Source: Paracoccus solventivorans (GTDB taxonomy: Bacteria > Pseudomonadota > Alphaproteobacteria > Rhodobacterales > Rhodobacteraceae). Taken from it: DNA of 64,000 nt. The DNA lies in NCBI RefSeq assembly GCF_900142875.1, contig NZ_FRCK01000004.1, forward strand, positions 62,001 to 126,000, written 5' to 3'. Within the stretch, counting starts at the first letter, position 1; the number at the start of each line of letters is the position of its first letter. The translations under genes and the position numbers were made by a program. Positions 1-64,000 of this stretch are shown in pieces. The notes beneath the pieces were generated by a model. That model did no database searches, was not told where the DNA came from, and saw nothing but the letters and a program-made list of their open reading frames with translations.

Positions 1-1275
<1,275 letters not shown>

Positions 1276-1285
1276 GGAGGATCAG

Positions 1286-1675
1286 ATGCGCATCACCCAG
1301 GGCTGCTTCAGCTTCCTGCCCGACCTGACCGATGAGGAGATCAGCGCCCAGGTCGAATACTGCCTTGCCCGCGACTGGGCCATCGGCATCGAATACACCG
1401 ACGAGCCGCACCCGCGGAACACCTTCTGGGAGATGTGGGGCAACCCCATGTTCGACCTGAAGGACGCCAAGGGCGTGATGATGGAGCTGGAGGACTGCCG
1501 CAAGGCCAACCCCGACAGCTATATCCGCATGAACGCCTTCGACAACGCCCGCGGGCTGGAAACGGTGACGATGAGCTTCATCGTCCACCGCCCGGCGGTC
1601 GAGCCGCGGATCATCATGCGCCGGACCGAGGTGGACGGGCGCTCGATCCGCTACACCCATGAGGTGGCGCGCTAG
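1286..1675 (+). CDS. cbbS: RuBisCO small subunit
   Basis: Small subunit of the L8S8 RuBisCO, 129 residues. It starts MRITQGCFSFLPDLTDEEI and keeps the family motif for the contact with the large subunit (RNTFWEMWGNPMFDLKD). The C-terminus carries the extension typical of red-type small subunits (VEPRIIMRRTEVDGRSIRYTHE). The ATG at 1286 has GAGGAGG just upstream (1274-1280), which decides this start over an in-frame start further upstream inside cbbL. It is surely cotranscribed with cbbL. Confidence 0.96.
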   Translation: MRITQGCFSFLPDLTDEEISAQVEYCLARDWAIGIEYTDEPHPRNTFWEMWGNPMFDLKDAKGVMMELEDCRKANPDSYIRMNAFDNARGLETVTMSFIVHRPAVEPRIIMRRTEVDGRSIRYTHEVAR

Positions 1676-1690
1676 GCGGCGCGGTCGCAC

Positions 1691-1709
1691 CGGGGGCTTC
1701 GCGCCCCCG
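1691..1709 (+). terminator. GC hairpin after cbbS
   Basis: CGGGGGC (1691-1697) pairs with GCCCCCG (1703-1709) around a TTCGC loop. No T-run follows directly; instead the GGGATATTTT element comes next. It may weaken or process the transcript between cbbLS and cbbX, which would fit the usual excess of structural-subunit mRNA. That role is inferred. Confidence 0.5.
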
Positions 1710-1718
1710 GGCCCCCGC

Positions 1719-1742
1719 GGGATATTTTCATGATGAAGATGG
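1719..1742 (+). repeat. Dispersed GGGATATTT/purine-tail element, copy 1
   Basis: GGGATATTTTCATGATGAAGATGG lies between the cbbS hairpin and cbbX, preceded by C-rich sequence. The same plan (GC hairpin, GGG[A/G]TATTT, purine-rich tail with AAGATG or GAAAGAAG) recurs at seven other sites in this window. Its two ATG triplets create a false upstream start for cbbX. Confidence 0.6.
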
Positions 1743-1750
1743 AGCCAGCG

Positions 1751-2677
1751 ATGGACGAGGTAGCGCCTGTAAGCATCGACCTGCGGGCCGAGTATGAAGA
1801 ATCCGGCGTGCGCGAGGTCCTGGACGAGCTGGACCGCGAGCTGATCGGGCTGGCCCCGGTCAAGAGCCGCATCCGCGAGACCGCGGCGCTGCTGCTGGTG
1901 GACCGCGCCCGCGCCCGGCTGGGGCTGAGCCACGACACCCCCACCCTGCACATGAGCTTCACCGGCAACCCCGGCACCGGCAAGACCACCGTCGCGCAGA
2001 AGATGGCCGGGCTGCTGCACCGGCTGGGCTATGTGCGCAAGGGCCATCTGGTCAGCGTCACCCGCGACGATCTGGTCGGCCAGTACATCGGCCACACCGC
2101 CCCCAAGACCAAGGAGGTGCTGAAAAAGGCCATGGGGGGCGTGCTGTTCATCGACGAGGCCTATTATCTCTACAAGCCCGACAACGAACGCGATTACGGG
2201 CAAGAGGCGATCGAGATCCTGCTGCAGGTGATGGAAAATAACCGCGACGACCTGGTGGTGATCATGGCCGGCTATGCCGACCGCATGGACCGGTTCTTTT
2301 CCGCCAACCCGGGGTTCCGCTCGCGCATCGCCCATCACATCGACTTTCCCGACTATACCGACGACGAACTGGGCCGCATCGCCGGCGCCATGCTGGACGC
2401 GCAGGGCTATCGGCTGGATCCGGGCGCGCAGGCGGCGATGGCGGAATATGTCACCCTGCGCCGGGCGCAGCCGCATTTCGCCAATGCGCGGTCGATCCGC
2501 AATGCGCTGGACCGGGCGCGGCTGCGGCAGGCGAACCGGCTGTTCACGCAGGATCGGCCCGTGACGGCGGACGATCTGTGCATTATCACTGCCCCCGACC
2601 TCAGGGCGAGCCGGGTGTTTTCCGGCGGGCTCGACCCCGACTCTGGCCGCAGCAAGGACGATGCCCATGGACTTTGA
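1751..2677 (+). CDS. cbbX: CbbX, red-type RuBisCO activase (AAA+)
   Basis: ATP-driven activase that remodels red-type RuBisCO blocked by sugar phosphates; hexameric AAA+ ring. From the chosen start it has 308 residues, the normal size. Walker A GNPGTGKT is at residues 72-79, the pore-loop region YIGHTAPKT at 112-120, Walker B FIDEA at 133-137, and the sensor/arginine region with FRSRIAHH follows. Start 1751 ([11 protein letters not shown]) matches the usual N-terminus; an in-frame ATG at 1730 lies inside the repeat element and would add seven unlikely residues. The end overlaps rpe by about 11 bases, so the genes are translationally coupled. Confidence 0.95.
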
Positions 2678-3356
2678 CCGCTCGATCAAGATCGCCCCCT
2701 CGATCCTCTCGGCCGATTTCGCCGATTTCGGCCGCGAGATCCGCGCGGTCGAGGATCAGGGCGCCGACTGGGTGCATGTGGACGTGATGGACGGGCATTT
2801 CGTCCCCAACATTACCTTTGGCCCGCCCGCGGTGGCGGCGTTCCGCAAGCATGTGCGCACGGTGATGGACGTGCATCTGATGATCGCCCCGGTCGATCCC
2901 TATATCGACGCCTTTGCCAGGGCCGGCGCCGACATCATCACCGCCCATGTCGAGGCCGGGCCGCATATCCACCGCACCCTGCAGGCGATCCGCGGCGCGG
3001 GCGCCCGCGCGGGCGTGGCGCTGAACCCGGGCACTCCGGCGGAATCGGTCGAACATCTGCTGGACCTGGCCGATCTGGTCTGCGTGATGACGGTGAACCC
3101 GGGGTTCGGCGGGCAAAAATTCATCGACATGACCGACAAGGTGCGCCGCCTGCGCGCGATGATCGGCGACCGCCCCGTGCATATCGAGATCGACGGCGGC
3201 GTCGATCCGACCACCGCGCCGGCTCTGGCGCGGGCCGGGGCGGATGTGCTGGTCGCGGGCTCGGCGGTGTTCCGGGGCGGATCGGTGTCGAACAGCGCGC
3301 CCTATGGCGAGAACATCGCCGCGATCAGGGCGGCGGCCGAAGGCGCGCTGGGATGA
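2667..3356 (+). CDS. rpe: Ribulose-phosphate 3-epimerase
   Basis: Interconverts ribulose-5-phosphate and xylulose-5-phosphate to regenerate the RuBisCO substrate (CbbE role). TIM-barrel of 229 residues with the standard signatures [10 protein letters not shown] at the N-terminus, [28 protein letters not shown] and EIDGGV. AAGGA at about 2653-2657 is better spaced for the ATG at 2667 than for the in-frame ATG at 2661. The start lies inside the end of cbbX and the end overlaps cbbY by four bases, so it belongs to the cbb operon. Confidence 0.95.
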
Positions 3357-4051
3357 CGCTGCGGGCGATCATCTTCGACGTGGACGGCACCCTGGCCGAG
3401 ACCGAGGAGCTGCATCGCCGCGCCTTCAACGACTGCTTTGCCGCGCAGGGGCTGGGCTGGCACTGGGACCAGCACCGCTATCGCGAGCTGCTGCGCGTCA
3501 CCGGCGGCAAGGAACGCATCGCCCACGACCTGGCCGACCGCGGAATCGACCCCGCCGCCCATGACATCCCCGCGCTGCACCGCGCCAAGACCGAGCGCTA
3601 TACCGCGCTGATGGCGGGGGGCGAGATCGCGCTTCGCCCGGGGATCGCGGCGCTGATCGCCTCGGCCCGGGCGGGCGGCCTGCGTCTAGCCATCGCCACC
3701 ACCACCAGCCGCCCGAATATCGACGCGCTGATCCGCGCCACCATGGGGCGCGACGCCTCCGAGGTGTTCGACGTGATCGCCGCGGGCGACGAGGTGGCGG
3801 CAAAGAAACCCGCCCCCGACGTGTATCTGCTGGCGCTGCGGCGGCTGGGCCTGCCCGCCGCCCACGCCGTGGCGCTGGAGGATTCGCTGAACGGGCTGCT
3901 GTCGGCCCGGGCGGCGGGGCTGCGCTGCGTGGTCTCGCCCGCCACCTATACGCGGGGCGATGCCTTCCCGGACGACTGCCCGCTGGTGGCGGATTTCACC
4001 GATATCTCCACGCCCGCGGCGCTGGAAATGCTGCTGAGGGAGCCGGCATGA
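3353..4051 (+). CDS. cbbY: CbbY, HAD-family xylulose-1,5-bisphosphate phosphatase
   Basis: HAD phosphatase of 232 residues. CbbY removes xylulose-1,5-bisphosphate, a misfire product that inhibits RuBisCO. Motif I is DVDGTLAETEELH near residue 9, a substrate-cap region rich in HR/R residues follows (HRRAFNDCF), and the Lys/Asp motifs are AAKKPAPDVY and ALEDSLNGL. The long cap and TLAETEELHRRAFN start distinguish it from general phosphoglycolate phosphatases. It overlaps rpe (ATGA) and cbbZ (ATGA). Confidence 0.9.
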   Translation: MTLRAIIFDVDGTLAETEELHRRAFNDCFAAQGLGWHWDQHRYRELLRVTGGKERIAHDLADRGIDPAAHDIPALHRAKTERYTALMAGGEIALRPGIAALIASARAGGLRLAIATTTSRPNIDALIRATMGRDASEVFDVIAAGDEVAAKKPAPDVYLLALRRLGLPAAHAVALEDSLNGLLSARAAGLRCVVSPATYTRGDAFPDDCPLVADFTDISTPAALEMLLREPA

Positions 4052-4722
4052 TCCTGATTTTCGACCTGGACGGCACGCTGATCGACAGCGCCCCCGACAT
4101 CCACCAGACCTCGAACGAGGTGCTGGCGGCCGAGGGGCTGGCGCCACTGGACCTGCCCACGGTGCGCAGCTTCATCGGCCGCGGCGTGCCGCATCTGGTC
4201 GAGCGGCTGCTGGGCGCGCATGGCATCGCGGACCCCGTGCGCACGGCGCGGCTGATCGCCGCCTTTGGCGCGCGTTACGAAGATGCGGTGGCGCTGACCC
4301 GCCCCTATGACGGCGTGGCCGCGGCGCTGACGGCGCTGGCGGCGCAGGGGCATGTGCTGGGCATCTGCACCAACAAGCCGGTGGCGCCGGCGCGGGCGGT
4401 GCTGCGGCATCTGGGGTTGCTGGACCATTTCGCCGCGATCATCGGCGGTGACAGCGCCCCCCAGCGCAAGCCCGACCCGGAACCCCTGCATCTGGCGATC
4501 GCAGCCTGCGGCGGCGGGCCCGCACTTTACATCGGCGACAGCGAGGTCGACGCCACCTGCGCCGCCGCCGCCGGGGTGGCGCTGATCCTGCACACCCAAG
4601 GCTATCGCAAGACCGCCCCCGAGGCGCTGCCGCATGTGGCGCTGTTTGCCGATTTCGCGGAACTGCCGGGGATCGTGGCCGAGCTTGCGGCCGACCACGC
4701 GGGGCAGAAGGCGCTGGCCTGA
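4048..4722 (+). CDS. cbbZ: Phosphoglycolate phosphatase
   Basis: Dephosphorylates 2-phosphoglycolate formed by RuBisCO oxygenation, first step of photorespiratory salvage. HAD protein of 224 residues with DLDGTLIDSAPD (motif I), CTNKP (motif II), the Lys in QRKPDPEPL and IGDSEVDATCA (motif IV). It overlaps cbbY by four bases and is the last gene of the operon; about 125 bases of non-coding sequence follow before the kinase gene. Confidence 0.92.
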   Translation: MILIFDLDGTLIDSAPDIHQTSNEVLAAEGLAPLDLPTVRSFIGRGVPHLVERLLGAHGIADPVRTARLIAAFGARYEDAVALTRPYDGVAAALTALAAQGHVLGICTNKPVAPARAVLRHLGLLDHFAAIIGGDSAPQRKPDPEPLHLAIAACGGGPALYIGDSEVDATCAAAAGVALILHTQGYRKTAPEALPHVALFADFAELPGIVAELAADHAGQKALA

Positions 4723-4847
4723 CGCTCGCCCCCGCTGCCGCGCGGCTGTCGCCCATGGCTTGCGGCGCGTTCGCCGCGCCCTCCTCGTCCGCCCTGTGGC
4801 CGCCCCACCTGTTGCCGCCGCCGCCCCCTGCGTGGCACAGTCCCGCC

Positions 4848-6158
4848 ATGTCGCTGACCGCTCGCATCGTGGTGCTGGTTCTGGCCGTGCAGCTGGCGCT
4901 GGTCGCGGCGCTGGGGCTGCTCTTGGCCGCCAATGCGCGCGAGGCGGTGGCGGCCGAGGTCGCGGCCTCGATGCGCTCGGCGCGCGAGTTGGTGCTGACC
5001 ACGGTCGCGGCGCTGATCGACACCGTCCCGGGCGAGCAACTGCCCGCGACGCTGGCCGAGCGGGTGATCGAGCCGCGCCACGCCCGCATCCTGGTCTATG
5101 ACGCCGCCAGCGGGCGCATGGCTTCGCCCCGCAACGCCACGCCGCGGCCCGAGCCGGCGCCCGAGTGGTTCACCCGCCTGCTGGCGCCGCGGGTCCAGTC
5201 CACGCAGCTGCAGGTGGTGGAAAACCACACGATCCGCGGGCTGGCGATGATCTCGGGCGATCCGGCGGCGGAAATCGCCAAGGTCTGGGACGATGCGCGC
5301 ACGCTTTCCGGGCTGCTGGCGCTGGCCGGGCTGGCGCAGCTGGCGCTGATCTGGGCGATCCTGCGAGCCGGGCTGCGGCCGCTGTCGCGGGTCTCAACGG
5401 TGCTGGACCGGCTGGCGGGGGGCGATCTGTCGGCGCGTGCGGGACGGGTGCGCACCCCCGATCTGGCGCCGCTGGCCGCCGATGTGGACCGGCTGGCGCA
5501 GGCGCTGGCGGATGCGCAGGCCGACCGCGCGCGGCTGTCGCGGCAGGTGGTGGGGCGCGGCGACCAGGAACGCGCCGCCATCGCCCGCGACCTGCATGAC
5601 GAATACGGCCCCTGCCTGTTCGCGCTGCGGGTTGAGGCCGGGGCGATCCGCGATGCCGCCCCCGACGCTGCCATCCGCGACCATGCCGAAAACATCCTGA
5701 CCATCGCCGACCAGATCCGGCAGGTGAACAGCGCGTTGCTGTCAGGGCTGCGGCCGATGGCGCTGGGGCAGCTGCCGCTGGCCACGGTGCTGGCGGACCT
5801 GTTCGACGACCTCGCCCAGCGGCACGAAAGCATCCGCTGGACGCTAACCCTGCCCCCCGAGCTGCCCGAGCCGGACGAGGCCACCGCCCTGACGATCTAC
5901 CGCATCCTGCAAGAGGGCACGACCAATGCCCTGCGCCATGCCGGCGCCACGCGCATCAGCGCCGCCGTGGACCACACTCCCCAAGGCTGGACCGTGCGCC
6001 TGTCCGACGACGGCCTTGGCCTGCGCGGCGCGGCCGAGGGCAACGGCCTGTCGGGGATGCGTGAACGCGTGGGCCTGCTGGGCGGCAGTTTCGACGTGCA
6101 GGACGGGGCGCGAGGTGTCACACTCTGCGCGAGATTGCCGGACCAGACCGACCCATGA
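4848..6158 (+). CDS. flhS: FlhS-like sensor histidine kinase (HisKA_3 family)
   Basis: Membrane sensor kinase of 436 residues. One membrane segment lies at about residues 3-25, a periplasmic region follows, a second membrane segment at about 148-170, then a HAMP-like linker. The phospho-acceptor His250 sits in RDLHDEYGP, the HisKA_3 H-box type that pairs with LuxR-type regulators. ATPase motifs are EGTTNALRHA (N box) and DDGLGL plus GNGLSGMRER (G boxes). In Paracoccus and Rhodobacter, FlhSR/RfdRS systems of this type control C1 oxidation genes, and the C1 locus here is about 20 kb away; the symbol rests on that resemblance and context. Start 4848 is chosen because it begins the membrane segment. 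Confidence 0.7.
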   Translation: MSLTARIVVLVLAVQLALVAALGLLLAANAREAVAAEVAASMRSARELVLTTVAALIDTVPGEQLPATLAERVIEPRHARILVYDAASGRMASPRNATPRPEPAPEWFTRLLAPRVQSTQLQVVENHTIRGLAMISGDPAAEIAKVWDDARTLSGLLALAGLAQLALIWAILRAGLRPLSRVSTVLDRLAGGDLSARAGRVRTPDLAPLAADVDRLAQALADAQADRARLSRQVVGRGDQERAAIARDLHDEYGPCLFALRVEAGAIRDAAPDAAIRDHAENILTIADQIRQVNSALLSGLRPMALGQLPLATVLADLFDDLAQRHESIRWTLTLPPELPEPDEATALTIYRILQEGTTNALRHAGATRISAAVDHTPQGWTVRLSDDGLGLRGAAEGNGLSGMRERVGLLGGSFDVQDGARGVTLCARLPDQTDP

Positions 6159-6811
6159 CCAACACCGCCCCCGATCCCGAACCCGCCCCCCAACCCGCCC
6201 GCACCGCCATGGTGGTGGACGACCACCCGATCACCCATCTGGGCTGCGGGCGGCTGCTGGCCGATCTGGGATATGGGCGCGTGCTCAAGGCCATGTCGGG
6301 GGACGAGGCGCTGGCGCTGCTGGGCCAGCATCAGCCGCAGGTGGTGGTGCTGGACATCTCGCTGCCCGGCACCGGCGGTCTGGCGCTGATCGCGCCGATC
6401 CTGGAACGCTCGCCCGACAGCGCGATCCTGATGTTTTCCATGAACGACCAGCCCGGTTTCGCCGCCCGTGCGCTGGCCGAGGGCGCGCATGGCTTCCTGT
6501 CCAAGAACGCCCCGCCCGAAGAGTTCGGCACCGCCATCCGCGCGCTCGAGTCGGGAGAGTTCTACCTGCCCCCCCGCATGGCACTGGCCCTGGCGACGCG
6601 GCAGGCAGGGTCCGACCGTTCCGCCGCGCTGACCGCGCGCGAGGACGAGGTGCTGACCCTGATCGGCAAGGGTCTGGCGCTGCAGCAGGTCGCCGACCGG
6701 CTGGGGGTCAGCTACAAGACCGTCGCCAACGCCGCCTCAACGCTGAAGCGCAAGCTGGGAGTGTCGAACATGACCGGGCTGATCCGCCACGCGGTGGAAC
6801 GCGAGCGGTAA
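6155..6811 (+). CDS. flhR: FlhR-like response regulator (NarL/LuxR type)
   Basis: Cytosolic two-component regulator of 218 residues, overlapping the kinase gene by ATGA. The receiver domain has the acidic pair at Asp22-Asp23, the phospho-acceptor Asp67 in VVVLDISLPG and the Lys in FLSKNAPP. The C-terminal LuxR helix-turn-helix spans about residues 150-205 (LTAREDEVL, GVSYKTVANAASTLKRKL). It pairs with the preceding kinase. Its likely targets, by analogy with FlhR of Paracoccus, are the xoxF, flhA and fghA genes in this window; the sequence alone does not prove that. Confidence 0.72.
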   Translation: MTNTAPDPEPAPQPARTAMVVDDHPITHLGCGRLLADLGYGRVLKAMSGDEALALLGQHQPQVVVLDISLPGTGGLALIAPILERSPDSAILMFSMNDQPGFAARALAEGAHGFLSKNAPPEEFGTAIRALESGEFYLPPRMALALATRQAGSDRSAALTAREDEVLTLIGKGLALQQVADRLGVSYKTVANAASTLKRKLGVSNMTGLIRHAVERER

Positions 6812-6814
6812 CGC

Positions 6815-7660
6815 CTAGACCGCGATATTGTCGATCAGCCGCACCGGCCCCAGCCAGGCCGCGGCCAGCAGCCGCGCGGGGCGGTTCAGCCGGTCCAGCG
6901 GCACCAGCGTTTCTGGATCGCGCAGGTCCAGATATTCGACCTGCCGGAACCCGGCGGCGGTGATCTGGTCCCGCGCCTGCGCCAGCACCTGCGCCGCATC
7001 CTCGCCCGCCCGCAACCGCAGCGCCGCCGCCGCCATGGCGCGATGCAGCGCCGGCGCGATGGCGCGGTCCTCGGCCGACAGCCGGGCATTGCGCGAGGAC
7101 AGCGCCAGCCCGTCATCCTCGCGCAGGGTCGGGCAGCCGCTGATTGTTGTGGGAATGTTCAGGTCGGCGACCATGCGGCGCACGATCTGCAACTGCTGCC
7201 AGTCCTTTTCGCCAAAGAACGCCCGGTCGGCGCCGGTCATCAGCAGCAGCTTGGCTACCACCGTCGCCACCCCGTCGAAATGCCCGGGCCGGAAATCGCC
7301 GCACATGCCGCGGGAAAGCCCCTCGACCCGGACCGAGGTGGCGAAACCTTGGGGATAGACCTCGTCCACCGGCGGCATGAACAGCAGATCGACGCCGCGC
7401 GGGCCAAGGACGGCGCGGTCGCTGTCCTCGTGGCGGGGGTAGTTGGCCAGATCCTCGGCATTGTCGAACTGCCGCGGGTTCACGAACAGGGTGACGATCA
7501 CCCGGTCGCAGGCAGCGCGCGCCGCCTCGACCAGCGACAGATGCCCCGCGTGCAGCGCGCCCATCGTCGGCACCACCGCCACGGTTTCACCCCGACCCCG
7601 CCAGTCGGCGACATGGCCGCGCAAATCCGCGACGCTGCGCGCCACCTGCATTTCACCCAT
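6815..7660 (-). CDS. panC: Pantoate--beta-alanine ligase
   Basis: ATP-dependent condensation of pantoate and beta-alanine to pantothenate, the coenzyme A precursor. 281 residues, normal length. The HIGH-like motif is [14 protein letters not shown] at about residues 31-44, followed by [10 protein letters not shown], the pantoate-binding region [21 protein letters not shown] and the KMSKS-like ALSSRNARL. It converges with the response regulator gene with only three bases between stop codons, and stands alone; panB is not adjacent. Confidence 0.95.
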
Positions 7661-7738
7661 GATCGCCCCCTTTGTCCCGCAGACGCGGGTGACAGGCCAC
7701 AGCGGCGCGGAAAACGCAACGGAAAATCCCGCGGCCGG

Positions 7739-8776
7739 TCAGGGGACCGGGGTCCACATCACGTCGTCGATCCGCGGCGCGGCGGTGGAAAGCATCACCA
7801 GCCGGTCGAAGCCCAGCGCGATGCCGCTGGAGGGCGGCATGATCGCCAGCGCCGCCAGCAGATCCTCGTCCAGCGGATAGGTCTCGCCGTAGACCCGCGA
7901 TTTCTCCGCCATCTCGGCCTGAAACCGGCGGCGCTGCTCGGCAGGGTCGGTCAGCTCGCCGAAGCCGTTGGCGAGCTCGACCCCGCAGGCGTAAAGCTCG
8001 AACCGCTCGGCCACGCGCGGGTCGTCGGGGGCGCGGCGGGCCAGCGCGGCCTCGGGGGCGGGATAGCGGTCGAGGATGGTGGCGCGGCCGTGGCCCAGAT
8101 GCGGCTCGACATGGGTGACGAGGATGCGCGACAGAATGTCGGACCAGCCGTCATCCGCCGCCACCCGCAAACCCGCGGCGCGCGCCTGCCGGGCCAGAGC
8201 GTCGCGGTCGGTCGCGCCATCCGCGCCCACCGTGGCCAGCAGGTCGACCCCGGCATGGCGCTGGAACGCCTCGGCCACCGACAGCCGTTCCGGGGCGGCG
8301 AACGGATCGCAGACGTGGTCGCGAAACCGCAGCTCCGACGCGCCGGAGGCCGTCGCCGCCAGCGCCAGCAGCGCGGCGCAGTCCTCCATCAGCACCTCAT
8401 ACCCCTCGCCCACCCGATACCATTCCAGCATGGTGAACTCGGGGCTGTGCAGGGGGCCGCGCTCGCGGTTGCGCCAGACATGGGCAAAGGCGGCAATGCG
8501 GGTCTCGCCCGCGGCCAGCAGCTTTTTCATCGCGAATTCGGGGCTGGTATGCAGATACAGCCGCCGCGCCTGCCCGTCGTTGCCGATGGCGTCGGTGGCG
8601 AAGCCGTGCAGATGCGCCTCGTTCCCCGGGCTGGCGGCCAAGGCGGCGGGATCGACTTCGGTGAAGCCCTCGGCCTCCAGCCAGCCGCGGAAGGCGCGCT
8701 GGATGCGCCCGCGCGCCGCCAGCAGCGGACGCCGATCTGCGTGGCGGGCCGGGTCCCACCAGGGTGTTTCCGTCAT
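7739..8776 (-). CDS. epmA: EF-P lysine ligase EpmA (PoxA/GenX, class II LysRS-like)
   Basis: Homologue of the catalytic core of class II lysyl-tRNA synthetase lacking the anticodon-binding domain; 345 residues. The family attaches (R)-beta-lysine to EF-P. Visible motifs are the motif 2 region FRNRE-like AHVWRNRERG with HSPEFTMLEWY, ELANGFGEL, and motif 3 GIALGFDRLVML. The start at 8776 (MTETPWWDP) is preferred to an upstream ATG at 8842 because family members begin near this point. It is divergent from efp, its presumed substrate, across 77 bases. Confidence 0.88.
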   Translation of the reverse strand: MTETPWWDPARHADRRPLLAARGRIQRAFRGWLEAEGFTEVDPAALAASPGNEAHLHGFATDAIGNDGQARRLYLHTSPEFAMKKLLAAGETRIAAFAHVWRNRERGPLHSPEFTMLEWYRVGEGYEVLMEDCAALLALAATASGASELRFRDHVCDPFAAPERLSVAEAFQRHAGVDLLATVGADGATDRDALARQARAAGLRVAADDGWSDILSRILVTHVEPHLGHGRATILDRYPAPEAALARRAPDDPRVAERFELYACGVELANGFGELTDPAEQRRRFQAEMAEKSRVYGETYPLDEDLLAALAIMPPSSGIALGFDRLVMLSTAAPRIDDVMWTPVP

Positions 8777-8853
8777 CTCTGGAGATTTCCGCTGAACTGC
8801 GCTAAGGAACGCGGCAATAATTCCCACATTCTCAGATCGCAAGAAAGACGCCA

Positions 8854-9420
8854 GTGAAAGTCATCGCATCGAGCCTGCGCAAGGGCAACGTCGTCGAGCT
8901 GGACGGCAAACTGTATGTCGTGCTGACCGCCCAGAACTTCCACCCCGGCAAGGGCACCCCGGTGACCCAGGTCGACATGCGCCGCATTTCCGACGGCACC
9001 AAGGTCAGCGAACGCTGGCGCACCACCGAGCAGGTCGAGCGCGCCCATGTCGACGAACGCGCCTATGACTATCTGTACGAGGACGGCGAGGGCTTCCACT
9101 TCATGGAGCCGGAAACCTACGAACAGGTCGTCGCGCCGGCCGAGATGATCGGCGACCAGAAAGCCTATCTGCAGGAAGGGATGCGGGTGTTCCTGCAGGT
9201 GTTCGAGGGCGCACCGATCGCCATGGAACTGCCGCAGAAGATCACCGTCGAGGTGGTCGAGACCGAGCCGGTGGTCAAGGGCCAGACCGCCTCGTCGTCC
9301 TACAAGCCGGCGGTGGTGGACAACGGGCTGCGGGTGATGGTGCCGCCCCATATCGGCGCGGGTACCCGCATCGTGATCAACACCGAGGACAATTCCTACG
9401 TGGAACGCGCCAAGGACTGA
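8854..9420 (+). CDS. efp: Translation elongation factor P
   Basis: Ribosome-binding factor that relieves stalling at polyproline stretches. 188 residues, standard length, with three beta-barrel domains (KOW-like N domain, OB-like C domains). The modifiable lysine is in the loop FHPGKGTP (about residue 34), as required for EpmA action. GTG start at 8854 with a purine-rich AAGAAAGA about five bases upstream. C-terminal signature region [18 protein letters not shown] is present. Confidence 0.95.
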
Positions 9421-9461
9421 CGCGTCCACCCTGGCGGCGCCGCCTTCGCTGCGCCGTGGCT

Positions 9462-9484
9462 TGGGTATTTGGACCAGAAAGAAG
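9462..9484 (+). repeat. Dispersed element, copy 2 (left arm of a long inverted repeat)
   Basis: TGGGTATTTGGACCAGAAAG plus AAG. It is repeated in inverted orientation at 9528-9550 with one mismatch in 23 bases, with the efp terminator hairpin between them. Confidence 0.7.
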
Positions 9485-9496
9485 ACATTGGCGAAA

Positions 9497-9530
9497 AAGC
9501 CCCGAGGCCGTGATTCCGGCCTCGGGGCTT
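9497..9530. terminator. Bidirectional terminator between efp and selD
   Basis: Fourteen-base arms AAGCCCCGAGGCCG (9497-9510) and CGGCCTCGGGGCTT (9517-9530) with a six-base loop. An A-run precedes and CTTTCT follows, so it can end transcription of efp (plus) and selD (minus). Confidence 0.85.
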
Positions 9531-9550
9531 CTTTCTGGTTCAAATACCCA
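9528..9550 (-). repeat. Dispersed element, copy 3 (right arm of the long inverted repeat)
   Basis: On the minus strand it reads TGGGTATTTGAACCAGAAAG plus AAG, matching copy 2 at 22 of 23 positions. Confidence 0.7.
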
Positions 9551-9577
9551 TGCGGCCGCGCCGTCGGGCGGGACGGT

Positions 9578-10621
9578 TCAGATGACAGCGATCCCCTGCC
9601 CTTCCTCCACCCGGCCGACAACGGCGGACAGCGGATAGCCGGCGTCGTGCAGGCGGCGCAGCCAGCCCTCGGCGGCGTCGGGGGCGACGGCGACCAGCAG
9701 CCCGCCCGAGGTCTGCGGATCGCAGAGCAGCGCGCGCTGCCAGTCGGGGCAGGTCTCGGGCAGCGTCACCTCGGCGCCATAGGCGGCCCAGTTGCGGGTC
9801 GAGGCGCCGGTAACGTGCCCGGCCTGCGCCAGTTCCTCGGCGCGCGCCAGCAGCGGCAGGGCCGCGCGCTCGATCACCACCCGCACGTCCGAGCCGCGGG
9901 CCATTTCCAGCCCGTGCCCGAGGATGCCGAAGCCGGTGACGTCGGTGATGGCGTGGACCGCCGGATCCTCGGCCAGTTCGGGGCCGATGCGGTTCAAAAG
10001 CGTGGTCGAGGCGATCATTTCCGCGATCCCGGCATCATCCAGCGCGGATTTCTTGATCGCCGCCGAATAGATGCCGACCCCCAGTCCCTTGGTCAGGATC
10101 AGCACGTCGCCCGGCTGCGCATCGGCGTTGCGGCGCAGTTTCGCGGGATCGACCAGCCCGATTACCGCCAGCCCGTAGATCGGTTCCGGGGAATCGATGG
10201 AATGGCCGCCCGCGACCGGGATCCCGGCCTCGGCGCAGATGGCGCGGCCGCCTTCGAGGATCTCGCGGATCATCTCGGCGGGCAGCTTGTCGATCGGCAT
10301 CCCCAGGATCGCCAGCGCCATGATCGGGCGCCCGCCCATTGCGTAGATGTCGGAAATCGCGTTGGTGGCGGCGATGCGGCCGAAGGCGTGGGGGTCGTCC
10401 ACCATCGGCATGAAGAAATCGGTGGTCGCGATCACCGCGGTCTTGTCGTCCACCTGCCAGACCGCGGCGTCGTCCGAGGTCTCGGTCCCGACCAGCAGCT
10501 GCGGGAACATCTGCCCGACCGGCTGCCCGGCCAGCAGCTCGCGCAGCACCGCCGGGGCCAGCTTGCAGCCGCAGCCGCCGCCGTGGGACAGCTGGGACAG
10601 TCGGATCCGGGGGGCGGTCAT
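9578..10621 (-). CDS. selD: Selenide, water dikinase (selenophosphate synthetase)
   Basis: Makes selenophosphate from selenide and ATP, the selenium donor for selenocysteyl-tRNA. 347 residues. The catalytic Cys17 and Lys20 are in GGGCGCK, so this is a Cys rather than Sec version. Phosphate/metal ligands lie in SDDAAVW, TTDFFMP and VAGGHSID, and the family motif [15 protein letters not shown] is present, as is [10 protein letters not shown]. It is divergent from fdoG across 201 bases and opens the selenocysteine island. Confidence 0.96.
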
Positions 10622-10720
10622 GGCAGGTTCTCCGTTGCGGTCTCCCGGATATCGCGGCGGCAGCGGCGCAGAGTCAAGAAGCCCGCCCGGGCGGTGTCCG
10701 GGCCGCGCAACTCCCGTAAA

Positions 10721-10746
10721 GCGATATGTCCCCGTTGCAATATCGC
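10721..10746. promoter_or_regulatory. Inverted repeat in the selD/fdoG divergent promoter
   Basis: GCGATAT (10721-10727) and ATATCGC (10740-10746) are separated by 12 bases, which looks like an operator of the spaced-dyad kind. A weak -35-like TTGACT lies at 10754-10759. No regulator gene is adjacent, so the protein that binds is unknown. Confidence 0.35.
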
Positions 10747-10822
10747 GCTATCGTTGACTTGTAGGCGATTCCGCCTGACACTGATCCCACCTATCTTCGT
10801 TTGACAGGCACAGGAGGATCGA

Positions 10823-13800
10823 ATGAACATCGACCTCTCACGCCGCGGCTTCCTGAAGCTTGCGGGTGCGGGAGTCGCGGCGACATCGCTGGGGGCCATG
10901 GGCTTCGGCGGTGCAGAGGCAGCGGAACTGGCGCATGTGCGCGCCTTCAAGCTGACCCAGACGACCGAGACCCGCAACACCTGCCCCTATTGCTCCGTCG
11001 CCTGCGGCGTCATCATCTATGGCCGCGCCGACGAGGCAGGCAAGCGTCGCGTGGTCCATATCGAGGGCGACGCCGACCATCCGGTGAACCGCGGCACGTT
11101 GTGCCCCAAGGGCTCGGCGCTGAAGGATTTCGTCAACGCCGAGACGCGGCTGACCGAGCCGATGATCCGCCGCGCCGGTTCCGACCGTTTCGAGCCGATT
11201 TCCTGGGACGAGGCGCTGGACAAGATCGCCCGCGCGCTCAAGGACGACCGCGACGCCAACCTGCTGGCCGCGAACGAGGCCGGGGTGCCGGTCAACCGCT
11301 GGTCCACCGCCGGTTTCCTGGCCGCGTCGGCCACCACCAATGAAACGGCTTGGCTGACCTACAAGGTGGTCCGGTCGATGGGTATTGTAGGTTTCGACAA
11401 CCAGGCGCGCGTCTGACACGGCCCCACGGTGTCCAGTTTGGGCCCGACATTTGGCCGTGGAGCGATGACCAACTCCTGGACCGACATCAAGAATACCGAC
11501 CTCGTGATCGTCATGGGCGGCAATGCTGCCGAAGCGCACCCGTGCGGCTTCAAATGGGTGACCGAGGCGAAACACCATCGCGGCGCCAAGCTGATCGTCG
11601 TGGACCCCAGGTTCACGCGCACGGCCAGCGTGTCCGATTACTATGCCCCGATCCGCCCCGGCACGGACATCACCTTCCTGATGGGGATGATCCGGTGGAT
11701 GATCGAGAACGACAAGGTGCAATGGTCCTACGTCAAGGCCTTCACCAACGCCTCGTTCCTGGTCAAGGAAGAGTTCGGCTGGTCCGACGGGCTGTTCACC
11801 GGCTATGACGAGGAAAAGCGCGACTACGACCGGTCGAGCTGGGAATACCAGCTGGGCGAGGATGGTTTTGCGCTGACCGACCCGACGCTTCAGCATCCGC
11901 GCTGCGTCTGGAACCTGCTGAAAGCGCATGTCGACGCCTATACGCCCGAGATGGTCGAGCGGGTCTGCGGCACGCCGAAGGAACGTTTCCTGAAGATCGC
12001 CGAGATGATCGGGGAATGTTCGTCGCCGACCAAGACCATGACCTCGATGTATGCGCTGGGGTGGACGCAGCACTCCAAGGGGTCGCAGAACATCCGCGGC
12101 ATGGCGATGCTGCAGCTGATCCTGGGCAATATCGGGGTTCCCGGTGGGGGCATGAACGCGCTGCGCGGGCATTCCAACATCCAGGGCCTGACCGACATCG
12201 GGCTGATGTCGAACCTGATCCCGGGCTATCTGAACATCCCGACGGAAAAGGAACCCGACTGGGAAACCTACATGAAGTCGCGGCAGTTCAAGCCGCTGCT
12301 TCCCGGCCAGACCAGCTATTGGCAGAACTACTCCAAGTTCATGGTTTCGTTCCAGAAATCCATGTGGGGTGACGCGGCCACGGCGGAAAACGACTGGGCC
12401 TACCACTATCTGCCCAAGCTGGACGTGCCCGCCTATGACATGCTGCGCATGTTCGAGCTGATGGATCAGGGCAAGGTGAACCTGTATTTCTGTCAGGGCT
12501 TCAACCCGCTGCTGGCGCTGTCCAACCGCGGCAAGAACACCTCGGCGCTGTCCAAGCTCAAGCTGCTGGTGGTCATGGACCCGCTGCAGACCGAGACCGC
12601 GCGGTTCTGGGAAAACCACGGCGCCTTCAACGACGTGGACCCTTCCGCGATCCAGACCGAGGTGATCGAGCTGCCGACCTCGTGCTTTGCCGAGGACGAG
12701 GGCGCGCTGGTCAACTCGGGCCGCTGGCTGCAGTGGCACTGGGCGGCAGCCGAGCCGCCGGGTCAGGCGAAGCACGACACCTGGATCATGGCGCAGATCT
12801 TCCTGCGGGTGCGCGAGCTTTACGCGGCCGAGGGGGGCGCCTTCCCCGACCCGATCCTGAACCTGACCTGGCCCTATGCCGATCCCTCGACGCCGATGCC
12901 CGACGAGCTGGCGCGCGAGATGAATGGCACCGCGCTGGCGGACGTGACCGACCCTGCCGACCCGACCAAGGTGCTGACCGCGGCCGGCAAGCAGGTGAAG
13001 TCCTTTGCCGAGCTGCGCGACGACGGCTCGACCGCCTGCGGCTGCTGGATCTATTCCGGCTGCTTCAACGAGGACGGCAACAACATGGCGCGGCGGGACA
13101 ACTCCGACCCCTCGGGGCTGGGCGTCCATTCCAACTGGGCGTGGAGCTGGCCGCTGAACCGGCGGACGCTCTACAACCGCGCCTCGGCCGATCTCGACGG
13201 CAAGCCGTGGGATCCCGAACGGGCGCTGCTCAGCTGGAACGGCGAACGCTGGGAAGGCTTCGATGTCCCCGACATCGCGCCCACCGCCAAGCCGGGCGAG
13301 GTGATGCCGTTCATCATGAACCCCGAAGGCGTGTCGCGCCTGTTCAGTCGGGGCATGATGCGCGACGGCCCGTTCCCCACGCATATGGAGCCGTTCGAAT
13401 CCCCGGTGCAGAACGTCTTCAACGACCGGATGCGCGGGAACCCGGTGGCGCGGATGTTCGAAAGCGATGCGGCGACGCTGGGCACCTCGGACGAGTTCCC
13501 CTTTGTCGCCACCAGCTATCGCCTGACCGAGCATTTCCACTACTGGACCAAGCACAACAAGGTGAACGCGGCGATGCAGCCCGAGTTCTTCGTCGAGATC
13601 AGCGAAGAGCTGGCCGCCGAAAAGGGCATCCAGCGCGGCGGCAAGGTGCGGGTCTGGTCCAAGCGGGGCGAGGTCTGGGCCAAGGCTCTGGTCACCAAGC
13701 GGATCAAGCCGCTGACCTGCGACGGCAAGACCGTCCATGTCGTCGGCATCCCGCTGCACTGGGGCTTTGTCGGGGCGGCGAAAAAGGGCTGGGGGCCGAA

Positions 13801-13900
13801 CAGCCTGACGCCCGCCGTCGGTGACGCCAATATCGAGACGCCGGAGTTCAAGGCGTTCCTGGTCAACATCGAACCCGCAACAGGGGAGGCTTTGGCATGA
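10823..13900 (+). CDS. fdoG: Formate dehydrogenase-O/N type, alpha subunit, selenocysteine-containing
   Basis: Catalytic molybdopterin subunit that oxidises formate to CO2, exported by Tat to the periplasmic face. The N-terminus has the twin-arginine signal SRRGFLK; the [4Fe-4S] cysteines are Cys54, Cys57, Cys61 and Cys94 ([13 protein letters not shown]). The frame meets TGA at 11414-11416 (residue 198) in the context NQARV-U-HGPTV, exactly where E. coli FdnG/FdoG have selenocysteine, and continues in the same frame with [16 protein letters not shown] to 13900. Total 1025 residues, family size. A hairpin just after the TGA and selABCD in the neighbourhood support Sec decoding. ATGA overlap with fdoH. 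Confidence 0.95.
11414..11459 (+). promoter_or_regulatory. Selenocysteine codon and SECIS hairpin in fdoG
   Basis: TGA at 11414-11416 is followed by CACGGCC (11417-11423), which pairs with GGCCGTG (11453-11459). Inside, TGTC (11430-11433) can face GACA (11446-11449), with an apical CCAGTTTGG loop containing the GU that bacterial SelB contacts in known SECIS elements. Position and stem resemble E. coli fdhF/fdnG SECIS; folding energy was not computed. Confidence 0.85.
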
Positions 13901-14898
13901 CGATGGCTCCCGATCTCGACAGCCCCCGCACCGCGGTGGCGAACCCGCCGGTGCAGCCGATGGAAAGCAACCTCGGCCAGGGGGACGTGGTGCGTTCCTC
14001 GGCCGGGGGGCCGGTCGCGGAAAATCCCCGCGACCTGACCGACGTGGCCAAGCTGATCGACGTCAGTAAATGCATCGGCTGCAAGGCGTGCCAGACCGCC
14101 TGCGTGGAATGGAACGACACGCATCCGGAAATCGGGATCAACGTGGGGATCTATGAAAACCCCCTCGACCTGACCCCGGAAATGTACACGCTGATGCGGT
14201 TCACCGAATACGACAACCCGGACACCGGCGATTTCGAGTGGCTGATTCGCAAGGACGGCTGCATGCATTGCGTCGATCCGGGCTGTCTCAAGGCCTGCCC
14301 GGCGCCCGGCGCCATCGTGCAGTATTCCAACGGCATCGTTGATTTCATCAGCGAGAACTGCATCGGCTGCGGCTACTGCATCTCGGGCTGTCCCTTCGAC
14401 ATCCCGCGGCTGAGCCCGACCCAGCATGTCGTCAAGAAATGCACGCTGTGTTCGGACCGGGTGGCGGTGGGGCAGGGTCCGGCCTGCGCCAAGGCCTGCC
14501 CGACCCAGGCGATCACCTTCGGCACCAAGGACGACATGACCGCCCTTGCCGCCGAGCGGATCGAGGACCTGAAGTCGCGCGGCTACGACAACGCCGGGCT
14601 TTACGACCCGCAGGGCGTCGGCGGCACCCATGTGATGTATGTGCTGCATCACGCGGACAAGCCCTCGCTTTACAGCGGCCTGCCCGACGACCCCAAGATC
14701 TCGGACGTGGTCGAGGGGTGGAAGGGCCCGACCAAGCCGGTCGGTATCGCCGCCGTGGGGTTGGCCGCCGTCGGCGCCGCCGCGATGGCGCTGTTCACCC
14801 GCAGCCGCGTAACCCCGCAGGACGAGGCCGAGGCCACCGAGCTGGTGCAGGAAGAGATGCGCGGTTCCGGCCAGCCTGACGACAGGGGGACCGTGTGA
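13897..14898 (+). CDS. fdoH: Formate dehydrogenase beta subunit, iron-sulfur, membrane-anchored
   Basis: Electron-transfer subunit with four [4Fe-4S] clusters passing electrons from FdoG to the membrane subunit. 333 residues. Cysteine groups are [35 protein letters not shown] and CTLCSDRV with [11 protein letters not shown] single membrane helix near the C-terminus ([20 protein letters not shown]) anchors it, as in FdnH/FdoH. ATGA overlaps on both sides couple it to fdoG and fdoI. Confidence 0.95.
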
Positions 14899-15584
14899 TG
14901 ACGCAGCGTGAATATTCGGAAAGCACCGACCGCATCGTCCAGACCCAGCCGGTGGTGGTGAAGCGCTACATCACCTTCACCCGGGTCAACCACTGGTTCA
15001 CCGCGCTGTGCTTCATCGTGCTGATGCTGTCGGGGTTCGCACTGTTCCACCCGGCGCTGTTCGGGCTGACCGCCCTGTTCGGCGGCGGGCAGAATGCGCG
15101 CTGGCTGCATCCCTTCGTCGGCGTCGCGCTTTCGATCAGCTTTCTGGGGATGTTCCTGCAACTGGCGCATCTGAACATCCTGCGGCGCGAGGATCTGGTC
15201 TGGACCCGGCACATCGGCGACGTGGTGTCGGGGAACGAGGAACGTCTGCCGGAACTGGGCAAGTACAACTTTGGCCAGAAGCTGGTGTTCTGGGGGATGT
15301 TCTGGCTGATCCTGGTGCTGCTGATTTCCGGGGTGGCGATGTGGATCCAGTATTTCCCGGAACTGGTGTCGATCGAAACCCGGCGCATCGCGATCCTGGT
15401 GCACTCGATCGCGGCGGTGCTGATCGTGCTGGTGTTCATCCTGCACATCTTCGCCGCCTTCTGGACGCAGGGCACCATCAGCGCCATGACCCGCGGCACC
15501 GTGACCGGCGGCTGGTCCTGGCGCCACCACCGGAAATGGCTGCGGGAACTGGCTAGACGGCAGCGGACGAAGCCGGCAGAGTAA
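14895..15584 (+). CDS. fdoI: Formate dehydrogenase gamma subunit, cytochrome b556
   Basis: Integral membrane cytochrome b of 229 residues that takes electrons from FdoH and reduces quinone. Four hydrophobic segments are visible (around [51 protein letters not shown] and [17 protein letters not shown]), with histidines in HWF, HIGD, HSIA and HIF suited to bind two b hemes. Start overlaps the fdoH stop by four bases. Confidence 0.93.
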
Positions 15585-15620
15585 CCCTGTCCCGTGGCCG
15601 GTCCGGCCCAGATAGGAGCG

Positions 15621-16577
15621 ATGATGCCCAATACGAGCCAACCCCAGCCCGACATGATCGGCGGCGTCCCCACGCCGCCGCTCGCCATTTTGCCCAGGCC
15701 CTCGCGGCTGTTTTCCCGGCGCGCCGAGCGCTTCGCCCATCTGGCTGCGGCCTCGGCCAATCTTGCCCCCTATCTGGAGTTTCTGGCCGCGCTGTCCCGG
15801 GTGCAGGCGCGGCTGGCGGACGAACTGCCCGCCCCCGAAGCGCCCGATGCGGACCGCGTGGCGCTGGCGCGCGCCAGCCGGATGCCGCCGCTGGACCGGC
15901 AGGCGCTGGTGGACGATCCCGCCACCCTCGCGGCGCTGGATGCGCTGATCGCAGGCGCGGGCGCGATCGAGATGCCGGCACAGGCGCGGCTGGCGCTGGA
16001 CGCCCTGCGCGCCGCGACGCCCGAGGACCGGCGCTGGCTGCTGTCGAACATCATGGACGACGTGATCCCCTCGGACAGCGCCGCGCCGCATCTGTTCGTG
16101 GCCGCGGCGGTTCAGGTCCACATGGCGCAGCTTGCCGCCACGCTGGACGCCGAACAGCTGGTCGCGATCCGCACCGGGGTCTGCCCCGCCTGCGGCGGCA
16201 AACCGGCCAGCTCGCTCATTACCGGGGTGATGGGGGCCGAGGGCACGCGCTATGCCGCCTGCGGCTGCTGCCAGACCCTGTGGAACGAGGTGCGGGTGAA
16301 GTGCCTCTCCTGCGGCTCGACCAAGGGGATTTCCTTCCAGTCGGTCGAGGACGGCCTGGCCGCCGGCGACGCGGACAAGGACGCGCAGGACAAGGGCACA
16401 CAGGTCAAGGCCGAGTGCTGCGACGAATGCGGCGCCTGGGTCAAGCAGCTGGCCCAAAGCCGCAACCCGGCGCTGGACTCCATCGCCGACGACGTGGCGA
16501 GCCTGGGGCTGGACGCGCTGATGCAGGGCGGCAAGTGGCGCCGGGCCGGGTTCGACCCGTTCCTGATCGGCTACTGA
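15621..16577 (+). CDS. fdhE: Formate dehydrogenase accessory protein FdhE
   Basis: Cytosolic maturation factor needed for active respiratory formate dehydrogenases; binds iron through cysteine pairs. 318 residues, with [26 protein letters not shown] and CCDECGAW in the C-terminal half. TAGGAG at 15613-15618 supports ATG 15621 or the next in-frame ATG 15624; a GTG at 15594 has no good ribosome site. It sits between the structural subunits and selA, so enzyme, maturation and selenium insertion are encoded together. Confidence 0.92.
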
Positions 16578-16587
16578 CGGTTATCCG

Positions 16588-17958
16588 ATGGACGGGTTGC
16601 GCGCCCTGCCCTCGGTCGACCGGCTGCTGTCGCTGCCGCAGGCCGCCGGGCTGATCGACCGCCACGGCCGCCGCGCCGCCACCGACGCAATGCGCGCGGC
16701 GCTGGACGATGCGCGGGCGGAACTGCGCGCCGCGGGGGGCGCGGCACCTGACGGCGCCGCGATTGCGTCCCGCGCCGCCGCCGCGCTGGACGCCGCCGCC
16801 CAAAGCGCGCTGCGCCCGGTGCTGAACCTGACCGGCACCGTCCTGCACACCAACCTGGGCCGCGCCCTGTTGGCCGAGGCCGCTGTCGAGGCGGCAGCCG
16901 CCGCCATGCGCGCCCCCGCGGCGCTGGAATACGACCTCGCCAGCGGCCGGCGCGGCGAACGCGACGCGCTGGTCGCACCCCTGATCTGCGAGCTGACCGG
17001 GGCCGAGGCCGCCACCGTCGTCAACAACAACGCCGCCGCGGTGCTGCTGGTGCTGAACACGCTGGCCGAGGGGCGCGAGGCCATCGTCTCGCGCGGCGAG
17101 CTGGTCGAGATCGGCGGCGCCTTCCGCATCCCCGACGTGATGCGCCGCGCCGGCGTGCGGCTGGTCGAGGTCGGCACCACCAACCGCACCCACCCCCGCG
17201 ACTATCGCGATGCGATCACCCCGGACACCGGGCTGCTGATGAAGGTGCATCCCTCGAACTACCGCATCGACGGCTTCACTGCCTCGGTTCCTGCGCCCGC
17301 AGTCGCGGCGATGGCGCGGGACGCGGGGGTGGCGATGCTGAACGACCTCGGCTCGGGGACGCTGGTCGACCTGACCCGCTGGGGGCTGCCGGCGGAACCC
17401 ACCGTGCGGCAGGCGGTGGCCGAGGGCGCGGATATCGTGACGTTTTCCGGCGACAAGCTGCTGGGCGGGCCGCAGGCGGGGTTCATCGTCGGCCGCGCCG
17501 ATCTGATCGCGCGGATCAACCGCAACCCGCTGAAACGGGCGCTGCGGCTGGACAAGGTCCGGCTGGCCGCGATCGAGGCGACGCTGCGGCTGTACCGCGA
17601 CCCCGACCGGCTGGCCGAGCGCCTGCCGACGCTGCGGATGCTGACCCGCCCGCGCGACGACATCGCCGCACAGGCGCAGCGGCTGCTGGCGCCGGTGGCG
17701 GCAATGCTGCCGGACTACCGCGTGCAGGTGGTCGAGTGCAGCAGCCAGATCGGCTCAGGCGCGCTGCCGGTCGAGGCGCTGCCCTCGGCCGCGCTGGCCT
17801 TCAGCGGTGATACCGGCGACGCCCCGGAGCTGCTGGCGGCACGGCTGCGCGCCCTGCCCCTGCCGGTGATCGGGCGGATCAGCGACGGCGCGCTGCTGCT
17901 GGACCTGCGCTGCCTGCCCGACGACGGCGCGCTGCTGGGGGCACTGGCTGCCCGATGA
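16588..17958 (+). CDS. selA: L-seryl-tRNA(Sec) selenium transferase
   Basis: PLP enzyme that converts seryl-tRNA(Sec) to selenocysteyl-tRNA(Sec) using selenophosphate. 456 residues, usual length. N-terminal tRNA-binding region begins [12 protein letters not shown]; conserved core includes [37 protein letters not shown] and [12 protein letters not shown]. The PLP lysine is Lys290 in [12 protein letters not shown]. It begins ten bases after fdhE and overlaps selB by ATGA. Confidence 0.96.
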
Positions 17959-19883
17959 TCGTCGGCACCGCGGGGCATATCGACCACGGCAAGACCGCGC
18001 TGGTGCGGGCGCTGACCGGCACCGACGCCGACCGGCTGGCCGAGGAAAAATCCCGCGGCATCACCATCGAGCTGGGTTTCGCCTATGCCGATCTGGGGGA
18101 CGGCACGGACGGGGGGGACGTCACCGGCTTTGTGGATGTGCCGGGGCATGAACGCTTCGTCCACACCATGCTGGCGGGCGCGGGCGGCATCGACCTGGCG
18201 CTGCTGGTGGTGGCGGCCGACGACGGGGTGATGCCGCAAACGCGCGAGCATCTGGCAATCCTCGACCTGCTGGGCGTGCATCGCGGCATCGTGGCGTTGA
18301 GCAAGGCAGATCTGGCCGACGACGAACGGCGCGCGGACGTAACGGCGCAGATTGCCGCCACGCTGGACGGCACCGGGCTGGCGGGGGCGCCGGTGCTGCC
18401 GGTATCCTCGGTCACCGGCGAAGGGATCGAGGCGCTGCGCCGGGCGCTGGCGCAGGCAGCGGCGGCCACCGCGGCAAGGGCGCTCGACCGCCGCTTCCGG
18501 CTCAGCGTGGACCGCAGCTTTGCGCTGAAGGGCAGCGGCACGGTGGTGACCGGGACGGTGCTGTCGGGGCAGGTCTCGGTCGGCGATACCATCACCGTTT
18601 CGCCCCGCGGGCTGGCGGCGCGGGTGCGCGCGATCCATGCGCAGAACCGGCCGGTGCAGACCGGCATCGCCGGCCAGCGCTGCGCCCTGAACCTTGCCGG
18701 CGACGGGGTGGCGCGCGACGCCATCCACCGCGGCGACATGGTGCTGGACCCGGCGCTGCACGCGCCCAGCGACCGCATCGATGCCACGCTGCGGGTGCTG
18801 GGGTCCGAGCCGCACCCGATCGGCACCTGGTTTCCCGCCCGCCTGCACAGCGGCGCGGCCGAGGTCGGCGCCCGCATCGTGCCGCTGGCCGAGGCGCTGA
18901 TGCCGGGGGCCGAGGGTCTGGTGCAGCTGGTGCTGGACGCGCCGCTCGCCGCCTCGGTCGGGGACCGCTATATCCTGCGGGACGTCTCGGCCCGGCGCAC
19001 CATCGGCGGGGGGGTGTTCCTTGACCTGCGCGCACCCGCCCGCCGCCGCCGCACGCCGGAACGGATGCTGCAACTCGACGCCGCAACGCAGCCAGAGCCC
19101 GAACAGGCGCTGCGGGGAATGCTGGCAGCGCCGCCGTTTCTGGCCGATCTGGATGCCTTCATCCGCGACCGCGCGCTGGGGCCCGAGGCCGCGGCGCGGC
19201 TGGCGGCTGCGGCGGTGGTGCTTCAATCCGGTGCCACCCAGGTGGCGCTGTCGGCGGCGACCCATCGCGGGCTGGTCGCGGGAATGCTGGATGCGCTGGC
19301 GCGGTTCCACGAGGACGCGCCCGAGATGCAGGGGCCGGGCCGCGAAAAGCTGCGGCTGGGGCTGACCCCGCGCCTGCCGAAAGAGGCGTTTGCCGCGCTG
19401 CTGGCCGAACGCATCGCGGCGGGCGAGATCGTGGCCGAGGGCGCCTTTCTGCGTCTGCCCAGCCATATCGTGCGCCTGTCCGAGGATGACGAGGCGCTTT
19501 ATGCCCGCATCCTGCCGGAACTGTCGGGCGAGCTGCGGTTCCGCCCGCCGCGGGTGCGCGACATGGCCACCGCCTGGGACATCCCCGAAGAGGACGTGCG
19601 CCGGGTGCTGCGCATGGCGGCGCGGCAGGGGCGCGTGGACCAGATCCGCCGCGATCATTTCTACCTGCGCACCACCACCGCCGAGATGGTGGGGATCATC
19701 GCCGCGGTCCAGCAGGACGCGCCCGACGGCTGGGTGACCGCCGCCGCCTTTCGCGACCGGATAGAGACCGGGCGCAAGCTGGCCATCGAGATCCTCGATT
19801 TCTATGATAGGCAGGGAGTGACCTTGCGCCGCGGCGATCTGCGGCGCATCAATCCGCATCGGGCCGATCTTTACGGCAGCTGA
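17955..19883 (+). CDS. selB: Selenocysteine-specific elongation factor SelB
   Basis: GTPase that delivers Sec-tRNA(Sec) to UGA codons with a SECIS hairpin. 642 residues. G1 [13 protein letters not shown] is at residues 4-16, the switch region [14 protein letters not shown]3 DVPGHERFV and G4 SKAD follow, then EF-Tu-like domains 2/3 and a C-terminal run of winged-helix domains (from about residue 370 on) that binds the hairpin. Overlaps selA; selC lies eight bases after its stop. Confidence 0.96.
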
Positions 19884-19891
19884 CGGGTTAC

Positions 19892-19987
19892 GGAGGAGAA
19901 TCGTCCCCGGTGGGGCGGCCGGACTTCAAATCCGGTTGGGGCAGCGCGCCTGTCCCGGGTGGGTTCGACTCCCATTCTCCTCCGCCA
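19892..19987 (+). tRNA. selC: tRNA-Sec (anticodon TCA)
   Basis: A 96-base tRNA with the hallmarks of bacterial tRNA-Sec: an eight-base acceptor stem (GGAGGAGA with TCTCCTCC), G73, a TCA anticodon at 19926-19928 in CGGACTTCAAATCCG, a long variable arm (about 19937-19960) and the T loop GGTTCGACTCC. CCA at 19985-19987 appears encoded. It directly follows selB. Confidence 0.96.
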
Positions 19988-19998
19988 GTTCGGGCGAG

Positions 19999-20017
19999 GC
20001 GGGGGCGCTGCCCCCGC
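19999..20017 (+). terminator. GC hairpin after selC
   Basis: GCGGGGGC (19999-20006) pairs with GCCCCCGC (20010-20017). The GGGGTATTTT element follows with a short T-run at 20030-20033. Likely ends the fdo-sel transcript. Confidence 0.6.
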
Positions 20018-20023
20018 GCCCCC

Positions 20024-20046
20024 GGGGTATTTTCACCAAAAAGAAG
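20024..20046 (+). repeat. Dispersed element, copy 4
   Basis: GGGGTATTTTCACCAAAAAG plus AAG directly after the selC hairpin, in the same order (hairpin, GGGTATTT, purine tail) as the other copies. Confidence 0.6.
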
Positions 20047-20056
20047 CAGCCAGCGC

Positions 20057-20767
20057 CTAGCCCTCGAGATCCAGCCCGCGCGAGGTCGGGGGCTGCCAGG
20101 TGCGCGATTCCGGCACCGCGCCCGAGGGGTTGGTGCCGATGGTCGAGCCGCCGACGCCGCCGGTCCAGCCCGAAGACCCGGCGCTGCCCGGCGAGGTGCC
20201 GTCGCCCGCGCCCTCTTGCCCGGCCTGCTGGTCGGGCGGGGTCGCGGCGGTGGCGACGCTGTCGGGGTCGGCCGCATCCGCCGCGCCGCCGGTTTCCAGC
20301 GACTGCGACGAGGGAGGCTCGGGCGCGTCGCCGGTGGTGGCCGCAGGGGCGGGGGCGGCGCTGGCGCGCGCTGCCTCGGGCGAGATGGTGGCCTGTTCTG
20401 GTTCGGTCGGCACCCCGTCGACGGTGGGGGTCGGCTGGGGTTCCGGCTCGGCCACCGGGGCCGCGGCCGGGGTCGGAGCGGGGGCGCTGTAGTCGGGGGG
20501 CACGGCGCGGGCCGCGATGGGCGCCGGGATCAGCGGATCGTCGACCGGCACCGGGGTGAAGCTTGGGGGCTGCGGTGCCGGGGTTTCGGGCGTGGCGGCC
20601 GGTGTTGTGGCCGCGGCGGGGGCCGGGACGACCGGAACGGTGGCATCGCCGGCGGCCGGGGGCGTTGTCGCCTGCGCGTCAGGCAGGGGTGCCGCAGTCT
20701 GCGCCAGCGCCGGGCCGGCGGCAAGCAGGGCGGTCAGCAGAAGGATCGGGGCGTGTCGCTGGGTCAT
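20057..20767 (-). CDS. Secreted Pro/Ala-rich protein of unknown function
   Basis: 236 residues. The N-terminus MTQRHAPILLLTALLAAGPALAQ is a clear signal peptide with an Ala-x-Ala site. The rest is almost entirely Pro, Ala, Thr, Gly and Glu, predicted disordered, with a Gly/Ser-rich stretch near the end (GSAGSSGWTGGVGGSTIG). No recognised domain. The start at 20767 is chosen because it begins the signal peptide. It lies 89 bases downstream of the PQQ-associated ABC operon on the same strand. GC-rich low-complexity frames can be open by chance, so it is only moderately sure. Confidence 0.5.
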   Translation of the reverse strand: MTQRHAPILLLTALLAAGPALAQTAAPLPDAQATTPPAAGDATVPVVPAPAAATTPAATPETPAPQPPSFTPVPVDDPLIPAPIAARAVPPDYSAPAPTPAAAPVAEPEPQPTPTVDGVPTEPEQATISPEAARASAAPAPAATTGDAPEPPSSQSLETGGAADAADPDSVATAATPPDQQAGQEGAGDGTSPGSAGSSGWTGGVGGSTIGTNPSGAVPESRTWQPPTSRGLDLEG

Positions 20768-20856
20768 CTTTCCGGCTTCCATCTGGCGGGGGTTGCGTCA
20801 GGCAACCAACCCGCCGCCGGCGGCAGCGGTTCCCCCCTTTTCCGGGTGCGCGCCCG

Positions 20857-21441
20857 TCAGGGCAGCTGTGCGGCGATGGCGCGGCCCAGCGCGAACAGCC
20901 GCTGTTCCAGAAGCACGGGCGATTCGCAGACATAGGTCAGGCTGTGCTGACGGTCGGTAAACACCCGCATGTCGATGTCGAGCGCGCGTTCCTCGGCGTC
21001 GATGGCGTCGAAATCGGGGGAATCGGCGGCCTCGAGCTCGGCCATGCGGCGGCGGCGGGTCTCGACCTGCTCGGCCAGCGCCACCTGCGCGTGGCCATAG
21101 CGCGAGATCCCCTGGATGATGGTGGCGCGCTGCGTGTCGATGCGGTGGAACACCGCCTGCATCAGCAGCGCCAGCCCCTCGGCGTCGGTGGTGGCGGCGA
21201 AAGCCGCAATCTCGGCCTCGGCCTCGTCCAGGGTCATGCGGCGCTGGACCAGCCGCTCGGCCAGCGCGGCGGTTTCCGCGGGGATCGCCGCGCCGTCCGG
21301 CGGGGTCGGGCCGGTCCAGGCCTGCCCCAGCGACAGCCGCGGCTGCAGGCGCTGGATGCAGGGCCAGTCCGCCGTGGGCGTGGCCGCCTGTGCCGCGACC
21401 GGCACCAGCAGCGCCGCTGCCAGAACAAGATAGCGCATCAT
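20857..21441 (-). CDS. Putative periplasmic protein of the quinoprotein-associated ABC operon
   Basis: 194 residues with a signal peptide (MMRYLVLAAALLVPVAAQA), then a mature part starting ATPTADWPCIQRL and rich in charged helix with Arg/Glu (VETRRRRMAELEAADSP), which suggests a helical bundle. It starts in an ATGA overlap with the ABC permease gene, so it is translationally coupled to the transporter and probably works with it. I do not recognise a characterised family. Confidence 0.75.
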   Translation of the reverse strand: MMRYLVLAAALLVPVAAQAATPTADWPCIQRLQPRLSLGQAWTGPTPPDGAAIPAETAALAERLVQRRMTLDEAEAEIAAFAATTDAEGLALLMQAVFHRIDTQRATIIQGISRYGHAQVALAEQVETRRRRMAELEAADSPDFDAIDAEERALDIDMRVFTDRQHSLTYVCESPVLLEQRLFALGRAIAAQLP

Positions 21442-22250
21442 CCCCCCTTTCGCCGGATCCCCAGCCCTCGGCCCGGGTCGTACATCAGCACCGCACCCCC
21501 GAAGAACAGCACCAGGCAGCCCAGCACCACCCCAAGGGACAGCCAGTTCACCTGAAGGTAAAGGGCAAAGCGGATCAACTCGACCGAATGGGTGAAGGGG
21601 TTCAGCGCGCAGATGTCGTGCAGCAGCACCGAGGATTCCCGCATCCGCCACAGCGGATAAAGCGCCGACGAGGCGAAGAACATCGGGAAGATCACGAAGT
21701 TCATCACCCCCGCAAAGTTTTCCAGCTGCCGGATCGCCGAGGACAGGAACAGCCCCATCGCCCCCAGCATCAGCCCCGACAGCAGCAGCGCCGGCAGCAC
21801 CGCCAGAAAGCCGGCAAGCGGCGGATGGATGCCCCAGAACCACGCGATCAGCAGGAAGGTATAGACCTGGATGATCGAGACGATCACCCCCGCCACCAGC
21901 TTGGACGCCAGCAGGAACCAGCGCGGATAGGGGCTGACCAGCAGGGTCCGCATCGCCCCGGTCTCGCGGTCATAGACCATCGACAGCGACGACTGCATCC
22001 CGTTGAACAGCTGGATCATCGCGCACAGCCCGGGGGTGACGTAGACCTCGTACAGCACATAGGTCTGATAGGGCGCGGTGATCGACAGCCCCAGCACGGC
22101 GCGGAAACCCGCGGCAAAGATGAACAGCCACACCAGCGGCCGCACCAGCGCCGCCAGAAAGCGGCCGCGCTGGTTGACGAAGCGCAGCGTCTCGCGCCTC
22201 GAGATGCCGGCGAAGGCGACCCACCAGCCGGTCATGCCCCCGGCGCTCAT
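21438..22250 (-). CDS. ABC-2 type permease, PQQ-dependent alcohol oxidation associated (PedC-like)
   Basis: Integral membrane protein of 270 residues with about six hydrophobic segments, including the ABC-2 family pattern YDRETGAMRTLLVSPYP and LNPFTHSVELIRF. It resembles permeases found beside PQQ alcohol dehydrogenases (PedC in Pseudomonas). ABC-2 transporters usually export. Start 22250 overlaps the stop of the ATP-binding gene by four bases; a longer upstream frame is only the antisense extension. The cargo is unknown. Confidence 0.85.
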   Translation of the reverse strand: MSAGGMTGWWVAFAGISRRETLRFVNQRGRFLAALVRPLVWLFIFAAGFRAVLGLSITAPYQTYVLYEVYVTPGLCAMIQLFNGMQSSLSMVYDRETGAMRTLLVSPYPRWFLLASKLVAGVIVSIIQVYTFLLIAWFWGIHPPLAGFLAVLPALLLSGLMLGAMGLFLSSAIRQLENFAGVMNFVIFPMFFASSALYPLWRMRESSVLLHDICALNPFTHSVELIRFALYLQVNWLSLGVVLGCLVLFFGGAVLMYDPGRGLGIRRKGG

Positions 22251-22972
22251 GCCGGCACTCCGGTCAGGTCGAGAAAGGCGCGGGTCAGGTCGCCATCCCC
22301 TGCCGCGTCCTGCGCAAGCCCGGCGAACAGCACCCGGCCGCGGTGCAGGATCACCAGCCGGTCCGAGGGCGCGATCTCGTCCAGGATATGGGTGGCCCAC
22401 AGCGCCGAGACCCCCTGTTCCGCGATCAGCCGCCGGGTCAGGGCCAGCACCTCGGCCCGGGATTTCACGTCCAGCCCCACGGTGGCCTCGTCCAGCAGCA
22501 GCAGCTCGGGGCGGTGGATCAGGGCGCGGGAAATCTCGGCCCGGCGCACCTGCCCGCCCGACAGCGCCGAGACCTTGGCGCCCGCCTTGTCGGCCAGATC
22601 GACCTGGGCCAGCACCTCGGCCACCCGGGCGCGGGCTTTGCTGCGGGGAATGCCATGCAGGGCGGCGTGATACATCAGGTTCTGCTGCACAGTCAGGTCG
22701 GCATCCAGCGCCCGGGACTGGAACACCACCCCCAGCCGCCGCAGCGCCGGGCCGGGGTCGCGGCGCAGGTCATGGCCCGCGACCTCGATCACGCCCGAGC
22801 GGTTGGCGTAAAGCCGCGTGATCAGGTTGAACAGCGTGGTCTTGCCCGCCCCGTTCACGCCCAAAAGCGCGGTGAAGCTGCCGCGGGGCACGGTCAGCGA
22901 CACGTCGTCCAGCGCGCGAAAGGCGCCGAAACTGTGGCTGACATTCTGGACGGAAAGCGCGGGCGTGGTCAT
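22247..22972 (-). CDS. ABC transporter ATP-binding protein, PQQ-dependent alcohol oxidation associated
   Basis: 241 residues. Walker A GVNGAGKTTL at about residues 38-47, Q-loop VVFQSRALDADLT, signature LSGGQVRRAEISRAL, Walker B LLLLDEATVGLD and the H-loop ATHILDE are all intact. It forms the transporter with the overlapping ABC-2 permease. The set (ATPase, PedC-like permease, beta-propeller, binding protein and CXXXCW protein) is the one usually found next to PQQ dehydrogenases. Confidence 0.88.
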   Translation of the reverse strand: MTTPALSVQNVSHSFGAFRALDDVSLTVPRGSFTALLGVNGAGKTTLFNLITRLYANRSGVIEVAGHDLRRDPGPALRRLGVVFQSRALDADLTVQQNLMYHAALHGIPRSKARARVAEVLAQVDLADKAGAKVSALSGGQVRRAEISRALIHRPELLLLDEATVGLDVKSRAEVLALTRRLIAEQGVSALWATHILDEIAPSDRLVILHRGRVLFAGLAQDAAGDGDLTRAFLDLTGVPA

Positions 22973-22985
22973 GGGGGGGCAGTGA

Positions 22986-23005
22986 GGGGGCGGAACCCCG
23001 CCCCC
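22986..23005 (-). terminator. GC hairpin between the poly-Asp protein gene and the ABC ATPase gene
   Basis: GGGGGCGG (22986-22993) pairs with CCGCCCCC (22998-23005). There is no T-run, so attenuation or mRNA processing within the operon is more likely than full termination. Confidence 0.4.
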
Positions 23006-23013
23006 GTCAAGCC

Positions 23014-23574
23014 TCAGCGGATGTTGAACACCGCCTGCTGGGATTCGCCGCTCGATCCCGGGATCGACAGCGTGTAGCGGCCCGGCATGATGGCGATGAA
23101 GCTGATCTCGGCCTCGCCCGCGTCGTCGAACTCGATCGAGTGCACGCCCAGCGGCCGGATCTCGATGTCGTTGATGACCACCTCGTTGATCCAGACCGCG
23201 CGGAAGAAGTCGCCGCCCGACAGCGCCAGCTCCTGCGTGCCGTCCGAGACGATCTTGACCCGGTAGAACCCGCCAGATTGCAGGGAATATTCGGCCTCGG
23301 CCACCGGCTTGCCCGAGGACAGCGTCATCGGCGCCAGATCCTCGCGGTTCGAGCGGGCCATGATCCCCGAGGGGCCGAAGTCGTGGTGCTGGACCGTGCT
23401 GGCCGCGGCCGCCGGGGCATCGTCGTCGTCGTCGTCATCATCCTCGCCGGCCGCATCCGCGGCGGGGGCGGCCTGGGCGGCGGCATCATCCGCGGGGGCG
23501 TCCGTCGCGGTCTGGGCCTGCGCCGGCGCCCCGATCAGCGCCGCCAGCATCGCAGCGATCAACAGCCTGGTCAT
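23014..23574 (-). CDS. Periplasmic protein with an eight-aspartate tract, C1 locus
   Basis: 186 residues. A signal peptide (residues 1-20, ending APAQAQ) is followed by an Ala/Asp-rich linker with Glu44 and Asp45-Asp52 in a row, then a folded-looking domain (about 62-186) rich in beta strands (YRVKIVSDGTQELALSGGDFF, YTLSIPGS). I do not recognise the domain; the last half looks like an immunoglobulin-like or cupredoxin-like fold but no metal-site motif is clear. It lies between the ABC transporter genes and the beta-propeller gene on the same strand, so it probably acts with XoxF. Metal binding by the Asp tract is only a hypothesis. Confidence 0.72.
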   Translation of the reverse strand: MTRLLIAAMLAALIGAPAQAQTATDAPADDAAAQAAPAADAAGEDDDDDDDDAPAAAASTVQHHDFGPSGIMARSNREDLAPMTLSSGKPVAEAEYSLQSGGFYRVKIVSDGTQELALSGGDFFRAVWINEVVINDIEIRPLGVHSIEFDDAGEAEISFIAIMPGRYTLSIPGSSGESQQAVFNIR

Positions 23575-23628
23575 GTCTCTCTCCCTTTTCTCTTGCGTGT
23601 TCCGGGTCGGTCCGGCGGTGGCCGGGCC

Positions 23629-24591
23629 TTATTGGGGGGCGACGACGACGCCCCAGGGCTGCTGCCCGACGGGGATCGACTTCAGCGCGGTATTGGTGGC
23701 CACGTCGATCACGGTGACGTCGTTCGAGTTGCCGTTGGTGGTGTAGAGATGCTTCTGGTCGGGGGTGAAGGCCAGCTGCCAGACCCGCTGCCCGACCAGG
23801 ATGTAATCCGTCACCTCGAGCGTTTCGCCGTCGATCACCGCTACGCGGTTCGCCGGGCCCAGCGCCACGAACACCTTTTTGCCGTCGGCGGTCACCCGCA
23901 CCCCCACTGGCTGGATCGCCTCGGGCAGGACGCCGGGGATGTCGAAGTCGATCACCTTGGTGATCTCCTGCGTGGCCGGGTCGATAACGGTGACGGTGCC
24001 GCCGATCTCGGCGCTGACGAACAGCTTGCTGCCGTCGTCGCTGAACTGGGCAAAGCGCGGGCGGCTGTCCACCAGCACGTTGGCGGTGATCTGGAAGGTC
24101 TCGGCGTCGATGAAATGCGCCATGTTGGTGGTTTCCGAGGTGTTGATCACCACCTTGCCGTCGGGGCTGACCCCCATCCCCTCGGGTTCCACCCCGACCG
24201 GGATCTCGGCCAGCATCTTGTGGGTCTGGGTGTCGACCACGGTGACCAGGTTGTCGTCCTCGTTGGCGATGTAGAGGGGATTGCCCGAGGGGTGCAGCAC
24301 GAACAGCTCGGGGTCGGGGCCGGACGGCAGGGTGTGCAGTTCCTGCATGGTCTCGGGGTCGAAGACCCGGACCAGATCGTCGTCCGAGGCGCAGACATAC
24401 AGTTCCTTGCCGTCGGGGCTGATGGTGATGCCGCGCGGGCGGTTGCCGACCGGATAGGTCCCCAGCACCTCGAAGGTGTCGCCGTCGATCACCGTGACGT
24501 CGTTGCCCTTTTCGTTGGACACATAGACCTTGGCGGCCAGCGCGGGGGTGGCGGCGGTGGTCAGCAGCAGGATGGCGAGTGCGTGTTTCAT
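23629..24591 (-). CDS. YVTN-type beta-propeller protein, PQQ-dependent catabolism associated
   Basis: 320 residues. Signal peptide MKHALAILLLTTAATPALA, then seven or so repeats of the pattern VYVSNEKGNDVTVIDGDTFE, LYVCASDDDLVRVFD, LYIANEDDNLVTVVD, LFVSAEIGGTVTVID and LYTTNGNSNDVTVID. This is a periplasmic YVTN/NHL-type propeller like those encoded beside quinoprotein dehydrogenases. Its precise role is not established; it may scaffold or shuttle the cofactor or metal. Confidence 0.88.
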   Translation of the reverse strand: MKHALAILLLTTAATPALAAKVYVSNEKGNDVTVIDGDTFEVLGTYPVGNRPRGITISPDGKELYVCASDDDLVRVFDPETMQELHTLPSGPDPELFVLHPSGNPLYIANEDDNLVTVVDTQTHKMLAEIPVGVEPEGMGVSPDGKVVINTSETTNMAHFIDAETFQITANVLVDSRPRFAQFSDDGSKLFVSAEIGGTVTVIDPATQEITKVIDFDIPGVLPEAIQPVGVRVTADGKKVFVALGPANRVAVIDGETLEVTDYILVGQRVWQLAFTPDQKHLYTTNGNSNDVTVIDVATNTALKSIPVGQQPWGVVVAPQ

Positions 24592-24597
24592 CGTTCC

Positions 24598-25806
24598 TCA
24601 GAACTTGCAGGCGCTTTCGGGGCGGTCGATGCCCAGCGTATCCAGCGCGGTGACTTGGTGCAGATACTGGTCCTGCGGGCTGACGCTGGTGGTCACCAGC
24701 CCGGTGGTCAGCAGGATCGGCTGGCGCAGCTGGTGGTCCCAGTCGCGCAGCGTCAGCTTTTGTCCCTTGAAGCCCGCCACCTGGAAATCCTCGGACAGCA
24801 TGAATTGCTTCAGCGTGTCGGGGTCGGCGGATCTGGTCTGGGTGGCGGCCTCGCCCACCATCCGCAGCGCGACCCAGGCCTGGTAATCCTCTTCGCGGAT
24901 CGGGCGCACGTTCAGCTTTTCAAAGCGGTTCTGGAACTGGGTGGCGCCCCAGGCCTCGAGCGCCGGGTGCCAGCTGCGCGGCACCAGCCCGGCCGAGCCG
25001 GCCACCAGCCGCGCATCCCAGGTGTGATAGGGCATCCAGTCGGCAAACACCCCGTGTTCGTCGGCGGTGACCATGATGTCGTAATCGGGGGCGCGCTGGG
25101 TGAACACCGGCAGCTGCTGCTGGACCTGGACATGACCCGAATCGGTGCGGCGGGCGCCGCCGGTATCCTCGAACACCCGTTCCTCGACGATCTGGGCGCC
25201 GAACTTGGCGGCGGCGCGGCGATAGGCGTCGGCCAGGGCGATATCCTCGGGGTGGCTGCCGTGGACCAGAAGCCAGCGCGGCCAGCGTTTCCACATCAGG
25301 AACTGCGCCAGCCCGTCGGCCAGCATGGCGTGGCTGGGAGCGGTGTGGATGAGATTGGCGCGGCAATCCGCCCCGCGCAGCGCATCGCCCCGCGCGGCGG
25401 CGTTGAAGATCAGCGCCCGGTCGCCGGCCTGGTCGGCCAGCGCCAGCGTCGTCGCCTCGTCCGCCAGCAGCACGACAAAACGGATGTCCTGCCCGAGGAT
25501 GGCGTCCAGCTCGGCCGAGGCGGTTTCCGGGGTGGCGGTGACCTCGACCGCCTCGAAATCCTGGCCCATGAAGCGGCCGGTGGTGTCGTTGTCCTCGATC
25601 GCCAGCCGCGCCCCGGCAAAGCCCAGATCCTCGGGCGCGACCTCGAGCCGAGAGATCGGCGGCAGCGCCGGCTTGTCCACCCGCAGCACCGCGGCGCGGA
25701 CCAGCTGCGGCGCCTCGGCGCCCGGGGCGGCGGGGGCCTGGGCGGCGGCGGGCAGCGCCCCGGCAGTCAGGCACGACACCAGCGAAACTGTGACGATCGA
25801 GCGCAT
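24598..25806 (-). CDS. Periplasmic ABC-type substrate-binding protein, PQQ-dependent catabolism associated
   Basis: 402 residues with a signal peptide (MRSIVTVSLVSCLTAGALPAAAQA). The body resembles branched-chain amino-acid type binding proteins (LIHTAPSHAMLADGLAQFL, DIMVTADEHGVFADWMPYHTWD, EDYQAWVALRMV) of the subfamily paired with PQQ ABC transporters. Start 25806 follows GAGGAGG at 25812-25818 and begins the signal peptide, so it is preferred to the longer frame. Six bases separate it from the beta-propeller gene. Confidence 0.85.
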   Translation of the reverse strand: MRSIVTVSLVSCLTAGALPAAAQAPAAPGAEAPQLVRAAVLRVDKPALPPISRLEVAPEDLGFAGARLAIEDNDTTGRFMGQDFEAVEVTATPETASAELDAILGQDIRFVVLLADEATTLALADQAGDRALIFNAAARGDALRGADCRANLIHTAPSHAMLADGLAQFLMWKRWPRWLLVHGSHPEDIALADAYRRAAAKFGAQIVEERVFEDTGGARRTDSGHVQVQQQLPVFTQRAPDYDIMVTADEHGVFADWMPYHTWDARLVAGSAGLVPRSWHPALEAWGATQFQNRFEKLNVRPIREEDYQAWVALRMVGEAATQTRSADPDTLKQFMLSEDFQVAGFKGQKLTLRDWDHQLRQPILLTTGLVTTSVSPQDQYLHQVTALDTLGIDRPESACKF

Positions 25807-25922
25807 CGGGTCCTCCTCCGCCGACCAGTGTCGGGGGCCGCAACCCTTTGTGCAAGCCGCGAAAACTTCCCCGCGGAATGCCGGTTTTGCCTGCCACCTT
25901 TGGGCTATGAGGCGGTGGGGCT

Positions 25923-25946
25923 GGGATATTTGAAGCAAGATGAAAG
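25923..25946 (+). repeat. Dispersed element, copy 5
   Basis: GGGATATTTGAAGCAAGATG plus AAAG, in the 161-base gap between two minus-strand genes, reading opposite to the operon. Nearly the same as copy 7 (54621-54643) read on its own strand. Confidence 0.6.
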
Positions 25947-25967
25947 ACGATCGGCGCCGCGCCAGTG

Positions 25968-26516
25968 TCAATCGGCGGTCGCATTCAGTTCAGGGGTGGT
26001 CGATTGCAGCGGACGTCCGGCCTGCTGCCAGGCGTCGGTGCCGCCGGGGAACCAGCCGACGCGGGAATGGCCGCGCAGGATGGCGCGGCGCGCGGCGTTC
26101 CAGCTCATCCAGCAGTCGGCCTTGCAGAAGAACACCAGCGGCGCGCTGCGATCCCCGCCGGTCAGCCGGTCCAGCGCGGCGTAGAAGGCCGATTCGAGCG
26201 GCGGCGCCAGCCAGTCATAGCCGGTGTCGGGCAGCCACACCGCGCCGGGTATGGTTTCGTGCCCGGGGACGCGCCACAGCGTGCCCGCGGGCAGCCCCTC
26301 GGGGCGGCGGATCTGCGGCAGCACGTCGATCAGCACCGCGCCCTCGGCCTGCCAGCGCGCGGTGGCCGCGGCGTCCAGCACGCTGCCGCCGGTCAGCCGG
26401 TCCGGGACCGGGGCGTTATAAGGCGCGCCGCGGAACCCCGGCGGCTCGGCCGGCGCGTCGGCATGGGTGGGGGCGGCGACCAGCAGCAGGGCCAGCGTCG
26501 CCGCCCGCCGGATCAT
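25968..26516 (-). CDS. Rhodanese-like CXXXCW-motif protein, PQQ-dependent catabolism associated
   Basis: 182 residues with a signal peptide (MIRRAATLALLLVAAPTHA). The rhodanese-like body ends in the motif FFCKADCWMSWNAARRA, the CXXXCW hallmark of this quinoprotein-associated family, here at about residues 133-140. Proposed to act in the periplasm on cofactor or cytochrome maturation. ATGA overlap with the upstream xoxJ gene shows coupling; the start follows from it. Confidence 0.87.
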   Translation of the reverse strand: MIRRAATLALLLVAAPTHADAPAEPPGFRGAPYNAPVPDRLTGGSVLDAAATARWQAEGAVLIDVLPQIRRPEGLPAGTLWRVPGHETIPGAVWLPDTGYDWLAPPLESAFYAALDRLTGGDRSAPLVFFCKADCWMSWNAARRAILRGHSRVGWFPGGTDAWQQAGRPLQSTTPELNATAD

Positions 26517-27370
26517 TCCTTCAGCGCCTTGCCGTAATCGTCGACCAGCGGCACGCCGGCATCGCGCAGGATGGCGTCGATATCGTCCTGGTTGCGGCGG
26601 ATGAAGCTGTTCAACTGCCGCTTCCATTCCTGGTCGCTGGGCCGCACCCCCATGGTGATGCGATAGTAAAGCCGCGGCCCGCCCTCTTCCTTGAGCAGCG
26701 GGGTGAATTGCAGCTGGGGGTCGTCCTTGATCAGCGGCCCGGCCAGCGGACCCCACAGCACCGCCGCGTCCAGCGTGCCGTCGCGGATGCCCTGCAGCAT
26801 GTCGCCGACCGGGTTTTCCACCCGGCGGTCCACGAACAGGTCCCAGCCGCGCATGTCCTTGGCCAGCCCCGCCCGCGCCATATGCGTCGCCGGCGGCGTC
26901 CCCGCCACCACGCCGAGGTTGCGGCCCCTCAGCGCGGGGTCGGTCAGGTGATCCACCGCCGCCAGATCCCCGTCCCTGCGGGTCACGATCCCATAGACCG
27001 AGGTGTAGTAATGGTTGGTGTTCTGCACCAGCTCGTCGCCCTGGGCATAGCCGATCATCACGTCGCAATTGCCGTCGAGCAGCGTCTTGCGCACGAAGCC
27101 CATGCCCTGCGGGAACCAGAAATACTGCAGGGGCAGCTCCAGCCGCTGGGCCAGCAGCTCGGCGATGCGGTTCTCGAACCCCGAGCCGTCCTGCGCCGAC
27201 AGCGGCAGCGCCGCGGGGTCCGAACACACCCGCAGCGCCGAGGTCGAGCGCAGGTCGGCGACCTGCGCCCCCGCCCCGGTGGCGATCATCGTGGCCGCGG
27301 CGGCCAGCAGGGCTGCCAGCGGGCGCAACTCAGCCCTCCATGCAGGAGGCTTCCTGCGCGGCGAATTCAT
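26513..27370 (-). CDS. xoxJ: XoxJ/MxaJ-like periplasmic binding protein
   Basis: 285 residues; extracellular solute-binding fold of the methanol dehydrogenase-associated type. After the N-terminal signal region, ALRVCSDPAALPLS and GFENRIAELLAQRL are typical of MxaJ/XoxJ. XoxJ is thought to help activate XoxF. Its start lies 41 bases inside the end of the cytochrome gene in a different frame. Gene order xoxF, cytochrome c, xoxJ is the standard one. Confidence 0.9.
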   Translation of the reverse strand: MNSPRRKPPAWRAELRPLAALLAAAATMIATGAGAQVADLRSTSALRVCSDPAALPLSAQDGSGFENRIAELLAQRLELPLQYFWFPQGMGFVRKTLLDGNCDVMIGYAQGDELVQNTNHYYTSVYGIVTRRDGDLAAVDHLTDPALRGRNLGVVAGTPPATHMARAGLAKDMRGWDLFVDRRVENPVGDMLQGIRDGTLDAAVLWGPLAGPLIKDDPQLQFTPLLKEEGGPRLYYRITMGVRPSDQEWKRQLNSFIRRNQDDIDAILRDAGVPLVDDYGKALKE

Positions 27371-27866
27371 CGGACTTGGCCTCTTTCTCGGCCGGGCGGC
27401 CGCGCGGGATGGCGCCGGTGCCGCGGGCCAGCAGATACACGTAGATGTCGTCGATATAGCACCAGGCGTTGCGGTTGGTGCCGAAGGCCGGCATCACCAG
27501 ATTCGCCGCGGTGTTGACGTCCTGCTTGCCCGAGGCCGCGATCTCCATGAACTCCCAGTAATCCATCTTCTTGGTCACGCTGTCCTTGAGCGCGGGGGCG
27601 TAGGTCGAGCCCTCGCCGTCAGGCCCGTGGCAGACGTGGCATTCCGAATGATAGCGACGGTACCCCGAGAACGTCGCGTAATCCACCACGCCGTTCTCGA
27701 CCTTGAAGGTCGGCAGCCCCTCGGCGTTGTACCAGCGGCCGTTTTCCATGTGGTCGGGCTCCAGGTCCAGTTCGATCCCCTGCGCCGCGACTCCGGTCGC
27801 CGCTGCGACCGTCAGGCCCAGCGCCAGGACGCCGCCGACGGTCCGCATGGTGTTTATTCCGATCAT
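27330..27866 (-). CDS. xoxG: Cytochrome c (c-553i/XoxG type), electron acceptor of XoxF
   Basis: 178 residues, signal peptide MRTVGGVLALGLTVAAATGVAAQ (the first ATG is six codons upstream with a purine-rich GAGAGAGGCAAG before it). One heme site CHVCHG, with the likely distal ligand Met in LVMPAFGTN. C-terminal Cys residues (AWCYIDD, EASCMEG) fit the methanol-metabolism cytochrome subfamily with extra cysteines; in Paracoccus this gene is known as cycB. It receives electrons from the PQQ dehydrogenase in the periplasm. Confidence 0.88.
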   Translation of the reverse strand: MIGINTMRTVGGVLALGLTVAAATGVAAQGIELDLEPDHMENGRWYNAEGLPTFKVENGVVDYATFSGYRRYHSECHVCHGPDGEGSTYAPALKDSVTKKMDYWEFMEIAASGKQDVNTAANLVMPAFGTNRNAWCYIDDIYVYLLARGTGAIPRGRPAEKEAKSDEFAAQEASCMEG

Positions 27867-27900
27867 CTTGCCTCTCTCTCCCCATAAGGCTGGTCTGCAG

Positions 27901-27938
27901 GACAGCTTCGCCCCGAGGTTACCCCCGGGGCGGCTGTC
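27901..27938 (-). other. Stem-loop between xoxF and the cytochrome gene
   Basis: GACAGC (27901-27906) and CGCCCCG (27909-27915) pair with CGGGGCG (27926-27932) and GCTGTC (27933-27938), leaving a two-base bulge. No T-run follows on the minus strand, so it may protect the xoxF message or attenuate read-through rather than terminate. Confidence 0.5.
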
Positions 27939-27977
27939 GTATAGTCACACCTTGGTCGTGTTTCGGCCGGTCCGGCC

Positions 27978-29783
27978 TCAGCCCGGCAGTTCGAACACCG
28001 TCAGCTGCCCGCCCAGCGCCGTATAGTCGGCCAGCGCCGCATAGCCGCCGACCGCGCCCAGACCTTCGGTCGAGCCGGTCAGCCCGGCGGCAAGCCCGAT
28101 CCCGGCCCAGCCGCCGACCCCGGACAGCACGCCGATATACTGCTTGTCGTTGTGCATGTAGGTCATGACGTTGCCGATGATCCCCGAGGGGGTCTTGAAG
28201 CGATAGAGCTCCTTGCCGCTTTCGGCGTCGACGGCCTTGAGATAGCCCTCGAGCGTGCCATAGAACACCACGTCGCCCGCCGTGGCCAGCGCACCGGACC
28301 ACACCGAGAACTGTTCGGGGTTCGACCACAGGATCTCGCCCTTGATGTTGTCCCAGGCGATGAAGTTGCCCATGCCGCCGTGGCTGTCCGGGGCCGGGAA
28401 CATCGACAGCGTGGCACCGACATAGGGCTGGCCGGCGGTATAGGCGACGCGGAACGGTTCATAGTCCATGCAGACGTGGTTGGTCGGCACATAGAACACG
28501 TTGGTCTTGGGCGAATAGGCCGCCGGCTGCATGTCCTTGGTGCCCAGCGCCGCCGGGCAGACGCCGGTGGTGTTCTCGTCCTCGCCGTTCTGCTCGGTCG
28601 AGTACTGGGCGACGACCTGCGGACGGCCGTACTGGTCGCTTTCGGGGTCCATGACGACCTCGGTGGCCCAGTTCACCGCCGGGTCGAACTTTTCGGCCAC
28701 CAGCAGCTCGCCGGTTTCGCGGTCGAGCGTATAGGCAAAGCCGTTGCGGTCGAAATGGGTCAGCAGCTTGCGCATCTGGCCGTCGACTTCCTGGTCGGTC
28801 AGGATGTTCTCGTTGACGCCGTCATAGTCCCATTCGTCGTGCGGCGTCATCTGATAGAACCACTTGGCCATGCCGGTGTCGACATCGCGGGCCATGATGG
28901 TCATCGACCACTTGTTGTCGCCCGGGCGCTGCGCCGCGTTCCAGGTCGAGGGGTTGCCGGTGCCATAGTAGAACAGGTTCAGGTCCGGATCATACGAGAA
29001 CCAGCCCCAGATCGGGCCGCCGCCGATCTTCCACTGGTCGCCTTCCCAGCTGTTGAGCGAGCTGTCGGCGCCGATCGGCTTGCCCAGATGGGTGGTGGTT
29101 TCCGGGTCGACCAGCAGTTCCTCGTCCGGGCCGGTGGACCAGGCCTTCCACGCGACCGAGCCGTCGGCCAGGTTCAGCGCCGTCACCCGGCCGCGCACCC
29201 CGTATTCGCCGCCCGAGATCCCGACCATCAGCTTGTCCTTGACCGGCATGGTGGCCATGGTCAGGGTTTCGCCGATCGCGGGGTCGCCGATCTTGGTCGA
29301 CCATTTCACCTCGCCGCTTTTCGCATCCAGCGCCACGACGGTGGTGTCGGCCTGCGACAGGAGGATCATGCCGTCGGCATAGGCCAGGCCGCGATTGACG
29401 GTATCGCAGCACATCACCGCGATCACGCTGGGATCCTGCACCGGCTCATACCGCCAGATGATGCGGCCATTGTCGTTGAGGTCGAGGGCGAAGACGTTGT
29501 TGGGGAAGGGCGTGTGGACATACATCACGTCGCCGATCACCAGCGGCGCGCCTTCGTGCCCGCGCAGCACCCCGGTCGAGAAGGTCCAGGCGACGCGCAG
29601 GTCGCCGACGTTGTCGCGATTGATCTGGTCCAGCTGGGAATAGCGGGTGTTGGCGTAGTCCATCGTGGGCAGCGCCATCTGCGCCGGATTGGCGATCGCC
29701 TCGTGCACGCTGTCATTGGCCAGAAGGGCCGAGCTGGACAGCAAGAGCGCCACGGTGGCGCCGGTCAGCGTCAACTTCATCAT
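27978..29783 (-). CDS. xoxF: Lanthanide-dependent methanol dehydrogenase XoxF
   Basis: Periplasmic PQQ enzyme oxidising methanol to formaldehyde. 601 residues, signal peptide [22 protein letters not shown]. Hallmarks: the adjacent Cys pair in [10 protein letters not shown], and the catalytic Asp319 followed by Asp321 in [10 protein letters not shown]. The second Asp replaces the Ala of calcium-dependent MxaF and is the known mark of lanthanide coordination. Eight-bladed propeller with W-motifs throughout. GGGGAGGAT precedes the ATG pair at 29783/29780, so the in-frame start at 29825 is not used. No mxaF/mxaI seen in the window. Confidence 0.95.
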
Positions 29784-29981
29784 ATCCTCCCCCATTTCGC
29801 CCGGCACGGATGATGGTGCGGGCATCGGAGGACAGGTTTCGCCGGGCCGGAGCTTTCGTCAACGTTGGTATGCCGAACCTAGCCGGAAAGTCTTAGCAAT
29901 TCCTGCAACCCGGCGGGAAATTTCGGCAATGCCCCAAACGCATCCCGCCGGGCAGGCCGCCCCGGTCAGGGGCGGCGGTGG

Positions 29982-30815
29982 TCAGGCCAGCCGCTCGGCG
30001 TGCCAGAACACATGGTTGCCGATGAAGCTGTTGACGAAGAAATAGCTGTGGTCGTAGCCCGGCTGCATGCGGAACCAGCCCGGCTGGCGGCGCGCCATCA
30101 TCGCCTGTGCCAGGGTTTCCGGCTTGAGCAGGTCGAGGAACTGGTCGCTGGCGCCCTGGTCGATCAGCACCTCGCCGGGGTAGCCGCGCTCGACCATCAG
30201 CAGGGTGGAATCATGGGGGGCCCAGGTGGCGCGATCCTCGCCCAGATAGGCTGTCAGCTGCTTGCGGCCCCAGTCCGAATCGCTGGGATTGGCGATCGGG
30301 GCAAAGGCCGAGACGCTGCGGTAGCGGTCGGGGTGGGTCATGGCGATGGTCAGCGCCCCGTGGCCGCCCATGGAATGGCCGGTGATGCCCTGCGCCTGCG
30401 CATCCAGCGGGAAGTTGTCGCAGACCAGTGCCGGAAGTTCCTCGACTACATAATCCCACATGCGGAAATGCGGCGCCCAGGGGTTCCGGGTGGCGTTGAC
30501 ATAGAACCCGGCGCCCTGTCCCAGGTCATAGGCGTCGTCATTCGCCACCCCTTCGCCGCGGGGCGAGGTGTCGGGGAACACCAGCGCGATCCCGGCCTCG
30601 GCCGCGAATTGCTGGGCGCCGGCCTTGGTCATGGCGTTTTCATGGGTGCAGGTCAGCCCCGACAGATACCACAGCACCGGCACCTTACCCGCCTGCGCAT
30701 CCGGCGGCAGATACACGGCAAAGGTCATGTCGGTGCCGGTGGCCTGCGACTTGTGGCGATAGACGCCCTGAATGCCCCCGAAGCTGCGGTTTTCCGAGAC
30801 GGTTTCCAGCGTCAT
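29982..30815 (-). CDS. fghA: S-formylglutathione hydrolase
   Basis: Hydrolyses S-formylglutathione to formate and glutathione, the second step of glutathione-dependent formaldehyde oxidation. 277 residues, esterase D type alpha/beta hydrolase. The nucleophile Ser is in GHSMGGHGAL; HENAMTKAG, FPDTSPRGEGV and the late PGYDHSYFFVNSFI (His) complete the usual pattern. Lies upstream of xoxF on the same strand, with flhA further upstream. Confidence 0.95.
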   Translation of the reverse strand: MTLETVSENRSFGGIQGVYRHKSQATGTDMTFAVYLPPDAQAGKVPVLWYLSGLTCTHENAMTKAGAQQFAAEAGIALVFPDTSPRGEGVANDDAYDLGQGAGFYVNATRNPWAPHFRMWDYVVEELPALVCDNFPLDAQAQGITGHSMGGHGALTIAMTHPDRYRSVSAFAPIANPSDSDWGRKQLTAYLGEDRATWAPHDSTLLMVERGYPGEVLIDQGASDQFLDLLKPETLAQAMMARRQPGWFRMQPGYDHSYFFVNSFIGNHVFWHAERLA

Positions 30816-30818
30816 CGC

Positions 30819-31355
30819 CTAATCCCCTTTCGTCAGATCGTGATACATCACCAGCGCGTCCACATGGCCGAGCCGCGGGTGATCAAAGGCACCGGGCAGG
30901 CGGCCGACAACCTCGAACCCGGCCTTCTGCCACGAATGGACGGCATCTTCGTTCGTAGCGACGACAAAGTTGAACTGCATGGCCCGGAACCCCTGCGCGC
31001 GCGCCCAGGCCTTGGCGTGGGCCACCATTGCGGCGGCGATGCCGCGGCCGCGGGCGTCGGGGTGGGTCACGAAGCCCGCATTCGCCACATGGGCGCCGCC
31101 GCCGGGGCGGTTGCGGCCGATATGGCTGCTGCCGAGCACCCGCCCGTCCAGCTCGGCCACGAACACCGAAAACGGGACGGCGAACCAGTCCGCCAGCGCA
31201 TCGTCGCGCGAGATGTCGCGGGGGATGCAATAGGTCTCCCCGGCCCGGTAGACGGGTTCGAGGATCGCCCAGATCGCCTCGTGGTCGGCGGCCGTGGCGG
31301 GGCGGACCGCCACCGCCGCCGGCCGCGGCTTGGCCCCGGCCGCTGCGAGGGTCAT
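30819..31355 (-). CDS. GNAT-family N-acetyltransferase
   Basis: 178 residues. Acetyl-CoA site motif HPDARGRGIAAAMVAHA (R/Q-x-x-G-x-G/A) at about residues 97-113; FNFVVATNEDAVHSWQKAGFE is the typical GNAT end. Substrate unknown. It overlaps the ClpP-like gene by ATGA, and fghA follows three bases after its stop, so it is part of the formaldehyde operon, which may suggest a role in stress or protein modification. Confidence 0.88.
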   Translation of the reverse strand: MTLAAAGAKPRPAAVAVRPATAADHEAIWAILEPVYRAGETYCIPRDISRDDALADWFAVPFSVFVAELDGRVLGSSHIGRNRPGGGAHVANAGFVTHPDARGRGIAAAMVAHAKAWARAQGFRAMQFNFVVATNEDAVHSWQKAGFEVVGRLPGAFDHPRLGHVDALVMYHDLTKGD

Positions 31356-32005
31356 TTCAGCTCGTCGACGCTGCGGATGACCTTGCCCAGCAGGCCGTAG
31401 TCCAGCGCCTCTTGCGTGTTCAGCCAGAAATCGCGCTGGGTGTCCTTCTCGATCCGCTCGACGCTTTGGCCGGTGGCGTCGGCGAAGATCTGGTTCAGCC
31501 GGTCGCGCATCAGCCGCACCTGCTCCGCCTGGATCATCATGTCGGACGAGGTGCCGCCGATCCCGCCCGAGGGCTGGTGGATCAGGAAGCGGGTGTTGGG
31601 CAGGCAGAAGCGGTTTTCCCGCTCGGCCCCGACGAAGATCAGCGCCCCGGCCGAGGCCACCCAGCCCGAGCCGATGGTGCGCACCGCGGGGCGGATGAAC
31701 TTGATCACGTCGTGGATCATGTCGCCCGATTCGACATGGCCGCCGGGGGACGAGATCAGCATGTTGATCGGCTTGTCGCTGTCCTCGGCCAGCGCCAGCA
31801 GATGCGAGACGGTGCGCTGCGCCAGCTTGTCGTTGATGGTGCCGGCGACGATCACCGTGCGCGAACGGAAATACAGCCGGTCGATCGAGGGGCTTTGCGG
31901 CAGGCCCAGATCCTCGCCCTGCTGCCGGTCCTCGCGCCGCTCATCCTCGTCGTCGTCGTCGTCATCGTCGTCATTCAGGCTGTGGGGCGGAAACGGGCGC
32001 AGCAT
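31352..32005 (-). CDS. ClpP-like serine peptidase with an acidic N-terminus
   Basis: 217 residues. ClpP fold with the catalytic triad apparently intact: Ser118 in GWVASAGAL, His143 in FLIHQPSGG, Asp188 in EKDTQRD. The first ~36 residues are unusual: Asp12-Asp19 in a row followed by EDERREDRQQGEDLG in place of the normal axial-loop N-terminus. No clpX or clpA is adjacent, and its neighbours are formaldehyde genes. A housekeeping clpP elsewhere is expected; this is probably a second, divergent paralogue. Confidence 0.85.
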   Translation of the reverse strand: MLRPFPPHSLNDDDDDDDDEDERREDRQQGEDLGLPQSPSIDRLYFRSRTVIVAGTINDKLAQRTVSHLLALAEDSDKPINMLISSPGGHVESGDMIHDVIKFIRPAVRTIGSGWVASAGALIFVGAERENRFCLPNTRFLIHQPSGGIGGTSSDMMIQAEQVRLMRDRLNQIFADATGQSVERIEKDTQRDFWLNTQEALDYGLLGKVIRSVDELK

Positions 32006-32081
32006 GGGTCATCCTTTCAGCGTTGCGGCGGGACACCCGGAACGGGCCCCGCCGCAGTCTTACCTAAGCAACCGTTGAGGA

Positions 32082-33212
<1,131 letters not shown>

Positions 33213-33308
33213 GGTCTTCTCCTTGGATTGCGGCCGTCTGGCCCGTCATGGATGCCGAAAAGGGCCGGACGGTGGCCGGCCCCCGAAGGCGGTCTTGCGT
33301 GGGCAGGC

Positions 33309-33908
33309 TTACACGTCAAGCGTGTTGAACTTGCCGGATTTCTTGGCGACATGGGTCGCGATGGCGTCCATTAGCGGCGGCGACAGCGCGTCATAGGGTT
33401 CCAGCCCCAGTTCGCGCAGCCGGCCGCGGATGGCGTCCATGCGGTCGGGATTCACCCCGGCCTCGATCACCGAGGACACGAAGGCCGCGAACTCGGGCGG
33501 CGACCAGCCGGTTTCGTCCGACAGCTCGGTGTGGACGAAATCCAGCCCGTAGAACGGATGCTCGGTATTCTCGATGCGCCCGTACATATGGGCGCCGCAG
33601 CCGTTGCAGGCGTGGCGCTGGATCGGGGCGTCGCGGTTCACCACCGCCAGCTTGTGGCCGTTGCTGGTGACCTCGACCGCATCGCGGCTGACGACGGCGA
33701 CCTGGCTGAACGCCACCCCCTGCGGCTTCCAGCACTTGGTGCAGCCGCAGACGTGGTTATGCGCGGTCTGGGCGCTGATGCGGACCTCGACCGGATCGCT
33801 GGAACACAGGCAGCGCAGGGTGCCGCCGGCGAAGCCGGGACTGGCCTGCGCCGTCACCCCCTGGTCGACGGCGGGGTGTATTCTGGGGACTGCGGTGTCT
33901 GCTGGCAT
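33309..33908 (-). CDS. gfa: Glutathione-dependent formaldehyde-activating enzyme
   Basis: Gfa promotes formation of S-hydroxymethylglutathione from formaldehyde and glutathione; first described in Paracoccus denitrificans. 199 residues. Zinc cysteines lie in [17 protein letters not shown] and ACNGCGAH. Start 33908 (MPADTAVPR) agrees with family length and has GGAGGAC just upstream. Transcribed towards flhA, completing gfa-flhA-fghA. Confidence 0.93.
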
Positions 33909-33965
33909 GGTCCGTCCTCCGCTTGCACGATGGAGGAAGGTTAGACCGGGGCCGGCGGGGATCAA

Positions 33966-34020
33966 GTCGGATGAAGGTTGTATCCCGGGCCCGGGGGCCG
34001 GGCCCCGCGCGGGGGCCCGG
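33966..34020. other. GC-rich palindromic block after grpE, resembling the dispersed element
   Basis: GGGCCCGGGGGCC-type palindromes (33989-34018) with GTATCCCGGG beside them; on the minus strand it reads GGGATACAACCTTCATCC, a degenerate form of the recurring GGGATATTT element. Probably the transcription end region of hrcA-grpE. Confidence 0.4.
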
Positions 34021-34035
34021 GCCGCCGCTGTGGGC

Positions 34036-34599
34036 TTAGCTGGCGGGGGTCGAGGAGACGCCGACCTGCGCCGCGCGCAGCAGCCGGTCGTGGATGCGGA
34101 ACCCGTCCACCATCACCTGGATGATGTCGCCGGCCTTGGTGCCGGGGACCGGGGCCTCGAACATCGCCTCGTGCAGCAGCGGGTCGAAACGGTCGCCGAC
34201 GGCGGGGGCGATCACCTCGATCCCGTGGCGGCCGAAGACGTTGGCCAGCTCGCGCAGGGTCAGCTCGACCCCCTCGACCAGCTGCGGGGCGACGCTGCGG
34301 TCGGCGGCCTCGATGGCGCGGTTCAGCGCGTCATAGACCGGCAGCAGGTCGCGGGCGAGCTTGCTGCCGCCGTAATTCTCGGCCTCGCGCCGGTCCTTTT
34401 CGGCGCGCTTGCGGGCGTTTTCGGCATCGGCCAGCGCGCGCATGAAACGGTCACGGTAATCGTCGCGTTCGGCCCGCAGCGTGGCGATGCGCGGGTCCTC
34501 GCCCTCTTCATCCAGCGGGTCGAGCGCCAGCGGGTCGGCGAGGTCGAGATCGTCGTTCATCTGGTCGGACTGTCCGTTGGGGGTCTGAGTGTCGTTCAT
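34036..34599 (-). CDS. grpE: GrpE nucleotide exchange factor
   Basis: Co-chaperone that releases ADP from DnaK. 187 residues: acidic N-terminus, long coiled-coil ([28 protein letters not shown]), then the beta domain with [15 protein letters not shown] and [16 protein letters not shown]. Forms an operon with hrcA, three bases apart. Confidence 0.95.
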
Positions 34600-34602
34600 C
34601 TT

Positions 34603-35655
34603 TCATCCTTTGCGGTCGGAGAGAACCCGGCCGACCAGCTGTGCGGTGTAGTCCACGATCGGGACGATTCTTCCATAATTCAGGCGCGTCGGTCCGATCA
34701 CCCCGACCGCGCCCACGATTTTGCGGTCAGCGTTCATATAGGACGAAACCACCAGAGAGGAACCCGAAAGTGAGAAAAGCTGGTTCTCAGATCCGATGAA
34801 GATGCGCACGCCCTCGGCCTCTTCCGCCAGCTCGAGAAAGCGGGCGATGTCACGCTTGCGTTCCAGGTCGTCGAACAGGCTGCGGATGCGGTCGAGATCG
34901 GCGAGTTCGTGTTCCAGCAGGTTGGCGCGGCCGCGCACGATCAGCTGCGGGTCGGGGGCATCGGCGTCCCACGAAGCCAGCCCGGTTTCCACCAGCTGCG
35001 CGGCGAGGCTGTCGAGATCCTGCCGGGCACGGGCCAGATGCTCGGCGATGTCGCGGCGCAGCTGGGAAAGCGTCTGGCCCTCGCCCCGCGCGGACAGGAA
35101 ATTGCCGGCCTCGCGCAGCGAGCTGGGGGTCTGGCCGGGCGGCGGCGTGAACAGGCGGTTTTCCACCCGCCCGTCGGCAAAGACCAGGATCACCAGCGCC
35201 CGGTCGGGGGCAAGGCTGACGAACTCGATATGGCGCAGCGGGGCCTCGTCCTGGCGCGGCATCAGCACCACCGAGGCGCCGCGGGTGATGGTGGACAGCG
35301 CGGTGGACACCCGGTCGAGCAGCACGCTGGTATCGGCCGGGACCTCGCCCATGATCTCGGCGATGCGGGCGCGGTCCTCGGGGCCGACGGGGCCGACCTC
35401 CATCAGACCGTCGACGAACAGCCGCAGGCCGAGCTCGGTCGGGAAGCGCCCGGCCGAGACATGCGGGCTGTCGAGAAGCCCCATGAATTCAAGATCCTGC
35501 ATGATGTTGCGGATCGTTGCGGCGGAAACCGTCATGCCTCTTGTCAGGCTGCGCGATCCCACCGGCTCTCCGGTTTCCAGATAGGCCTCGACCACGCGGC
35601 GGAAAACCTCGCGGGAACGGTCGTTCAGGTCGGAAAACTGCTGCGGCTGGGGCAT
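34603..35655 (-). CDS. hrcA: Heat-inducible transcription repressor HrcA
   Basis: Represses chaperone operons through CIRCE sites. 350 residues: N-terminal winged helix ([37 protein letters not shown]), then the GAF-like dimer domain with [17 protein letters not shown] and [18 protein letters not shown]. The start at 35655 ([11 protein letters not shown]) gives the family size; an upstream in-frame extension crosses the rph promoter and start. I saw no CIRCE in front of the gene itself. Confidence 0.94.
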
Positions 35656-35737
35656 TCGGGTTGCGGCGGGCTGGTTGGGGCCTGTAATTGACGTAACTCT
35701 TGCATTTGGCCCGGTTGGGGCCGGGAAAGGATCACCG

Positions 35738-36451
35738 ATGCGACCCTCTGGCCGGAAATTAGTCGAACTGCGCCCGATTTCAATTGAAACCGGGGTGATC
35801 ACGCACGCCGAGGGATCCTGTCTGATCCGGGTGGGCGGCACCCATGTGCTGTGCACCGCCTCGGTCGAGGAAAAGCCGCCGGCATTCCTGCGCGGCACCG
35901 GCCAGGGCTGGGTGACCGCGGAATACGGGATGCTGCCGCGCGCCACCCATTCGCGCAACCGACGCGAGGCGGCGGCGGGCAAGCAGTCGGGGCGCACGCA
36001 GGAGATCCAGCGGCTGATCGGGCGGTCGCTTCGGGCGGGCGTGGACCGGCTGGCGCTGGGGGAACGGCAGATCGTGGTGGATTGCGACGTGATCCAGGCC
36101 GACGGCGGCACCCGCTGCGCCGCGATCACCGGCGGCTGGGTGGCGCTGCGCCTGGCGGTGAACCGGCTGCTGTCGGCGCGGCTGCTGACCAGCGACCCGA
36201 TCCTGGACCATGTGGCGGCGGTCAGCTGCGGGATCTATGCCGGGCAGCCGGTGGTGGACCTGGATTACGCCGAGGACAGCGAGGCCGGCACCGACGGCAA
36301 TTTCGTGCTGACCGGCGCCGGGCGGCTGGTCGAGGTGCAGATGTCGGCCGAGGGTGCGGCGTTTTCTCGCAGCGAGATGGACGCACTGCTGGACCTGGCG
36401 CAGGCCGGCACCGCCGAGCTGATCGCCGCCCAGAAGGCGGCGGTGGCATGA
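35738..36451 (+). CDS. rph: Ribonuclease PH
   Basis: Phosphorolytic 3' end trimming of tRNA. 237 residues starting [19 protein letters not shown], with [48 protein letters not shown] and [12 protein letters not shown], and the C-terminal [22 protein letters not shown] about ten bases upstream supports this start. Divergent from hrcA, overlaps rdgB by ATGA. Confidence 0.96.
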
Positions 36452-37053
36452 GGCGCCTGACCGGGCCGCGGCTGCTGGTCGCCACCCATAACGCCGGCAA
36501 GCTGGACGAGATGCGGGCACTGTTCGCCCCGCACGGGATCGAGGTGGTAGGCGCGGCCGAGCTGGGCCTGGCCGAGCCGCCCGAGACCGAGGACAGTTTC
36601 ATCGGCAACGCCCGCATCAAGGCGCGGGCGGCGGTCGAGGCCACCGGCCTGCCGGTGCTGGCCGACGACAGCGGCATCACCGTGGACGGGCTGGACGGGG
36701 CGCCAGGGGTACATACCGCCGACTGGGCGGAAACGCCGCAGGGCCGCGACTTCATGCAGGCGATGCGGCGCACCTGGGACGAGCTCGAGGCGCGGGGCGT
36801 GCCCGAGCCGCGGCGGGCGCAGTTCCGCGCCACGCTGCTGGTGATGTGGCCCGACCTGCACGAGGAGGTGTTCGAGGGGATCGCGCCGGGCCGGCTGGTC
36901 TGGCCGCCGCGCGGGCAGTTGGGCCATGGCTACGACCCGATCTTTGTCCCCGACGGGCATGACCGCAGCTATGCCGAGATGAGCGCCGACGAAAAGAACG
37001 CCATCAGCCACCGCGCCGAGGCGTTCCGCAAGCTGGAGGCTGTCCTTGCGTAG
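36448..37053 (+). CDS. rdgB: Non-canonical purine NTP pyrophosphatase (RdgB/HAM1)
   Basis: Hydrolyses dITP and XTP to keep them out of DNA. 201 residues. Phosphate-binding start [14 protein letters not shown], then [45 protein letters not shown] and the late [11 protein letters not shown] are all family motifs. Coupled to rph by overlap. Confidence 0.95.
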
Positions 37054-37420
37054 GATCTCGACCGGATCGCCTTTCGAGGCTGCGCTTGGCTATAGCCGGG
37101 CGGTGGTGAAGGGGCCGTGGTGCTTCGTCTCAGGGACCACGGGCTATGATTACGCGGCAATGACCATGCCGGACAGCGCCGCCGAACAGGCGCAGAACGC
37201 CTTTGCCACCATCTTTGCTACGCTGGCCGAGGCGGGATTTGCGCCCGCCGACATCGTGCGGGTGCAATACACGGTGACCGACCCGGCGCTGGTCGAGGAG
37301 ATCGCGCCGGTGCTGGGCGAGGCGATGAAAGAAGTCCGGCCCGCTGCCACCATGGTTGTCGCCGGGCTCATCCGCCCCGAAATGAAGGTCGAGATCGAAG
37401 TGACCGCGTTCCGGGGATGA
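37046..37420 (+). CDS. RidA-family protein
   Basis: 124 residues of the YjgF/YER057c/UK114 fold; members deaminate reactive enamine/imine intermediates. Visible patterns are the N-terminal YSRAVVKGPWCFVSGTTG and the C-terminal RPAATMVVAGLIRPEMKVEIEVTAFRG. The catalytic Arg in RPA is present. TTG start at 37046 inside the end of rdgB, so it is translationally coupled. It overlaps hemW by four bases. Confidence 0.88.
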   Translation: MRRISTGSPFEAALGYSRAVVKGPWCFVSGTTGYDYAAMTMPDSAAEQAQNAFATIFATLAEAGFAPADIVRVQYTVTDPALVEEIAPVLGEAMKEVRPAATMVVAGLIRPEMKVEIEVTAFRG

Positions 37421-38616
37421 CCCAGCCCATGTACCCTACCACTGTCAGCGCCGGCACGGCGCCCTTGGGCGAGGACTGGCAGGCGGGCGGGTTCGGGCTG
37501 TATGTGCACTGGCCGTTCTGCGCCTCGAAATGTCCCTATTGCGATTTCAACAGCCATGTGTCGGCGCGGATCGAGCAGGCTTCGTGGCTGGATGCCTACC
37601 GGCTTGAAATCGCGCGGGTTTCTGCCGAGACGCCCGGCCGGGTGCTGCGCAGCATCTTTTTCGGCGGCGGCACGCCCTCGCTGATGGAGCCGGAGGTGGT
37701 GGCGGGGGTGATCGCCGCCGCGCGTGCGGGATGGGGGTTTGCCAACGACATCGAGATCACCCTGGAGGCCAACCCCGGCAGCGTCGAGCGCGGGCGGTTT
37801 GCCGGTTATGCCGAGGCCGGGGTGAACCGGCTGTCGATGGGAGTGCAGGCGCTGAACGACGCCGATCTGCGGCGGCTGGGGCGGATGCACAGCGTCGCCG
37901 AGGCGCGGGCGGCATTCGAGGTGGCGCGGAGCTGTTTCCCGCGGGTGAGCTTTGACCTGATCTATGCGCGGCAGGACCAGAGCCGCGAGGCCTGGGCGGC
38001 GGAGCTGCGCGAGGCGCTGGCGATGGCGGTGGACCATCTGTCGCTGTACCAGCTGAGCATCGAGGACGGGACGGTGTTCGGTGCGCGCGCGGCTGCCGGG
38101 CAGTTACGGGGGCTGCCGGGCGACGATCTGTCTGCAGACATGTATCTGGAAACGCAGGATATTCTGGGGGCGGCGGGGATGCCAGCCTATGAGATCTCCA
38201 ACCACGCGCGCGAGGGCGCCGAAAGCCGGCACAATCTGGTCTATTGGCGGCAGGGCGACTGGGCCGGGGTCGGTCCGGGGGCGCATGGGCGGCTGACGCT
38301 GGGCGGGCAGCGTTGGACGACCGAGGCGCATCGGGCGCCGGGGGCGTGGCTGGCGGCAATGCGGGAGGGATCAGGCGAGTTGCCCCGCAGCGCGCTGCCG
38401 CTGGAGGAGCAGGCGACGGAATATCTGCTGATGTCGATGCGGCTGGCCGAGGGGATGGAGATCGCCCGATTCGAGCGGCTGGCGGGGCGCGGGCTGGGTC
38501 CCGCGCGAGTCGCGGCGCTAGTCGAGATGGGGATGGTCGAGATGGGCGACGGGCGGCTGCGCGCCACCGCTGCCGGCCGCCCGCTGCTGAATGCGATCCT
38601 GCGCGAGCTAGCCTGA
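37417..38616 (+). CDS. hemW: HemW, radical SAM heme chaperone
   Basis: 399 residues. Radical SAM motif CASKCPYCDFN (CxxxCxxC) at about residues 36-43, FFGGGTPSLM, EANPGSVE, GVNRLSMGVQALND and SIEDGTVF. It lacks the extra N-terminal part of true HemN coproporphyrinogen dehydrogenases, so HemW (often mislabelled HemN) is the better name. The ATG start overlaps the RidA gene. Confidence 0.92.
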   Translation: MTQPMYPTTVSAGTAPLGEDWQAGGFGLYVHWPFCASKCPYCDFNSHVSARIEQASWLDAYRLEIARVSAETPGRVLRSIFFGGGTPSLMEPEVVAGVIAAARAGWGFANDIEITLEANPGSVERGRFAGYAEAGVNRLSMGVQALNDADLRRLGRMHSVAEARAAFEVARSCFPRVSFDLIYARQDQSREAWAAELREALAMAVDHLSLYQLSIEDGTVFGARAAAGQLRGLPGDDLSADMYLETQDILGAAGMPAYEISNHAREGAESRHNLVYWRQGDWAGVGPGAHGRLTLGGQRWTTEAHRAPGAWLAAMREGSGELPRSALPLEEQATEYLLMSMRLAEGMEIARFERLAGRGLGPARVAALVEMGMVEMGDGRLRATAAGRPLLNAILRELA

Positions 38617-38619
38617 GCT

Positions 38620-39495
38620 CTAGAACCCGCCGCCGAGCGCCTGGCAGAGCCGGTCGAGCTGGTCCAGGTCGCGGTAGGTGATGGTCATCCGGCCGCCGTC
38701 CTGGCCCGCATGCTCGATACGGACCCGCATCTTGAGCTGCGCCGAAAGGTCCGATTCCAGCGCCAGCGTGTCGGCATCCTTTTCGCTGCGGATGCGCGGG
38801 GTTTCCGGTTTCGGCTGGGTGGCCTGGCGGGCCAGCGCCTCGGTCTCGCGCACGGACAGGTTGCGCTCGATCACCTTGCGGGCCATAGCGACCGGGTCGG
38901 GGGCGGTAATCAGCGCCCGCGCATGCCCGGCGGTCAGCTTGCCGTCGCGGACGAAACCTTGCACCTGTTCGGGCAGGTTGAGCAGCCGCAGCAGGTTGGA
39001 GATATGGCTGCGGCTCTTGTCCAGCGCCTCGGCGAGGCGTTCCTGGGTATGGCCGAAACGGTCCATCAGCTGGCGGAACGAGGCGGCTTCCTCGATCGGG
39101 TTCAGGTCGGCGCGCTGGATGTTCTCGATCAGCGCGACTTCCAGCACCTCGGTGTCGTCCAGCTCGCGGATCAGCACCGGCAGCTCGTGCAGCTGCGCGA
39201 TCTGGGCCGCACGCCAGCGGCGTTCGCCGGCGACGATCTGGTAGAGATCGGGCTCAGTCGGGTGTGGGCGCACGATCAGTGGTTGCAGGATGCCGCGATT
39301 GCGCAGCGACGCAGCGAGTTCGTTCAGCGCCTCGGGGTCGAACTGCCGCCGCGGCTGATCGGGGTTCGGGATGATCTGCTCGACAGGCAGGGTCTGCGGC
39401 GCCTTGGACGCAGCACCAGGGACGAGTTCGACATCGGCCATCAGCGCCGACAGGCCACGGCCAAGCCCGGCCCGGCGCGGTTTCGGATCAGCCAT
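38620..39495 (-). CDS. parB: Chromosome partitioning protein ParB
   Basis: parS-binding CTPase. 291 residues: N-terminal GLGRGLSALMADV, the CTP-binding motif GERRWRAAQ with ENIQRADLNPIEEA, the HTH region SHISNLLRLLNLPEQV, GHARALI, and a C-terminal dimer domain. It converges with hemW (three bases apart) and overlaps parA by eight bases. Two parS-like sites lie 1.3 and 3.2 kb upstream. Confidence 0.95.
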   Translation of the reverse strand: MADPKPRRAGLGRGLSALMADVELVPGAASKAPQTLPVEQIIPNPDQPRRQFDPEALNELAASLRNRGILQPLIVRPHPTEPDLYQIVAGERRWRAAQIAQLHELPVLIRELDDTEVLEVALIENIQRADLNPIEEAASFRQLMDRFGHTQERLAEALDKSRSHISNLLRLLNLPEQVQGFVRDGKLTAGHARALITAPDPVAMARKVIERNLSVRETEALARQATQPKPETPRIRSEKDADTLALESDLSAQLKMRVRIEHAGQDGGRMTITYRDLDQLDRLCQALGGGF

Positions 39496-40279
39496 GCGCT
39501 GCTGCCTTTCCTGAAGATTTCAGCCCCTTGGCCAGCAGTTCGGCGGCGAGCGCGCGATAGGCGCTGCTGCCTTTCGACTGCGGATCGTAATGGATCACCG
39601 GCAGGGCGTGGGAGGGGGATTCTGACACGCGGACATTGCGGGGGACCACGGTCTGGAACACCAGCGGGCCCAGGGTCTTGCGGGCATCAGCCTCGACCTG
39701 TTGCGACAGGTTGTTGCGGGAATCGGCCATGGTCAGCAGGATCCCCTCGATCCGCAGGTCGGGATTGGCCGAGGACCGCACCTCGCGCACGGTCAGCATC
39801 AGCTGCGAGAGGCCCTCGAGCGCGTAGAACTCCGCCTGCAGCGGCACGATGACGCTATCGGAGGCGACCATGGCGTTCAGCGTCAGCAGCCCCAGCGCGG
39901 GCGGGCAGTCGATCAGCACGATGCCGCGGGCTTGCCGCAACGCATCCGCCAGCAGCTGAGTGCGGCGCGGGCGGGCAGCGATGTCCAGTTCGGCCGAGGC
40001 AAGGTCGGCGGTGGCGGGGACGATGGCGAGGTTCGGAATGCCGGTGTCCTGTACTGCCTCGGTCCAGTCGGCATCCCCGATCAGCAGGTCGTAGCTGGTC
40101 GTCTGGCGCCCGTCGGCATCGATTCCCAACCCCGTCGAGGCATTCCCCTGGGGATCGAGGTCCACGATGGTGACCTGGAGCCCCTGTTCGGCCAGCGCCG
40201 CCCCGAGATTGATCGCGGTGGTGGTCTTGCCTACCCCGCCCTTCTGGTTTGCGACGGCGATGATCATGCGTTCAGCCAT
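39488..40279 (-). CDS. parA: Chromosome partitioning ATPase ParA
   Basis: Deviant Walker-A ATPase moving the origin region. 263 residues from [20 protein letters not shown]; Walker A' at about residues 10-18, DLDPQGNASTGLG, IDCPPALGLLT and VPLQAEFYALEG follow. The start at 40279 overlaps the end of rsmG by eight bases. Order mnmG-rsmG-parA-parB is the classic near-origin arrangement. Confidence 0.95.
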   Translation of the reverse strand: MAERMIIAVANQKGGVGKTTTAINLGAALAEQGLQVTIVDLDPQGNASTGLGIDADGRQTTSYDLLIGDADWTEAVQDTGIPNLAIVPATADLASAELDIAARPRRTQLLADALRQARGIVLIDCPPALGLLTLNAMVASDSVIVPLQAEFYALEGLSQLMLTVREVRSSANPDLRIEGILLTMADSRNNLSQQVEADARKTLGPLVFQTVVPRNVRVSESPSHALPVIHYDPQSKGSSAYRALAAELLAKGLKSSGKAAAHG

Positions 40280-40850
40280 GGCGGATATTGCTGATCTGAA
40301 GGATGGCGGCAGCGGGGTCAGTGGTGCTGGGATGGATTTCGGCGTCAAAGCGCCAATTCCGGCGGGCTGCGGTCAGCTCGGTCTGCCAGTTTCGTCCCTT
40401 CATGAGCCATGCCGTTCCGTCTTGTGCCAGATGCCGGTCCAGATATGGCACAAGCCGGTCCAGCGGGGCAAGCGCCCGGGCGCTGAGATTGGCGGCATCG
40501 GCGGGGGGCAGCTCTTCGATGCGGGCGGCCGTGGCGGTGCAATTCGCAAGTCCCAACTCCCGAATTGCGGTCTGCAGGAACGCCACCTTGCGGCGATCCG
40601 AATCGACCAGCTGCACCGGCAACTCGGGGTGGAAGATCGCGACGACCAGGCCGGGCAGGCCGCCGCCGCTGCCGATGTCGAGCCATGGGCCTTGCGGGTC
40701 GGGATGCAGCCGCGCCAGCTGTGCGCTGTCGGCGATATGGCGCTGTTCGAGTTGGGCCAGAGAGGCCGGCGCAACCAAGTTGATCGCCGAATTCCATTTC
40801 CGGATCAGCGCCGCGTACTGCACCAGCCGTGCTTCACGTGAAGCACTCAC
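40272..40850 (-). CDS. rsmG: 16S rRNA (guanine527-N7)-methyltransferase
   Basis: SAM-dependent methylation of 16S rRNA. 192 residues, with the SAM motif [28 protein letters not shown] and the late [15 protein letters not shown] start at 40850 overlapping the mnmG stop (GTGA). Its codons 3-7 fall in a parS-like palindrome. Confidence 0.94.
40830..40845. promoter_or_regulatory. parS-like site inside rsmG
   Basis: TGCTTCACGTGAAGCA is a perfect 16-base palindrome differing from the parS consensus TGTTTCACGTGAAACA at one symmetric pair. It lies at the very start of rsmG coding sequence, 551 bases from parA. Confidence 0.75.
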
Positions 40851-42715
40851 GCCGCCGCCGTCCCACAGTTCCGGGCGATACCGATCAGCAGGGTGAGCGC
40901 GGCAGGAGTCATGCCCTCGATGGCGCTGGCCTGAGCGATGGTGGCGGGACGAGTAGCGTCCAGCTTGGCCTGCAATTCATGCGAGATGCCGCGGATCTGC
41001 TGGTAATCCAGATCCTGCGGCAGGCGCATCTGTTCGTTGCGGCGAATATCGGCAGCATCGCGGGATTGCCGGTCGGTGAACTGCGCGTAGATTGCGTCGT
41101 TGCGCAGCATCTGCAGCACCTCTTCGTCAGCGACCAATTCCGGCGGAAGCAGCGGTAGCACCGCAGGCTGGGGCAGATCCACCTGACCTAGCAGACCAAA
41201 GGCAGTGCGGCGATGCCCGTCCTGCCGGACGGCGATACCATGGCCAGCCAGTTGCTGCGGCGTAAAGCTGATCGATTCGGCCCGCGCCTGCCCGGAGGTG
41301 AAACGCTGCAGCTTGTCGCAGAATCGCTCTGCCCGCTCGGCACCCACCAGCCCGATTTCCATGCCCAACGGGGTCAGCCGCCGGTCTGCATTGTCGGCGC
41401 GAAGCGACAGACGGAATTCGGCGCGAGAGGTAAACATCCGGTAAGGCTCGGTGGCGCCGCGGGTGATCAGATCGTCGATCATCACCCCGATATAGCTGCC
41501 GGTGCGGCTGAAAATCACCGGCGACCGGCCTTGCGCCGCAAGTGCCGCATTCATTCCCGCGACCAGCCCCTGTGCCGCGGCCTCCTCATAGCCGGTCGTC
41601 CCGTTGACCTGACCGGCCAGATACAGCCCGGCAACCGCACGGGTTTCCAGCGTCGGCTGCAGGCTGCGGGGGTCGATATAGTCATATTCCACCGCATAAC
41701 CCGGCTGCACGATTTCCGCCGACTCCAGTCCGCGGACCGAGCGGATATAAACCTGCTGCACGTCCTCGGGCAACGAGGTCGAGATGCCGTTCGGATAGAC
41801 CAACGGACTGTCCAGCCCCTCGGGCTCCAGGAAGATCTGATGCGAATCCTTGTCCGCAAACCGGACGATCTTGTCCTCGATCGACGGGCAGTAGCGCGGC
41901 CCCGCCCCGGCGATCCGCCCGCCGTACATGGCCGAGCGGAGCAGGTTTTCCCGGATGATGCGATGGGTTTCCGAGTTCGTATGGGTGATCGCACAGGAAA
42001 GCTGCGCCACTACAGGCGCGGCATTCAGAAAGGACAGCATTGTCGGGGGATCGTCGCCCGGTTGCTGCTCCAGACTGTCCCAGTCGATCGAACTGCGCAG
42101 CAGCCGCGGCGGGGTGCCGGTCTTCAACCGCCCCAGCGGCAGGTTCAGCGCCAAAAGCGACCCCGACAAGCCGCTGGCCTGGTCATTCCCCCAGCGCCCG
42201 GCTGGACGCAAGACATCGCCGATATGAATGGTTCCGTTCAAAAACGTCCCGGCCGCCACCACCACGGCACCGGCCATCAGTGCGGTGCCGTCAGCCAGCT
42301 CCACCCCGGCAACCCGGTTCCCCGCCAGCGCAAGCGCCTTGACCTCGCCCAACACCACTTCCAGGCCATCCAGCTTGCGCAGCTCCCGCCCTGCCGCGGC
42401 GCGGTAAAGTCCCCGGTCGGCCTGCGCCCGCGGCCCCTGAACCGCCGGCCCCTTGCGCCGGTTCAGCAACCGGAACTGGATCCCTGCTGCGTCGGCCAGC
42501 CGACCCATCAACCCATCCAGCGCGTCGACCTCGCGCACCAGATGCCCCTTGCCCAACCCGCCGATGGCCGGGTTGCAGGACATGGTCCCCGCGTCGTCGG
42601 CCCGCATCGTCACCAGCGCCACGCGCACGCCCATCCGCGCCGCTGCCGCGGCTGCTTCCAAGCCGGCGTGGCCCGCCCCGATGACAATCACATCGTAATG
42701 TTTCACGTGAAGCAC
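40847..42715 (-). CDS. mnmG: tRNA uridine-5-carboxymethylaminomethyl modification enzyme MnmG (GidA)
   Basis: FAD protein that with MnmE modifies the wobble uridine of certain tRNAs. 622 residues. FAD motif [21 protein letters not shown], then [58 protein letters not shown] and [19 protein letters not shown] start at 42715 giving MLHVKHYDV; that leader is written by a parS-like site. Adjacent to its partner mnmE. Confidence 0.96.
42699..42714. promoter_or_regulatory. parS-like site at the mnmG start
   Basis: TGTTTCACGTGAAGCA matches the parS consensus at 15 of 16 positions. It covers the start codon region of mnmG, one base from the mnmE stop codon. Confidence 0.82.
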
Positions 42716-43966
42716 CTATTTTCCGATGCAGAAGCGCGAGAAGATTTCATCCAGATAGTCATCCGGAGCAATTTTCCCAACCACCTCGCTCAACCGATGC
42801 GAGGCCTGCCGCACCGCTTCCGCCAACAGCTCCGCCGGCTGCCCCCTGCGAACCGCCAGCACCGCCAGCGCATCCTCCAACGCATCAGCCTGCCGCTTAC
42901 GCGTCACCAGCCCGGCGCCCGCGACCCGCTCCGCCAGACGTCGCCGCAACTCCTCCAGCATTTCCGGGACGCCCGCCCCCGTCGCTGCGGAAATCCCCCG
43001 ACCGCCCAGATCCGCCTTCGACCACAGGACCAGATCCCCGTCCTGGTAAAGCTCCTCCACCGCGCGCCCGTCCTCGGACAGATGCAGCCGCAGATCCGCC
43101 TGCCGAGCCCGGTCGCGCGCGCGGTCCACCCCCAGCCCTTCGACAAAATCCTCGGCGTCTCGCAAACCCGCGGTATCCAGGAATGTCACCGCCAACCCAC
43201 CCAACTCGGTATGCAGCTCCAGCACGTCGCGGGTGGTACCGGCCACATCGCTGACCAGAGCCATCTCGCGCCGCGCGATCCGGTTCAACAATGACGACTT
43301 CCCCGCATTCGGAGGTCCGACGATCGCCACCTCGAACCCCGCCCGCAACCGCTCCGCCGCCGGCAGCCCGGCGACGGCCGCGGCGATATCCACCCGCACC
43401 GAGTCCAGCAGTTCGAACACCTCGTCCGGAACTTCGTCCGGAACTTCCTCATCGGCAAAATCCAGCGAGACCTCGATCAGCGCCCCCGCCCGCACCAGCC
43501 GCTCGCGCAGCCCCTCGGTCCAGCGGGCCAGCTCGCCCGAAACCACCCGCAGCGCCTGCTGGCGCTGGGCCTCGCTCTCGGCCGCCAGCAGGTCGGACAG
43601 CGCCTCGACTTCGCTCAGCGCCAGCGCCCCGTTCAGCAACCCGCGGCGGGTAAACTCGCCGGCCTCAGCCAGCCTCGCCCCGCGGGCACGCAGTGCCTCC
43701 TGCAACCGCCGCACCACCACCGGCGCGCCATGCAGCTGGAACTCCACCACCGCCTCGCCGGTAAAGCTGGCGCCCTCGTCAAAGCGGATCACCAGCGCCC
43801 GGTCGATCAGGTCGCCATCATGCAGCGACCGCAGTTCCGCCCGCCGAGCCACCGGCAGCTCCCCGGCGATCGCCTCGGCGATGCTGCGCGCCTCGGGCCC
43901 GCTCAGCCTTACGACCGAGACCCCGCCCCGCCCCGCCGGCGTCGCTTCGGCATAGATCGTGGACAT
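42716..43966 (-). CDS. mnmE: tRNA modification GTPase MnmE
   Basis: 416 residues. N-terminal tetrahydrofolate-binding domain (STIYAEATPAGRGGVSVVRLSGP), central helical domain, G domain with GPPNAGKSSLLN (G1) and VAGTTRDVLE plus LDTAGLRD (G3), and the essential C-terminal FCIGK with the catalytic Cys. Slightly short against E. coli but normal for alphaproteobacteria. Partner of MnmG next door. Confidence 0.96.
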   Translation of the reverse strand: MSTIYAEATPAGRGGVSVVRLSGPEARSIAEAIAGELPVARRAELRSLHDGDLIDRALVIRFDEGASFTGEAVVEFQLHGAPVVVRRLQEALRARGARLAEAGEFTRRGLLNGALALSEVEALSDLLAAESEAQRQQALRVVSGELARWTEGLRERLVRAGALIEVSLDFADEEVPDEVPDEVFELLDSVRVDIAAAVAGLPAAERLRAGFEVAIVGPPNAGKSSLLNRIARREMALVSDVAGTTRDVLELHTELGGLAVTFLDTAGLRDAEDFVEGLGVDRARDRARQADLRLHLSEDGRAVEELYQDGDLVLWSKADLGGRGISAATGAGVPEMLEELRRRLAERVAGAGLVTRKRQADALEDALAVLAVRRGQPAELLAEAVRQASHRLSEVVGKIAPDDYLDEIFSRFCIGK

Positions 43967-43973
43967 CCCATGC

Positions 43974-45248
43974 TCAGGCGTTCATCGAATCGAAGAACTC
44001 GGCGTTGGTCTTGGTCTGTTTCAGCTTGGAAATCAGGAACTCGATGGCATCCGTCGTGCCCATCGGGTTCAGGATCCGCCGCAGCAGATAGGTCTTCTGC
44101 AGATCCTTCTGGTCGACCAGCAGCTCTTCCTTGCGGGTGCCGGACTTCAGGATATCCATCGCCGGGAACACCCGCTTGTCGGCCACCTTGCGGTCCAGCA
44201 CGATTTCCGAGTTGCCGGTGCCCTTGAACTCCTCAAAGATCACCTCGTCCATGCGGCTGCCGGTGTCGATCAGCGCCGTGGCGATGATGGTCAGCGAGCC
44301 GCCTTCCTCGATGTTCCGCGCCGCGCCAAAGAACCGCTTCGGCCGCTGCAGGGCATTCGCGTCCACGCCCCCGGTCAGCACCTTCCCCGAGGACGGCACC
44401 ACCGTGTTGAACGCACGCCCCAGCCGGGTGATCGAATCGAGCAGGATGACAACATCACGCTTGTGCTCGACCAGCCGCTTGGCCTTCTCAATCACCATCT
44501 CGCTGACCGCGACGTGACGCGAGGCCGGCTCGTCGAAGGTCGAGGACACCACCTCACCCTTGACGGAACGCTGCATGTCGGTCACTTCCTCGGGTCGCTC
44601 GTCGATCAGCAGCACGATCAGATAGCATTCCGGGTGATTTTTCTCGATAGAATTCGCGATGTTCTGCAAAAGCACCGTCTTGCCGGTGCGCGGCGGCGCC
44701 ACGATCAGCGACCGCTGCCCCTTGCCGATCGGCGCCACCAGGTCGATGATCCGGGCGGAGCGATCCTTCGCCGTCGGATCGTCCAGCTCCATCTTCAGCC
44801 GCTCATTGGGGTAAAGCGGGGTCAGGTTGTCAAACGCGACCTTGTGCCGGGCCTTTTCGGGGCTTTCGAAATTGATCTTCTCGACGCTGATCAGCGCGAA
44901 ATAACGTTCGTTTTCGCCGGGTGCCCGGATCACCCCCTCGACCGTGTCGCCGGTGCGCAGGCTGAACTGCCGGATCATGTCGGGGCTGACATAGATGTCG
45001 TCGGGGCCGGGCAGATAGTTGGCCTCGGGCGAGCGCAGGAACCCGAACCCGTCCTGCACCACCTCCAGCACGCCGTCGCCGCCGATCTCGAACCCCTCCT
45101 CGGCATGTTCCTTGAGCAGCGAGAACATCATCTCGCCCTTGCGCATGGTCGAGGCGTTCTCGATCTCCCATTCCTCGGCGATGGCCAGCAGATCGGCCGG
45201 GCTCTTGGCCTTGAGGTCGGCGAGGTTCAGACGTTCCTGGCTCATCAT
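43974..45248 (-). CDS. rho: Transcription termination factor Rho
   Basis: RNA-dependent ATPase, hexameric. 424 residues from [23 protein letters not shown]-binding CSD region [23 protein letters not shown], Walker [24 protein letters not shown], and the Q/R loops with [15 protein letters not shown]. The ATG pair at 45248/45245 matches the family N-terminus better than an upstream frame. Confidence 0.97.
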
Positions 45249-45367
45249 GTCATCCATACGGCGCAGCGGCCCCGGAACGGGCGCGGCAACAGATCCTGTG
45301 TCGGAAGAGATCACCCCGGACGGGGCGCGCCTCGCCACATAATGCAGATCGCCCGCAAAGTCAAACT

Positions 45368-45817
45368 TCAGAACTTGAGGATCACCGACAGCACGATCAC
45401 CACCATGAACAGGGTCGGGATCTCGTTGGCGATCCGATAGGTACGGCCGCTGGCGCCCTCGCCCCGCATCAGCTTGCGGCGGTGGATCATCAGCCAGTGG
45501 TGGAACACCGTCATCCCCAGCACCGCCGCCGCCTTGGTCCAGGGCCAGAGCAGCGACCAGTCCACGATCCCCGGCGTGAACACCAGCGCCAGCCCCGCCA
45601 ACCAGGTCGCGATCGAGGCCGGCCCCATGATATAGCGCAAAAGCTTGTGCTCCATGATCTCGAAGCTGGCGGCGGGCTCGCCCCCGCCCTGCGCGCGTTC
45701 GGCGTGATAGACGAACAGCCGCGGCAGATAAAACAGCCCCGCCATCCAGGAAATCACCGACATCACATGGAAGGCCTTGATCCAGAGATAGGCGTCCGAA
45801 AGCCAGTCGGTCAGCAT
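45368..45817 (-). CDS. hemJ: Protoporphyrinogen oxidase HemJ
   Basis: Membrane enzyme of 149 residues oxidising protoporphyrinogen IX. Four hydrophobic segments; family residues include the His in [33 protein letters not shown] and the Trp/His-rich [13 protein letters not shown]. Start 45817 ([18 protein letters not shown]) is the family N-terminus; a longer in-frame start reaches into the intergenic origin region. Typical neighbour of the alphaproteobacterial origin. Confidence 0.9.
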
Positions 45818-45825
45818 GGGCGGTC

Positions 45826-46250
45826 TCCTTCGCCGTCTCTCTTCTTCATAAAGAAAAGATTCAGAAAGATTGATGTGGTCAGTAGGCGCAGTGGGTATCT
45901 GAACCATCATGCGCCGCGGGATTCAATCCACGCTTTGCCGCAGTGGACAAATCGGTGGAGGAACTGGTATACCAAACCAGTAATATCATAATAATCAGTG
46001 TTTTAAACGGTTCCATCCCCGCTGTGGAAAACCCGCCTGTCCGCAGCCTGTGGACAATTCCGGTGCAGTTATGCGCCTGTGGATGGATCCCCGGCGTTCC
46101 CGTTAAGTCCCGCGGCTTCATCCACGCGGTTCCGCGGACCCCGATCCGCGCACATGGCGGTCACAGGGTTTCCCACCAGACTGTCCACAGGTGCTGCCGG
46201 CTTCCCCTCGAATCCGCCGCGCGCTAGAGATGGGGCGACATGGAACGAGG
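45826..46250. other. Candidate chromosomal replication origin (oriC)
   Basis: Gene-free segment between hemJ (leftward) and aroE (rightward). It holds an AT-rich core (about 45970-46013) and several DnaA-box-like nonamers against TTATCCACA/TGTGGATAA: TGTGGAAAA 46023-46031 (8 of 9), TGTGGACAA 46049-46057 (8 of 9), TGTGGATGG 46078-46086, TCATCCACG 46118-46126, CTGTCCACA 46181-46189 and AGTGGACAA 45942-45950 (7 of 9 each). GANTC sites occur at 45858-45862 and 45920-45924. parAB and parS lie within 7 kb, and most nearby genes read away from this point. Confidence 0.72.
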
Positions 46251-46256
46251 ATGCGG

Positions 46257-47123
46257 ATGACACAGGCCCCCGAAAGCGCTGCTGACGCCCCGCCTGCGGC
46301 GGCGGTGCCGCTCTCCGGGGTGATCGGCTGGCCGGTCGCACATTCGCGCTCGCCCCGGCTGCATGGCCACTGGCTGGCCCGCTACGGCATCAAGGGCCAT
46401 TACGTGCCGCTGGCGGTGGCGCCCGAGCATCTGGCGCAGGTGCTGCGCGCGCTGCCCCGCGCCGGCTTCGTCGGTGCTAATATCACCATCCCGCACAAGG
46501 AATCGGTGCTGGCGCTGGCCGATATCGTCACCGACCGCGCGGCGCTGATCGGTGCCGCCAACACGCTGATCTTCCGCGAGGATGGCCGCATCCACGCCGA
46601 CAACACCGATGGCTACGGTTTCGTCACCAACCTGCGCCAGCAGGCCCCCGAATGGCTGCCGGACTCCGGCCCCGCGGCGGTGATCGGCGCCGGCGGTGCC
46701 GCCCGCGCCGTGGTCGCGGCGCTGCTGGAATGCGGCGTGCCGGAACTGCGCATCGCCAACCGCACCCGCATCCGCGCCGACCAGCTCAAGGCCGATTTCG
46801 GCGCCCGCGTCGTGGTCTACGACTGGGCGCAGGTCGGCAACATGCTGGAAGGCGCCGCCACCATCGTCAACTGCACCTCGATGGGGATGGAGGGCGCGCA
46901 GCCTCTGCGGCTGCCGCTGGATGCGATGTCGCCCGACGCTCTGGTCACCGATCTGGTCTACACCCCGCTCGACACGCATTTCCTGCGCGATGCGCGGGCG
47001 CGCGGCTGCACCACCGTCGACGGGCTGGGGATGCTGCTGCATCAGGCCGCGCCGGGGTTCGAACGCTGGTTCGGTATCCACCCGCAGGTGGACGAGGACC
47101 TGCGCCGGGCGGTGCTGGCATGA
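46257..47123 (+). CDS. aroE: Shikimate dehydrogenase (NADP)
   Basis: Reduces 3-dehydroshikimate to shikimate. 288 residues: GVIGWPVAHSRSPRLHGHWL (substrate site), GANITIPHKESVLAL with the catalytic Lys, GAANTLIF, DNTDGYGF and the NADP loop VIGAGGAARAVVAAL, plus ANRTRIRA. Start 46257 has ACGAGG at a normal distance; the ATG at 46251 is too close to it. ATGA overlap with coaE. Confidence 0.95.
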   Translation: MTQAPESAADAPPAAAVPLSGVIGWPVAHSRSPRLHGHWLARYGIKGHYVPLAVAPEHLAQVLRALPRAGFVGANITIPHKESVLALADIVTDRAALIGAANTLIFREDGRIHADNTDGYGFVTNLRQQAPEWLPDSGPAAVIGAGGAARAVVAALLECGVPELRIANRTRIRADQLKADFGARVVVYDWAQVGNMLEGAATIVNCTSMGMEGAQPLRLPLDAMSPDALVTDLVYTPLDTHFLRDARARGCTTVDGLGMLLHQAAPGFERWFGIHPQVDEDLRRAVLA

Positions 47124-47734
47124 GCTTCCGTCTGGGCCTGACCGGCGGCATCGGCATGGGCAAATCCACCACCGCCGCCATGTTCGCCGCCCGCGGCGTG
47201 CCGGTCTGGGACGCCGACGCCGCAGTGCATCGGCTCTACGCCCCCGGCGGCGCCGCGGTGGCCCCGGTTGCCGCCGGTTTTCCGCAGGCGCTGGCCGAGG
47301 ATGGCGGCATCGACCGCGCCGCGCTCAAGCGCGTGCTGGCCGATACGCCCGTGCGGCTGGCGGAACTGGAAGCCATCGTCCACCCGCTGGTCGCCGCCGA
47401 CCGCGCCGATTTCATCGCCGCCAATGCCGCGGCGCCGGTGGTGCTGCTCGACATTCCGCTGCTGTTCGAGACCGGGGCGCAGGCGCAGATGGACGGCGTT
47501 GCCGTGGTCTCGGCCCCGGCCGAGGTGCAGCGCGCCCGCGTCCTCGCCCGCCCCGGCATGGACGACACCACGCTGGACCTGATCCTGTCGCGGCAGATGA
47601 CCGACGCCGACCGCCGCGCCCGCGCCCGCTGGGTGATCCCGACCGACACGCTGGACCGCGCGCAGGCCACCGTCGACGCCATCCTTGCCGAAATCGCTGC
47701 CGAAACCAAAGCCGAAAGCCTGCCCGATGCGTGA
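47120..47734 (+). CDS. coaE: Dephospho-CoA kinase
   Basis: Last step of coenzyme A synthesis. 204 residues with P-loop [35 protein letters not shown] and [17 protein letters not shown]. Overlaps aroE and dnaQ, so aroE-coaE-dnaQ form one operon reading away from the putative origin. Confidence 0.95.
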
Positions 47735-48443
47735 GATCGTCCTCGACACCGAAACCACCGGCTTCGACCCTGACACCGGCGACCGCATCGTGGAAATCGG
47801 CGCCATCGAGCTGCTAAACCACCTGCCCACCGGCCGGCATTTCCACGTCTACATCAACCCCGAACGCGACATGCCGGCCGAGGCGCTGGCCGTCCACGGG
47901 CTGACCAGCGAGTTCCTGTCCACCAAGCCCAAATTCGCCGAGATCGCCGCCGAGTTCATCGAGTTCATCGCCGAGGATTCCCGGCTGGTGATCCATAATG
48001 CCCCTTTCGACATGAAGTTCCTCAATGCCGAGCTGCGCCGCTGCGGCCATCCGCCCATCGCGATGGATCGCGCGCTGGATACGGTTACGATGGCACGCAA
48101 CAAATTCCCCGGCGCCCCGGTGTCGCTGGATGCGCTGTGCCGGCGCTGGGGCATCGACAACTCGGGCCGGACCCTGCACGGCGCGCTGCTGGACAGCGAG
48201 CTTCTGGCCGAGGTCTATCTGGAGCTGATCGGCGGCCGCCAGCCCGACCTGGTGCTGGTGACCGAGACCGCGGCGGCCGACCCCGGCGCCGGCGCCTCGG
48301 GGCCGATCCGCCCGCGCGCGCCCCGCCCCCGCCCGCTGCCGCCGCGCCTGACCGAGGGCGAGCGCCACGCCCATGCCGAGTTCGTCGCCCGCATGGGCGA
48401 GAAATCGCTCTGGCTGCGCTTTGCCGCCACCACCACGCCATGA
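47727..48443 (+). CDS. dnaQ: DNA polymerase III epsilon subunit
   Basis: 3'-5' proofreading exonuclease. 238 residues. ExoI motif [11 protein letters not shown], Exo[15 protein letters not shown] and Exo[18 protein letters not shown] with the active-site His and Asp; Pro-rich linker then the C-terminal alpha-binding tail. The start at 47727 overlaps coaE by eight bases. Confidence 0.95.
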
Positions 48444-48456
48444 CCAGGGGCGCGTG

Positions 48457-49347
48457 ATGTTCGGCTATCTGCGCGAATCCATCGGCTTCGTGCAATCGCT
48501 GTTCGAGCGGATGGACAAGATCCACATGGGGCTGATCGCCGCCGGGGTGGCGTTCTACGCCATGTTCGCGGTGTTCCCCGGGCTGGCGGCGCTGATCGCG
48601 CTGTGGGGGCTGTGGTTCGACCCGGTGCTGCTGCAGGATTACGACCAGCTTGTGGACGAGTTCGTCCCGCCCGAGGCCGCGCAGATCCTGCACACGCAGA
48701 TCGATGCGCTGATTTCCGGCGGCCGCACGCAGCTGGGCTGGACCTCGGGGATCTCCTTCCTGATCGCCACCATCGCGGCGCGCGCCGGGGTGAATGCGCT
48801 GGTGCGCGGGCTGAACGCCGCCCACGGGGTGCGGTCACATTCGACGATCTTCGGCTGGGTGCTGGCCTATGTGCTGACGCTGGCCATCGTCGGCATCGTG
48901 GTGCTGGGGCTCGCGACCATCGTCATGGTGCCGCTGGCGTTCAATTTCCTGGACCCCGGCCCGCTGCGCAGCTGGCTGCTGAGCACGATCCCCTGGGCGG
49001 CGATGTTTGCAATCGTGCTGATCGCGATCGGGGTGCTTTACCGCTACGGCCCCAACGTGAAATCCCCGCGCACGCCGTTCTTCACCTGGGGAGCGCTGTT
49101 CGCGGCGCTGGCCTGGGCGGCGGCCTCGGTGGCGTTTTCGGCCTATCTGACCAGCTTCAACAGCTACAACCGCATCTACGGCTCGATCGGGGCGGTGGTG
49201 GCGCTGCTGATGTGGTTCTACATCGCCGGGTTCTCGGTGATGATGGGCGCGCTGATCAACGTCGAGCTGGATCGCCACCGCCGCCTGGTCAAGGCCCGCA
49301 AGGCCCGCGCCCTCGCCCGCAAGATGGCCCCCGGCCGCAATCCCTGA
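48457..49347 (+). CDS. YihY/BrkB-family inner membrane protein
   Basis: 296 residues with about six hydrophobic segments (for example VAFYAMFAVFPGLAALIAL, FGWVLAYVLTLAIVGIVVLG, WAAMFAIVLIAIGVLYRYGP, VVALLMWFYIAGFSVMMGA). YGPN and FTWGALFAALAW are the family patterns. Formerly annotated ribonuclease BN; its real function is not known. Basic C-terminal tail. It follows dnaQ by 13 bases. Confidence 0.9.
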   Translation: MFGYLRESIGFVQSLFERMDKIHMGLIAAGVAFYAMFAVFPGLAALIALWGLWFDPVLLQDYDQLVDEFVPPEAAQILHTQIDALISGGRTQLGWTSGISFLIATIAARAGVNALVRGLNAAHGVRSHSTIFGWVLAYVLTLAIVGIVVLGLATIVMVPLAFNFLDPGPLRSWLLSTIPWAAMFAIVLIAIGVLYRYGPNVKSPRTPFFTWGALFAALAWAAASVAFSAYLTSFNSYNRIYGSIGAVVALLMWFYIAGFSVMMGALINVELDRHRRLVKARKARALARKMAPGRNP

Positions 49348-49366
49348 CTGCCGCGCAGGCCCGGCC

Positions 49367-49410
49367 GGGGGCGCTGCCCCCAGCTCCCGGGATCTTTAAG
49401 CAAGGAAGAA
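49367..49410 (+). repeat. Hairpin plus dispersed element, copy 6
   Basis: GGGGGC (49367-49372) pairs with GCCCCC (49376-49381); GGGATCTTTAAGCAAGGAAG plus AA follows at 49389-49410. It ends the dnaQ-yihY transcription unit and faces the convergent kinase gene. Confidence 0.6.
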
Positions 49411-49434
49411 ACCCGCAGGCCCGTTCCGCCAGCT

Positions 49435-51210
49435 TCAGTGCCGCGCCCCCTCGCGCGCGGCCGAGGTCAGCACCACCCGCCGCGTTTCGCTGTCCAGCAG
49501 CGTGGCGCCGGTTTCCGGCAGGAAGCGCAGATACAGCCGGTACACCCCATCCTGCATGGTGATCAGCGCCTCGCTGTCCAGCTGCATGGCAAAGGCCTCG
49601 ATCAGCTGGTTGCCAAGTCCCGTGCCCTCGACCTCCGAGGTGCCCCGGCCCAGCGAGTTCTCGATGGTCAGCTCGGCATGGCCGTCCGCGGCGCGGTGCA
49701 GGCGCACGCAGACCCAGGGACGCTCGCGCCCCTCGGGGATGCCGGCGTATTTCAGCGCGTTGGTAAAGGCTTCGGTGGTCAGCAGGGTCAGCGGCACCGC
49801 CTGGTCGGGCAGCAGGGTCAGCGGTTCCAGCCTGGTGTCGATCTCGATCGAATACTCGCTGACCACCGAGGCGGTGGACATCTGCCCGATGATGTCGCGC
49901 ACCAGCTGGTCGGCCTCGACCGATTCCAGATGCTCGGCCTGATAGAGGTTCTTGTAGATCGTCGCCAGCGAGGCCACCCGGTCCTGCACCGAGCGCAGCA
50001 CCCGCTTGGCGTCGGGGTCGTCGATCACCCGGCTCTGCATGTTGATGATTGAGGCGATCAGCTGCAGGTTGTTCTTGACCCGGTGGTGGACCTCTTTCAG
50101 CAGCACGGTCTTTTCGGCGACCGCCTCTTCCATCGCGGCCTCGTCGCGGATCAGGATCCGGGCCATGTTGTGGAAGGTCTCGCTGACGTCGCGGATCTCG
50201 CCGGGGGCGGTTTCCAGCACCGGCGGCGGCACCACGCGGTTGCCCAGGGCAAAGCGGCGCATCTGCCCGCGCAATTCGCGCACATGGCGCAGCACCAGCC
50301 GGTCCACGGCAAAGAACGCCACCGCCAGCGACACCAGCCACAGCGCCACCGGGAACAGCACCGCGACGAACCGCGACAGGCTGAGCCCGGCGACCCCGGT
50401 CAGGCGCGGGCTCCAGCTGCCAAGCGCATAGACCAGATCCGGCACCACCGGCACCACCGAGAACACCCGCTTTTCCCCGGAATTGGAGATGGCGCTGAAG
50501 GTGGTGTCGGTCCTCTGCACCAGCTCGGCCAGGGTGACGCCGCGCGGCAGGATCGCCATCGCGTTTTCCTGGGTGCCGAAATCCCCGATCAGCGGCCGGC
50601 CGGTGTTGCTGAAGGACAGGATCCGCGCCCCGTCCGACCAATAGGCGGAAATATGGGTCGAGCGCAGCAGGTCGTGGGACAGCGACAGCGCCACATAGCC
50701 CAGCAGTTCCAGGTCGCGGTAAAGCGGCTGCATCACGATCACCACCGGCAGCCCCGACCAGGGGCCCTGCGCGGCCGAGGTGATCAGCGTGCCCGGATCC
50801 TCCATGAACTCGCGGAACTGCGCGGTGTCGGACATGTCGCGGAACTGGCTGTTGGCCGAACAGATGTTGCGCCCGCTGGTGTCGGTGAAGCCGGCATAGA
50901 CGAAGGACGGGCTGCTTTGCACGAAATCATGCATCATTCGCGAACAGGTGGCCGGGTCGTCCAGCATCGTCAGCACCGAAATGCCCAGGGCGTCGGCCGT
51001 GGCGATGGCGCCCTGCAGCAGCGCCCGTTCGCCGGCGGCGGCGGCGGCGGTGCGGCCCTGGATGGCAAGCTCGGCGGAACGCTCGGCCTCGCGCGACAGG
51101 TGCAGCGTCTGCAGGATCGAGATCATCCCGATCGGCAGGATGGCGATGCTGAGCAGCATCCCCAGCCGGAACCCGAGCCTGCGGGCGAAATCTGCGCCCC
51201 AGCGCAACAT
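49435..51210 (-). CDS. Sensor histidine kinase, HisKA_2 family, general stress response
   Basis: 591 residues. Membrane segment near residues 17-35, a long periplasmic sensor (about 40-275, Cache-like, with SGRNICSANSQFRDMS and PWSGLPVVIVMQPL), second membrane segment about 280-305, HAMP-like linker, then the H-box EVHHRVKNNLQLIASIINMQ and a HATPase_c domain (TTEAFTNALKYA, GTGLGNQLIEAF). This H-box is the type that phosphorylates PhyR. It lies nine bases after ecfG in the same operon. Confidence 0.88.
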   Translation of the reverse strand: MLRWGADFARRLGFRLGMLLSIAILPIGMISILQTLHLSREAERSAELAIQGRTAAAAAGERALLQGAIATADALGISVLTMLDDPATCSRMMHDFVQSSPSFVYAGFTDTSGRNICSANSQFRDMSDTAQFREFMEDPGTLITSAAQGPWSGLPVVIVMQPLYRDLELLGYVALSLSHDLLRSTHISAYWSDGARILSFSNTGRPLIGDFGTQENAMAILPRGVTLAELVQRTDTTFSAISNSGEKRVFSVVPVVPDLVYALGSWSPRLTGVAGLSLSRFVAVLFPVALWLVSLAVAFFAVDRLVLRHVRELRGQMRRFALGNRVVPPPVLETAPGEIRDVSETFHNMARILIRDEAAMEEAVAEKTVLLKEVHHRVKNNLQLIASIINMQSRVIDDPDAKRVLRSVQDRVASLATIYKNLYQAEHLESVEADQLVRDIIGQMSTASVVSEYSIEIDTRLEPLTLLPDQAVPLTLLTTEAFTNALKYAGIPEGRERPWVCVRLHRAADGHAELTIENSLGRGTSEVEGTGLGNQLIEAFAMQLDSEALITMQDGVYRLYLRFLPETGATLLDSETRRVVLTSAAREGARH

Positions 51211-51219
51211 CCCGGGCCG

Positions 51220-51813
51220 TTACCGGGAAACGGGGTGGTTCACCGCCATCACGGCCAGCGTTGCGCTGTCGGTCATGTCCAGGTCCTCGCCCTCGGCCAT
51301 CTGCATCAACTCGGCCAGCTTGCGGCGGCCGCGGTTCGCGCGCGACTTGACCGTGCCGACCGCGACACCGGTCATCTGCGCCGCCTCTTCGTAGGAAAAT
51401 CCCGAGCCGCCGACAAGGATCAACGCCTCGCGCTGCTCGTCGGGAAGCTGCTCGAAGGCGACCTTGAAGTCGTTCATCGCCAGCCGCCCGTCATGTTCGG
51501 GCCGGGTCGCCTGCCGGGCGGCATGGATGCCGTCGCTGTCGCTGACCTCGCGCCTGGTCTTGCGGCGGGCGGAATAGAAGGTGTTGCGCAGGATGGTGAA
51601 CAGCCACGCGCGCAGGTTGGTGCCGGGCTGGAACTTGTCGATGTTGGTCCACGCCTTGACGATGGTGTCCTGCACCAGATCGTCGGCCGAGGCGGATTCC
51701 CGCGTCAGCGACAGCGCAAAGGCCCGCAGCGCCGGCAGGTGGTCCACCAACTCGTCGCGCGGATTGGGGCCCGAAAGGGCCTGGCCGTCTGTTGACCTGC
51801 CCACGCGCGTCAT
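51220..51813 (-). CDS. ecfG: ECF sigma factor EcfG, general stress response
   Basis: 197 residues. Sigma-2 region RAFALSLTRESASADDLVQDTIVKAWTN with FQPGTNLRAWLFTILRN, and sigma-4 region QLPDEQREALILVGGSGFSYEEAAQMTGVAVGTVKSRANRGR. Held inactive by NepR until PhyR is phosphorylated. Start overlaps the nepR stop (ATGA). Confidence 0.94.
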   Translation of the reverse strand: MTRVGRSTDGQALSGPNPRDELVDHLPALRAFALSLTRESASADDLVQDTIVKAWTNIDKFQPGTNLRAWLFTILRNTFYSARRKTRREVSDSDGIHAARQATRPEHDGRLAMNDFKVAFEQLPDEQREALILVGGSGFSYEEAAQMTGVAVGTVKSRANRGRRKLAELMQMAEGEDLDMTDSATLAVMAVNHPVSR

Positions 51814-51956
51814 TCCTGTTTGCGCAACTGATCGAGCAAGGCGAGGAAGCGGTCGGGCACCTCCTGGCTTGCATCCTGCTCGTACACGCGCCGCAGATTC
51901 TCGTCGATCTGCTTTTCCAAAGCGGCGCGTTTACGGTCATCCCGCTTTGTGTTCAT
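51810..51956 (-). CDS. nepR: Anti-sigma factor NepR, 48 residues
   Basis: Short gene reading MNTKRDDRKRAALEKQID, then ENLRRVYEQDASQEVPDRF and LALLDQLRKQE. The core IDENLRRVYEQ...EVPDRFLALLDQL is the NepR signature (two amphipathic helices that bind EcfG). Start ATG at 51956, stop overlapping ecfG. Position between phyR and ecfG is standard. Confidence 0.93.
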   Translation of the reverse strand: MNTKRDDRKRAALEKQIDENLRRVYEQDASQEVPDRFLALLDQLRKQE

Positions 51957-51995
51957 CTATTTGTTTGCCCCGGTAAGCTTGTGCGCACGATGCCC

Positions 51996-52020
51996 AACGG
52001 TTACAAAACGTCAAGGTTCC
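51996..52020 (-). promoter_or_regulatory. EcfG-dependent promoter of nepR-ecfG
   Basis: On the minus strand GGAAC (52020-52016), 16-base spacer, CGTT (51999-51996). This is the EcfG consensus GGAAC-N16/17-CGTT, about 40 bases before the nepR start, so the module is likely autoregulated. Confidence 0.85.
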
Positions 52021-52047
52021 CCATGGGGATAATTTCGAGGTTTACGC

Positions 52048-52851
52048 ATGTCTGCTGCTGATCTGGCCCAATCCATCGGCCGCGAGCTTCCCTATCTGCG
52101 CCGCTATGCGCGCGCCCTGACCGGAAGCCAGACCGCGGGTGATAACTACGCGGCGGCGACGCTGGAGGCGATCCTCTCCGACCGCGAGCTGATGGATGCG
52201 GAGGACACCAGGATCGGGCTGTTCCGCACCTTTCACGCCATCTGGCAAAGCTCGGGCCAGCCGGTGGCCAGCGAAAACCAGTCCACCCGCGAAGCCGCGG
52301 CCCAGGCGCATCTGCGCGGCCTGACCGCCAACTCGCGCGAGGCGCTGCTGCTGCGCACGATCGAGGAACTGCGCTACGACCAGATCGCCCGCATCATGCA
52401 GATCGACCAGTCCGAGGCCGAAGAGCTGGTGCAGATCGCCCTGAACGAGATGGGCCGGGCGATCCGCGGCCGGGTGATGATCATCGAGGATGAAACCATC
52501 ATCGCCATGGACCTGAAAGGCATCGTGCAGGCCATGGGCCACGAGGTGACCGGCGTCGCCCGCACCCATTCCGCCGCGATCGAGCTGGCCGCCGACAACC
52601 GCCCGGCGCTGATCCTGGCCGACATCCAGCTGGCCGACGGCTCGTCCGGTATCGACGCGGTGAACGAGCTGATGGGCAGCCTTGGCGACGTGCCGGTGAT
52701 CTTCATCACCGCCTTCCCCGAGCGGCTGCTGACCGGCGACCGCCCGGAACCGGCCTTCCTGATCTCCAAGCCCTATTCGGAAGAACAGGTGCGCTCGGCC
52801 GTCAGCCAGGCGATGTTCTTCGCCTCGACCGAGGGGCTGGGCACGGCCTGA
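52048..52851 (+). CDS. phyR: Anti-anti-sigma response regulator PhyR
   Basis: 267 residues. The N-terminal half (about 1-130) is a sigma-like domain mimicking EcfG (LRRYARALTGSQTAGDNYAAATLEAIL, LRGLTANSREALLLRTIEELRYDQIARIM); the C-terminal receiver domain has Glu/Asp pair IIEDETIIAMD, phospho-acceptor Asp in ILADIQLADGSSG, and Lys in FLISKPYSEEQV. Phosphorylated PhyR sequesters NepR and frees EcfG. Divergent from nepR. Confidence 0.95.
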   Translation: MSAADLAQSIGRELPYLRRYARALTGSQTAGDNYAAATLEAILSDRELMDAEDTRIGLFRTFHAIWQSSGQPVASENQSTREAAAQAHLRGLTANSREALLLRTIEELRYDQIARIMQIDQSEAEELVQIALNEMGRAIRGRVMIIEDETIIAMDLKGIVQAMGHEVTGVARTHSAAIELAADNRPALILADIQLADGSSGIDAVNELMGSLGDVPVIFITAFPERLLTGDRPEPAFLISKPYSEEQVRSAVSQAMFFASTEGLGTA

Positions 52852-52871
52852 ACCGCGCCGAAGGCCACCCG

Positions 52872-52899
52872 AAAGCCCGCCCTTGCCGGCGGGCTTTTT
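52872..52899 (+). terminator. Rho-independent terminator after phyR
   Basis: AAAGCCCGCC (52872-52881) pairs with GGCGGGCTTT (52888-52897) around CTTGCC, ending in five Ts. Confidence 0.92.
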
Positions 52900-53393
52900 C
52901 GCATCCAAGGGGGGGCGGGACGGAGCCTTGCCGGCTGCAGCCGCGTTGCCCAAAAACAACGGCGCAGCAGAAAGGCCATCATGTCTGACAACCCGGTGTC
53001 GTCGTTCGTGCCGGGCTGGTCCCGCGAAATACCGCGGTGCTGCTGGGATCCCTCGCGCCGGCTTCTGCGCAGCCTGCGCGCCCATGAGGAACCAGCAACG
53101 CCGCTTTCCCAGCGGTGCTGCTGCCCGCAACACTCTCCGCTCGCAAGCCCGCGCCCGCTCCATGGGCGGCTTCGTCGAAGGCAAGCCGATCGACGTCACC
53201 TTGCGCGCGAGCGGATCGCTTCTTCTGCCCCGGGGGCCGCGCTCGGGGATAGAACCTGCGGCGAGCAGCGGTGCTGCCGCCATTGTGCTATCGACGTAAA
53301 TCTACCCCGCCAGCGGCAAGCCCGCGGCCCGCAAGCGCCGGGCGGAGTTTTCCTGACCGCCGTCCTGTCCCGCGGCATCGCCATCCCCAAGCC
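52900..53393. other. Intergenic stretch with no convincing gene
   Basis: About 490 bases. A plus-strand frame from 52883 to 53299 is open but its composition is mixed; only a central part (about 53089-53217, with SMGGFVEGKPIDVTLRASG) looks protein-like and I do not recognise it. GCGGTGCTGC occurs three times (from 53034, 53112 and 53268), and GCGGTGCTGCTGG near 53034 can pair with CCAGCAACGCCGC near 53092. A decayed gene or an unrecognised structured RNA are both possible. Confidence 0.35.
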
Positions 53394-54548
53394 TCAGCCC
53401 CCAGCCTCCTGCACCAGCAGCCCCCGCGCTGCCAGGTTGCGCATCAGCGCGCCCGCGCCAAAGCGCCATTCCGGGCATTCCGTGGACAGCGACACGCGGT
53501 TGACCAGCGCCCCCAGCCGCGGTTCGGAAATCGTCACCACGTCGCCGGGGTGGTGGGTGAAGCCCTGGCCGGGGGCGTCGCGGTCCTGGGTGGGGGCGAA
53601 CAGCGTGCCCAGATACAGCATGAACCCGTCGGGATACTGGTGGTGGCGGCCGCAGGCCTGCGCCACCAGATCTTCGGGGTCGCGGCTGATCCGCGCCATC
53701 GAGGAACTGCCCTCCAGCACGAACCCGTCCTCGCCCTCGACCCGCAGCGCCAACTCGGCCCGGCGCACGTCGTCGATGCCGTAGCCCGCGTCGAACAGCC
53801 GGATGAACGGCCCGATCGCGGCCGAAGCGTTGTTGTCCTTGGCCTTGCCCAGCAGCAGCGCCGAGCGCCCCTCGACGTCGCGCAGGTTCACGTCGTTGCC
53901 CAGGGTCGCGCCCCGGACCCGGCCGCGGCTGTCCACCGCCAGCACGATTTCCGGCTCGGGGTTGTTCCAGCGGCTGATCGGGTGCAGCCCGACCGGCGCC
54001 CCCCAGCCGACCGAGGCCATGGGCTGGCATTTGGTGAAGATCTCGGCGTCCGGGCCGATGCCGACCTCGAGATATTGCGACCACAGCCCCTCGGCTTGCA
54101 GGGCGCGCTTGACCTCGGCGGCGCGGTCCGATCCGGGCACGATGCCGCGCAGATTGTCGCCGATGGCAGCGCCGATGCGGGCGCGGATGCCGGCGGCAAG
54201 GTCGGGGTCGCCCGCGGCCTGTTCCTCGATCACCCGCTCGACCATGGAATCGGCGAACGTGACCCCGCTGGCCTTGATCGCCTGCAGATCGGCGGGCGAC
54301 AGCAGCCGCAGCGCGTCCTCGCCGTCATTGGCGGCCGCCAGATCCTCCAGCGCACACAGCGCCTCGCCCGGCTGCGCGTCCAGCCAGCCGCAGGGATCCT
54401 CCATCTCCAGCAGGTCGCGCATGGTCGGCGCCTCGGCCGAGGTCACGTCCACGACCATGCCGTCGCGCAGCACCACCAGCGCCGGCCCGACTCCCGGCCG
54501 CCACACCCGCCCGACGAAATGCCCATCCCCCGGTAGCCCGAAGCTCAT
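53394..54548 (-). CDS. 2-keto-3-deoxy-xylonate dehydratase, FAH family (XylX-like)
   Basis: 384 residues of the fumarylacetoacetate hydrolase superfamily. Long conserved stretches match my memory of Caulobacter XylX: LWSQYLEVGIGPDAEIFTK, NNPEPEIVLAVD, LGNDVNLRDVEGRSALLL, KAKDNNASAAIGPF and HQYPDGFMLYLGTLFAPTQD. In the Weimberg pathway this enzyme makes alpha-ketoglutarate semialdehyde. Metal ligands Glu-x-Glu (EPE) and the later Asp are present. Start 54548 has GAGGG upstream. Divergent from the XylD-like gene; true substrate may be another pentonate. Confidence 0.82.
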   Translation of the reverse strand: MSFGLPGDGHFVGRVWRPGVGPALVVLRDGMVVDVTSAEAPTMRDLLEMEDPCGWLDAQPGEALCALEDLAAANDGEDALRLLSPADLQAIKASGVTFADSMVERVIEEQAAGDPDLAAGIRARIGAAIGDNLRGIVPGSDRAAEVKRALQAEGLWSQYLEVGIGPDAEIFTKCQPMASVGWGAPVGLHPISRWNNPEPEIVLAVDSRGRVRGATLGNDVNLRDVEGRSALLLGKAKDNNASAAIGPFIRLFDAGYGIDDVRRAELALRVEGEDGFVLEGSSSMARISRDPEDLVAQACGRHHQYPDGFMLYLGTLFAPTQDRDAPGQGFTHHPGDVVTISEPRLGALVNRVSLSTECPEWRFGAGALMRNLAARGLLVQEAGG

Positions 54549-54579
54549 GCTGTCCCTCGCTCTCATCCAAGGCCGCGGA

Positions 54580-54589
54580 TGGTATACCA
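54580..54589. promoter_or_regulatory. Operator-like palindrome TGGTATACCA (proximal to the XylX-like gene)
   Basis: Perfect ten-base palindrome, 32 bases upstream of the XylX-like start. Same core as the operators of GntR/FadR-type sugar-acid regulators such as UxuR. A second copy lies at 54700-54709. Confidence 0.7.
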
Positions 54590-54620
54590 ATGCGCCGCCA
54601 AGACAAGCGCCGCCCGGCTG

Positions 54621-54643
54621 TTTCATCTTGCTGTAAATATCCC
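54621..54643 (-). repeat. Dispersed element, copy 7
   Basis: On the minus strand GGGATATTTACAGCAAGATG plus AAA, next to a GAGGCGC-type stem. It lies between the two TGGTATACCA sites, so here it sits in a divergent promoter rather than behind a gene. Confidence 0.6.
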
Positions 54644-54699
54644 GAGGCGCGGGGCAGCGCCTCGCTCCACCCCCCCCGCTTTACAGGCCTCGGACAAAT

Positions 54700-54709
54700 G
54701 GTATACCAG
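54700..54709. promoter_or_regulatory. Operator-like palindrome TGGTATACCA (proximal to the XylD-like gene)
   Basis: Second perfect copy, 120 bases from the first and 41 bases before the XylD-like start. Probably bound by one of the two GntR/FCD regulators in this cluster. Confidence 0.7.
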
Positions 54710-54750
54710 AATCATGCGCCGCCCACGCCGGCCCAGCCAGGGATTCCATC

Positions 54751-56532
54751 ATGTCCGACACCCGCGCCAACAAACGCTTTCGCAGCCAGGAATGGTTCGA
54801 CAACCCCAACAACCCCGGCATGACCGCGCTGTATCTGGAACGCTACCAGAACAGCACCTACACGCGCGAGGAATTGCAGTCCGAACGCCCGATCATCGGC
54901 ATCGCCCAGACCGGCAGCGACCTGGTGCCCTGCAACAAGATCCACGTGTTCCTGATGGACCGCATCAAGGCCGGGATCCGCGACGCCGGCGGCATCCCGA
55001 TGGAGTTCCCGGTCCACCCGATCCAGGAAACCGGCAAGCGCCCGACCGCGGCGCTGGACCGCAACCTCGCCTATCTGGGGCTGGTCGAGGTGCTGCACGG
55101 CTATCCGCTGGACGGGGTGGTGCTGACCACCGGCTGCGACAAGACCACCCCCGCGATGGTGATGGGGGCGGCGACCGTGGATATCCCGGCGATCACCCTG
55201 AACGGCGGCCCGATGCTCGACGGCTGGTGGCAGGGCAAGCGCGCGGGTTCCGGCACCATCGTCTGGGAAAGCCGCCGCCTGCTGGCCGAGGGGCGCATCG
55301 ACTACCCCGAGTTCATCCAGCGCGTCTGCGCCAGCGCGCCCTCGCTGGGCCATTGCAACACCATGGGCACCGCCAGCACCATGAACGCGATGGCCGAGGC
55401 GCTGGGCATGTCGCTGCCCGGCTGCTCGGCGATCCCGGCGCCGTTCCGCGAACGCATGGGCATGGCTTATGAGACCGGGCGCCGCATCGTGCAGATGGTG
55501 CTGGACGACCTCAAGCCCTCGGACATCCTGACCCGGCAGGCGTTCGAGAATGCGATCGTGGTCAACACCGCCATCGGCGGCTCGACCAACGCGCCGCCGC
55601 ATCTGCAGGCCATCGCCCGCCACGCCGGGGTAGAGCTGGACGTGCGCGACTGGGAAACCATCGGCTTCGACCTGCCGCTGCTGGTCAACATGCAGCCTGC
55701 CGGGGAATATCTGGGGGAAAGCTTCTTCCGCGCCGGCGGCGTCGCCGCGGTGATGGGTGAACTGCTGGCCGCGGGCAAGCTGCATCGGGATGCGCTGACC
55801 GTGACCGGCCGGACCGTGGCGCAGAACGTGGCGGACATCCGCTCGACCGACCATGCGGTGATCCGGCCGTTCTCGGACCCACTGCGCGAACATGCCGGGT
55901 TCCTGGTGCTGTCGGGCAATCTGTTCGACAGCGCGCTGATGAAGACCAGCGTGATTTCCGAGGATTTCCGCCGCCGCTTCCTGTCCGACCCGGGGCATGA
56001 GGGCGTCCACGAGGCCCGCGCCATCGTCTTCGAGGGCCCCGAGGATTACCACACCCGCCTGAACGACCCCGAACTGGCGGTGGACGAAAACTGCATTCTT
56101 TTCATCCGCAACGTCGGCTGCGTGGGCTATCCCGGCTCGGCCGAGGTGGTGAACATGCAACCGCCGGATGCGCTGCTGAGGGCCGGGATCAACCACCTGC
56201 CGACGGTGGGCGACGGGCGGCAGTCGGGGACCTCGGAAAGCCCCTCGATCCTGAACGCCTCGCCGGAATCGGTGGTGGGGGGCGGGCTGGCGCTGCTGCA
56301 GACCGGCGACCGGGTGCGGCTGGACCTGAACGCGCGGCGCATGGATGCGCTGGTGGACGCGGCCGAATGGCAGGCCCGCCGCGACGCCTGGACCCCGCCC
56401 GAGCTGGTGCACCAGACCCCCTGGCAGGAAATCTATCGCCAGAACGTCGGGCAGCTGGCCGATGGCGGCTGCCTCGAGCTGGCCACCGCCTATCACCGGG
56501 TGGCGCAATCGCTGCCCCGCGACAACCACTGA
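54751..56532 (+). CDS. Sugar-acid dehydratase, IlvD/Edd family (XylD-like)
   Basis: 593 residues. Dehydrates an aldonate to the 2-keto-3-deoxy acid. Cluster and substrate motifs: RPIIGIAQTGSDLVPCN, VVLTTGCDKTTPAMVMGA (iron-sulfur Cys), SLGHCNTMGTASTMNAMAEAL, GGSTNAPPH and GDGRQSGTSESPSILNASPE. The sequence and its LPRDNH end closely resemble Caulobacter D-xylonate dehydratase XylD, but relatives act on L-arabinonate, D-fuconate and galactonate. First gene of the plus-strand operon. Confidence 0.85.
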   Translation: MSDTRANKRFRSQEWFDNPNNPGMTALYLERYQNSTYTREELQSERPIIGIAQTGSDLVPCNKIHVFLMDRIKAGIRDAGGIPMEFPVHPIQETGKRPTAALDRNLAYLGLVEVLHGYPLDGVVLTTGCDKTTPAMVMGAATVDIPAITLNGGPMLDGWWQGKRAGSGTIVWESRRLLAEGRIDYPEFIQRVCASAPSLGHCNTMGTASTMNAMAEALGMSLPGCSAIPAPFRERMGMAYETGRRIVQMVLDDLKPSDILTRQAFENAIVVNTAIGGSTNAPPHLQAIARHAGVELDVRDWETIGFDLPLLVNMQPAGEYLGESFFRAGGVAAVMGELLAAGKLHRDALTVTGRTVAQNVADIRSTDHAVIRPFSDPLREHAGFLVLSGNLFDSALMKTSVISEDFRRRFLSDPGHEGVHEARAIVFEGPEDYHTRLNDPELAVDENCILFIRNVGCVGYPGSAEVVNMQPPDALLRAGINHLPTVGDGRQSGTSESPSILNASPESVVGGGLALLQTGDRVRLDLNARRMDALVDAAEWQARRDAWTPPELVHQTPWQEIYRQNVGQLADGGCLELATAYHRVAQSLPRDNH

Positions 56533-56565
56533 CCCCTTGCCTGCACAACCACGGAAAGGCCCGCC

Positions 56566-57303
56566 ATGGCGAACACCATCATCATCACCGGCGCCGGCAG
56601 CGGCATCGGCCGGGTCACGGCGCGGACCTTCCTGGCCGCGGGCTGGCGCGTCGGGCTGATCGGCCGGCGCGAAGAGGCGCTGCGCGAGTCCGCGGACGGG
56701 CAGGCGGGGGCGCTGGTGCTGCCCTGCGATGTCTGCGACGCGGGTGCGGTGGATGCGGCCTTTGACCGGGCGGCGGCGGAATGGGGGCGGCTGGACGTGC
56801 TGTTCAACAACGCCGGCACCGGGCTGGTCACCCAGACCCCCGACGAGGTGGACCCGGACGAGTTCCGCCGCGTGATCGAGGTGAACGTGAACGGGGTATT
56901 CATCTGCGCCCGCGCCGCCTTTCGCGTCATGCGCGCGCAGGACCCCCAGGGCGGGCGGATCATCAACAACGGCTCGGTCTCGGCCCATGCGCCGCGGCCG
57001 GGCTCGATCGCCTATACCACCTCGAAACACGCGGTCACCGGGATCACCCGCTCGGTGTCGCTGGACGGGCGGGCGTTCAACATCGCCTGCGGGCAGATCG
57101 ACATCGGCAACGCACTGACCGACATGGCGGTGGCGATGACCAGGGGGGTGCCGCAGGCCGACGGCTCGCTGAAGGTCGAGCCGGTGATGGACGCGCAGGT
57201 GGTGGCCGACACGGTGATGCACATGGCCTCGCTGCCCGAGGGCGCCAATGTGCAGTTCGTCACGGTGATGGCGACCAACATGCCCTTTGTGGGGCGCGGC
57301 TGA
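56566..57303 (+). CDS. Short-chain dehydrogenase/reductase
   Basis: 245 residues. Rossmann motif TGAGSGIG at about residues 8-15, NNAG at about 83-86, and the catalytic Ser in NGSVSAH with YTTSK. The C-terminal part (GQIDIGNALTDMAVAMTRG) belongs to a subgroup I cannot name; probably oxidises a sugar or sugar acid. The stop overlaps the next gene (TGATG). Confidence 0.88.
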   Translation: MANTIIITGAGSGIGRVTARTFLAAGWRVGLIGRREEALRESADGQAGALVLPCDVCDAGAVDAAFDRAAAEWGRLDVLFNNAGTGLVTQTPDEVDPDEFRRVIEVNVNGVFICARAAFRVMRAQDPQGGRIINNGSVSAHAPRPGSIAYTTSKHAVTGITRSVSLDGRAFNIACGQIDIGNALTDMAVAMTRGVPQADGSLKVEPVMDAQVVADTVMHMASLPEGANVQFVTVMATNMPFVGRG

Positions 57304-58073
57304 TGGGGGCGCTGTCGCTGTTCCAGCTGGACGGGCGGCGGGCGCTGGTCACCGGCGCGGGGCAGGGCATCGGTTTCGCGCTGGCCCGGGGGCTGGCACA
57401 AGCGGGGGCGGCGGTGGTGCTGAACGGCCGCCGCGCCGAGGCGCTGGAACAGGCCGCCGCCACCCTGCGGGCCGAGGGGCTGGACGCCGCCACCCTGGCC
57501 TTTGACGTGACCGACGCCGATGCCGCCCGCGCCGCGATCGACGGGTTCGAGGCCGCAACCGGCCCCATCGACATCCTGGTGAACAACGCCGGCATCCAGC
57601 ATCGCGCGCCGCTCGAGGATTTCCCGCCCGAGGCGTTCCAGCGCCTGTTGCAGACCAATGTCGCCAGCCTGTTCAACGTCTCGCAGCCGGCGGCACGCCA
57701 CATGATCGCCCGCGGTCGCGGCAAGATCATCAACATCGCCAGCGTGCAGTCGATGCTGGCCCGGCCCGGCATCGCCCCCTATACCGCCACCAAGGGCGCG
57801 GTGGCGAACCTGACCAAGGGCATGGCCGCCGACTGGGCGCGCCACGGGCTGCAATGCAACGCGCTGGCGCCGGGGTATTTCGACACGCCGCTGAACGCCG
57901 CGCTTGTCGCCGACCCGGCATTCTGCGACTGGCTTGAGCGGCGCACCCCTGCCGGCCGCTGGGGCAAGGTCGAAGAGCTGGCCGGCGCGGCGGTGTTCCT
58001 GGCCTCGGACGCCTCGTCCTTTGTCAACGGGGCGGTGATCCATGTGGACGGCGGCATTACCGCCACGGTCTGA
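57303..58073 (+). CDS. SDR oxidoreductase, gluconate 5-dehydrogenase-like
   Basis: 256 residues, classical SDR: TGAGQGIG, NNAG, Ser in INIASVQS and YTATK active site. The start FQLDGRRALVTGAGQGIG and the tail VNGAVIHVDGGITATV resemble gluconate 5-dehydrogenase (IdnO type). Likely interconverts a keto-aldonate and an aldonate. Overlaps the preceding SDR gene. Confidence 0.87.
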   Translation: MGALSLFQLDGRRALVTGAGQGIGFALARGLAQAGAAVVLNGRRAEALEQAAATLRAEGLDAATLAFDVTDADAARAAIDGFEAATGPIDILVNNAGIQHRAPLEDFPPEAFQRLLQTNVASLFNVSQPAARHMIARGRGKIINIASVQSMLARPGIAPYTATKGAVANLTKGMAADWARHGLQCNALAPGYFDTPLNAALVADPAFCDWLERRTPAGRWGKVEELAGAAVFLASDASSFVNGAVIHVDGGITATV

Positions 58074-58094
58074 AACCGGCAAAGGGGGGACGCG

Positions 58095-59036
58095 ATGACC
58101 CGGATCCTGGCGGTCGGGCGGTATTCCGACGTCGATGCCGCCGCGCTGGCGGCAATGGGGGCGCAGGCGCTGCCCTCGGCCGCCGCGCTGGCGGCGCTGC
58201 CTGCCGCGCTGCGGGCGGAAGTCCACGGCGTCGCCTTCATGGGCCATGAAAGCTTCGGCGCGGCCGAGATGGATCTGCTGCCCGCGCTGCGGGTGATCGC
58301 CAATTTCGGCGTGGGCTACGACAATATTGACGTCGGGGCCGCTACCGCCCGCAAGGTGCTGGTCACCAACACCCCCGAGGTGCTCAGCGACGACGTGGCC
58401 GATCTGGCGGTCGGGATGCTGATCGCGCAGTCGCGCGGGTTCGAGGCGGGGATCGCTTCGGTCCGCTCGGGCGACTGGCAGCGCCGCGGCCCGCTGCCGC
58501 TGGCGCGGCGGGTGACCGGGCGGCGCGTCGGCATCCTGGGGCTGGGCCGCATCGGGCGCGAGATCGCCGACCGGCTGGCGGGTTTCAGATGCCAGATCCA
58601 TTACTGCGCCCGCACGCCCCGCCAGACCCCGGGCTGGACCCGCCACGGCGACCCGCTGTCGCTGGCCCGTGCCGTCGACGACCTGGTGGTCGCGGTGGTG
58701 GGGGGCGAGGAAACCCGCGGGCTGGTCTCGGCCGAGGTGATCGCGGCGCTGGGCCCCGACGGGGTGCTGGTCAACATCGCCCGCGGCTCGGTCGTGGATG
58801 AACCGGCGCTGATCGCGGCGCTGGAACAGGGGCGGCTGCGCGGCGCGGCGCTGGACGTGTTCTGGAACGAACCGGCGGTTGACCCCCGGCTGGCGGCGCT
58901 GCCGAACCTGCTGCCCCTGCCGCATGTCGGTTCCGCCACGGTGGAAAGCCGCGCCGCCATGGGCGAGCTGCAACGGCGCAACCTGTCGGCGGTGCTGGCG
59001 GGCCAGGCGGCGGTGACCCCGATCAACGCGCCATGA
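58095..59036 (+). CDS. D-isomer-specific 2-hydroxyacid dehydrogenase
   Basis: 313 residues. NAD(P) motif GILGLGRIGREIADRL at about residues 149-164, the Arg in NIARGSVVDEPAL, Glu in ALDVFWNEPAVD and the His in LLPLPHVGSATVESR. Family includes glyoxylate/hydroxypyruvate and 2-keto-gluconate reductases; here a 2-keto-aldonate or glyoxylate/hydroxypyruvate is plausible. Overlaps the regulator gene by ATGA. Confidence 0.88.
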   Translation: MTRILAVGRYSDVDAAALAAMGAQALPSAAALAALPAALRAEVHGVAFMGHESFGAAEMDLLPALRVIANFGVGYDNIDVGAATARKVLVTNTPEVLSDDVADLAVGMLIAQSRGFEAGIASVRSGDWQRRGPLPLARRVTGRRVGILGLGRIGREIADRLAGFRCQIHYCARTPRQTPGWTRHGDPLSLARAVDDLVVAVVGGEETRGLVSAEVIAALGPDGVLVNIARGSVVDEPALIAALEQGRLRGAALDVFWNEPAVDPRLAALPNLLPLPHVGSATVESRAAMGELQRRNLSAVLAGQAAVTPINAP

Positions 59037-59746
59037 CCCAGAACCCGGTTCCCGACGCGCCCGACAGCGACCCGACCCGCCCGACGGCGCTGGCCCGGCG
59101 CCTGCGCCGCGAGATCCTGACCGGCGTGCTGCCCCCCGGCAGCCCGATCAAGGAACGCGACCACGCCGAGCGTCTGGGCGTCAGCCGCACGCCGCTGCGC
59201 GAGGCGGTGCGGGTGCTGGCGCAGGAAGGGCTGGTGACGCTGCGCCCGCTGCGCAGCCCCGTCGTCGCCGACCCCGGGCTGGCCGAGGTGCTGGACGAGA
59301 TCGCCGTGCTGCGCCGGCTGGAACTGTTCGGGGGCGAGCTCGCCTGCGCCCATGCCACCGCCGACGAGATCGCCCATATCGCCCGGCTGGCCGAGGCGGT
59401 GGCCCGCGACCATGCCACCGGCGACCGGCTGGACGTGTTCGACCTGGACATGGAGATGCACCGCGCCATCGTCGCCGCCGGGCACAACCCGGCGCTGGCC
59501 CGCACCCATGGCGAATATCTGGCGCGGCTGTGGCGGATCCGCTTTCTGTCCGCCAGCACCCGCACCGATGCCGAACGCGTGCTGCACGACCACCGCGGCA
59601 TGATCGAGGCGCTGGTGGCGCGCGACGCGGCGCGGATGCTGGCCCATATCGATTCGCATTTCGACGGGCTGACCCGCAACGTCGCCACCCATTTCCGCAC
59701 CGAAGGCCGCGAGCGGCCGGGCGGCATGGCGGAGGACGGGCCGTGA
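59033..59746 (+). CDS. GntR-family regulator, FCD domain
   Basis: 237 residues. N-terminal winged helix (ALARRLRREILTGVLPPGSPIKERDHAERLGVSRTPLREAVRVLAQEGLV), C-terminal all-helical FCD ligand domain with Asp/His metal residues (DLDMEMHRAIVAAGHN, LHDHRGMIEAL). Candidate binder of TGGTATACCA sites at 54580 and 54700. Coupled to genes on both sides. Confidence 0.9.
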   Translation: MTQNPVPDAPDSDPTRPTALARRLRREILTGVLPPGSPIKERDHAERLGVSRTPLREAVRVLAQEGLVTLRPLRSPVVADPGLAEVLDEIAVLRRLELFGGELACAHATADEIAHIARLAEAVARDHATGDRLDVFDLDMEMHRAIVAAGHNPALARTHGEYLARLWRIRFLSASTRTDAERVLHDHRGMIEALVARDAARMLAHIDSHFDGLTRNVATHFRTEGRERPGGMAEDGP

Positions 59747-60654
59747 CCGCTCTGGACTGGATCGCCGCCGACTGGGGCACCAGCCGCTTGCGGCTGTGGG
59801 CCGTGGGGACCGGCGGCGAGGTGCTGGCGCAGGCGCAATCCCCGGCCGGGATGGGCGCGCTGGCGCCGGCCGAGTTTGAACCGGCGCTGCTGTCGCTGGC
59901 CGGCGGCTGGCTGCCGGATTCGGGCGCGATCCCGGTGGTCGCCTGCGGCATGGTCGGCGCCCGCCAGGGCTGGATCGACGCCGGCTATCGCGCGGTTCCC
60001 TGCCCGCCGCTCGCGCCGCCGCTGGCGCGTGCGCCCACCAGCGACCCCAGGCTCTCGGTGTGGATCGTCCCCGGGTTGTCGCAATTGAAACCTTCGGCCG
60101 ATGTGATGCGGGGCGAGGAAACCCAGATCGCCGGGGTGCTGGCCGCCCGTCCCGGCTGGGACGGGGTGGTCTGCCTGCCCGGCACCCACAGCAAATGGGC
60201 CGAGGTCTCTGCCGGCGAGGTGGTCAGCTTCCGCAGCTTCATGACCGGAGAGCTGTTCGCCCTGCTGTCGGCGCAATCGGTGCTGCGCCACGGGATCGCG
60301 GCGCAGGATGCGGACCCGGGCGCAGATTTCGACGCCGCTGTGGCCGAAACCCTGTCGCGCCCGCAGGCGCTGGCCGCGCGGCTGTTTTCCCTGCGGGCCG
60401 AGGCGCTGCTGGAGGGGCTCGACCCCGCCACCGCCCGCGAACGCCTGTCGGGCTGGCTGATCGGCGCGGAACTGGCCGCCGCCCGCCCGTGGTGGCTGGG
60501 CCGCGACGTGGTGATCGTCGGCGACGCGCTGGCCGGCGCCTATGCCCGCGCGCTGGCCGCGCAAGGGGTGCAGGCGGCAAGGATGCGCTCGGACAGCGTG
60601 ACGCTGGCCGGGCTGGCCATGGCCCGCGCCCTGCTGCGAAAGGACGGGACATGA
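59743..60654 (+). CDS. dgoK: 2-dehydro-3-deoxygalactonokinase
   Basis: Phosphorylates 2-keto-3-deoxygalactonate (KDGal) before aldol cleavage. 303 residues; DgoK family start IAADWGTSRLRLWAV, CGMVGARQGWIDAGY, VCLPGTHSKWAEV, FMTGELFALL and VIVGDALAGAYARAL. GTG start overlapping the regulator stop (GTGA). Family KDGK sugar specificity cannot be read from sequence alone. Confidence 0.9.
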   Translation: MTALDWIAADWGTSRLRLWAVGTGGEVLAQAQSPAGMGALAPAEFEPALLSLAGGWLPDSGAIPVVACGMVGARQGWIDAGYRAVPCPPLAPPLARAPTSDPRLSVWIVPGLSQLKPSADVMRGEETQIAGVLAARPGWDGVVCLPGTHSKWAEVSAGEVVSFRSFMTGELFALLSAQSVLRHGIAAQDADPGADFDAAVAETLSRPQALAARLFSLRAEALLEGLDPATARERLSGWLIGAELAAARPWWLGRDVVIVGDALAGAYARALAAQGVQAARMRSDSVTLAGLAMARALLRKDGT

Positions 60655-61256
60655 GCCGCAACCTGATCGCCATCCTGCGCGGGATCACCCCGGCCGAGGT
60701 GCTGGACCACGCCGCCGCCCTGCTGGACGCCGGGATCGAGGCGATCGAAGTGCCGCTGAACTCGCCCGAGCCTTGGGACAGCATCGCGCGGCTGCTGGAC
60801 CGCCACGGCGCGCAGGCGCGGATCGGGGCGGGAACGGTGCTGACCGTCGCGCAGGTGCAGCGGCTGGCGGGGATGGGGGCGCGGCTGGTGGTCTCGCCCG
60901 ACTGCAACCCGGCGGTGATCGCGGCCACCCGCGCGGCGGGGATGGAAAGCTGGCCCGGGGTGATGACCCCGACCGAATGCCTGTCGGCGATCGCCGCCGG
61001 GGCGACGGGGCTGAAGCTGTTCCCGGCCTCGATCATCGGGCCGGGCGGGCTGGCGGCGATCCGCGCGGTGCTGCCGCCCGCGCTGCCGGTCTATGCGGTG
61101 GGCGGCGCCGGGCCGGATGATTTCGCCGTCTGGCGCGCGGCCGGGGCCGCGGGCTTCGGCCTCGGCTCGGCGCTCTACCGCCCGGGACAGACCCCGCAGC
61201 AGACCGCCGCCGCCGCCGCCGCGGTGGTCGTCGCCTGGGACGCCTGCGCCCGCTGA
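60651..61256 (+). CDS. dgoA: 2-dehydro-3-deoxy-6-phosphogalactonate aldolase
   Basis: Splits KDPGal to pyruvate and glyceraldehyde-3-phosphate. 201 residues, class I KDPG/KDPGal aldolase. RGITPAEV, Glu in EAIEVPLNSPEPW, IGAGTVLT, and the Schiff-base Lys in GLKLFPASIIGP. PLNSPEP favours KDPGal over KDPG specificity. Overlaps dgoK by ATGA. Confidence 0.92.
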   Translation: MSRNLIAILRGITPAEVLDHAAALLDAGIEAIEVPLNSPEPWDSIARLLDRHGAQARIGAGTVLTVAQVQRLAGMGARLVVSPDCNPAVIAATRAAGMESWPGVMTPTECLSAIAAGATGLKLFPASIIGPGGLAAIRAVLPPALPVYAVGGAGPDDFAVWRAAGAAGFGLGSALYRPGQTPQQTAAAAAAVVVAWDACAR

Positions 61257-61325
61257 GCAGCCGCGCAACCGGGAATCGCCCCTTGTCCGCCTCGGACTCT
61301 CTTGCACAACCCCGACAAGCCGCTA

Positions 61326-61335
61326 ACGTATACAT
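61326..61335. promoter_or_regulatory. Possible operator before the DenD-like gene
   Basis: ACGTATACAT, a near-palindrome with the core GTATAC, lies 19 bases before the DenD-like start in the 97-base gap. It could be a site of the second GntR regulator, but this is one weak copy. Confidence 0.3.
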
Positions 61336-61353
61336 AAACGGTAAGAGGGGCTC

Positions 61354-62325
61354 ATGGACATCCTGATTCTTGGCGCTGCCGGCATGGTCGGGCGCAAGCT
61401 GGCAGAGGCATTGCTGGATACAGGGCGGCTTGGCGAGGGCGAGATCGCCCGGCTGACGCTGTTCGACGTGGTGCCCTCGGACCTGCAATCGCGCGGCGCC
61501 GTCGCGGTGGAAACCCGCGCCGGCGATATCGCCGACCCGGCCACGGTGCAGGCGCTGGTGGCGCAGCGCCCCGATGTGATCTTCCACCTTGCCGCCATCG
61601 TCTCGGGCGAGGCCGAGGCCGATTTCGACAAGGGCTACCGCATCAACCTGGACGGCACCCGCCTGCTGTTCGAGGCGATCCGCGCCCAGCCCGACTATCG
61701 CCCGCGCGTGGTCTATACCTCGTCCATCGCGGTGTTCGGCGCCCCCTTTGCCGAGCCGATCACCGACGATTTCGTGCCCGCGCCGATGACCAGCTACGGC
61801 ACCCAGAAGCTGATCGGAGAGCTGCTGCTGAACGACTATACCCGCCGCGGCATCTTCGACGGCATCGGCATCCGGCTGCCCACCATCGTCGTGCGCCCCG
61901 GCAAGCCCAACAAGGCTGCCTCGGGGTTCTTTTCCGGCATCATCCGCGAGCCGCTGGCCGGGGTCGAGGCCGTGCTGCCGGTCGAGGACGACGTGCGCCA
62001 CTGGGTCGCCAGCCCCGCCGCCGCCACCGGGTTTCTGCTGCACGCGGCCACCATGGATCTGGCGCCGCTGGGCGCAAGGCGCTGCCTGACCATGCCCGGC
62101 CTGTCGATCAGCGTGGCCGAGATGATCGCGGCGCTGCGCGAGGTCGCGGGCGACGATGTCGCCGCGCTGATCCGGCGCGAACCCGACGCCACCATCCGCG
62201 GCATCGTCGCGGGCTGGCCGCGCGACTTTGCCCCCGACCGGGCGCTGGCCGCGGGGTTCACCGCCGACGCCAGTTTCCAGGACATCATCCGCGCCCATAT
62301 CCGCGACACGGCGGCAGGCGGCTGA
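61354..62325 (+). CDS. denD: DenD-like NAD-dependent dehydrogenase/epimerase family protein
   Basis: 323 residues of the extended SDR (epimerase) type. ILGAAGMVGRKLAEALL near the N-terminus, LDGTRLLFEAI, YTSSIAVFG, and the YGTQK active site. It resembles DenD, D-erythronate dehydrogenase. No denK/denI-type partners are adjacent, so the substrate could be a related sugar acid. RBS AAGAGGGG before the ATG. Overlaps the next gene (TGATGG). Confidence 0.8.
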   Translation: MDILILGAAGMVGRKLAEALLDTGRLGEGEIARLTLFDVVPSDLQSRGAVAVETRAGDIADPATVQALVAQRPDVIFHLAAIVSGEAEADFDKGYRINLDGTRLLFEAIRAQPDYRPRVVYTSSIAVFGAPFAEPITDDFVPAPMTSYGTQKLIGELLLNDYTRRGIFDGIGIRLPTIVVRPGKPNKAASGFFSGIIREPLAGVEAVLPVEDDVRHWVASPAAATGFLLHAATMDLAPLGARRCLTMPGLSISVAEMIAALREVAGDDVAALIRREPDATIRGIVAGWPRDFAPDRALAAGFTADASFQDIIRAHIRDTAAGG

Positions 62326-63107
62326 TGGCGGCGGCGCGCGAGGTCAGGCCCGCCAGCCCGCGCCGGGGGGTCCGCCACCACCCGACGCTGGCGGGGCTGG
62401 CCGAGCTGCCCGCGCGCGACCGTGCCTATCAGGACCTGCGCTATCGCATCCTGACCGGGCGGCTGGCCCCCGGCACCACGCTGCTGGAAACGGAACTCGC
62501 CGCGCTGCTGTCGCTGTCGCGTACCCCGGTGCGCGAGGCCGCGATTCGCCTGGCCGAAGAGGGGCTGCTGGAAATCCGCCCCCGCCACGGCATCACCGTG
62601 CGCAGCCTGTCGCCGGGGGATGTGCGCGACATCCTCGACGTGTTCTCGGCACTCGAGATCAAGGCGGTCGAGCTGGTCGCCCGCCGCGGCATCTCGGCGG
62701 CCGAGGCCGCGCGACTGGACGCGCTGCTCGACCGGATGGAACGCAACACCGCCGCGGGCGACATCGCGCGCTGGTCCGATCTGGACGACGATTTCCATTC
62801 CTCGCTGGTGGCGCTGTGCAACAACCCGCGGTTGCAGCGCACGCTGGGGGAATACTGGGGCCAGCAATATCTGGCCCGGCAGATGGTGGTGCGGCTGCGG
62901 CCGCTGCCGCTGCAATCCGATATCGAGCACCGCGAGATCATGGCGGCGATCAAGGCCGGCGACCCGGCCGCCGCCCGCGCGGCCCACACCCGCCACCGCG
63001 ACCGCGCCGACCACCTGCAGCTGTCGCTGCTGCACGCGCATCTTTCGGGCGCGCAGCCCGGGCCCGCGCCGATCCCCCGAACCCCCGAGCAAGAGGAAAG
63101 CCCATGA
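62325..63107 (+). CDS. GntR-family regulator, FCD domain (second)
   Basis: 260 residues. Winged helix about 30-100 (RAYQDLRYRILTGRLAPGTTLLETELAALLSLSRTPVREAAIRLAEEGLL), FCD domain about 105-240 (DDDFHSSLVALCNNPRLQRTL, LPLQSDIEHREIMAAI). Unusual basic N-terminal extension (REVRPASPRRGVRHH). Second candidate regulator of the sugar-acid genes. Overlaps the following SDR gene by ATGA. Confidence 0.9.
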   Translation: MAAAREVRPASPRRGVRHHPTLAGLAELPARDRAYQDLRYRILTGRLAPGTTLLETELAALLSLSRTPVREAAIRLAEEGLLEIRPRHGITVRSLSPGDVRDILDVFSALEIKAVELVARRGISAAEAARLDALLDRMERNTAAGDIARWSDLDDDFHSSLVALCNNPRLQRTLGEYWGQQYLARQMVVRLRPLPLQSDIEHREIMAAIKAGDPAAARAAHTRHRDRADHLQLSLLHAHLSGAQPGPAPIPRTPEQEESP

Positions 63108-63838
63108 ACCGTATCGACTTGCAAGGCCGCCGGGCCGTGGTGACCGGGGGCGCGCAAGGGATCGGCCTTGCCATCGCCCGCCGTTTCCTCGCCAGCGGCG
63201 CCGAGGTGGTGATCTGGGACCGCCAGCAGGATCAGGCCGCACAGGCCGCGGCCGCGCTGGGTCCGGCGGCCAGCGCCCGCGCGCTGGACCTGACCGACGA
63301 CGCCGCGGTGGCCAAGGCCGCTGCCGAGGCCGGCGCCATCGACATTCTGGTCAACAATGCCGGAATCACCGGCGGCAACGGGCTGTTGTGGGATCTCGAC
63401 CCCGCGGGCTGGCGGCAGGTGATGGAGGTCAACCTGAACGCGCCCTTCGTGGTCTGCCGGGCGCTGGTGCCGGGGATGATCGCGCGCGGCTACGGCCGCA
63501 TCGTCAACATCGCCTCGGTCGCCGGGAAAGAGGGCAACCCGAACGCGGCGCATTACTCGGCCTCCAAGGCCGGGCTGATCGCGCTGACAAAATCGCTGGG
63601 CAAGGAGCTGGCCGGAACCGGGGTCATCGCCAATTGCATCACCCCCGCCGCGGCGCGCACCCCGATCTTCGACCAGATGACCCAGCAGCATATCGACTAC
63701 ATGCTGTCGAAAATCCCGCTGGCGCGATTCCTGGAACCCGACGAGGTGGCGGCGCTGGTGGCGTGGCTTTCCTCCGAGGACTGCAGCTTCTCGACCGGCG
63801 CCGTGTTCGACATTTCCGGCGGCCGCGCCACCTACTGA
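63104..63838 (+). CDS. SDR oxidoreductase, 2-keto-3-deoxy-sugar-acid dehydrogenase-like
   Basis: 244 residues. TGGAQGIG, NNAGITGGNG, Ser in NIASVAGKEGNPN and YSASK catalytic motifs, EDCSFSTGAVFDISGGRATY end. It resembles FabG-like dehydrogenases that oxidise 2-keto-3-deoxy-L-fuconate/rhamnonate or sugars; the exact substrate is not clear. AAGAGGAAAG precedes the ATG. Last gene of the plus-strand operon. Confidence 0.87.
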   Translation: MNRIDLQGRRAVVTGGAQGIGLAIARRFLASGAEVVIWDRQQDQAAQAAAALGPAASARALDLTDDAAVAKAAAEAGAIDILVNNAGITGGNGLLWDLDPAGWRQVMEVNLNAPFVVCRALVPGMIARGYGRIVNIASVAGKEGNPNAAHYSASKAGLIALTKSLGKELAGTGVIANCITPAAARTPIFDQMTQQHIDYMLSKIPLARFLEPDEVAALVAWLSSEDCSFSTGAVFDISGGRATY

Positions 63839-63870
63839 GCCGGGCGGGCAGGGCGCTCGCCAACGCGGCT

Positions 63871-63894
63871 CTTTCTTCCCTGCCCAAATACCCC
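63871..63894 (-). repeat. Dispersed element, copy 8
   Basis: On the minus strand GGGGTATTTGGGCAGGGAAG plus AAAG, downstream of the partial minus-strand gene at the window end and next to a GCGGGGGC/GCCCCCGC stem (63901-63918), in the standard order. Confidence 0.6.
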
Positions 63895-63929
63895 GGGGGC
63901 GCGGGGGCTGGCCCCCGCTCCGGCCGCGC

Positions 63930-64000
63930 TCAGATCACGTTCCGCTCGCGATAGGTGCGCAGGAAGGACTGGATGCGCGGGTCCTCGGGCTCGCGCAGGA
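63930..64000 (-). CDS. 3' end of a gene, perhaps an ABC transporter ATPase
   Basis: Only the last 22 codons lie in the window, ending LREPEDPRIQSFLRTYRERNVI and a TGA. The EPEDPRIQSFLR pattern is like the C-termini of polar amino-acid ABC ATPases (DPRTQAFL), but this is too short to name. An uptake system next to a catabolic cluster would make sense. Confidence 0.4.
   Translation of the reverse strand, partial: LREPEDPRIQSFLRTYRERNVI

Follow-up and report, generated by a model that had tools for sequence, protein, structure and literature searches.

Where does replication of the chromosome start in this Paracoccus genome? The window, that is the whole 64-kb stretch of DNA analysed here (positions 62001-126000 of the 249-kb contig C18, in a draft of 27 contigs and 3.37 Mb), contains a segment without genes between hemJ and aroE, for which a preliminary description had proposed the function of a replication origin. 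The proposal is supported by a cluster of DnaA boxes, the conservation of this cluster in all Paracoccus loci compared, a switch of KOPS polarity and nearby parS-like sites. Judged from these sequence features, the hemJ-aroE gap is very probably the chromosomal replication origin (oriC) of this Paracoccus.

The left border gene hemJ (45368-45817, minus strand; NCBIfam TIGR00701, above cut-off) starts with an ATG at 45817, and the right border gene aroE (46257-47123, plus strand; NCBIfam NF001312, above cut-off) starts at 46257 or at an in-frame ATG at 46251, which is also possible. Therefore, the gap without genes comprises 45818-46250. These 433 bp have a G+C content of 57%, compared with 69% in the 64-kb window. 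Transcription diverges from here, with rho, mnmE, mnmG, rsmG, parA and parB on the leftward side and aroE, coaE and dnaQ on the rightward side. This divergence and the distances to parAB and parS are as given in the preliminary description, and its gene calls agree with NCBIfam, where only ParA stayed below the cut-offs. The HemJ protein shares 95% identity with its counterpart in Paracoccus alkenifer, the nearest relative. Rfam, searched at gathering thresholds, gave no match in the gap itself, and neither direct repeats nor a sigma-70-like promoter were detected there.

To the left of the gap lie parB (38620-39495, minus strand; TIGR00180, above cut-off) and parA (39488-40348, minus strand; ParA/MinD-type families, all below cut-off). 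The pattern TGYTTCACGTGAARCA occurs at only two places in the whole draft genome, both in the window and 3-5 kb from the gap. One of these parS-like sites, TGTTTCACGTGAAGCA (42699-42714), is located at the start of mnmG and the other, TGCTTCACGTGAAGCA (40830-40845), at the start of rsmG.

The gap was scanned for DnaA boxes with the nonamer TTATCCACA, allowing up to two mismatches. Six box-like nonamers were found, of which two match at eight of nine positions and none at all nine. Box B (TTGTCCACT, 45942-45950, 7/9) lies at the left edge of the AT-rich core and is placed on the minus strand, as are box C (TTTTCCACA, 46023-46031, 8/9), box D (TTGTCCACA, 46049-46057, 8/9) and box E (CCATCCACA, 46078-46086, 7/9). 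Box F (TCATCCACG, 46118-46126, 7/9) and the outermost box G (CTGTCCACA, 46181-46189, 7/9) have the opposite orientation on the plus strand. An imperfect 14-nt inverted repeat (86%) surrounds boxes B to E, its arms at 45913-45926 and 46103-46116 being 176 nt apart.

The 60-mers with the highest AT content in the whole window (40 of 60 positions A or T) start at 45947-45949, between boxes B and C, which bears out the AT-rich core described before, and by its composition the segment 45947-46008 is a candidate DNA unwinding element. For comparison we used 39 Paracoccus loci, nine named ones and the 30 best matches of a genome search, with the window among them. The AT-richest 50-mer is found at offsets 100-200 in 25 of these loci; in the remaining 14 it lies beside the start of hemJ. 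Inside the AT-rich core the sequence AATCAGTGTTTTA (45993-46005, plus strand) is the sole exact match in the window to the IHF consensus WATCARNNNNTTR. Exact matches at offsets 100-215 occur in five of the 39 loci (0.5 expected), one of the five being the window, and matches with up to one mismatch in 21 (8.3 expected); the expectations come from mononucleotide shuffles, and the motif was searched after it had been noticed in the window. The P. alkenifer locus has no exact match to this consensus. An exact CtrA site (TTAA-N7-TTAA) is absent from the gap and present in 2/39 Paracoccus loci. The GANTC sites of the preliminary description exist (45858, 45920 and 46210) but are not distinctive; across the 39 loci GANTC is only mildly more frequent in the gap (2.67 per 440 bp) than in the control DNA downstream of hemJ (1.90), and for this reason it is weak evidence and its enrichment was rejected as an argument for an origin.

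DnaA boxes are also found in promoters and titration sites. On that ground the gap might be a DnaA-binding control region, which titrates DnaA like datA of E. coli or controls hemJ or aroE, while the replication start is at another place such as dnaA. We regard this as very improbable. The imperfect boxes of the gap, with zero perfect and just two 8/9 matches, count against oriC and speak for such a control region; the 15 kb around dnaA, which hold no box cluster, and the position of both parS-like sites of the genome close to the gap argue against it. The 3.37-Mb draft contains TTNTCCACA at 26 places, and the only pair less than 500 bp apart is the one at 46023 and 46049. Clusters of weaker boxes (up to two mismatches) were counted on 200 kb of C18 and on 15 kb at dnaA. 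On C18 the densest 433-bp stretch covers the gap and holds seven boxes, one of them inside aroE, and the next best holds four. The dnaA gene is located on another contig (C10, at 371696). A better box cluster beside dnaA, which the preliminary description had named as speaking against the gap, was looked for in the 15 kb around the gene (C10 365001-380000) and not found: no box with up to one mismatch is present there, and the best 433 bp contain four boxes with up to two mismatches. One 8/9 box of C10, at 392174, lies outside this stretch.

In congeners a close pair of TTNTCCACA is not a reliable sign of an origin. Among the matches listed, G019, G012, G038 and G006 each have at least one such pair within 500 bp elsewhere in the genome, and the hemJ-side gap contains one TTNTCCACA box in G012 and none in G006. 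Isolated good pairs away from the origin, with boxes 19-153 bp apart, were seen at L245 (G019:C1:3148000-3150200), L246 (G012:C1:545500-547800) and L244 (G006:C1:1037500-1040000); these are possibly DnaA-regulated promoters or titration sites. The origin of G006 (L222, G006:C1:778809-782258) carries three TTRCCCACA boxes and TTATCTACA without TTNTCCACA. The helix-turn-helix segment of DnaA reads the box. As this segment is identical in G006 and five others, the window's genome included, an altered DnaA specificity behind the TTRCCCACA boxes is not supported.

Strand asymmetry gave a mixed picture of the gap. The GC skew over the window and over 200 kb of the contig is noisy in this 27-contig draft and shows no minimum at the gap. 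This result speaks against the oriC claim or is at best uninformative, and it counts as a point in favour of a control region. KOPS were counted as GGGNAGGG on the whole of C18 with the split point chosen at the gap. Left of it 5 are on the plus and 15 on the minus strand, and right of it 29 and 10, respectively (Fisher P 0.0006). The sites narrow the switch down no further than a range of about 80-120 kb on the contig, which includes the gap at 108 kb. On sampled stretches of C10 the counts are 64/15 before dnaA, 12/2 after it and 2/2 in the 15 kb holding the gene, and no switch of polarity was seen around dnaA. In the skew check suggested in the preliminary description, the GC-skew minimum did not appear at the gap. 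KOPS polarity switches near the gap and stays unchanged around dnaA, which argues against a start of replication at dnaA.

To compare both places in congeners, five of seven few-contig genomes with dnaA located were sampled in 20 stretches each, one G006 stretch being all N, and contrasts were calculated as right minus left for an origin placed at the hemJ-side gap or at dnaA. The KOPS contrasts (gap/dnaA) are 0.98/0.17 for G019, 1.39/1.13 for G038, 1.04/0.89 for G006, 1.19/0.32 for G012 and 1.29/1.26 for G115. The corresponding GC contrasts are 0.0010/-0.0031, 0.0200/0.0170, 0.0161/-0.0020, 0.0168/0.0088 and 0.0184/0.0164. For both measures the gap scores above dnaA in all five congeners, which again argues against a mere control region, although the samples of G038 and G115 hardly separate the two places because just 68-79 kb lie between them. 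G012 has 0.63 Mb between gap and dnaA; there the GC optimum, sought in 25-kb steps, falls at 1,225,000, and the gap is at 1,224,500. For G019 the gap gives a GC contrast close to zero, and the optimum of GC and KOPS is at 2.55 Mb, about 150 kb off the gap. The strand-balanced third-position skew favours the gap in three of the five congeners and dnaA in the other two, G019 and G038, the latter result being in line with a control region at hemJ; its optimum in G012 and G115 is far from both gap and dnaA.

The array of boxes is conserved. All 39 Paracoccus loci, the window included, carry at least four boxes with up to two mismatches within 480 bp upstream of hemJ. Not one of the control stretches taken from downstream of hemJ (n = 39) does so; the mean numbers of boxes are 7.6 and 0.33, respectively. 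Box slots were defined after the box counts in the 39 loci had been seen. The slot of box C is filled on the same strand in 37 of them, that of box G in 36, that of box B by a minus-strand box in 31, that of box E in 29 and that of box F in 16. For box D slot and strand are filled in 12 loci, and 25 loci have a plus-strand box in its neighbourhood instead or in addition. A further slot nearest to hemJ is filled in 29/39 loci and absent from the window. In a wider set, 80 named hemJ loci (the best 80 of 171) were compared, of which 78 have enough upstream DNA. In 75 of the 78 the densest 500-bp box window lies solely at the predicted gap (the exceptions are L041, with a tie, L050 and L071), and 77 have a box of at least 8/9 inside the gap.

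The genes at the border of the origin are less constant. Searched with tblastn, the same 80 named loci (the best 80 of 171) show the order hemJ-origin-aroE in eight cases; between hemJ and aroE, maf is found in 58, maf and hemE in five, ppsR, maf and hemE in three, and ppsR and maf in one, and aroE is out of reach in five. Here ppsR is presumably the gene also known as COG1806/DUF299. NCBIfam assigned all of ten sampled border proteins from six loci to the Maf, PpsR or HemE families. Of the 75 named loci with aroE in view, 67 have maf between this gene and hemJ, and the eight without maf all belong to Paracoccus. Among the 30 Paracoccus loci from the genome search, aroE adjoins the gap without maf in 24, and no match to aroE or maf was found in the 1.5 kb covered for the other six (L198, L200, L205, L208, L218 and L220). 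In the window, no maf match was found in the locus and aroE directly adjoins the gap; none of hemE, ppsR and maf is left at this origin border. The hemE gene of the genome is located at G000:C10:280392-281399, on the contig that carries dnaA and about 90 kb away from that gene.

The remark in the preliminary description that hemJ takes the place of the hemE of Caulobacter is right but incomplete, since hemE lies between hemJ and aroE in 8/80 relatives, with the box cluster beyond hemE. In 500-bp windows this holds for all eight loci; the expected place of the cluster was set after a first look at the data with 600-bp windows, and with these the densest place of L069 is elsewhere. The DnaA array keeps its place where the border genes change, which argues against a control region. 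In P. kondratievae (L020) no aroE, coaE or dnaQ was found in the locus, and the aroE side of the origin (L020:3861-9420) is occupied by genes with Rieske-type oxygenase, flavin reductase and molybdopterin oxidoreductase domains. L198 and L220 have a similar oxygenase gene on this side, and in all three loci the DnaA boxes stay.

We tentatively suggest that the Rhodobacterales origin may stay fixed at the margin of the hemJ-rho-mnm-parAB arm while its border genes are lost stepwise, and that in some Paracoccus the whole aroE arm might have been exchanged at the origin with the DnaA array staying behind. In that case rearrangements would occur preferentially at the edge of the origin, and the origin would be tied to the parAB arm. 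The states on which this reading is built (hemE-ori-ppsR-maf, hemE-ori-maf, hemJ-ori-maf and hemJ-ori-aroE) were ordered without a tree, and L054, which kept ppsR and maf and has lost hemE, does not fit any single order of losses.

Two further explanations for the gap were considered. An AT-richer gap yields more nonamer matches than coding DNA, so that the cluster could have arisen by chance; this has a negligible probability, as dinucleotide-preserving shuffles of the gap (n = 2000) gave a mean of 0.89 boxes with up to two mismatches and not a single case with six, and the slot conservation in the 39 loci refutes it. For boxes with up to one mismatch two were observed against a shuffle mean of 0.06 (P 0.001). 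The rescan confirms the six boxes, two of them at 8/9, that had been claimed from the sequence before. That replication from the gap serves an integrated or secondary replicon and not the main chromosome, as could be imagined from the large extra replicons described for some Paracoccus genomes in PMC13342612, is hardly conceivable, with the core genes rho, mnmE, mnmG, rsmG, parAB, aroE, coaE and dnaQ on both sides, their order kept in most of the best 80 of 171 relatives and the hemJ gap on contigs of 2.9-3.3 Mb in the five sampled congeners.

If the gap is the chromosomal oriC, its order of a box, an AT-rich core with the IHF match and further boxes with the last two inverted would, by analogy, correspond to a single-gap origin that is opened by DnaA with the help of IHF. 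As in the origins that have been studied, DnaA-ATP would bind the ordered boxes and IHF would introduce a bend between the AT-rich core and box C. The core may then be melted at about 45947-46008 by the assembled DnaA, and DnaB would be loaded there, from where two forks would leave towards rho-parAB and towards aroE-dnaQ. ParB on the two parS-like sites 3-5 kb away would subsequently segregate the new origins.

With oriC very probably at hemJ, the replication start of a draft Paracoccus genome can now be placed. If the origin were simply assigned to dnaA, a common shortcut, the error here would amount to at least about 158 kb, counted no further than both contig ends and provided that the contigs share one replicon. 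The usual alphaproteobacterial border genes (hemE, COG1806 and maf) are unreliable markers of the origin in Paracoccus, and hemJ, parS and KOPS polarity look useful for this genus.

No paper on an origin at the hemJ-aroE border was found in the open-licence literature searched. The marker-frequency study of PMC13342612 mapped ori, dif and KOPS polarity on whole replicons and includes the chromosomal origins of P. denitrificans, P. aminophilus and P. aminovorans, members of the same genus. For Rhodobacter sphaeroides, cumulative GC skew and par loci are reported to have been used (PMC6315104). According to PMC8116508, parAB is found near ori in almost all genomes, with exceptions that include Rhodobacterales. 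The Cori of Caulobacter crescentus is described as lying between hemE and COG1806 with IHF, DnaA and CtrA sites (PMC1914354). In difference to this account, the gap in the window is bordered by hemJ and aroE, has kept neither of the Cori border genes and contains no exact CtrA site; DnaA boxes, an AT-rich core and an IHF site are common to both, the IHF site of the window being predicted from the consensus match at 45993. In Rhodobacteraceae, oriC is described as conserved beside maf (PMC4793288), and by Ori-Finder with parAB as a guide oriC was assigned in 101 members and not in eight (PMC6699656). The window differs from the former description in that maf is gone from its border. It resembles the Rhodobacteraceae origins predicted by Ori-Finder/DoriC in these two reports (PMC4793288, PMC6699656) in its DnaA boxes, its local GC minimum and parAB nearby (38620-40348). 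The origin is thus ordinary in kind and well supported, and it sits where the origins of its relatives are predicted.
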